From assembly GCF_964204645.1 (NCBI RefSeq), contig NC_134025.1:10049001-10113000 (forward strand): DNA of 64,000 nucleotides, in the 5' to 3' direction. Origin of the DNA: Tubulanus polymorphus. Taxonomy: Eukaryota; Nemertea; Palaeonemertea; Tubulaniformes; Tubulanidae. Under the pieces are notes generated by a model. It saw only the letters and a program-made list of their open reading frames with translations, had not been told where the DNA came from and ran no database searches. The position numbers were made by a program, and so were the translations under genes. Positions 1 through 64,000 of this stretch are shown in pieces. How positions within the stretch are numbered: the first letter of the stretch is position 1; every line of letters begins with the position of its first letter.

Positions 1-161
1 AATACGGATAAAAAGATTATGAATTTAAAGTATCAGTTAAATATTGTTAATTTTGCCATAAAATTTCAGGGCAACTATAGTACGAATTCGTAATCTCTCA
101 CCACTCAGGACATTTGCAGGGTAGAGGGTTTCTTTGCGCCTTCTAAAAGTGAGGAGCTGCA

Positions 162-424
162 GGGGCGGATCTAGGGTCTGATTGAGGGAGGGGTTCACCC
201 CCCAAAATGGGGCATTTCAATCATATAGCTATAAGGGCACCTGATCATGGGAAAACATTACCTCATTTTTGGAAATACAGAGAACAAGTTAATGAATTCA
301 AACTTCATTAGGTTATTAGGTATCAGTTAAATATTCTTCTTCATTTTCCTGTAAAATTTTAGGGTAACTTGCCATTTTGTAGTGGGGATGCGCGCACGAT
401 ACACCCTCCCTTTTGATCTGCCCC
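162..424. mobile_element. MITE-like element with GGGGCGGATC ends
   Basis: The left end reads GGGGCGGATCTAGGG. The right end, reverse-complemented, reads GGGGCAGATC followed by an A-run and GGG, so the ends form imperfect terminal inverted repeats about 260 bp apart. The inside is AT-rich with no coding potential. A 50-bp stretch near 27-77 (TATCAGTTAAATATT, then AAATTTCAGGG) recurs at 318-372, so the window probably begins inside a related copy. Superfamily not determined. Confidence 0.45.
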
Positions 425-1462
425 GGCGCTGGAGAAGAACTAACTATTGATGAAGGAGTTCAGCTACCAGCCACTGCGATTTTAAACCAAGGGCTAGTAT
501 CCGATAGCTAACACTCAAGCTACCGCACCTCTAATGCCTAAAACGTTCAGATTTTCTCCATAACGAAACATTGGTTGTTATTACAAATAGTGTTATAATA
601 AAGGATCATGTCAGGTTTACGCATTGTGCGTATGTATCATAGAAAGAATTCGGCGAGAACATTTTTGCACCCGTTCTCTTTTTATCCCCAACCCTTCGCA
701 ATATTGAATATACAGCCCGACAACGACGACGACGCATTGTCATCATTATATGAGATCATATGAAAAAAGAGAATGTTTTTTTAATTAAAGCGAATATTCA
801 TGAAAAGTAGGTTTTGTTGTCCCCGTCTCTCTCTCTCCCTCGTCCGGCGCAGCAGCGTTTTGAAACGAAGCGCGCATAAGACCGGCGTATTCATCGATGT
901 CAGCGGGGAGCTGTACCAGTTTGGGAATGGTGAAAAGCAAGCATATGGGGGCTTTGTCGTATGGTTCGGGTCACCCCCACAAGCGTAAAAGACCGATTTC
1001 CCAGCCTTTATGCGGGGCATAGCTCGCAAAATAACAACATACCATCGCGTAGCATGTGAGTTTATATGAATCTAATTACATGTTAATGATAGTAAATTGC
1101 ATTCGCCGTTCGAATCGACCCCGAAAGAAAAAGCTAGAAATTGATAGTCGGAGGGGGGGGTGAGGGTTTTAGCAGCATCAAACAACTCGTTTTAGTTTTA
1201 TGAAGTATGATAGATCCTTTGATCAACTCGGATCAACTCCGGACGTTTGTCGAGATATTTTTCGTGACACTATCTTAAGAAATGCATCACACCCAACTCG
1301 CATATCAGCTAAGTCGCGACACATTCTTACGGTCCCAAAAGGTCCGGAATGGACCGGAGCGGAGTCTACCCGTATAATAGGAATAATAAATATGTAGTAG
1401 ATGAATACATTTTTCATTCTAGATCGTTATTTTGCAATCTTTCCGTCCTCGGCTGAATCCCT
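425..1462. other. non-coding stretch, no gene seen
   Basis: ORFs here are short, overlap on opposite strands and match no family I recognise. There is a G-run near 1151-1160. No RNA gene was recognised. Confidence 0.5.
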
Positions 1463-1572
1463 GGATCCAGTTCCGCGGTCGTGAGTTAAATTTGACTCCA
1501 GAGTTAAAACGTTCAAAACGAACTGATTTCAACTCGGAGTTAACTCTAATTCACTACCGTGGAACCGGACCC
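1463..1572. mobile_element. 110-bp palindromic MITE, copy 1
   Basis: The ends GGATCCAGTTCCGCGGT and (reverse complement of the right end) GGGTCCGGTTCCACGGT form inverted repeats. Inside, the GAGTTAAATTTGACTCC and CAACTCGGAGTTAACTC motifs make most of the element self-complementary. A second copy of nearly the same length lies at 7935-8046. Confidence 0.55.
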
Positions 1573-4500
1573 TGAGGATTTGTAACTGAAGCGCAGCCGC
1601 CTCGTAACGATACACGACCGCTTATCGGATATCGAGACCCAAATTAGATATTTTGTCGTGGACATAACCTTGGAATCAACATATTAAATTAACTAAACCA
1701 CACGTCCCTGATATAACAAACAGCTCGTCTGTGGCGACTGTATGTACCCAGCCGTGTCTTACATTTAGTTGTTTTTAACTCGGATGAATTCGAATAATTA
1801 TTCGTTTAGTTCCTTAGTTGTTCAGCTTGGACGCAATTTGAATAGTGATTTTGAATTCGGAAAAAAATTCTTCGGTTCACAACAACAATTTGTAGCGCTG
1901 ATGGTACGTTGATCTATATTGAAACCGCCTAGTTTCAGATGTGATTTTTTAGTTAGTTTTTTTTAAATTTCGATTTATAATATCGAGATAGATCTAGTCG
2001 AGTTTTGTAGTTATCTCGACCGAACTCATCAAACCAATGAATTCAATGCAAACACCGAATTGATTGATGCAACCTTCAAATAGTTCCATCATCAAAAGAC
2101 GGCTGTAAAATGCAAATTTGAAAATTTGCCGTAAAAACCGTGTATTTTAATCCGATCGACTGAAACTCGCATGATGACTTCATGTCGCCGATGTATTGTA
2201 TAATGCTAACATGATGCATTGTATAATGCTAACATAATGCACGCTAACAATCAAACATCAAGAGTGATTTAACCATAAAAATCTCTGTTACCGCGAGCGC
2301 AGAAAAGAATCAATTTCACTTACAAGCTGTTTTGCATTTTATGTCGAAGTGCAGTCTCATGTCCTCGCGTCCGTCTGCAAAGTCAGAGTTCACCATTTCG
2401 TTCTCTTTGATCCTTTGAACGCGCGGATCGACGTGATGAATATGGCAGTCGCAGAACACTAACTATCCGGACTTCGGATATCTTGAAAGTCGTCGCTTTG
2501 ATCAGGGAACGAATCATAAGAATAATCCAATTTTTAGAATCCAATAGCAAAAAGCAAAAAAAAAAACTGCTAAAAATGTCGACCATTCTTACCAAAAAAA
2601 AACATCGTTCATACTCATAGATAGAAAAGAAACATATTATGACCAGAGGAATTCATTCGAGTCAGGAATGTTTTTCTTAATTCTAAATTCCATCTCATAA
2701 GTTCATTTACAAAAAAATACCACTGATTTACCCCCTTATGAAAGAATGAATACCGAAGCCGAGAAACCTTCCATTATGAGAGGACAGCAGAAAATATTTC
2801 TAAATATTTCTAAATATTCTAAATATTTAAGGCTGAAAAAGTTGATACCTTTCTTTCTCATTTCTGTTTTGCTTAAAAGTTGCCTGTGCAACAATGTTTT
2901 TCAAAATCATGATCGAGCTAGCAATAACAGACCCGGCAGTTATAATAGAAATGAACTGATTACAATTTTCATTACAGCTTACAAAATGACCCGGCCGATT
3001 AGGAGAAACAAGGTTATCATTTTTAATAACTTCTAATTTAATAACTGCTTTTTTTTCATCACGTACATCATTAAATCATATCTTGTTAGCCTCATGTCTG
3101 GTACACGGATGACTGTGTTTAAACGTGGCGAAATGTGGCAAAATTTAATTTTCCGTCATTGACACGGCTCTTTGTATTGTGTCTATTTGCTTTTTACGAA
3201 TAACAATTTCATCAACGCGAACCCGAACATTTACACATCACTCGTCCACTTCGACGACGGGGCCCGGGGTTTCGAGCATCCCCCAAAAAGTCAAGAGGTT
3301 CGAATAATATTTCCAAACGAAAACTAAACACGATCCCCATCCAGGATCCGCCGGATGTCAAATATAGCATAGGTACTGTTCAAATTTACCGAACAAAGAT
3401 TCATATCTTAACGCGTCGAGTTATCTGATTCGATCAACTTTGAATGAAAAGAATATTCAAGCTACCGATATATAACACGTCATTAGCGCTTGTTCGCCCT
3501 ACAAAACAAACACGACGAAGTACCAAAAGGAATTGTTGAACCGGTATATGTGTACATATTTTCCCTCGATTGTAACGCGATTACAAGCAATAATTTCCCG
3601 GTTCACAATCGAATAAAAAAGATATCGTCATATACGATGTGTTTTACCAGTCATTCAAAAAAAAAAAGAATTGACTTTAATTCTTAAGTTCGTAAAGGTT
3701 TTCGAGTACCTCTCAAGATCCAAATAGAAGTCGTTACGGGGGAAAACCGCCAATTTCTGCGCGTTAGTTACATATTTACCGAAGATATCAAAACGGAGAA
3801 GAATTCATATTTACAAATATATATGAATCTTTTTTCGCGAAGGTACAGCTACAGATAAGCATAACAGCTGAAACTACGAACAAACCTAAAACATGGATGT
3901 TGACACTGCGTCACATGGATCGATTGTCGAGTAGTACCTCCCGGCAAACCCATCGAGTACGGGCAAAATTTAAGCAAAAATATATAATGAAGGATATATG
4001 ATTTTCGGAAAATGAATTTTCAACTGAAGGAATGATGATTCCATCAGCACGCGTAGAGGACGGAGCTACCGTAACGGGAAAAAATGGCTGCTATGATTCA
4101 TATCAAGATAATGAAATCAATCACATTCAAACTACGATTCAGGTTGTTTCAAGTGAAAGATTTAGATCAACTTTTGTCGCTCATCTACCGAGTTCACTTA
4201 CAGCTAGAGTACTGAGAAGTGTAAAGAAAACTTTTCTAACATAACCACTAATTTGAAAAGTAAGTACGCTTTATTGATTCAATGACTAGTCAAATCCATC
4301 GAATCTGATTTAGTTTTTGGCAAAATTAAGCAATTAATATTTTCCACTTCAACGAAATCAAATTCATGATTCCATCATCCAATAACGGTAATTTTCATCA
4401 AACTTCATACAATTCGAGTAAACACACCAATTTTCGCTATTTGCAGTGATGAAAGCTGATTTCGATATCGAAATATCCGCAGTATAATTTCGATACAGCT

Positions 4501-7500
4501 GTTAAAGCAGTCTGTCTCGCGATTAAATAAAACGCCGCCCGATCATACAGCAGTGACAAACATAACCAAATAAAAAACATGTTAGAAATTACAATTTTGC
4601 TGAAAACATCATCGTGAACTGTACCGGATTTTTAACAGCCGGCCGTGACCATGTTTGACAAATACATTTACGCGTACATTTGTGACAAAATGTTGAGTTC
4701 TCAGAAAAATTCATTCAGTTGTACTTCATTTTGAAAACCGATTCAATAATTGCTTCCGAGCTTATGTATCATCCAACAAAACTTTGAATGTAAGGAATTA
4801 TAGGACATAGGAATCATAGGATACTATTCCTAAAGCTGCAATGATGCCCGATTGCGTATGTCATTACTTCTTCGGTCCATAAGTCACCTTAGACCGTGAG
4901 ACTGGTCCTAGGTTGTTAGATAGGCTACGAAACCGAGACTGTTCTTACTGGGTCAATGGGTCGATGGGTCAAATTTCACAGTAGAGACTCGAGTCCAAAC
5001 TGGAACTTAAAACCGGACTGAATTCGTTATAGAGAATAGAAATGGGCATATTTCTCTCAAGGTTCTAAATGTAAGCCCTCGCCGACTGCGGCAATAAACT
5101 GTGATTGACCAATTCAACGGTGACTTACCTGATTCCATAGCGCGTCTCAGACACCTGTTTTCGTAGTGATAACCGATCAGTCGCTGTCCTCACTTTTCCC
5201 TTACTCGGGCACTGACGTGTATTCCGCTGTTCCGCAAAACGACCCGACACGTTGACCTTTATTCGCCGATAATACTCCCCTAAGACATCGCTAGCTCGAG
5301 CCGACAGGCAGCGAAAAAAAAAACGACGGCGATCCACAAGCCAAATACGCATTAAGCCCTAACACGGATTTCAACGCGATTAAAGCATTTTTTCGAGACT
5401 CATCGACGAATTTATGGCGATACTCGCGCACGAGATGCTGTACGTCAACGAAGCCAACGTCGTCGTCGTGATTTGCACATGCTCGATCACCATGGCAGTT
5501 TTAAGCTCAGCCCATCCGACGAAGAAGGATGGCCATTGTGAAACGCACTATTAGCATATGAAACACGACGCAAAAGCTTGAATGTATTAGCACCGGTGAG
5601 ATCTTCCTATTGAGCGCGGAAAACGCCGATATTTCCACCCACCTCGCACCAAGACGATACTCGGTTATTCTTACGCCACAATGTATAATATCGTTATTTC
5701 ATGCATAAAACTCAATAGTGCTTTAAATCAATTTTTTATCAATACATTGAAGCACCGCGATTTTTCAGAAAAGAGAGTTGTAATTTGGAGTTGAAAATTT
5801 CTTCCCCTCAATTAAAGTGATTATTTTCAATTCAAGCAAAAAGCTTCATCTATATATATTCTATCTTATAAACTGCGCATTTATGATGTATAAAAGTGCA
5901 ATTTCATTGATTTTGGAAAGGTCAATTATGAAGATGTTTGTCAACATATTCTATCAATTTCGCCCATTAGCCTAATCAACTATTTTCAAACTAAACCAAC
6001 TTTTTATATATTCTTATTTCTGCATTTCTATATTTCTATTTATTTTCTGGTATGGCTGAAATTGTAGAACTGTCCAAATTAATGCCCTTAAATTCACAAA
6101 TTGTTTTCCTAAATATCAACGTACTTCAAAATCTAATTTCTGCGTTTCAAAATTTCGAGTGAAATCGCTTTAATTGAATTTCGAACAATTCCACTTTCAT
6201 ACAAACACGAAATCTGATCAGCATCCCGAGACACTTTTTGCTCGAATCTGCTTGGAGACCTCAGTTCAACGATCAAAAGAAAAGTTTGCATAAAGGAAAA
6301 TTGCAGGTACCCATAATTATGCCACTGTTGAACAACAGTGAGTGACCCTTCAGCGAAATTATCATCACCTTTTGTGAGAAAGTCCACTTCCAATAAGTCA
6401 CTATGTGGGTTTTCAACAACAGCCTCGAACTTGTTATTGCGTTTTTATTTCTCTTCGCCAGAGAAAAAGAGCCACAAAACGCAGTATAATAATGAGAAGG
6501 GGGCGCAAGAGCCTGACAATGCCGAACAAGGGGAAAATCGTTGTTAACGCCGAAAATGAAAAGAGTCTAACACACTTCAGGTTACAATACCACTCAGCAA
6601 AATCCATCATTCGTCCGTATTCCCAAGATCCGAAACCAGCGGAGGATGAAATAGGAGCAGCGAGATAACAATGACGCGCGCATGAGTTTACTATTAGGGT
6701 TACTCTCACACCTTAGTGACCGCATACTGACCACTTGAAGTCCACCTAACCGAAAGTCCAACGTCGACCAGATTGTCGCGTTTACTAATACCATTGTTGC
6801 CACGGTCAGTTTTCATTTCCAAGACAACCGAACGACCATCAAGCACATGCACCGAAGTGTTTTCAAACACGCCTTGAAGCAGTGTTTAGCGCGGATTAAG
6901 CGTGGCTTTAATCCCCCCAAAATTCAGGGTTCAAATGAAAGATGCCAAGCGCAATAATCCAATCCGATATACCTAGTATGATTCACACCACATCGGATAG
7001 CTAAATACGTATCAAGCCTGAAGCCATTTGAATTTGTGGTTCACCATTCAAACAGATCCTGGTCTGGAGGGAATGTCCCATATGTGCTAGTTACAGGTGG
7101 GACAAAACCGAAATGAGACTTCCCATGATGCATATTCTTAGGGTATGCCCATGGACTATACGTCCAAGGTAGGGTACGCCAAACCTAGGTCCACTACGAG
7201 TCACCCAGGCTCACTATGGCATGGAATATAACGATTATATTTTTCACATATAAAACTGACAATGCGATGAATTTCGAAGGCTCCCTTAGCACGGCTGAAA
7301 CAAAACAAATGCCTCCAACTATCGCAAGTTCTTTGTCCATGGAAAACCAAAAAACTCAAAAGATTTTATGTCTAAAAAATCTCATAATTTAGAAACATTT
7401 TGCAACTTACCGCATACGACATCTTTTGAGAAAAGCTCCACTGATTTCGAAGACAATATTCACTGCTTTATCCATTCCTCTGAAAATTTAAGACCATTTA

Positions 7501-7934
7501 CCATGAATTAATGAATTCACAATAAATCCAGGTGAAACATTGTGGTTTATGGTGTTATCAGTTATAGTTTGTGTATCTGATCATATTCTGATTGTCAGAT
7601 TTCTCCATTTTCTGAACTGTGAGATGTGTTGTATCTGCAACAGAACAGCAAAGGAGTGGTTACTAATGTATGAATTAATCATTTCTCTGTATACGCACAT
7701 AATAAGAAAAAAAGGTACATAATACACACATCATACACGTGTCTGTTTAGATGTGTAAAACAGTGAAAAAATGACATATCCATTGTTGACTTTATTCACT
7801 GGAAGACAAAAATGTCTCAATGCGCAGCTCAATAGATCATCGGATATTCAAAACACAAAAAAATTCAGAGAAGTTGATTTCGTTGCAATCGTATATAATG
7901 ATATTTCTGAGCCAAAATTTCAATCGAACATAAA
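1573..7934. other. long non-coding stretch
   Basis: No exon of a recognisable family was found. Visible structure is limited to a two-copy tandem repeat of about 25 bp at 2190-2245 (ATTGTATAATGCTAACAT), AT-rich iterations at 2797-2830 (TAAATATTTC) and short ORFs with no family resemblance. Confidence 0.5.
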
Positions 7935-8046
7935 GGACCCAAATCCACAGTTGTGAGTTGAAATTTGACTCCGGAGTTTAAACTTTGAAAATGAACTAAT
8001 TCTAACTCAAGAGTTAACTGTAACTCAGAACTGTGGAACTGGATCC
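7935..8046. mobile_element. 112-bp palindromic MITE, copy 2
   Basis: Same family as 1463-1572. The left end has GGACCCAAATCCACAGTT, and the right end reverse-complements to GGATCCAGTTCCACAGTT. The interior again carries TTTGACTCCGGAGTTTAAAC and AAGAGTTAACTG. Confidence 0.55.
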
Positions 8047-8170
8047 AGAACTGCCAACTTTTGTACTGAAGATGGTTATTTATCATTGAAGAAAACTACA
8101 TTAACAATTCACGATTAGGTTTGAAGAGTCAATAGTCAATTTGGAATGGTATTTTTGCCCGTGTGAACGC

Positions 8171-8199
8171 TTGGTCCAGTCTAAATTGGACTGGACCAA
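8171..8199. repeat. perfect 11-bp-arm inverted repeat
   Basis: TTGGTCCAGTC is followed after 7 bases by GACTGGACCAA, a perfect hairpin. It lies in a non-coding stretch and is probably part of another small foldback element. Confidence 0.6.
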
Positions 8200-8403
8200 A
8201 TCTAGACCGGTCTAAATTTCGTCGCGTGAATGCGCCTAATGATTCGATCGAACGACATCAAAATAGATCAGTAACAACACGCATTACACAAATCATAACT
8301 GATGCAAAATGATCATACGACAGTCACGTTTTAAGTACGTCATTAACGGTAAGTAATGCGTAAGACAGTGTTAATTAGGAAGTGAGTGTGACTTCACAAG
8401 TCG

Positions 8404-9501
8404 ACAATCAGATTTCCATTTTGCTTTCATCGAATTTTAATTAACAGCGACCATACAAATCATCAGATCTGCATTGTCACTGATTGGTTATTGCGTGTCG
8501 GAATGTTTTGACGGAGCACGTAGCTATCGAAACAATATTTCTCGTTTTTTTTAAACGACATGTTTGTTTCAGGAAACGACGTTTCTGTTTTTTCTGTTTC
8601 ATGTTTCTTAATGCTGTATGTAAGTGCTAGGCTGGGCACCAGCAGCACGCACAAACCGGTCTAAGACTGGTAATCATATGACTAGTGTTAGAAATAAGAC
8701 TGGACCTAAGATTTGTGATTCACACCAACTTGAAGAGGACTTTTTCAGAGTTGTTCAATATGGTCCCAGAGTAACGTCCGAAAAGTATTTCCTTGAGCTT
8801 ATTCAACGTTTCGACTATATCTTCATCTTCAGAAATACTGTAGGCCTATTCTATATTGAGCATATCTGATTCTACTGTATCATACGTTATACAATAATTC
8901 AAAAAGATGCTCGAACATTATTGACAAATATCACCGACTATGAATAACAGTCATTCATAAAATTTCAATTTCAATCGCATAATGTCTTACCAATAATAGC
9001 TAGAAATTTTAATGTTAGCTCGGATGGAGTTAATCCCCTTCTAATTGGGAGGCGAACAAAAACCTGTCTATCACGGCCGGCGATAAAGGATCCATTTCAC
9101 AACGGACAAAATGGCTAACGGCGCGTAGATATGAACGGGCTGGGGCGATTCCCAGGAACCCGGACGATCAACACCCAACACCAGACGTACGAACGTCAAC
9201 TTCAAAGACGCGCTTTTGTTCGTGTATGTATAAGGCTAATACGGATCAACCTGTTCTTGCGTAAACTATAATCCAGGACAAACGCTGCGGGGAAGAAACC
9301 AATTACGATGACCATCATCGCGATTAACACCATCGCGGTCAACGCTTTCAATACGATGATAACCACAGGATTAGATACATAGGACATAGTACAAAGTCGT
9401 GACCTATGATAATGACTTTTCCCATGGGAATTTCAAACCTTAAAAAACTAATAGCACAAACAAAAAGTTACCTATGATTGACAAATGTTTTCCATGGAAA
9501 T
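8404..9501. repeat. 1.1 kb tandem duplication, unit 1
   Basis: This 1098-bp stretch recurs at an offset of exactly 1100 bp (9504-10601), with no difference seen in the parts compared, including two ORFs of 63 and 81 codons and a 61-codon ORF. The junction between units is two bases. Such identity means either a very recent duplication or an assembly artefact. Confidence 0.9.
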
Positions 9502-9503
9502 GA

Positions 9504-10601
9504 ACAATCAGATTTCCATTTTGCTTTCATCGAATTTTAATTAACAGCGACCATACAAATCATCAGATCTGCATTGTCACTGATTGGTTATTGCGTGTCG
9601 GAATGTTTTGACGGAGCACGTAGCTATCGAAACAATATTTCTCGTTTTTTTTAAACGACATGTTTGTTTCAGGAAACGACGTTTCTGTTTTTTCTGTTTC
9701 ATGTTTCTTAATGCTGTATGTAAGTGCTAGGCTGGGCACCAGCAGCACGCACAAACCGGTCTAAGACTGGTAATCATATGACTAGTGTTAGAAATAAGAC
9801 TGGACCTAAGATTTGTGATTCACACCAACTTGAAGAGGACTTTTTCAGAGTTGTTCAATATGGTCCCAGAGTAACGTCCGAAAAGTATTTCCTTGAGCTT
9901 ATTCAACGTTTCGACTATATCTTCATCTTCAGAAATACTGTAGGCCTATTCTATATTGAGCATATCTGATTCTACTGTATCATACGTTATACAATAATTC
10001 AAAAAGATGCTCGAACATTATTGACAAATATCACCGACTATGAATAACAGTCATTCATAAAATTTCAATTTCAATCGCATAATGTCTTACCAATAATAGC
10101 TAGAAATTTTAATGTTAGCTCGGATGGAGTTAATCCCCTTCTAATTGGGAGGCGAACAAAAACCTGTCTATCACGGCCGGCGATAAAGGATCCATTTCAC
10201 AACGGACAAAATGGCTAACGGCGCGTAGATATGAACGGGCTGGGGCGATTCCCAGGAACCCGGACGATCAACACCCAACACCAGACGTACGAACGTCAAC
10301 TTCAAAGACGCGCTTTTGTTCGTGTATGTATAAGGCTAATACGGATCAACCTGTTCTTGCGTAAACTATAATCCAGGACAAACGCTGCGGGGAAGAAACC
10401 AATTACGATGACCATCATCGCGATTAACACCATCGCGGTCAACGCTTTCAATACGATGATAACCACAGGATTAGATACATAGGACATAGTACAAAGTCGT
10501 GACCTATGATAATGACTTTTCCCATGGGAATTTCAAACCTTAAAAAACTAATAGCACAAACAAAAAGTTACCTATGATTGACAAATGTTTTCCATGGAAA
10601 T
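9504..10601. repeat. 1.1 kb tandem duplication, unit 2
   Basis: Second unit of the duplication. Similarity ends at the CCATGGAAAT shared with the end of unit 1; flanking bases differ on both sides. A weak minus-strand exon candidate (10572-10692) straddles this right-hand boundary, so unit 1 holds only its 3' part. Confidence 0.9.
10302..10487 (-). CDS. hypothetical hydrophobic ORF in the duplication
   Basis: A 61-codon minus-strand ORF, present unchanged in both duplication units (also 9202-9387). It encodes one strongly hydrophobic stretch at about residues 7-37, containing AMVLIAMMVIVIGFFPAAF, followed by a basic tail with LRKNR, so it resembles a single membrane segment. I do not recognise a family. 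It could be an exon of a membrane protein, a stand-alone chance ORF or a transposon remnant. No convincing splice acceptor was found just upstream. The stop codon is in the ORF itself. Confidence 0.2.
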   Translation of the reverse strand: MSYVSNPVVIIVLKALTAMVLIAMMVIVIGFFPAAFVLDYSLRKNRLIRISLIHTRTKARL

Positions 10602-10692
10602 ATCGAACGCAATAAATACAGTCAAGCCTGGACGAGGCTTCCTGGGTGTTTGCTGCCAGGCCAAGGATGCCCATCAGTCCGGTCAAAGCGCC
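10572..10692 (-). CDS. possible membrane-protein exon
   Basis: On the minus strand a good pyrimidine tract ending in CAATAG (just above 10,692) precedes 121 nt open in one frame, ending at a GTAACT donor. The encoded peptide begins with hydrophobic GALTGLMGILGLAANTQ and contains a Cys pair (DCIYC). The donor side lies inside the 1.1 kb duplicated unit and the acceptor side outside it. No neighbouring exon could be joined with confidence and no family is recognised. Confidence 0.2.
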
Positions 10693-10834
10693 CTATTGGG
10701 AAAGATTAGATTAAGATTAGAAATTTTATCGTCCACAAAAAAATTTGCATTGACAAGAGCATGTACTGTCGATGCTGCCATGTACAGCAGGGTGTAACGG
10801 TAGATCCAACATGCTTGATATTTCAGTGCCCTAA

Positions 10835-11006
10835 CAGTTGAACCTCATTGATACGATTCTGTTAGAGACGAAGCCCATTTATTACAATGATATCCGGCAT
10901 GTCCCAGCTAATATATTCATATCAATCCAGATTTGGATAAAATGAAACCTATTTATTATGACAATTTCACTTTTGCCCAGAAGATTCGGATTAACGAGGT
11001 TCCACT
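10835..11006. mobile_element. Tc1/pogo-like MITE, diverged copy
   Basis: The left end CAGTTGAACCTCATTGATAC and right end GTTAACGAGG-like sequence ending TTCCACTA form inverted repeats matching the better-preserved copy at 41313-41484. Both are 172 bp long. The interior has no ORF. Confidence 0.5.
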
Positions 11007-11605
11007 ATAATTAGACTGGGCAGAACTTGTCACATCACAATAGGGCACTTTGATATCAAAATATTGGGCAATATTTGGCCCAATCGTGCAATGAATTGCA
11101 CCAAAAGATTTTATGGACTTGTACAAGTCTCACACGTCGCCCTCAATTGTTTCAATCACCCAAACCAGGTTGGCTATAAATCATTAAATCATACATCTAC
11201 CCAGCTCTCCAACACGACCTAGGAAAGTGGTGTGCAACAGACTTGAGGAGAAATGTTTTCGAAACCAAAATCAATTGATTATGTTTAACGCTAGCGCAGC
11301 TTTCTGATTTTTCTAAATTATTCACAGCCTGATCATACTTGTTTTAACAAACTCTGTTTAACCAGCGGAAGTATTTCAAAATATTTGACGAGCACCTGCT
11401 TAGATACCGTCGTCGCCGGAACAATCTCTTACCCCCGCAGCTACGTGCGGCATATGAATGTTAACCGTTCTGTTGACACAAAAAGTGACAATTAAAACAG
11501 AACTTTTCGGTTTACTTAAAGCCGGTGGCAATAATCTGAGTAAACTCAACCAACATCGCCCCGAAGCGCTATTGTTACACATTGTTCTGATGTAATCAGT
11601 GAATC

Positions 11606-11634
11606 AGAGAGAGAGAGGGAGACACACACACATG
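11606..11634. repeat. (AG)n/(AC)n microsatellite
   Basis: A run of AGAGAGAGAGAG is followed by GACACACACACA. It is a simple repeat with no gene nearby. Confidence 0.8.
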
Positions 11635-11899
11635 AAGCAAATCTACACGCAGTTTGCTTTTCTGTCGAAATGAACCGACTGTTTACCGACAGCAGTCTGA
11701 ATCAAAACGGACCGAACAGCTGATAATACTAAGTAAGTCGTAATATCGATATGGTACATTTCGAAATTAAAATCATTACTTGGATGAAATTTCTAAACAA
11801 ACCAGACAGCGGCAATCATGGATTCCACTTGTGGCAAGGTTCGATGTCCCGCGCTTCGGTTCAGTTTTGTTGAATATCATAAATGTTCTGCTGAATGCC

Positions 11900-12155
11900 T
11901 GACAAGGCTAGAAGGTGGCCACTTTCTGCCAATTTACAAATCCCCTGAGTTTTCCATGATTTTTTTTCATGTTATAACGCAAAATTCCTTGAGTAAATCC
12001 GAGGATTTCATTAGTTTAAAATGTCATAATTTATTCATTTTGTACAGATCATGTAAAGAAACACGTGGTCAATAACATATCCAAATCCCTGAGTTTTCCC
12101 GATTGTTTCTAGATTATTCTGAATCCCCGAATTTTCCAGGTTTTCCAGGTCAGTG
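11900..12155 (-). repeat. dispersed TGGCCACT/CCTGGAAAA repeat family
   Basis: Reverse-complemented, this stretch carries the pattern ACCTGGAAAACCTGGAAAA, then AATTCGGGGATTCAG and later CTCAGGGGATTTG. Related copies lie at 16615-16685 (same orientation) and 38015-38095 (opposite orientation), with a partial one near 38360-38420. Non-coding interspersed repeat; class unknown. Confidence 0.5.
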
Positions 12156-12466
12156 ACATTTCAAGAGTAAATTATAAATTCTATCTATCAGTTTTCCCGT
12201 AGACTGATCGACCGTATATTGCAACGACGTGTATGGAATGCAATATGCATACAAATTATCGGAAGTTCAGAGAATAACCTTTCTGCATAATTATTGATGA
12301 CCATATCATCTTTCTTCCGAAATTATCAATATCTTCCGAAATCATCAATAACTAATCGACTTAAAGGGAAACTTTCTCTGCAAAGTAATCGATGGATGAA
12401 AAATCATTTCCCGGGAAGGACACCCGTGTTTTCTACCAGATACTGGAAGTATATACTCGCTATGCT

Positions 12467-12757
12467 ATAGCCGCGATCACACGGAGATGATTTGGCCCGG
12501 GCCAAATTGGTACGGAGCAGGCTCGGGCAAAATTTGGCCACTCACTCGATACTAAACAATGCTCAAACAAAGCGAAGTGGATCATTTCCGGTGCCAGTTG
12601 CCATTCAAACGCAATCATTTGTCTGGTGCTAAAATTTGGCTCGGGCCTGGTCCGACGTTTTTGGTCGGGCCAAACAGGCTCGGGCCCATTTGGCACTCGT
12701 GTAAACAGTTGCCAAATTTGGCACGGGCCAAAAATGCTCGTGTGATCGTGGCTTATG
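12467..12757. mobile_element. MITE with AGCCRCGATCACACG ends
   Basis: The left end AGCCGCGATCACACGG and right end CGTGTGATCGTGGCT are inverted repeats about 290 bp apart. The interior is rich in TTTGGC and GGGCCAAA motifs in both orientations. Homologous copies are at 22376-22565 (partial) and 48419-48735, and an inverted fragment follows at about 12885-12975. ORFs crossing it (for example 117 codons from 12559) are incidental. Confidence 0.65.
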
Positions 12758-12979
12758 GTTTACGTTTTTTTACTTGCTCTGCGCCAGTTTTACGGAATGC
12801 TCTACCCAGTGCCTTAACATCTATCGAATCATTAGAGCGTTTTAAAACTCTGAAATTCGCACTCGACATTTTAACCGAATTTCCACCTCTAATTAGGCAC
12901 AGGCCAAATTAGATTCGAGCCTGATCCGTACCCATTTTGCCCCCACCAATTCGTCATCGTGCGATCGCGGCCCAGAAAG

Positions 12980-13678
12980 AAGAATATGGGCAATCCGTCG
13001 CAACTGGAGTCACTGGCAACTGCAAAAGCACTCGTCAACAGAACCAACTTAAGCTTGCCTTAACATAACTAAAGGTCATTCAACTCTACTTCGACAAAAT
13101 GCAGCAGTTTTTTAACAAAAACCTGTTCCAATTCTTTAACTTAATGGACTGACCATAGAGTGTTTGTTGGTAGGGCGTCGTCGATTGTCGCTGAAGACGG
13201 TCGCAGATGGAACACTTCTGACGCGAAACGACGTTCGCGTTTTCATTATCTTGACGGCAAAAATCGCGTCACATGTTTTTAGTTGAAAAGATAACAATTT
13301 TCTTTTCAAACAAGAGCGAAGAATGACTCGTAGATTAAAACACCAGTATTAACGACTCTGTCATCGGGTGTTCGACCGGGCCATTGTGCGCGCGTTATGA
13401 GAAAAAGCCCGATTCAAATCTCCTTTTCTCATTAAGCGGATATCAACTTTCATAATTCTGAAAGGTGAGGCTCTTGTAAAAGGTGACTAATGCGAAAAGA
13501 GATGTGCGCGACTTCTAAATAATCGTCCGACGTCTCGTGTGTCAACGTCGTCCATTGTCGATTCAATCAACATTAGAGGTGGTTACTTCATTACAATCTC
13601 ATTAAAAACCGGCATTAATCCCATTTGTTTAACCAACGGTCAACATAATGTTCACCATTCAATTATCATTACATATGC
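12980..13678. other. non-coding stretch, no gene seen
   Basis: No recognisable exon, RNA gene or repeat was found here. Confidence 0.45.
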
Positions 13679-13942
13679 ATGGCCGTACATAGCGCGGCGC
13701 GTGGCAGGGGGAACAGTCGTCCCCACGCCAGAAATTTTGGAAAAGTGCCCTTTTTGCAAATATCGTTATATCCAATAGAAATCTAACGTCGTCCTTCACA
13801 TGGACTGCCACCATTTTGTTATAGGCCTAACAGAGTTTTTAGGGCCCATTAGAAGAATCATTGTATCTGTCTTTTACTTTAGGTAACTGCCCTTTTTCGG
13901 GTTCCTCTACCCCGCAACATTCAAATGCTAGGTACAGCCCTG
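13679..13942. mobile_element. MITE-like element with GGCCGTACATAGC ends
   Basis: The left end ATGGCCGTACATAGC and the right end (reverse complement CAGGGCTGTACCTAGC) are imperfect inverted repeats about 260 bp apart. The interior is non-coding. Confidence 0.5.
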
Positions 13943-16900
13943 ATATGAATTATGATGGTAACCAGATTTAATGAACTACCAAACTTTATTCACCAAAAGT
14001 GGAATCAGATTTCGCTGGACTCAGTTGCACTGTCCTACGTCAAACGTTTGAATACAGAAAAATCATCCTATTTAAAAAACGAAAGAAGTTAAATATCGGT
14101 TGTAAATATCAATCAAAATATTCTTAGAAAAAAAGATGATCTTGAATATAGGTTTGCTGAAACCGGACAGATCTTACTCCTGTGACAACACTCACTGTAT
14201 AGATAAAGAGATGAAGAGGGCATAGTATCGAACATAGAATTAACAAAACCAGCCTCACTTCTTTCCAGTAGACTTGCTCAGTTTTTACACACATTATGTG
14301 GTATTCATCAGAATGCTAGAACTTCAAGGTCGAAATGAAATTATTTCAATAGAATTATTGAAGCAATGACAATGCAAAAAGTGTCATATTGCCATTTAAC
14401 CTGCTTAATTGCGCTATATTTTGGGAAAATGGTGATGAAGTTAACACATTAAATTCATGCTCTGGTTAACACACAATGCGAATGTGAATACAGAGATTTC
14501 ATCGATAAACCAAACGGCATTTCTAAGGATGATCATGAGCATGATTTACAAATGGACTAACGTCGCTTTACAAATTTACAAGCATTCTAGCCCCGGCAGA
14601 TAGGTTCAAGGTTCCTCTCCATCTTCACCTGGGTTCAATAGGCTATTCAGAAACCATTTTCCATTTTCCTTTCTCAAATGCAGTAGGCCATAAACTAACT
14701 TACTTCAGAATGCGTTTACCGGGATTTGTCGATTACAACAATGTTCATAAACAAGATCGGTGTTTGAATATTCTATTCAATAAACGCTTTTCACACAACA
14801 TCACTGTTTGAATTGAATACAATTGAATACATCTCTCGCGCTCATAAATACTCAAAACGAAATACCCGGAAACCCTCTTATTTCACTTCGCCGACAATAT
14901 TGCTTGGTGCTTTTAAAAAGATATGAAAAAAATGGATGCCCCGAATAAAACAATGAACTACGGTTGTAATTGATGCCTGCAGATGTCGGCAATGAATAGG
15001 TGCTGTATGAAACAATTTCGAGCACTAGTGTGCACCCCAGCAGGAGAGTGGATCGCCGAGGAACGCTCGCTCCGGGGGCGAGGGGAAACGCGTCCTGCAT
15101 AATCGCACGTAAACGTGTCTTTTAAATTCTTTTTTGGTGATTGTTACGGTTATTTTCGACGTCGAAGGGCGCATCCCTCCCCTTCGACGAATTTCCACGC
15201 GCCTGAAAATGAAACATCGCGTTAATTAGTATCAATAGCCGGTTACGATTGTTCGTACCCCGTCGAGACGCGGGAATATTTCGAAAACTTTGAGAAACGG
15301 GCCTCGAGGTAGCGGGAATAATTGTGCCAAGACTCTTGTGCCATCGGGGAAACAATATTAACATATGAAGTAGTTTAATTGCGCATCGGCATAACAATTT
15401 GGGGCTCAGAAAATATATTTTGAATCTATAATTCGAATAAGTTAAACATTAAGAGAACTTGCTTAAAACTGTTATCCTAACAGAAAGTGAATTAGGGTAT
15501 TTCAAATCTGTCCTTATCATATGCATCTAAACCAAAGAACCAGAATACATGCATCCATGAAAAATGATCATATCATTTATGATTTACTTCAATTTTGTTA
15601 CATTTCTACATTTTCCTAAACATCTTTGCATTTGTCCTTCAAATTACCCAATGCATTGCAAAATTGACTTGCGAATAAGCCTGGGATAACTAAACCAGAC
15701 TTTTGTCACCACCGATAGCCATTGAGAACCACTTGAAATTGGGTAATTCGTCATAATTTCAAACACCCCTCCTGATGACGAGCTCAGTGGAAACTTCTGA
15801 ACAATTGGAGATGAAACCACTTCAGATGAATGGCTATCTGTGGGAAACCAGGTTAGTTTGCGCTGTTTGTACTATCACCTGGGAAAGTGCTCAACTGGGG
15901 TTTGTAACATCGGAGAGGGTGCGCACTTATTGAAAATTACATCTTCAATTTCAACATGATTGTATTACGTAACGCGGAACAATGAAGATTAGGCTTCACT
16001 AAACATCGGTAATTGGTCAACGTGTGAAAACTGTAAGGTTTCACTATCAACACCTAAGGCACAAAATCATGATACACTGGAGCCGTTGAATGAGTCGTCA
16101 ATCACTGCGCATTCACTAAATCCGGATTCCGATGAATTTGTGTTTTCACTAGATTATTCTTGCAGAGCGCCACTGCGATGGCAGGAGAGACACTAGCTAG
16201 ACTACCATACACATGCGTGTAAATTTTTCCAAGTAATTCAACGGAAGAATCAGGTTTCTTAAAAATCCAGATGGAATGAGGCCTTAATAGATGAACGGAG
16301 ATCCAATGGGTCCCTTATCACTAAATCAGAATCCATTCTCGGACAGGATCAATGTTTGGAAAAAGTTTGCCAAGATTTAAGCCGCATTATTTTAAGCATT
16401 TTTAGCCTGTTCCAAATTAGACCCAGGACAACAGTTCACACCGATGCCAAATTGAAACCATTTGAAATGGGTTTGTGCTGTTTAGACAAAGAACAAGTGG
16501 ACAAATGGTAAGAGGAGACATGACATCTGGACCGGTGTTTAAGTTTCTCATATCGAATATTAGTGGAAAATATAGCATTGAAACTACGGTCATTTTAAAG
16601 TAAATCAGGAGCTTTTCCCTGATTTTGTTCAAGATATCTCTGATTCACCGAGTTATCCAGGTTTTCTAGGTCGTCAGTGGCCACCCCGCAACGTATGTGA
16701 GTAATGAATAAGAAAAAAAAATACATAAATAGTATCGCGATCTCAGAACTCTGCACGACCTGAAATACAAATGGCACAATGGCAGGACACCAACAACTGT
16801 TAAACATTGCGATATTCATTCCGAACTTAATGAAATTGTACCACTACCTGTGACTTTTTGTCACATAGCCATTGAACGGGGCAGAAGCTTTTTGCGTCGT

Positions 16901-17334
16901 TGCTGGAATATCCAGTCGACCTCTATTGTACGGTGCACTTCAATAATTGAGATAGAAAGCTGTGTTTCAATGCCCGGCCGTTAATGCCTCTTTATTTCGA
17001 AGAGAGAAATCGACGACTGCAAAAAATTGTATCAGTAACACCGCGATGATTAGTAACAGCGGAGGCGGCCATTACGCCGCGCGCGTTTCTATACGCGATC
17101 AGCGGGAGCGATCGATCGCGACGCGGCAATCACTATAGCTGTCTGTCAAATCGCTTATTGGCAAAAACTGCCTTCCGATCCGCGAGTGCACTCTCTCAAT
17201 AGGGAAACAGCGCGCCCCTCGCTGCGATAAACGGGATTTTAGACACGACAAAACAAAAATCGCCGGGGCAAAGCGTTTTATATACTTGTGGTTTAATGCG
17301 ACTGTCGACTAGAGGGGGCAACTGAAACCAGATT
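13943..17334. other. non-coding stretch
   Basis: A CpG-rich patch occurs at about 17030-17280 (CGCGCG-type motifs, GATCGATCGCG). No recognisable exon was found. One copy of the CCTGGAAAA repeat family lies at 16615-16685. Confidence 0.45.
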
Positions 17335-17350
17335 GTGTGTGTGTGTGTGT
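17335..17350. repeat. (GT)8 microsatellite
   Basis: Eight uninterrupted GT dinucleotides. Confidence 0.9.
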
Positions 17351-17717
17351 ATGTCGAGTTAGAGGTTCCGTGCTGGTTTCATCATCAGTCGTTGCACAAT
17401 GCCGGCATTTTATTTCGAAAGACCGACCGCCGCAAACAATATACCAGAGGCATTTACTCTCATTAGTCCGTCCTACGCGATACGTCGAATGATTGGAAAC
17501 TCAAATAGTTTTATCGACAACGAAACGTAGAAAACATGGGAACAAATATTTCATTTCATTCGCAGTTCTGGTACATTAGGGTTCACGTGTGAAAATTTCA
17601 GTTTCTGATTTGGTCGTCGAGGTTTCCGTCTGTGTGATGCACCGAATACCGAGTGCAAAAACTCATACCTCCTGCCCAAACACCGCCATCATGTCCCTCA
17701 CTTGCAGCAATTCGAAC

Positions 17718-18142
17718 CAGGGTCCATTACAGATCAGTCATTCCTGGAAGGAATTTTCAACCAGTTTTAAAGAGTTCTAAATGTCGGCATCACTTTTATA
17801 TCCTAATTACTGTAGACTCCTCATAAATTGGTACTGTTTATCTCGGTAAACCATTAATTTGGTGGTTAAGTAGACAAATTTCTATCCTATACGCTACCTA
17901 AACTTGGTTTCGGATTTGGTAACATCCTAATTAGGTTTTTAGAAAATCCTGGTCGCAACTGTACCTATTTAGGCGTAGTCTACTGTACAACTACAAACAT
18001 TTCTAATTGCCTATTTCTCAAAATTGAAGTTGTTTTTAAGGAGTTTCATGCATTCTGCTCAAATTAAGAGAGTTCCAACACTTTAAAAACATTTTCTGTT
18101 TAGAAGGAGTTTTCAAGGAATGAAGGAGGTGTAGGAACCATG
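17718..18142 (-). repeat. dispersed 0.4 kb repeat, copy A
   Basis: On the minus strand this matches copies B (45352-45775) and C (55645-56053). Shared landmarks are the CTCCTTGAAAACT-type end, GATCTGTA..GGACCCTG, ACCAATTAATGGTTTACC-type segments and GGAGGAGTCTA. The family has poor coding potential; class unknown. Confidence 0.6.
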
Positions 18143-20239
18143 TCAAACCCGAGCACAAAAAAGTTATGGAGCATCAATGTGATTGAACATGAAATTTTGA
18201 ATGGTTGCGTGCGCGAAAACGAGGGACACAAAAATTTTTCATAAATGGTTCAATCATCAGATTCCCCCGAAGATCCTTATCAGTAAAATCTCTGCCCGAC
18301 AAAAAGAATCTGATGAATCAGATTCTGAACACCGCAGAACAAAAACTCCAAAACATCCTAAACAATGACCCCAGGTGGTCGATATTTCCGAAATCAAACT
18401 CAATCCCCTAATGATGTCAGTGGGAATTATGGTTTCATCGAAAAACAAACGCCGCTGTGAAAAAACGGTTCCACGTTTCTTACGAGAAAAGGTCCATTCT
18501 TCGCCGAGCGCCGGGAAACAGCGCGATGCGTTGGGTGTAAACGGCTCAAGACAGATGCTTTCGTTCCCCCGACTACTTCGAACTGATAGGGTGCCTTTCG
18601 AATCCCGCTGCGCTGCCAGACAAAAAGTAATCATCGTCGAATTTCCGTCGTAAGTTGCTGGTGACTATTGTTCGCGTCGGCCGGCCGTGATTGGGTGGTG
18701 GCTTTCACCGCCGTCCTCCCCCACTGTTCGACGACCGCCCGTCGGGAGAAAGGTTGAGAATGCCGGTCCGATTACCCATAGAAATAGAGATAAATTAACG
18801 ACGGTATTTTTTTCAAATGTGCCCCCGAAACACAATATCGCCGCGCTCCGATGGGACAAGATAGCTATTAACGCCGACGACGAACCAGCATACGCGCATG
18901 CAACAACGAACGACACGACGCTTAATTATTTCGTCTTTCTCTACGAAGCCCTCGACTGCCAAAAGATGCGTGCGACGTATCCTCTCATCGTCGTTCGTTG
19001 TAAACGCAAAATTATCAATTCAATTTACAATCGATAGCTACAACGTCAAAAGTGATCCTTTTAATGACGACGACGAACGAACAAAAAACAACGATCCGGT
19101 GCGCTTGAGACCGGCGAGCGATGTCGAGATCGCGATATCGCGGCGTAAGCTGCAAAATAGAAACAGAATATAAAGAGAGTGCTGTCGCGGCAAAACAAAA
19201 AGTTATCGTCGTTTCACTGAATAGAGGTGCGGCCTTTGATGATACCTTCGGAGTATCACATGTCTCTCGAAGCGCTGGATTTCGATATGAAATCCGATAT
19301 CGAAGCGAAAATTCACCATTTCACCGTTTCAAGAATTACGACTATTCAAAGACATCCTGGGTGTAGCCCGTCGTGCGTAATTCAAATACTCGACACAATA
19401 GATAAACTATTTATAGAGAATTAGAGCTTCGTTCTTCATCTAATTGTGTAACTAATGCTGCAGCAGGTCGTTCAATTTTTTGTATCGCCCTAAAGTTTTT
19501 CGAAAGTCAGTTTTGTCGAACTGGTATTCGCATGTTAACGGGCGAGAGATGTCCACCGACTCAATATCGCCAGTAACTATCGCGGCGAACGTAATTGAGT
19601 GGAAAAACCATCCGCGAAAAAAGGCCATCGGCCGTTTCGATTGTTTTACAGATGGTGATCTATTGACGTCGCGTCGCGTTACCGGGATTATTAGTCGACC
19701 GTCGGCCTCTTGTTTTCACCCGGGGGCCCCCGTGCGACGCAAGCAGTGTCCGCATGTTCCCCGCACGATTCTGACGGTCCAAACCCCGCGGACCCGCCGA
19801 AAAATGCTATTCGATTCACCGCGCAAATTAGCATAGTTATTTGCGCGCCGAGTAAGGAGCCTGTCTTATGAATAGTTGTCTAATATGAAACTCAGCCGGG
19901 TATCCACTTTCAACTATGTCGTCTTCCCCCAGTGACCGTAGCTCAATTATCGGCTAACAAAGAAAATGACCATAACAATGTAATGATCATTAAACTGCGC
20001 TCTCGGGGCCATGTTCCCGTTATCTGATGTTTAACGCATTCAAATTGAGGATATTATTGATGATGTCGTCAATATCTGCCACATGGGGGAGCTACTACGA
20101 TGTAGACGAGTAAAATCTGCATGTATAGTGCGCATATCAGCCACTAGGTAGAGCACCCCATTATGAAAACTGTACAACTGGATTTCAGCGCAAATACCTT
20201 TCTAATAGTACGATAACCACACTCAAACGTAGTGAACGG
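18143..20239. other. CpG-rich non-coding stretch
   Basis: From about 18,470 to 19,850 the sequence is relatively rich in CG and open on both strands (ORFs up to 125 codons), but none of the translations resembles a family and opposite-strand ORFs overlap. It could contain regulatory sequence or an undetected 5' exon. Nothing firmer can be supported. Confidence 0.3.
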
Positions 20240-20458
20240 ATAATAAGATAAAAACCCACTATGTACAAATTAAAAGAATTTAAAAACGAGAATTTATTTA
20301 TTCAAACAATCTAATATATAAAATACAAGACGTTTCGATCTCACCTTGTGTTCATCGTGTATTTCATCTCATATCATCGTGTATTTTATATTTTTTAGAT
20401 TGTTCGAATAAATAAATTCTCGTTTTTAAATTCTTTTAATTTGTTTTTATCTTATTAA
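20240..20458. repeat. long imperfect palindrome with GATGA..GAAAC motif
   Basis: Left arm AAATTAAAAGAATTTAAAAA continuing into CGAGAATTTATTTATTC is repeated as its reverse complement at about 20,400-20,450, giving arms of about 60 bp plus an outer segment (ATAATAAGATAAAAA). Near the centre, the minus strand reads GATGAA, CACAAGGTG, then GAAACGTC, resembling the core of hammerhead ribozymes known from Penelope-like elements, but the leading CTGATGA is not complete. Confidence 0.6.
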
Positions 20459-22375
20459 CCTTTCTAGCAAGTTTAATAGATTAGATTTAATAGATTACCA
20501 CAATCTAACTAATGTTCCTCCTTTTACTAAATGAAAATAAAGACCTTACTTTTGAGATGAACTGCGTACTATCAAAAAGAGTTGCCAGTTTTATTACAAG
20601 TCAAAATTGTTCTAAAAACTTTATCACAGCATAAATTTTGTTCAACTATAGATGTCAAACTGCTTATAGTACCTCAAATATAATTAAATACCTATGCAAT
20701 TTGTGAAGCGTAAAACTAGTTATGTATAGAAGACCTTATCTAAATTAATGTTTACTGATTGAAAAGAAACAAAACAAAGATACCCAGTGTTAAAGAATGC
20801 CATTTTTAAACGACCTCCTTGTCTTACTTTAATGACGCCAGACTTTTTTCAGTATATATTTCAGTCTGACTGTGTGGGTTTTACTTAACAATTAACAGAA
20901 CTCGGAAACAAATTATCTTTTCACGACGAAAAAAATGTGCGACACCTTACTGATACCGCAAGGTGGTTAGCGCGGCCACCTTCCCTAGATCGTCTACAAA
21001 GGGCCCATTAATATGCTATTGTTTGTCGCATGGAAACGCAATTGCCTCTGACAGCAAGTCATTACGGCATTTGTTTTTCCCTCGAACCTGCCTTCGCAAC
21101 TATTGAAATTTCAACAATTTTTCATACCATCTGTTGTTCTTACCTTTAGTGGAGACGCTTTGAAGCGAGCCACACGCCCGGTAATATATCGACAGCCGAT
21201 AGATTTCGAATTAGGCCCAGTGTGAATCTAATAATCGTTAAGACGGAAACTAATTTACACGTGTATAGGCCAATTGCGCTCTCAGCGCCCGGCAGGACGG
21301 CGACGAAAGACGCGCGGGTTCGGTCTTCGAAAATAACCCCCGGTCGCCTGGCGTATTCATAAAAAACAGCTGCAAGTCCGACGGTTAACGGTGGCATAAA
21401 TGAAGCAACTTTCTATACGTTCGCGCGCAGCACTTCAATTATTCAGCCGCTAGTTGGGTTTCTCAGATTCGGACGACCACTGAGTTGGCCTCCGGCGTAA
21501 AACTATGATCTCTTGTCGTGAATGAGAGCTGCCGTTACGTTTCAGATAGAAGAAACAGCATTTTCGCTCGAGGGCTCGCCAATAAAAACGCATAATTTGA
21601 TGAAGCCCAATTAGGTGATCATCTAAAAGATACAAGACAGTGCGGCCCCGCGGGACCGGAAAATAGACCACCTGACTGTTTTTATTACATCTTTGCATAT
21701 AGGGGCCGTGGCTTAAAAATACCCAGTTGTTGATCGAAATTTCTCCAATCTGACAAGTACGGGACACTTTGACCCACATTTAATGGAGGAAATTTTGAAA
21801 AAAAAAATTCTTCTTATCTGTAACTATTCAAAGCCTTAGCCCTGTTGCTTCGATAAAGTAAGGAAGTACTAGACCGCTATAAAAAACTAACCTTTCTGAA
21901 GAGATCGTCGAATTTCTCAATTTTGAATTCATGCGCTTGATTAACTGAAAAAAAGAAGATATCGATTCAAGACTAAATTAAGATCGTCGATTTTCAGTGA
22001 AAAGTTTATTGAACCAGATTTCGTTATTAGCGCAATAAGCCGTCGCACGACAGCAAAATAAACACGGCAACTACCTGAAAGTCATTAATATCCTGATGAT
22101 ATAAATTCACTTTGGGGCAAATTATGGATGATGAAACGGATATTGCAAGTGAATACACTTTTAGTTTACTCAGATACACATCATTTTCGAAGATTCATTA
22201 GAAGCTTTGTACATAGAAAAAACTCTGCCTTAGGCGGATTATCAAGATTGCTAACCAAGGTACAAGTCGTGTACATGCTACAAACTGACACCATTACAGA
22301 AATTTGGATCCAATTTTTAGTAGAACTATCATCAGCGCTCTTAAGAAACAGGTGGACAGAAATGTCATGAATGTT
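20459..22375. other. non-coding stretch
   Basis: No recognisable gene. A moderately CpG-rich patch at 21,140-21,780 is open on the minus strand (83 and 109 codons), but its translations match no family. Confidence 0.4.
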
Positions 22376-22565
22376 TAATTTGGCCCATGTCTAATTAGAT
22401 AGCGCTTTCACTCACTCGATTAAACAAAGTGAAGTGAGTCACTTCCGGAACTTGTTACAATTCATTGCCTGGTCTGACGTTTTTGGTGGGCCAAATAGGT
22501 GCGGACCAGTTTGTCAGCTGCTTAAAGTTGTTGGCCAAAAACACTCATGCGATCGTGGCTAATAT
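22376..22565. mobile_element. partial MITE of the AGCCRCGATCACACG family
   Basis: Matches the 3' two thirds of the element at 12467-12757, including AAACAAAGTGAAGTGAGTCA, TCTGACGTTTTTGG and the terminal CATGCGATCGTGGCT. The 5' inverted repeat is missing. Confidence 0.6.
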
Positions 22566-22772
22566 CACCAAGGCATTGGAGTAGGGAATTCCACACAATG
22601 TCCCAAATGCGGGTCTGCAAAATGACTTGGGCCGATATGACCAAACTGGGAGAAGGTGCTGTGACTTTCAAGTTGAAGTGTTCAGACTGTGATATCAACT
22701 GTCAAAGGCATGGGTAAGAGGGAGCCAGGTTATGGCAAAGAAGAGAGATAGAGAAATTTTATTATCCTGCTC

Positions 22773-22975
22773 CTAATTTTTGGAATGAACTACCGCGTAG
22801 CATAAGAAAGCCTCCATCTGTCTCAGCCTTCAAATCCAGATTGAAAACTTTTCTTTTTAAAAACACCTATGGTGATTAATTTTACTTTTATAATGTAGTT
22901 TTAGATTGTAAAGTGCGGTGGTTAATATCTTATAACCGTGCTGTATAAGAAAATATATTATTATTATTGAGAGAG
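22773..22975 (+). mobile_element. 3' end of a LINE retrotransposon
   Basis: From 22,773 to the stop at 22,877-22,879 one frame encodes a short peptide with FWNELPRSIR, then SAFKSRLKTFLF. This is the signature found at the C-terminus of reverse-transcriptase proteins of several non-LTR (CR1/jockey-like) elements. It is followed by about 100 bp of AT-rich 3' UTR ending in a (TTA)n-like tail, as expected for a 5'-truncated LINE. The rest of the ORF is absent; upstream sequence reads as unrelated. Remnant, not functional. Confidence 0.7.
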
Positions 22976-25900
22976 TGAGTAGCAACTATTTTCATCATAT
23001 CGTTTATATCCGTTGGATGTAATTGTTGAACTGACGAACAAGGAAGACTTTGAATACTACAAAAGCATAATATTGAGAGCTCATATGTCACATATGATAC
23101 GCAAGCCTTGCTCATTTCATTCGCTGGTGCGTTAATTTCGACATCAAAGGTCACGTCGAAACTATAAATGGTCTCGGTTTCAAAGGAAATTTCATTATCG
23201 TCATTTGAAGGGCAAGAAAAACATTATCACTATACCTTAGATCGTGCGCACAAGAGTTTCGGGACCGTGTTTTTTTGTAGACTATCAAATCATCAAACGC
23301 TTCATAGAACTGATATAGTCCGCCTCAGAAAACTGACACTATTTCCATCTTGAAATTCTGGCCCAAAATAGGGTACTATAGCAGCTACACAAATTTTCAT
23401 GCAGGCAGACGGTTGCTTCCTTGATCCCACAAGTGATTGATCTTATGGGGGCTATAGGAGGCTGCAGTTATGGAAAGGTCTAAAAAGCAGTGTATTCTAA
23501 TAGTAAAGAAACACATTATGGCCCATCTTGAAAATCTTCAATTAACCTTCTGTCAATACTGCTGTCAATTAATAACTACTGTCAATTAATATATTGATAT
23601 TAGTAAAAGAGCGTGGTTAAACCAGCGCAACCTACGCGCCGAATGAGCTAAGTCAAAGCATAAATCCGCACGCAAATTACTAGCGATATTTTAACTTTCA
23701 TTCAAATGAAATTAATAAAATATGCTTACCATTGTGAAAGCAACCACGAAGACCGGAGCACAGATTTTTCAAAGATTTCCGGTGTTGAGTAAATAGCATG
23801 TATGGTGTGTTTTCGAAGGGATGAAAGCGTTGATACGGCGACAAAACCTCTGAAAGTGGCGTTTCATTTTTGAAGTCGATTTTCTTAACACGCAATGCAG
23901 TGTTGAAGTTGGCTTCATAAAGCGGTAGAGAGAAGTGCGTAATCAATGGAATTTTAAAATGACGATAGGATTTCTTTCAATTTTGAATCAGACAAAGACT
24001 CGAGATTTCGAATTATATTTCTGATCATAGAAAATGAAAAGAATGTCACCAAATACTTAGTCACAAATACTCTTGATCAAAGGTATCCAAGGGCGGTGCT
24101 TTTCTTTATTTTCAACCCTAGGTTTAAATAGGTAGAGTCAAACAAAACCTCTGAAAAATCATATCTTCAGAAAACTTTGTGAGACGGGCATACGTGCAAA
24201 ACGACACATGTAACTGAAATGAATATGCAGAAAAAGGAGCGTACAGTTATAAATGACTAGTATCAGAATGTACGTGACGATATCTGTAGGTGTGATGGAT
24301 TTTTTCCTTTATCAAACTTCATAAAAATGTGCGTTTATCAAATCGGTTTTGGAATTGCGCCGACGCCCACGGTCTTTTCTCCGTCAGGGAAATTGATAAT
24401 GGGGGTATTCACTTCGCAGTGGCAGGTGCAATACCGATGCATATGTACATAGGGAGCCGCTGTCCGCCGGATCCAAAGTAAATACATTTTACTTTGACGT
24501 GAACGCGAGACAGCTGCAATTCCAGAGAGGTCTTGTTAACTTACAGTAAAAGTTAAGACAATCAAACGACTGAACTAACGAAAATAAGGCGACGCGTATC
24601 CTACATTAAAATCACCATAAATTGCTCTTAAAGTGATGAGTAATGGGATCAGCCTATACTATGGTGATCATCTTGATTGTCTGGATGGAAAGTCCTCCTT
24701 TTCGCGTACATATTCATATCGATCAGGTGGATTGGAGATGATTTCCGGATTACGAAATCAGAGTTGATCCAGACCTACTGGAAAGCGATGCTATCCTATC
24801 AACTATAGGAATAAGTATGTACCGGTGTATATGGCAACAAGACTGTACCAAATTAATTCCGAGAGTTATCGAACTCAAGACTTAGACTACTGCGAGGGTT
24901 AACAGTCTCAGGGTTAGTGACATAAAGATATTCAACACAGGGTTATCAATAAGTTCATACCCCGGCAACAGGGGGCGACACAAAACAATTCAATAATGAT
25001 GAAATACAACAGGTAATAGTAAATACAATAATGCCTCCTTTCAAATGGAAGAGGTCTCAAGCACCTTCTGTTTAGAACGAGTTTTTAAAGAAATCAAGTA
25101 GTCGAAAGGGCCCTGCTGACTTGTCCGCATCATACTTATCTCAGTAACATGCTGCCCAAAAATAGTGGCGTTCGCCGCAGCAATAAAACAGATCCTGTCA
25201 AACTTCGGCGCTTCCGATGCACTTCCCTGTTGATATAGGCCTATATGAATCCAACCATCTGGGATTATAGGATAAAGCATTATTAAGACCGACGGAAAAA
25301 AATAAACAGGAAAAGCAGGGAGAAAAGGTGCTTTCATTTCTATTTTTCACCCTCGCCGCATTCAGAGACAGATTGTCCCCGGCGCAGCGAGGAATCTTCC
25401 ACACGCAGCGTCGACGATATTGTCCCCGGCAATCCGTCGTGAAATTCGACACCATTCGGCCGCGTTGCGTGATCCGGAACGATCAGTGAAAATGACGCCT
25501 GAATGAAACGGCCGCTATTGTGGCGCTGGCGAATTCCGTTGTTGACTGTCCCTTTTATCGCAGAATCCATTGACAAGATTCGTAATTTCCACATAAACGC
25601 GCCGTAATTATCGTACGCGCTAAAAATATGATTTGCGCCGCGTTTTTGACAGCTGTACTTGAAAAGAAACTGCCTGTCAAAACAACGATTAGATACGTTA
25701 CCGTACTCGGATTACGAAGTGCACTAGGGAGGCAAAAATGTGTCGTCGCCATCTCTTTATTTCTTGCAGGAAACCGTGAAAATTCATATTAATTAAAGGA
25801 ACCGCAATAGAACCATAGTGGCGTTCGGTCTACAGATGAAGCAAGCGGCATTCCAGGCCTAACTATGGGCACCTTTTCTCGAAAGAATGAAAAGAGTCTT

Positions 25901-28900
25901 AATTTTTGTTTTTAAAGCTATTTCAATGCATCAATTCGATGTTGTTCAATGCGAATTTCACAATCACAGACCACAATTCACTATTTTAAATAAACTTTTC
26001 AGATCGATTCATTTGTTGTCGGATTTTTACTCATCGTTTTATCACGGATATGGTGATCCTCAACTGATTTACAATCACAGAGATTATAAAGATCACTTCC
26101 CTTATCAATTTTACATAGCCAGTAATCAAAATGAATTAACAAATTTTTTTAGACTTGAAATTAGTCGACTATTCTGAGCAGAGGTCTGTCAGAATAACGG
26201 GTCCGCATTGCAATAAATACATCTTCACGATCTACTCTTTATAAATTACTCAAATATGAACAATGAAATGAATCAAAAATTCGCCCATTCATGTCGGTTC
26301 CTTGCAACCAACACATGGAAACAAAACTGATCAATGCGCATAACGCGCATCTTTTCGCAAACTGCAAATCGTGTAGACGAACAAAATAGGGTGTCAACTC
26401 TGAAAAGAGGAAATGCTACTACCATCTGCTAAGAGCGTGGCCCGCGTTCACTTGATTGAAACTAAAAACAGCAGGAGGGATAAAACGGGGCATGATTTGA
26501 GACCTTACAAAAATATATGGATATCGTGCGGAATTTTTTTGTCCTTTTTTTTCATTATCCAATTAGAACGATGTCGGGGCAACCGTTTAGGGAAAAATAA
26601 CGTACCGGTCCTGAAAACAGGATCATGAGATGGGTGGTATAGTTCACGATATATTGTCGGCGTTTATTAATATGATCCCACCCATCTTATTATGTAATTG
26701 GCCCGCTGCGTAGCCTGCGGATATTGTAAGTAATTTTCTACTATGATCAAACTGAAATAATGAATCGCTTTTCATTCGTAAGATTCATTGTATCGTCGGA
26801 ACAATAAATACGGCCTGCCGTGGGTATCGGGTCCGGTTTTTTTTTCATTTTGTTAAGAGAAAAACCTTGGGTACCATCGTCGGAGGTTTTTCAGACAATC
26901 GTATGTTTGGATAATATTATTGTTAGATTTGCAACACGTTTTGCGTCTGTTATATCATTGCGCACACGGCATTGTCAGCGTACGCACAATACTACTGTTG
27001 AAAAGGCTTGTTAAAACTAAGTACGATTCATAGATTGTCACAACATATTATTTCCAGGACACATGATATTGTGCATTTCACTAACAACTGAATTCAAAAC
27101 CGAAGTTTTCACATCTCATTCATTTGTTGTTTTTTTTTTTTTACTGTTTCTATTATTTCACCCATTTCAATACGTGTAGGACCTAAATGTCTCTGTAATC
27201 AGACAATCAATTTGAAAATTCTTAGGCCTATCAAATTTAATTTTTACACAGTTCATTAACCCTTTTTCCTCCTTATCAAGCCATCAACCTCATAGATTGG
27301 GTATGGTAGTTATCTTTTTACAATAAAAGAGCAAACTTTTCTTGAATAGTCTCTTTGGTCTTTGATGATCACACAGATGCGCCATCTTCTAGTAATCAGA
27401 GAGACTACTTCAACAAATGTGTGACTGTCAGTAGCGGCAGATGAAGAAGAGCTACAATTTTGCAAGCCTGGGTTCTAATGTAATAGGAAATACCATTGTA
27501 GTTGTTTCAGTCAGTGCTGTGGACGTTTTTTCTAAGGCCTCTAGATAATGAAAGATTGCAATCTCATCAACCCGAGTAAGAAGGTTCCAATTATCAAATC
27601 CAGGCGGTCTTACAAGTCCTGTCAATGAATCGCGAAAGATTTTCAAATGCTGATTTAGATGGTTGTCTGACGAGTAGTTAATTTTTCATTGTCAGGATAG
27701 GGAAAGGCTATAGGCCTATTTGTACGACACTAGAGCCAACATTTGGCGACACTAGAGCCAACATGTTGACAACTGAATTGTTTAAACTGCTTAAGTCTTG
27801 GTCTTCTTGGTTTTCAAAAAAGTGTTAAGGGTAGAAAATATCCCAGCTAACGCAGCTTTTCCTTTCGATGAATTGTTTCTGATCAACTGTGACAGACCTA
27901 CTCCCTGACCCTGTGCCTCTCACTCTCTCTCTCTATTTTGATTCTTCATTCATCGACATCAACATCAATCCTGCTAAAAATGAATACGTGACAACTCCCA
28001 GTCATGACACAATCGTAAAAAACATTTTGATCACTGAATCATTCTTAATCTTGAATAATCATCAACTTTACGTCCTTACCTCAATTGAATTGAATAGTGC
28101 GCCATGTGTACCATACCATACTACCAAATATTTTACGTGCAGTATGAGTCGTCGACCTTGAAACCATGTAACAGAAACCTGAATTACCTCACGTTCCAGT
28201 GACTGTTTTTTCCCGATTTGCGGACCCGTTATTCGGTCTTTATCTTAGCTCTGGGCAACTGAACTACTATTCTTGGATCGAATCTTCTACTCGACCCGAA
28301 ATAGATTAATCCAGGGCACATTTTCACAGTCGTCTGTGCACCTCTGATTTGACAGGAGATTTAATAATATGAAATCTATCCATCATGTAAATGAAAAATG
28401 GGACACATGAACTATCTTGAAATTGTGTACAACAAAGTGAAAAAGTGTAATTCAATAACTGAGATATCACCCGAAAAATTGTTATAAGGCTACGGTACAA
28501 AATTGAACGATTCTGTTCAAATTTCTTCAGGATGCTTTTCAATCGTGTCGAAGTCACGCTTTCCACGAGGGAGTCCTAAAAAGCCTAACTTCATACGAGA
28601 ATCCCTTTCCGATATCGATATGCAAGCAAAGCAAGAACCATTGTGATTGCATTCACTGCTAGGGTGGATTCGAGGTCAAGGCAATGCCTCCTACGTAGCT
28701 AGAATCTAATATTTTTGAATTACAGTTACAAAAAATAACATCTTATTTGATTATCTATGTCCAACAAAGAAAATTTATGGGATACCCCCCCCCCCCCCAT
28801 ATTGGCTCACACCTTCAGATTCCCGCGATTTCGGAATGGTGACGATAATCACTGACCACGAATAAGGTTTCTAGTAGCAAATTTGATAACCGAATAGTTG

Positions 28901-29153
28901 TAGTTAATATTGCAATATCGACACCTTCAAATCGTATTAAATAGGCTTCATCTAATATTCAGAGATTGAGTAATTGCATTTGTATATATATTAGCAATAT
29001 ATCTACTCTCTACTCTATCAGAATCCAAGGCAATCACCGATGAGAAATATCCCGTTCCAGATGGAAACAGATCCGTAGTCCTCGTCGAGATTCATAACTA
29101 AAAACTTTTAGTCTGATGAATCCGGGATTGAATTTTTTAAGGGTTTGAGATAA
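22976..29153. other. long non-coding stretch
   Basis: No recognised exon. It contains a fragment of the 0.4 kb repeat near 25,055-25,110, a CpG-rich patch at 25,370-25,750, a (T)n run near 27,130, a two-copy 22-bp repeat at 27,728-27,768 (GACACTAGAGCCAACAT) and a run of 14 C at 28,785-28,798. A 96-codon ORF at 25,887-26,177 shares a 40-bp segment (CGTTTTATCACGGATAT) with 51,165, so it is probably repeat-derived. Confidence 0.45.
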
Positions 29154-30863
29154 ATGAGGATGAATATGACTTCGAAAGCCGGTATCGTTGTCGAGAACAC
29201 GTTTCCATCGGCTGGGTTATTGGTGACTTTGGTTTACGTCCTGGGACTATATGAACTTATAGTTTATCTATGGAGCTCGTGGGATAAATTGCCTGCCCTG
29301 CTAGGCACGGATACGCGTCCGATGAAGAAGAGGAAAACGTACGAAATTCTTTCACCCGAACGGTAAGAACAGCGTTGTTTACATTCTGGAACGAGTTAAA
29401 AGCAACTTCGAGTTTTTGAAATATTTCATTCACGATGACGGATCGACCGATGTATTCTCAATGTAGAAGATGAACAATCCCAGAATTGATAATGTACTTT
29501 TACATGTACATTTATATTAATAGTCTTACAAGAATAAATAGGTTTCGAGATTAATCTTACATCAACAGTTCTAATAATGGGATTTAGGTTTATCTTGAAA
29601 CCGTTAGACTAATCGAATATAAAGATATAGTTCATTAATGTTTACTGAGAGCGAAATGTAACTTAAAAAACTTAGAACTGGTCATTATCCGTTGCTTGGT
29701 TTACTATTAGATTCTTTATTACGACTTTATTTATATGCTCGGACCTTTCGTCTAATCATGAAATCCTTGTTCGAGTTATTTACAATAAAGAAACCACAAG
29801 ATTAAGATTTCTCGGTCGAATTCAAATTGGTTTCTAGTTACAAGTTAGCAGTTTGGAAATAGTGTAATGTTTCATATATAAGAAATCGAGACGCGTAAAT
29901 TAATTCGATTCTACGGACACAAGATATCGATCAGTCGCGCTGTGATCAAACTCGAAATGTTATTACAGTCGATCATCTTATGTGTGAAGTGTACAGGATT
30001 GAAGGTGATTCTCGAAGTTATTAAGTGATACATTACTGAAGGCAATATTGCCTTTGGAATTACTATCGAATATATCGCCACTTGAATGCGAAAACACCTC
30101 CGCAGGTAAATGAAGGCTTGTAGGGTGCAGGCACTTTCCAGGATCCATATATAGACCATTTGGGAACGTATCCAACGGGGTTTTAGCATTAAATATGTAT
30201 GAGGTATCAACGAAGGATCTTGGTCTTATACTTTTACGTAAACACGTCACTTCTTCACTGTCACTACTTCTTTAATCGTTTAAGTGATTTCGGTAATACC
30301 TCATCCTGCATGGGCGTCATGATAGAAATAAATCACAATATTTACATAATGTATAAAATCGGCTGAGGATAGCCGAAATGGGAGGGGAGGGCAGTGTTAC
30401 GTAAATACGACATCAAGCACGATCTATGTAGTTCCTCCAGTTTGCCTCTCTTCCAGTTATCGCGCTGATCAATGTTCTGAACAAGGTCTTACAGGAGAGA
30501 GTTTGAAATGTTCTGTTTTTTTTATCAATTCAGTAAACATGTTATACGTTTTTAAATGAATCACTATTAGGTTTTCCTCAAGTGTGACGGATTTTCGTCC
30601 AGTATAAAATGAATATTTTACATTGGAGGCTATTTGAATGAATCCCTTGAAAGAATTCGCATCTCAGTTACCATTTTTTCTCTCTTATTCTATTTTGATT
30701 TTTTTATTTCAGATTGCGCATGCATTATCACGGTCGAAGAAGATCGTCGCAAATCAATCTCGATCAAGTTTGGAGAAAAATCAAAATGGCCACAGACAAT
30801 AATCGTTACAGGCGTCGCTATACAATCGTGCCATTTTCAAATCGGTCGTCGGTATTCAAGTGA
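29154..30863 (+). CDS. small single-pass membrane protein, two exons
   Basis: Proposed exons are 29154-29362 and 30713-30863, giving 119 residues. Exon 1 ends CG|GTAAGA and exon 2 follows a strong tract ending TTTATTTCAG, so the phase-2 codon is completed as CGA. Residues about 20-42 (SAGLLVTLVYVLGLYELIVY) are a clear membrane segment after a short N-terminus. A basic patch (MKKRKTYEI) follows, and the exon 2 tail is Arg-rich (NRYRRRYTIVPFSNR) up to TGA. Several Met codons (residues 1, 3, 5) could start translation. The family is not recognised. Alternatives: exon 1 has an in-frame TAA straight after the donor and an AATAAA about 170 bp on, so it could be a complete 70-codon ORF. It also matches the phase of Ena/VASP exon 2, 25 kb downstream, but that would span all of carboxypeptidase Q and SRP9. 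Confidence 0.45.
29978..30271 (-). CDS. orphan ORF, possible terminal exon
   Basis: A minus-strand reading frame of about 97 codons, open from just after a TAA (near 30,270) to the TAA at 29,978. It starts with an acidic stretch (RSSDSEEVTCLRK) and is of balanced composition, with NGLYMDPGKCLHPTSLHLPA and many Ser/Asn further on. It has no Met at its start, so it would have to be a 3' exon, with a weak acceptor (TTAAAG). A second ORF of similar size overlaps in another frame, which weakens the case. No family recognised. It lies inside the proposed intron of the membrane-protein gene, on the other strand. Confidence 0.2.
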   Translation of the reverse strand, partial: RSSDSEEVTCLRKSIRPRSFVDTSYIFNAKTPLDTFPNGLYMDPGKCLHPTSLHLPAEVFSHSSGDIFDSNSKGNIAFSNVSLNNFENHLQSCTLHT

Positions 30864-31317
30864 ACAGATAACCCTCCTGGTGAATTTTACCATTCGTTTC
30901 CACAAACTTTTCCAACCCACAATTTAAAAACACAAAACAACTGAGAAGATGTGTTGCATCCCGTAAAAACCCCCATGACTGGTCCAATTTTCCACTTCGC
31001 TTCAAAAAATGCAATTTTTGATAGAAAATGAAACTTCCAGCTGTTTAGGTACCACCATTACGGAAATTCTCGTTGAAGTGTTGTACAGATGTGAAGTCGT
31101 TCAGTAAAATACCCCCCTAACGGTATACACATGCATTTAACGAATTAAAATCATCCAGGTTTTACTGTCGTAATATGTTTGTTGTCTTCATGTTTTGCTT
31201 CGGAAGTTTTCTGTCGATCTTGTCGAGAAAATCTACGTAATTTTGCAAAAAAATGATCTTGTTCATTTTCTTCTCGATACGTAGTAAACCAACTTTAATG
31301 TGAAGCAACTTCATTTC

Positions 31318-32148
31318 CTAATTTCCGAGTAAAAGGATTGATTTCATGGTTACAAAAAACATCGCTTTCAGTTGAATTCGAAAACGACGCCTCGAAGCGC
31401 AGTAAATAAAGAAATTAGTAGATGCTACTGACATTCTAATCAATCTCTGAACAGTATTGATGTATAGGTATAGATATCCTTTACCAATTCTACCATTTAT
31501 GGTTAGAATTAAATTATTTATGGATGCCCGGAGGTAAAATGATTTTTTAACAACAAACAGAGATGAGATGAGAACTAACGTGACTGTCAAACTACGGTCG
31601 TTACTATGGTGGTTTGTAGACATGATTTTTCTAACTGCGCTCGCAGACTTCAAAGTGAAAATCAATCGAATGGTAATGATTATTACTATCGAGATTGGCA
31701 TAAAGGTAACTATCGGGGCACGAATGAACACCTCGTAGTATCTGAAATAATTGTTCTCGCAAGCGCAGTCAATTTCTGCGTCCATCTCTCGTGTCCGGTA
31801 CATAGATTTATGGAACGTCGAGCAGTATACTTGAAAACATTCTTTATTTCTTCACATGTACAGATTAACATTACTAAAATATTGTAGATATAACCTCTCT
31901 TCGCGGTTATAAGCCGGACTGATTTCAGAGGCCAAACAGACAACGATATATCTGTCTATAGCTATTATGAATGTTATAAGATCTCCGACGTTTGAAAACA
32001 ATATTTGAAAATTTCTAGTATACGAATACAGACGTTTTATATCGTGGTTCAATTTAAGCGTCATGTCCAGTAATAAAGTTCTACTATACAACTCATAATG
32101 AAAATCTATTGTAATATACGACATGCAAGTCAGCAACAGCCAAACATC
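31318..32148 (-). pseudogene. peptide-type GPCR pseudogene (FMRFamide-receptor-like)
   Basis: Three minus-strand frames together read as a rhodopsin-class receptor. The first (from 32,148) starts with the TM2-like DVWLLLTCMSYITIDF and runs through TM3 to DRYIVVC, the G-protein contact motif. The frame then slips at the A-run 31,934-31,936 into WPLKSVRLITAKRG, then TM4. A second slip near 31,800-31,830 leads to the last frame, with an ECL2 Cys (DCACENN), TM5, TM6 and the TM7 end STNFFIYCASRRRF. The TM7 STNFFIY form instead of NPxxY, and the xPLK after DRY..C, point to the FMRFamide/peptide receptor group. TM1 is missing: an in-frame TGA at 32,149-32,151 precedes TM2, and the 164-bp satellite begins about 20 bp further on. 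Probably a decayed, 5'-truncated copy, though sequencing errors could explain the slips. Confidence 0.75.
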
Positions 32149-32169
32149 TCAGATAAAATATACTTGTGT

Positions 32170-33030
32170 TCGGTATATGGTCATTGCCCGGTGCAAGGGC
32201 TCCTTGAGGGTCTAATTGACACCCAAAGACCCCACAATATCAAAAATAATGTTTAGATATTGATAAGTAAAATACAAAACGGTCAAAGTCTCTGAAACCT
32301 TCAGAAAAGATAGAACTTTTCGAGAGCTACAGTCCAGTATATAGTTGTTGCCCGGTGCAAGGGCGCCTTGGGGGTCTAATTCACGCCCAAATCCCCAAAA
32401 TATCAATAATAATGTTTAGAAATAAATAAGTAAAATACAAAACGGTCAAAGTCTCTGAAACTTTCAGAGAAGATAGACCTAAACAAGAGCTACAGCCCAG
32501 TATATAGTTGTTGCCCGGTGCAAGGGCTCCTTGGGGGGTCTAATTAACGCCCAAAGACCCCAAAATATCAATAATATTGTTTGGAAATTAATAAGTAAAA
32601 TACAAAACGGTCAAAGTCTCTGAAACTTTCGGAGAAGATAGAACTATTCGAGAGCTACAGTCCAGTATATAGTTGTTGCCCGGTGCAAGGGCTCCTTGGG
32701 GGTCTAATTGACGCCCAAAGACCCCCAAAATATCAATAATAATGTTTAGAAATAAATAAGTGAAATACAAAACGGTCAAAGTCCATGAAACTTTCAAAGA
32801 TAGAACTATTCCCGGCCTACAGTCCAGTATATGGTCATTGCCCGGTGCAAGGGCTACTTGAGGGTCAAATTGACGCCCAAAGACCCCAAAATATCAAAAA
32901 TTATGTTTAGAAATTAATAAGTAAAATACAAAACGGTCAAAGTCTCTGAAACTTTCAGAAAAGATAGAACTTTTCAAGAGCTACAGTCCAGTATATATTT
33001 GTTGCCCGGTGCAAGGGCTCCTCGTCGGTC
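32170..33030. repeat. 164-bp satellite array, about six units
   Basis: The landmark GCCCGGTGCAAGGG recurs at 32186, 32350, 32512, 32678, 32840 and 33004, a spacing of 162-166 bp. Each unit also contains AAATACAAAACGGTCAAAG and CTCTGAAAC. Minus-strand ORFs of 64 and 69 codons across it are repeat translations. The array abuts the GPCR pseudogene on its left. Confidence 0.95.
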
Positions 33031-33334
33031 TAATTAAAGTTTTTTGCGCACTTCCGGTTCAATTAGCGCATGTTGCCGATGACGTCATAATCTCGAGCAG
33101 ACGATAAGCTTTCATATGACGCTAGGATGGAAATTTTTGAGCTAGGTAAAGTGGTCAAATTTACGTTTTTCTAAATGATTACGTCATATGAAGCCCAAAA
33201 ACTCCGGGAAAACTCTCAAAACTACTACAGCATGAAACAAGTTTATTAATCATGATTTTTGTTTAAAAAAAATTTGGGAACTAGTTTTAAAAACTATTAT
33301 AAAGTTTTCAAGTAAACGTTGCCATGGGTACACA

Positions 33335-34345
33335 TAAAAACATTCGCCATTTCTGGCGTATTTCGCCGTTTTTGGCGTAGTTAGTTTTATAATCATAAAC
33401 TATTAAGCCATTATTGGCAGTCCCCTTGTTATATATGAGGATTCCCCCACCCACTTAGACGTTTCCCCTAGTGTCTACGCGGTACTTTTTTCGGAATAAA
33501 ATAATTAATTTGCTGAGGTGAACGGATGTGTAAATATAATATGTTAAAAATAAAAATAAAATCATTATTATTATAATTATCATTCTCATAAGACAAATCA
33601 ATCATGGATGTATAAACTAGTGTATCAAAAATCTAGTTTTAAGTTTTGCCCATGGTCTTATCTTGCCTAATAAAGCATAGAATGGTTGAGGGATATATTG
33701 GACTGCATATGATGTTGGTTAATTGAAGGTAATTAACATCTTCGATGCCTCCAAGCTAATTGATGGATTCTTGTGATGGATAGTGATTGAATGAATTGGT
33801 GGCCGATGACGTTACAACTCAAAATCGATACAGCTGTATCTAGACTCATTTCAAAATACAACAAACATTTTCGAAACAATTTGGGATACATGTATGTATA
33901 TATTTATTTCATAGAATACAGGTATACAGAAAGAACAGAATTCAAATACATTTGCCATCGGAAACCCATACATTTATATTTAATTCTTTCTTGAAGCCTG
34001 GAACGGATCAATGAGATTAATTTTTCGGCGCAAATATACAAATGTATGCCAGCAGAAAAGCGATGATGTCATAATAGGGACTCCCATCGAACTAAGCATT
34101 ATAAATAGCACCTGTAAAACTATCTAAGCTAAAAACGCCGTTTCTGGCGATGTAGTTTTAAAAACTGTAACAGCTGAAAACGGCGGAAATGGCGTTTTTT
34201 AAGAACAAGCCAAAAATGGCAGAAAAAGCCGATTTCGGCTAAATTGGCAGAAGCAGTTTAAAACTGAGTAATCCATAAATGGCTGATTCTGCCGTTATTG
34301 GCGGAAAACGCCGAAATTGGCAGAATAAGCCGTTTTTGGAAAGTG
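33335..34345. mobile_element. candidate 1 kb element with hairpin-rich ends
   Basis: Two clusters of short GCC(N4-7)GGC hairpins, at 33,340-33,430 (CGCCATTTCTGGCG, CGCCGTTTTTGGCG) and 34,125-34,345 (GCCGTTTCTGGC, AGCCGATTTCGGCT, GCCGTTATTGGC and others), flank about 700 bp of unrelated AT-rich sequence. Clustered short motifs at both ends are typical of subterminal transposase-binding sites in some DNA transposons, but no target-site duplication was established. Confidence 0.4.
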
Positions 34346-34373
34346 TTCCTGACTGTTGAAGCGAGACCTCACA

Positions 34374-34633
34374 CTCGCGCCATTTTGCAGAGCTTCTCGA
34401 GACCTGTGGTGGTGACAGGTCTGCATTATTAAACTGATGAAATGAAGGAAAACTTTAATTTTTTGGTCTCATTATAGTAATGAGTATAATATCAATTGCT
34501 TACCATAGATAGATTAAATCTTAAGTTACTATAAAACAATAATTATGAAGCCAGACCCCTGCTCACATGGCAGCTCGCGCCATTTTGCAGAATTTCTCGC
34601 GACCTGTGGTGACAGGTCTGCATTAAAACTGAT
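34374..34633. repeat. two direct copies of a 60-bp segment
   Basis: CTCGCGCCATTTTGCAGA, then TTCTCG, ACCTGTGG, GTGACAGGTCTGCATTA and AAACTGAT occur at 34,374-34,438 and again at 34,574-34,633, about 200 bp apart. Shorter echoes (GACCTGTCAT, GACAGGT) follow near 35,265-35,300. Non-coding. Confidence 0.7.
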
Positions 34634-35643
34634 ATAAATAGAAAAAAAAACTTCTTGCTTTAAATTTTGCTTTAAATTGATGAGTTGATTTAAAATCAGT
34701 CTCAATAAAATCAGTCTCTATATTGCATTCGGCTCTTTTACATGTACATCATAAAAACAATGAATATAAATAGTGAGACTTCAGGACAGTGAGGAGTGAT
34801 GCCGCCGAACTGTGATAGTGAGCAGATATTTTTCAGTGTCTTATTGCGGAAACGAAATATCAAGACCTCGATTCAGCTATCGAAAATATTCTCTTCTACA
34901 TTAATTAATTCATATGCCTGAAACTTATTTTTTCAATACAGAAATAAGTCATTTTACACATAAATATTTTCTTCTTATAAATCAACCTTTCAAATGAATT
35001 ATTAGTCAGAACATTTTCCTTATCGTTATTGTTGAATCATTTTCGATATTTACGACGGATCAGAATATTCATTCAACTCAAAATGTGCTTCCATTCGTCT
35101 AGCACATGCCTAGATATTTCGCCGTTTCGTCAAATATTGTTGTGAGTTTGGATTTTTTCGGGACCTGACAATTCAATTTAATTAATTCTTTATTGTTCCG
35201 TAACGTAGTTAAACATTATAAGATTAAGTACAATAAAGACAGGGGAATGACTAGGGGATGACAGGTAAGACCTGTCATAAGACCTGACATGACAGGTTCT
35301 GGAAACTCTGCAGCCAGACATCATTCACATTTCCAAGGATGAGTCGAGAGGCCCGGGCTTGAAGTTGTTCGTTTTGGCCCTATATCAATAAATAGGCCTA
35401 TGGCTATTGTACATAGGCCTAACACTACTATCTTCATTATCTGATCTAAGGGGGTAGACTAGTTTGATTATAGATCAGTTCTTTAATAGGCTAGATTGGA
35501 AAAATTCAGGCCAAAAAATCATCACATGATTAAGTTCACATGATTTCTGTTCATTCATTCATCAGTTGTGGTAATATGCCAGATCATAAAAAACAGCTAT
35601 TTTATTAGCAGCCGCCTGCATAAGGCTATTTTGTTTTTGCAGC

Positions 35644-38600
35644 ATGAAGTTCCACGATGATGGAAGAGTTGACAAGTCTGCTATAGGCCTACTGCTTTTA
35701 TATGGTAAGTATGTGGTTTGATTTCATAAGCCTGGCAAAATATCCGATCAGATTAGATATTATAACAGGTGCGTTCTTATCAAAGCATTTGGAAGATGCT
35801 ATGGAATAGAATATAATCCAAGATTTCATAACTCTAATTTTCTAAACATTTCTCCAAATTTCAATTTATTTTGAGTTGGAGCCCACCCAAGTTGTGGATT
35901 CATGAAGTTCCTCAAAGAATTTTGGAAATTCCATTGAAATGCTTGTGAAATCATACTCAAAGTATTAAATCCATCTCACCATCCAACCAACTCGCTATCT
36001 TGTATTGTCCATATTTTCAGCCATGTGCATCAGCACAGTTGTTGGGATAAACCATGACATCCTCAAAGAAATCAAAGAACATACAGGTATGATCTACAAT
36101 TCATTATGTACCATAGGCCTATCCGGTATCATCTCCGTCGAATCGAATCAAGTGTCCAAATACTATTCATATATACATGTAGCTGGCCTGTGCATACTTT
36201 ATTTAATAAAAACTCTTCTCAACCCTTTCCGTGCGTAAACACCGCAGTGCGGTGTATGAATCGGTGATGGATTTTGCTAGTACACCGCACTGCGGTGTAT
36301 TGGTGTAATTAGTAATTAGATTTTATCTCTATTGAAAGATGGCAGCACCTGTCAAACATTGTGAAATACTAGTAACCTACGATACATCGCGTCACGGTGA
36401 AGACGCACTATAGTGGTACGCCCGTTATTCAACACACTAGGGCGGAATTTTTCAAAATTTTCAAATTATCTCCAGCACTATAGGGTATTGATTAGTCAGC
36501 ACTGAAAGGGTTAACCAGGATCATGTACTCGGATTCTTCCATGTTTTATCCTCAACGATATTATATATACATGCATTGCTAATAAAAAATCTAAATTTCA
36601 GAGGTTGCGAAACAAATTATTGATATGGCAGTTTACGGAAAATTGCAGAATCAATCTTACAACCGTTTGGCCTTGTTCACTGATACCTTCGGAAACCGAA
36701 TAGCTGGATCTAAGAACCTAGAAAACTCTATAGGTACAACTATTGGCATTTATAACTGAAATTCAAGAAACCCCCATTCAACCAAATTTTTGAAGGCTTT
36801 TCTCATTGAATGTCAACTTTCAGATTATATTTTGAGTAACCTGGCAAAAGAAGGGCTAGAAAACGTTCACGGCGAACCAGTTAAGGTAATGTCACATATC
36901 GTCGATAGAGTGGTATAATGGACTCTAACTTGAAACTCAGTTGTACTGGAACTGATATTTCACTGAGTTTGATACCGTACATGTTTTTCAGGGAAATTGA
37001 ACATCTTTGTCTTGAGTGGCTTCTCGCCTTTTACTTTTTGTTTACTGCATACCTTGAGCCTTCATCAAATATCTATGATTTAAGGGTTCATCTTCATTGA
37101 AAAATAATCTCCGTAAAATCAGTTTTACTGAAATCTGGGCTATACCCCTGTAAAATATACCTACTGCTGCATAAAATCATTGAATTTCTTAATAAATTAG
37201 GTTCCTCGGTGGGTGAGAGGAAATGAAAGCGCCTACCTGATCAGTCCAAGACTCCAAAAATTGCGGTTGTTAGGTCTCGGTGGCAGCGTCGGAACACCTC
37301 CATCGGGTATAACTGCTGAAGTCATCGTAGTACGCTCATTTGAAGAACTGCATCAAAAAGCTGCAGAGGTAGGTGACCATGTAACGTGGAACCTTGTTAA
37401 TCTTGTGGGCAAAAGTGAAATTGTTGTATCAAACAGGCTTCGTAATATTCATCCAAAACTTTAAACAGAATTTTAATTAATGAGGTTCAACTGTATATTA
37501 TCACAAAGATTTCCCGAATCTCACCGAGGTTTATCCACCTGATTATTATTGCACACATTCAATTTTCTATTCTAGGCAAAAGGTAAAATAGTGGTTTATA
37601 ATCAACCATTTGTCAGTTACGGTAAAACTGTAAAATATCGGGATTATGGCGCTGGTGAAGCATCCAAAGTTGGTGGATTGGCTGCGTTAGTTCGTAGTAT
37701 TACTCCCTATAGTATATACAGCCCTCATACAGGCTGGAAAGTGAGTATGATATGACAAGTAAAACTTCGCAATGAGTCGCGAATGAAGTCAAATATAAGT
37801 TCCACAATCACAAAGCTCAAACAAAATAAAACATGAATTCCATGGAAGTGATTCAGTTATATTGCTTATCCAAGTTTGTTCGATATTGTTTCTAGGATCA
37901 TATGGATGGAGTGAAACCAGTTCCAACTGCTTGTATAACTATTGAAGATGCAGAAATGTTGAACCGTATGTACGATAGAGGTGCGTAGATGTATGATTTG
38001 AATGATACAATACACAGAGTGGCCATTCACCTGGAAAACTCAGGGAATCAGAAAATCTAGAAAAAATCAGGGAAAAGTCAAGGAACTTGACTTGTTCTCC
38101 GCAACAGTTTTTAGAGAGGCAGCTACCCCTTTCATTTTTATATCCACCCCTCTGAAAATCAGCCGCCCCTATAAAATATCTGCTGCCAATACTAGATTAG
38201 ATGTCAATATTCTATCAATGCACATAATTGCTTCGAAATGTATTGAGCTAATGTGAAAAGATAGAAGATTTCACCGAAGGATCGAAAGCCTTGTTACTTC
38301 AGCAGCCACGATATCATGCACTTATCAACAAATGCAAGTCCTTTAGAATTCAAGCGTATGGAGAACACTGGCTTCACACCTGGAAATCTCAAGGAACCAG
38401 AAAAATCTAGTTCAAAACAAAGGAATATTTATTTTTCATTTTCAGGCACAAAACTGCGAATACATTTGAATATGGAGGCAAAAAATCTGCCGATGACAAC
38501 ATCTAGGAATATTGTAGCTGAAATTGTTGGACGAGAAAAACCGGATGAGGTATGGCATGTATAGAATTGAAGTACCGGTATGTGTTTACAAACTTAAAAC

Positions 38601-40734
38601 ATGGTTTTATGATGCGCGCGTGTTGATCTGATTCAGGTTGTAATGTTTGGAGGGCATATCGACAGCTGGGATGTGGGTAAAGGAGCCATGGATGACGGAG
38701 GTGGTGCTTTCATCTCGTGGCAGGTTTTATCGTTGATTAAGCAACTAAAACTGCGACCGAGACGAACTCTGAGAATGGTTATGTGGACAGGAGAGGTGAG
38801 ACTGCTGTGATCATTCTTCCCAGTTTTCATGCTGCTACTACAGTTATCTCATGGTTTCATGCAGAAATTTTTAAACAGTTAAGAAGATGGATCAGCTATG
38901 ACATAACTCTTCAGTCTTAGTGCTAATAGCAGCAGACCCAGAACTGAAATATCTTGTGTTTAAGTTGTGCAGCGCACGTGGAAGAATGTTAGAAACAAAA
39001 TTGATTATTTAGGGAACCTAACTATTGAAAATGGAAAATTGTTTTCGTGTTTCCGCAGGAACCGTGCATTTGTGGCGGGCAAGAATATTTTAATCGACAC
39101 AAAATGAACATATCTAAGTATAACTTGGTTATGGAATCTGACTTGGGCACATTCAGGCCTATCGGAATTAATTTTACTGGTACGGCTGATGTCACGGTGT
39201 AGGATCCCTAAATTTGATTTGTCAATGAAGTTATCAATTATCTATCCATTATGATGTACTGCTAAGCTTTTAATCAAACCCTTCTAGACAATGCCTTACT
39301 CAGTAGCATTGGGACAGACTAGATATTGTGTCTGGATACCGGGTTAAGGATGCAAAAAATTGAAAGTCTTTAAAGTACTTTATAGGCTTAGCTAGTTTAT
39401 TTGACGTGCAAGCTTTTGGTACTAATGTATAATGATAGTTGCTTTATCAGGTAAATGTGTCTATCTTAATGAGTCACTAATTCACCTGATGAAGCTTCTA
39501 TACACTAGCAGCGAACGCTTGTGCGTCAAATAAACTAGTTAAACTATGAAGTACTATTCGTCTTGTTGTATTCATTCTACACCAGGTTGACACGGCTCCT
39601 TTTCGAATCATCTAGAATATCAATCTCGGTAAACTTCACAAACTTGAGTTGATTTCCGGATTCCATGTTACTGAGTAAGGAGTCTACTCTATTTGCTTGA
39701 ATTTATTCTAATGATCAATTCTACTTAACAATTTGATGGCATTATTTTGCTCCAGGAGGTTGGCGTGTGGGGAGGACAGCAGTATTTTAATCTGCATCAT
39801 CAAAACATATCCAAGTACAACTTAGTGATGGAATCAGATATTGGTACATTTAGACCAATAGGGATTAATTTTACCGGTATGATTATTCCTTACCGTTCCC
39901 ATCAAAACAAATCAACATGATTATGCACGCTTGGCCCATTTCATAAAAAATACAAAATTCTTGTTTAGTTGCAATTAGTTACTTCATGTTTCCGATAAGT
40001 GCGTCAATTGAATGATATTGGTCATGAAACGGGACCTGTTTTCTTCAATAGAATCTTAATGGTTATAATTCATAAGTCCTGCAGGGTGGATCTTATCACA
40101 TTACCACCCACCAACATAAAACCTGGCCGTAGACCCTTCATTGGTCTATACCACCAGCACAGAGCAAATCTGCTGATGAAAAAAAAAGCATCTGATTGGC
40201 TTGATATATAGACTGGTGGCTAGGGACAACTTTTCTAACCTGCATGTTCATATAATCCTTACAGGTAATGCTCAGGCATATGAAATCATGAAGAATGTGA
40301 TGCAACTGATGTCCCCGATCGGTGCAACAAAAATATCGCCAGGCTACACTGGAGAAGATGCATTATTTTGGGTGAAGGCGGGTGTACCAGGATTAAGCCT
40401 TAACAATGACAATCGCAAATATTTCTACTATCATCATTCAGACGGTAAGACAGTTATGCGCGGCCTTAATTTTAGTCAATCTCCAGATAACCGTATAGCA
40501 TAAGAGCCTGATCAAGGCCTTATATTCATTAGGACATAGGCTTTCTTCACATAGCTTGCGCGTTACATTGTTAGAATACCATTTAGGTATATTCTCTAGT
40601 GAATAACTATTTTCTTAATCATTTCAGGAGACACAATGACAGTGCAAAATCCGCATGAAATGAATTTGTGTTCGGCTTTATGGGCAGTGGTGGCATATAC
40701 GGCAGCTGATTTGACAGAGATGCTACCCAGATAA
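35644..40734 (+). CDS. CPQ: carboxypeptidase Q (M28 metallopeptidase)
   Basis: Twelve coding exons: 35644-35704, 36021-36086, 36602-36733, 36824-36885, 37201-37368, 37576-37740, 37896-37980, 38446-38549, 38637-38795, 39756-39876 (or 39059-39179), 40265-40444 and 40628-40734. All junctions are GT-AG and in phase, giving 469 residues against 472 in human. The family is a di-zinc dipeptidase, secreted or lysosomal, that splits dipeptides. A hydrophobic stretch at about residues 13-29 ([17 protein letters not shown]) fits a signal peptide. Family blocks seen: LAVYGK-like [86 protein letters not shown] and YYHHSDGDTMTV. By alignment the metal ligands are H288, D300, E335, D362 and H432, with E334 as general base, all present. 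The start is the only Met before the signal-like stretch. Exon 10 is duplicated (separate entries). It ends tail-to-tail with SRP9. Confidence 0.95.
36219..36514. mobile_element. piggyBac-like MITE in CPQ intron 2
   Basis: The left end AACCCTTTCCGTGC and right end GCACTGAAAGGGTTAA are inverted repeats, the right one with a TTAA (left TCAA), resembling piggyBac-type termini. Just inside the left end lie two perfect palindromes, ACACCGCAGTGCGGTGT (36,239-36,255) and TACACCGCACTGCGGTGTA (36,281-36,299). About 295 bp, non-coding. Confidence 0.6.
38015..38420 (+). repeat. dispersed CCTGGAAAA repeats in CPQ intron 7
   Basis: GTGGCCATTCACCTGGAAAA followed by CTCAGGGAATCAGAAAATC matches the family also seen at 11900-12155 and 16615-16685. 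A weaker second copy (CACACCTGGAAATCTCAAGG) lies at 38,365-38,420, just upstream of exon 8. An 84-codon ORF crossing it is not coding. Confidence 0.55.
39059..39179 (+). CDS. CPQ: CPQ alternative exon 10a
   Basis: A 121-nt exon flanked by TTCCGCAG and GTACGG, open in the phase needed after exon 9 and before exon 11. It encodes 41 residues, of which 32 are identical to exon 10b. The differences cluster right after the metal-ligand Glu: EPCICGG here against EVGVWGG in 10b. The ligand Asp in MESDLGTF is intact. Of the two, the human sequence around this point is closer to 10b, so 10a is the likelier derived copy. Including 10a and 10b together would add 242 nt and shift the frame. Confidence 0.85.
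39374..39551. mobile_element. palindromic element with hammerhead-like core
   Basis: AGTACTTTATAGG and CTAGTTTATTTGACG at the left recur as reverse complement at the right (CGTCAAATAAACTAG, then ATGAAGTACT), so the element folds back on itself. The plus strand reads CTGATGA (39,486-39,492), a potential stem-loop to GCAGC, then GAA, CGC-TTGT-GCG and TC|A, the order of a hammerhead ribozyme with a short stem III, except that one A of GAAA is missing. The minus-strand arm has a more decayed version (CTGATAA). It lies between CPQ exons 10a and 10b. Confidence 0.5.
39756..39876 (+). CDS. CPQ: CPQ exon 10b
   Basis: The second copy of exon 10, also 121 nt, bounded by TTGCTCCAG and GTATGA. It encodes the second Glu of the EE pair (metal ligand), [10 protein letters not shown], and the ligand Asp of MESDIGTF, ending in NFTG with the last codon split before exon 11. 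It is more like vertebrate carboxypeptidase Q than 10a is, so I use it in the reference model. Confidence 0.9.
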
Positions 40735-40876
40735 CTTAATATTTTTTTGAAGTAGATATTTTCCGATTCGTAACTGATGTTTTCCAAATATACACAAGAG
40801 TATTTATATAAATTCCAAAGATATAATGAAAATACAATCAAAAGAAAATTTGTTCTTCATTTCTGCGCTGTAGTTT

Positions 40877-40882
40877 AATAAA
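40877..40882 (+). terminator. CPQ polyadenylation signal
   Basis: AATAAA lies 143 bp after the CPQ stop codon, at the expected distance for a short 3' UTR. Confidence 0.6.
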
Positions 40883-41312
40883 CCACTTTCATTAAGTATT
40901 TTTTACTCATTCTCCAGAGGACAGAATTTTATGACTAAATACTTTACGGATGACTGACTCTGTTGATTAGCGCATGCCTTTATTTGCTGACAAAATGTAT
41001 GTAGTCTGCATTTCGGTCTGCACCTGGCATCCCTAACCAGTATGGTAATGTCGCAATAATAGAGCTTATTGTTGCACTGATGATCTACACATGCGGAAGC
41101 TAGTGAACCAAGACTAGCCGCAATAGGTCTGGTGATCCTGGCAAGTGCAGCTTATTTCAGCCATGTGAAAACATACGCTTTCATACAAACATCCATAAAT
41201 TCTTTAAAGAGGGTAATTTATTTTGAAAACTGTATTTTATTGACTGCATTTATCTGGCACATCAGATCATTGAACGTTTTGAGACTGGCGCAAAAACTCA
41301 TGCAATGAAATA

Positions 41313-41484
41313 CAGTGGAACCTCGTTACAGCGAATGTTACAGGACCAGAAAATATGTTCATTATAACCGATAGTTCGTTATATCCAGTATGAAATTAAT
41401 TTTTCCTACTGGGGATAAAATTCTATATTTGTAATATCCGATGAATCGTTGTGTATCCGAGTTTGTTACAACGAGGTTCCACTG
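41313..41484. mobile_element. Tc1/pogo-like MITE flanked by TA
   Basis: CAGTGGAACCTCGTTAC and GTTACAACGAGGTTCCACTG are inverted repeats, each bordered by TA as expected for the target-site duplication of the Tc1/mariner-pogo superfamily. 172 bp, no ORF. A diverged copy of identical length is at 10835-11006, and a lone end (GAGGTTCAACTGTA) is at about 37,480. Confidence 0.75.
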
Positions 41485-42016
41485 TAACACTAAAACATGC
41501 AAATCAACATTCATTCATAGGATAATGATTGAAACATTATACAAAATCATTTGACGAAATAGATTAGATGTAAACACAAGCATAATCAAACTTAAAATTG
41601 ATATAACCAAATTTCTGTTTGACAATCGGTTATACTTTTCAGTGGGACTGTCTGCCCTATATAATTCCGCAGTTTCGTGTGAAATTATACCTTTAGTGTT
41701 TTAGCTTGAATGTTCAACTCGAACAATACAATAAAATCTTCACCTTGAAATTTGGTTAATATAAGTTAATCGCATACAAAACTTGTAAATGCATCAGTTT
41801 TACCACTACGGAGGTTAGGTCCATCAAATAACGCTGCACCAACAGAGGAACACCATCTCACTCTGGAAAATGTTACTTAAACACTGATTCAAATATCCAA
41901 ATAATCCTCGCTGAGTCTTGTTAGAATAAATAAGCCATCACCATTTGCTTTCAATTTTGTAAAGTTTGGAGTGTCAGTCTTTCTAAATTTCGAACATATG
42001 TTTCCACGGTCTTATT

Positions 42017-42517
42017 TTATCGCCCCTCCTTTGATGACATATGACGCATTAAATGACTAGTAAAACGTTCCAATTTCTTAACATCTTGAGCATGTTCCGT
42101 TCTGTACATTAAACACTGCAATTAGAGAAAAAAGAGAAATTTTTACGATTAAAAAAATCTTAAGCAAGAAGGCGCCTTTTTAGATAGGCCTACACAAAAA
42201 TAAAATGAAACCAAACTCACTACATGGTTATCAGTTAGTTTCACGGTAAGCTTTCCATCACAATGTCTGTACTTCATAGAAAATCGTGCCTGGAGGAAAA
42301 AAATAACATCCTTACAATATGCTACGCCAAATCGGCGACGGTGACGTACAGTTACATTCAATAAGAATTGCACATGGTGGTAATTATTACGATCGTAAAA
42401 ATGCAGAAAATAACGACACCACAGATGTTTAGACAGACTGAATACCTTCGTCGGGTCCGCGAGATAGAGTCTTTCGGCAGCTTTAGCGAATTCTTCCCAA
42501 GAAGTGATATAAGTCAT
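42017..42517 (-). CDS. SRP9: signal recognition particle 9 kDa protein
   Basis: Three exons on the minus strand (42517-42446, 42289-42221, 42115-42017) join in phase 0 and encode 79 residues (human 86). Family features: [20 protein letters not shown] at the N-terminus with the exon ending ..DPTK; then [20 protein letters not shown] in exon 2; then [20 protein letters not shown] in exon 3, with a short basic tail ending at TAA. SRP9 pairs with SRP14 on the Alu domain of SRP RNA in the cytoplasm and takes part in elongation arrest. Splice sites are GTATTC, CCTCCAG, GTGAGT and AATTGCAG. It is head-to-head with the Ena/VASP gene and tail-to-tail with CPQ. An uninterrupted 134-codon ORF over exons 1-2 just reads through the first intron and is not the protein. 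Confidence 0.95.
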
Positions 42518-43020
42518 TGTGGAAACGTAAATTGACGTTGAAATATGGTTCACAAAGCTGGGGAAACCCGGAAGTAAAATCTACCAGAAAAGTAGGTCAA
42601 GTCAGAACTTGGGAATCCAAAATTACGACGGTCACCGATTTACAATTGCGGACAATTTTTATTCGTAAAAAAATATTTCAACCGGATGAAAAATATCATA
42701 TTGTAATGAAACAAAGTGAAACAGACAGTGACTAACTAATTTATGTGTGCAGTTCCCAAAGTTCTGTGCGCATCCGAATGAACAAAATGGCGTCGGACTG
42801 ACAAGGGAAAGTCTTACATTCTCATTTACACCATCCACATCTCTATCAACTGTCTATCGTTTCCCTTGTGTGGATCGCTGATGGATAACTGGATTTGTTA
42901 GGTTTTCAGTAATTTATTGAAGTAGAATATCTGGGTGTACCACCTCTATCGAAAACCGTAGCATATTCTAAAAGACAAACGTGAAAATTGGCCGCTGTCT
43001 AGAAAACTGGATTTGACAGA
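42518..43020. promoter_or_regulatory. divergent promoter region SRP9 / Ena-VASP
   Basis: The 503 bp between the two start codons must hold both 5' UTRs and probably both promoters. An ETS-type CCGGAAGT is at 42,568-42,575, 50 bp above the SRP9 ATG, and a YY1-type AAAATGGCG is at 42,784-42,792 on the Ena/VASP side. Both are common in housekeeping promoters. The ATG within the YY1-like motif opens a four-codon upstream ORF. No TATA box stands out. Transcription starts are not visible from sequence. Confidence 0.55.
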
Positions 43021-61626
<18,606 letters not shown>

Positions 61627-64000
61627 CTGTCGTAGTGGATAGTCAATTACGGATTTAAAAGTTGGTGCTGTTATTTCTACATTTCCATTACACGCAGACG
61701 TCGACGATGATTAGTTTGCGCGCGTACAAACACTCGCACGCGTACACGCGCACGCGCGCCGTCGCGCGACCAAGTTCTGTACATAGATCTCTCTCTTCTA
61801 CAACTTATTACCATAATTATAATGATAATAATAATTCTAATATATGATATTGATAATTATACAAGAAGATATATAAGAATATATAGAATGCATACGTACG
61901 GTACGTCTGTTGTGTTTAACGGTGCATGTTTAAAGACTGAAGTCTGAGTTATGAAGAGCAATATGACAAGTATACGAATATATAACGACGAAGCAGTGTT
62001 TGTAAATACCATTAAATGGTATTTTGTTTGTTAAGGCGTAGAACCCTGTTATATGGCACGTAGACGACGCGTTCTCAGTTGTTCACTATCGAAAGTCGGT
62101 CGGTGTAGGAAAATCTATACGTACGCCTTTAATCGAAGTTTAACTTGGGCCATTCAGTATTAAGTTGATCTAAATGTTCCGAGTGCCTGGTATGTCGATT
62201 GGCGATGATGATCAAGTTTTCAAGGGCTCAAATAGCGTTAGCAATGCAGATTATGACGAAATGTCGGTCATGTTGCCACGCGAGTCTGAAATTAGGTGCA
62301 CAAAGCTATATATTTATGATGAAATTCCGAAATGGTAATTCATTCGTAACCGGTAAATGATCATTTTCTTTTAGCAGTGAATCCGTCGATTCTTGTTGAC
62401 GGTACGGGAGGAAATTTCAGAGATGAAAAACCAACTTAATCTTCTTTGGCTTGATTTCAATTCGGCTCTAATAATGCAGAATGTTAGTCTATTTGTTCAT
62501 TGTCTGGTGGATGCATAAAGGAAATCTGTGATTTTATACTCATGAATTGATTGTACACATCAGAACAAGGATGGCTATTCAATCAAGTTTTCTGTATATT
62601 GCACATTGCATTGCAAGAAATATGTAAAATTAACATACGAAGTTAGAGGAAAAATATACAGATAATATCATACTATTGATTAGTAGAAATGCTTATGTTA
62701 ATCGATGATAATGATGTAACTTTTTTACCATCTTCAATTGAATATTCAATGTATTATCGTGTTTAAATCATGACAACTGGAAATTTCTCTGTAAATATTT
62801 TCGTGTGCTTGCCTCTGACTGGTATTAAGAATCAAACTCAAAAAAGAAAAAACTAGGTGTACGTCACCCCTATTAATATGTTCAAATAGGACTACCATCT
62901 TGTCATTCGTTTGTGTGTGCTGTTGCATTAAATGTGCAGCCAACTATCGGGTATTACACTTGTAACTTGTTTAAAAAGTAATTAGAAATCAATTGGTAGG
63001 TAGGTTTGACAGTATTGGCCATCTAAAGCCTAGCACGTGCTAAAGCTTCACAGTATCACCATAGCTGCCATTCATCTTCACAAGGTGAGGCAAAAACTTG
63101 GGTGTGAACTGCTATTCTCGTGAGGAAAATTCTCGCATTACGCGCAAGAGTCATGAGCTTTCAGCTGAGATCTTTCGTTAATGTTAGGTCGATGATTTTA
63201 TTAAAAATGAATTCATGGCTCGTGTCTGCACTAAACCTTTCATGGTTGAAAACCTCTGACGTGCTGGCTAGGCTTTTGAGTATTGTTTTGAGAGAAAAAA
63301 TAACAAGTGTGTATAACGAAGTTAGACGAACATGTACCGGTACCAGTATAGATTACAAGCATTTATGGTACTCTTTTCAGATTGATGACACCCTGGTACT
63401 CGAATATTATGATTTAATACAAAAAGACAAGGAAAATCTTCTGTAGACCAAGAATTGTATTTATTTACTGTGAATGATTTCTGTTTTCAGTCTTTAGATT
63501 ATTTCTAATATGCCAATTAATAGTCCTTGCGTTATTTGATAAATCGGATGTGGAATGATTCGGGAGTATTCAAAATCTGGAATATTGGCATTTTAAGAAA
63601 TTATCAATCATTCATTTTCATCTGCTTCGCGAATATTCCATGTCCATTGGATTGATATTTGGCTTGTGGTTGCTACTTCCTGGTCGGACTGATGCATCGC
63701 ATTTTGAATGCAGTACATTTGTAGAAAATGGAAAACTGATGGTTTTCAGTGTGACAAAAAAGTGATATCCAAAATACCGGTGGATATTTAACCAGGATTG
63801 TGTCGTAAATTGGATCTTTTTGTGTAAAACGAATGAAGGTTTTATAGTTCATCCATGCGGTAAAATGGCGACGTAAGTCCAGCAAAGTATTTACAACGTG
63901 GTAAATATGTTGCATATTTTATGATTGAAAATCCCCAAAGAGGATTTAATGAATTACAGTAGACTCGACCTTACTCGCTCAAGAGTTGATGAATTTTACA
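61627..64000. other. Ena/VASP 3' UTR and downstream sequence
   Basis: The 3' UTR starts at 61,627. It soon enters a purine-pyrimidine alternating tract (61,719-61,768, CGCGCGTACA, CACGCGTACACGCGCACGCG) followed by an ATAATAATAAT stretch. No consensus AATAAA was found nearby; ATTAAA at 62,011-62,016 is a possible polyadenylation signal. Beyond this no recognisable gene was seen; a 108-codon ORF at 63,120-63,446 matches no family. Confidence 0.5.

Follow-up and report, generated by a model that had tools for sequence, protein, structure and literature searches.

A probable pair of mutually exclusive exons beside the zinc site of carboxypeptidase Q in the nemertean Tubulanus polymorphus

Why should a peptidase gene carry two versions of the exon that supplies part of its metal site, and are the two used one at a time? 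The question is raised by a stretch of 64,000 nt from the genome of Tubulanus polymorphus (hereafter the window), in which a gene for carboxypeptidase Q (CPQ, peptidase family M28) was modelled on the + strand from exon 2 to exon 12 (36021–40734; Table 1). The model encodes 448 amino acids with either of two tandem exons, 10a or 10b, and its frame stays open throughout; a further 5′ exon upstream of exon 2 is possible. For the Pfam family Peptidase_M28 (C-terminal domain), the score was 100.1 bits with 10b and 95.5 bits with 10a, both far over the cut-off of 21.3. Four M28-positive places were detected in the genome, one of which is exon 9 of this gene. The EE pair and the ligand-type residues H, D, E, D, and H of the 10b version agree with those of 3iib_A, the ligand roles being taken from GCPII. 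The first Glu of the EE pair is presumably the catalytic Glu.

Table 1. Positions of the CPQ exons, of repeat and stem features in the flanking introns, and of the coq-2-like exon pair in the same genome
Feature	Position	Strand	Remarks
CPQ exon 2	36021..36086	+	splice sites, open frame; first modelled exon, contains the ATG used
CPQ exon 3	36602..36733	+	gene model
CPQ exon 4	36824..36885	+	gene model
CPQ exon 5	37201..37368	+	gene model
CPQ exon 6	37576..37740	+	gene model
CPQ exon 7	37896..37980	+	gene model
CPQ exon 8	38446..38549	+	gene model
CPQ exon 9	38637..38795	+	encodes the His and Asp ligands and, with its last codon, the EE pair's first Glu
CPQ exon 10a	39059..39179	+	40 residues and first base of Gly codon
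CPQ exon 10b	39756..39876	+	40 residues and first base of Gly codon; family-typical at Gly
CPQ exon 11	40265..40444	+	gene model; carries the final His ligand
CPQ exon 12, coding part	40628..40734	+	stop codon TAA 40732-40734
Possible stem around 10a, 5′ arm	39007..39020	+	weak evidence
Possible stem around 10a, 3′ arm	39200..39213	+	weak evidence
MITE-like inverted-repeat element	39374..39610 (ends approximate)		44-nt arms, 82% complementary; in the 10a-10b intron
coq-2-like exon, upstream copy	G000 C5, L086:1674-1804		131 nt; 28/43 aligned residues identical to the downstream copy
coq-2-like exon, downstream copy	G000 C5, L086:2757-2890		134 nt

Several other features were seen in the window outside the CPQ gene. 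Repeated short open frames at 32077–33104, which share the peptide SKSLKLSEKIELFESYSPVY and similar ones in several reading frames, look like a tandem DNA repeat, and open frames built of a short repeated peptide on the - strand at 47330–48224 are probably a minisatellite. Open frames on the - strand at 31321–32148 resemble, by eye, pieces of a rhodopsin-type receptor with a DRY-like motif. An open frame at 55302–55739 on the + strand resembles, also by eye, an Ena/VASP EVH1 domain.

Exons 10a and 10b are adjacent and homologous. Each is 121 nt long, comprising 40 codons plus one nucleotide, with entry phase 0 and exit phase 1, and both are bordered by intact AG/GT splice sites (cag/GAA...CTG/gtacgg for 10a and cag/GAG...CCG/gtatga for 10b). 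They are identical at 85 of 121 nt and specify the same residue in 31 of 40 full codons, or at 32 of 41 positions when the split Gly codon is counted, so that the length, phases, splice sites, and residue identity given in the original prediction all hold. The exon-10 protein was searched against the genome (268 Mb in 77 contigs, in which stretches reading N could hide further exon-10 copies) and matched two places, 10b and 10a (E = 3.2e-16 for 10a), indicating that the likeness of the two exons is not due to chance. The DNA of 10a matched itself only. That 10a belongs as a stray exon to a paralogue or to another gene was rejected, as no other exon-10 match was found in the genome.

Neither the inclusion of both exons nor the skipping of both leaves a normal protein. 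In the gene model, 10a joined to 10b leads to a stop after 32 nt of 10b, and when both are skipped the frame ends 24 nt into exon 11, bearing out the earlier statement that exactly one of the two is needed. Early stops that lie upstream of exon junctions direct messages to nonsense-mediated decay. Since exon junctions remain downstream of the early stop in both the double-inclusion and the double-skip messages, such decay is expected for them. The term "frame-enforced", under which the pair was first described, is therefore apt for the constraint on a useful protein, but the frame by itself does not explain how splicing makes its choice.

The four residues that follow the zinc-ligand Glu read PCIC in 10a and VGVW in 10b, as had been noticed at the outset, and most of the oddity of 10a is concentrated in this stretch, where a C-x-C pair is added directly after the Glu. 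The two exons were compared with the best 80 of at least 582 confirmed bacterial relatives (from at least 598 pattern-matched stretches), all 80 of which could be aligned; the peptide patterns used to find them lie outside exon 10, and the query used for confirmation contains 10b, giving the set a slight lean to 10b. Six residues, E, E, G, Y, D, and G, are invariant in 80/80 relatives, the first E being encoded by the last codon of exon 9, and 10a and 10b each keep those that they encode. At the position two after the ligand Glu, Gly was found in 76 of the 80 relatives, other residues in four, and Cys in none. This Gly, which is common but not obligatory in the family, is present in 10b and replaced by Cys in 10a. 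Pro directly after the ligand Glu, as in 10a, occurs in 0/80. One differing site is more typical in 10a, with Lys (16/80) versus the His of 10b (1/80), while at the remaining differing sites neither exon is clearly closer to these bacterial relatives.

A structural frame for these changes is provided by human GCPII, in which Glu425 and Asp453 are reported to bind zinc (PMC10865363) and Leu428 to line the S1′ site (PMC9976286). The Glu and Asp of exon 10 align by eye with Glu425 and Asp453 (with a one-residue gap before the Asp; the spacing was checked), which is consistent with the proposal that both exons encode a ligand Glu and a ligand Asp. When AEEFGLLGS of GCPII is set by eye and without gaps against GEEVGVWGG (10b) and GEEPCICGG (10a), the swapped four residues correspond to GCPII 426–429. 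By this alignment they would lie beside the dizinc site, on its S1′ side. At the position of Leu428 itself the change is mild, Val in 10b versus Ile in 10a.

The same replacements raise the possibility that 10a is indeed used as an alternative to 10b but yields an inactive or dominant-negative peptidase, serving as a regulatory isoform. The 10a isoform might be inactive because Cys in place of Gly and Pro after the ligand Glu are each found in 0/80 relatives, and because its Pfam score is 4.6 bits below that of the 10b version. However, 10a completes the EE pair and keeps the six invariant positions, and codons 6–40 are very strongly constrained, which a dead enzyme would need less. On account of this constraint, an active, re-tooled 10a peptidase appears likelier than a dead one; we regard the inactive isoform as rather unlikely, although this is one form of the mutually exclusive reading, and its chances overlap with those of that reading. 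We give about an even chance to the 10a isoform being active as a retuned peptidase. A further suggestion, that the C-x-C of 10a forms a thiol/disulfide switch or alters metal preference, so that splicing would switch CPQ back and forth from a constitutive form to one that responds to redox state or metal, seems improbable.

The original prediction also named the alternative that 10a is a decaying duplicate, i.e., a copy of exon 10 that is non-functional or seldom spliced in, and the PCIC of 10a, which breaks the Gly shared by 10b and most relatives, would fit such a fate. The dN/dS comparison proposed there was run pairwise and argues against decay. The exons differ at 36 of 121 nt, with 26 of these differences at third codon positions, and the Nei-Gojobori method gave a pS of 0.93 and a pN of 0.14. 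The pairwise codon model yielded a dN of 0.14 and no finite dS, which lies above about 2.5 (near dS 2.5 the profile likelihood has dropped about two units from its maximum), and omega = 1 was rejected (2dlnL = 48 over all 40 codons, 55 over codons 6–40). The shared codons differ at 7/8 fourfold and 6/15 twofold sites, in agreement with synonymous saturation, but few sites carry this signal. Throughout codons 17–40 the sole residue change is Leu/Ile, and 10a contains no stop and retains both splice sites.

Neutral decay was simulated from a 10b-like start, with every residue difference charged to 10a. At 0.15 substitutions per site, at most nine residue changes without a stop arose with a probability of 0.13, and at 0.20 with one of 0.02; decay beyond about 0.18 substitutions per site, the 5% point interpolated between these two simulated values, therefore misfits the nine or fewer residue differences observed. 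When the 150-nt intron flanks of 10a and 10b were aligned, their scores did not exceed those of shuffled sequence, 121/300 and 273/300 shuffles scoring as high. Saturated dS with low dN, the rejection of omega = 1, the misfit of neutral decay, and the unalignable flanks together indicate that selection has maintained the pair over most of its history, both copies being under purifying selection in a pairwise test of 40 codons that speaks mostly for the history of the pair and not for today. As the test is pairwise, a very recent loss of 10a function would be compatible with the observed divergence. The decaying duplicate is largely excluded by the saturated dS with low dN and by the unalignable flanks, and we consider it very improbable.

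Just as improbable is the explanation that 10a acts as a poison exon, whose joint inclusion with 10b would lower CPQ through nonsense-mediated decay, its protein sequence being incidental. The early stop in 10b, with later junctions downstream, would serve this purpose, but a poison exon needs no conserved protein, whereas 10a and 10b diverged under strong protein-level purifying selection. The least probable alternative is a last exon formed by read-through of 10a to TAG 39200–39202 and polyadenylation, giving a truncated protein: the open frame past the 10a donor does end after a few codons, but that donor is intact and in phase with exon 11, the residues of 10a are kept to the last codon, and the truncation would delete the final His ligand.

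The equal length, phase, splice sites, homology, frame consequences, and long-term constraint argue that 10a and 10b are a mutually exclusive exon pair, an assignment that we hold with good confidence. In this reading, CPQ exon 10 was duplicated in tandem long ago, and a message gives the full-length enzyme when it contains one or the other of the two resulting alternative exons. Exon 10b encodes the family-typical stretch after the zinc-ligand Glu, while 10a keeps the Glu, the ligand Asp, and other near-invariant residues and swaps the four after the Glu, losing the common Gly. Splicing may use the two exons one at a time, and messages with both or neither would be lost through nonsense-mediated decay. 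Judging from sequence, the gene probably makes two enzyme versions, and the most likely outcome would be two peptidase isoforms that differ on the S1′ side and, thereby, in substrate preference or rate.

As to the splicing choice itself, the intron between 10a and 10b is 576 nt long, which rules out steric exclusion as the mechanism. This intron contains the MITE-like element, for which at least 89 matching stretches were found in the genome, the one in the window included (40 of 643 candidates were scored). Its hairpin was rejected as a splicing switch: the element is one of a dispersed repeat family, and its presence here does not point specifically to regulation. A general inverted-repeat search of 38640–40265 found five pairs, of which this hairpin and a possible stem around 10a were looked at more closely, and no convincing competing RNA structure or docking-selector pairing was found in that region.

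The stem around 10a has 14-nt arms that are complementary at 13/14 positions, and it forms in the predicted fold. Scoring its arms without gaps gives 10, a value attained in 0/400 shuffles, and nine other exons tested score at most 8; random 121-nt placements in the window equalled it in 35/4000 cases. The fold of 38990–39230 has a z of -2.23, with 3/200 shuffles folding as well, and the folding energy of the 10a flanks is unremarkable, being matched by 153/5000 shuffles and 439/3000 random placements. No other match to these flanks was found in the genome. A bearing of the stem on the splicing choice may be considered as a lead only.

Mutually exclusive exons are a known kind of arrangement, and no report of them in carboxypeptidase Q was found among the titles and abstract openings that the literature searches listed. 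Like the published tandem duplicated exon substitution events, of which a curated set holds 236 human and 154 fly events, 10a and 10b are homologous tandem exons; residues that bind ligands or belong to domains are reported to be more conserved than others between the versions in such events (PMC9741552). In Dscam-type systems, one exon is selected from a tandem set by docking-site and selector pairing (PMC6071210), and the choice of one exon is likewise proposed for CPQ; at CPQ, however, no such pairing was found, but only the weak 10a stem and the hairpin of the repeat element. The exon switch in the fatty-acid gate domain of ACSL6 resembles the CPQ pair in that enzyme isoforms arise by an exon swap, although ACSL6 is a human acyl-CoA synthetase and no peptidase (PMC1543647).

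The closest parallel is coq-2, encoding the COQ-2 polyprenyltransferase, in which the mutually exclusive tandem homologous exons 6a and 6e are used one at a time and decide between ubiquinone and rhodoquinone, as reported with RNA-seq support and exon removal in C. elegans (PMC7434440, eLife 2020). The swap of 6a and 6e changes strictly conserved residues adjoining the substrate; Phe-to-Leu and Ala-to-Ser changes are reported for 6e, and the two exons are described as exactly the same length (PMC7434440). The two genes encode different enzymes with no evolutionary link.

A coq-2-like gene, found by a UbiA search and named from its translated sequence, is present in the T. polymorphus genome with two tandem homologous exons of the same phase (Table 1). 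Its dS was about 2.9 and its dN 0.27 at the best of six fixed tree lengths, the dS being no fitted maximum and the curve flat beyond. At a site occupied by Phe in the downstream copy, the upstream copy carries Leu; this presumably corresponds to the Phe-to-Leu change of 6e, the position being one not matched to C. elegans numbering. The reported Ala-to-Ser change was not seen between the two copies, and their lengths differ by 3 nt, unlike those of the published exons (PMC7434440). The pair thus resembles a 6e/6a equivalent and serves as a comparison, not as a proven control. Like the CPQ pair, it combines lengths that are not multiples of 3, a shared phase, and old divergence, which shows that an old, phase-matched exon pair of this kind exists elsewhere in the genome. 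Should the upstream copy be a genuine 6e, the animal may produce rhodoquinone.

Among the cases found, few exon swaps re-tool the active site of an enzyme; the clearest is coq-2, whose swap governs a metabolic switch. The CPQ pair would allow two natural active sites to be compared in one zinc-peptidase scaffold and would show how a peptidase can diversify without gene duplication.
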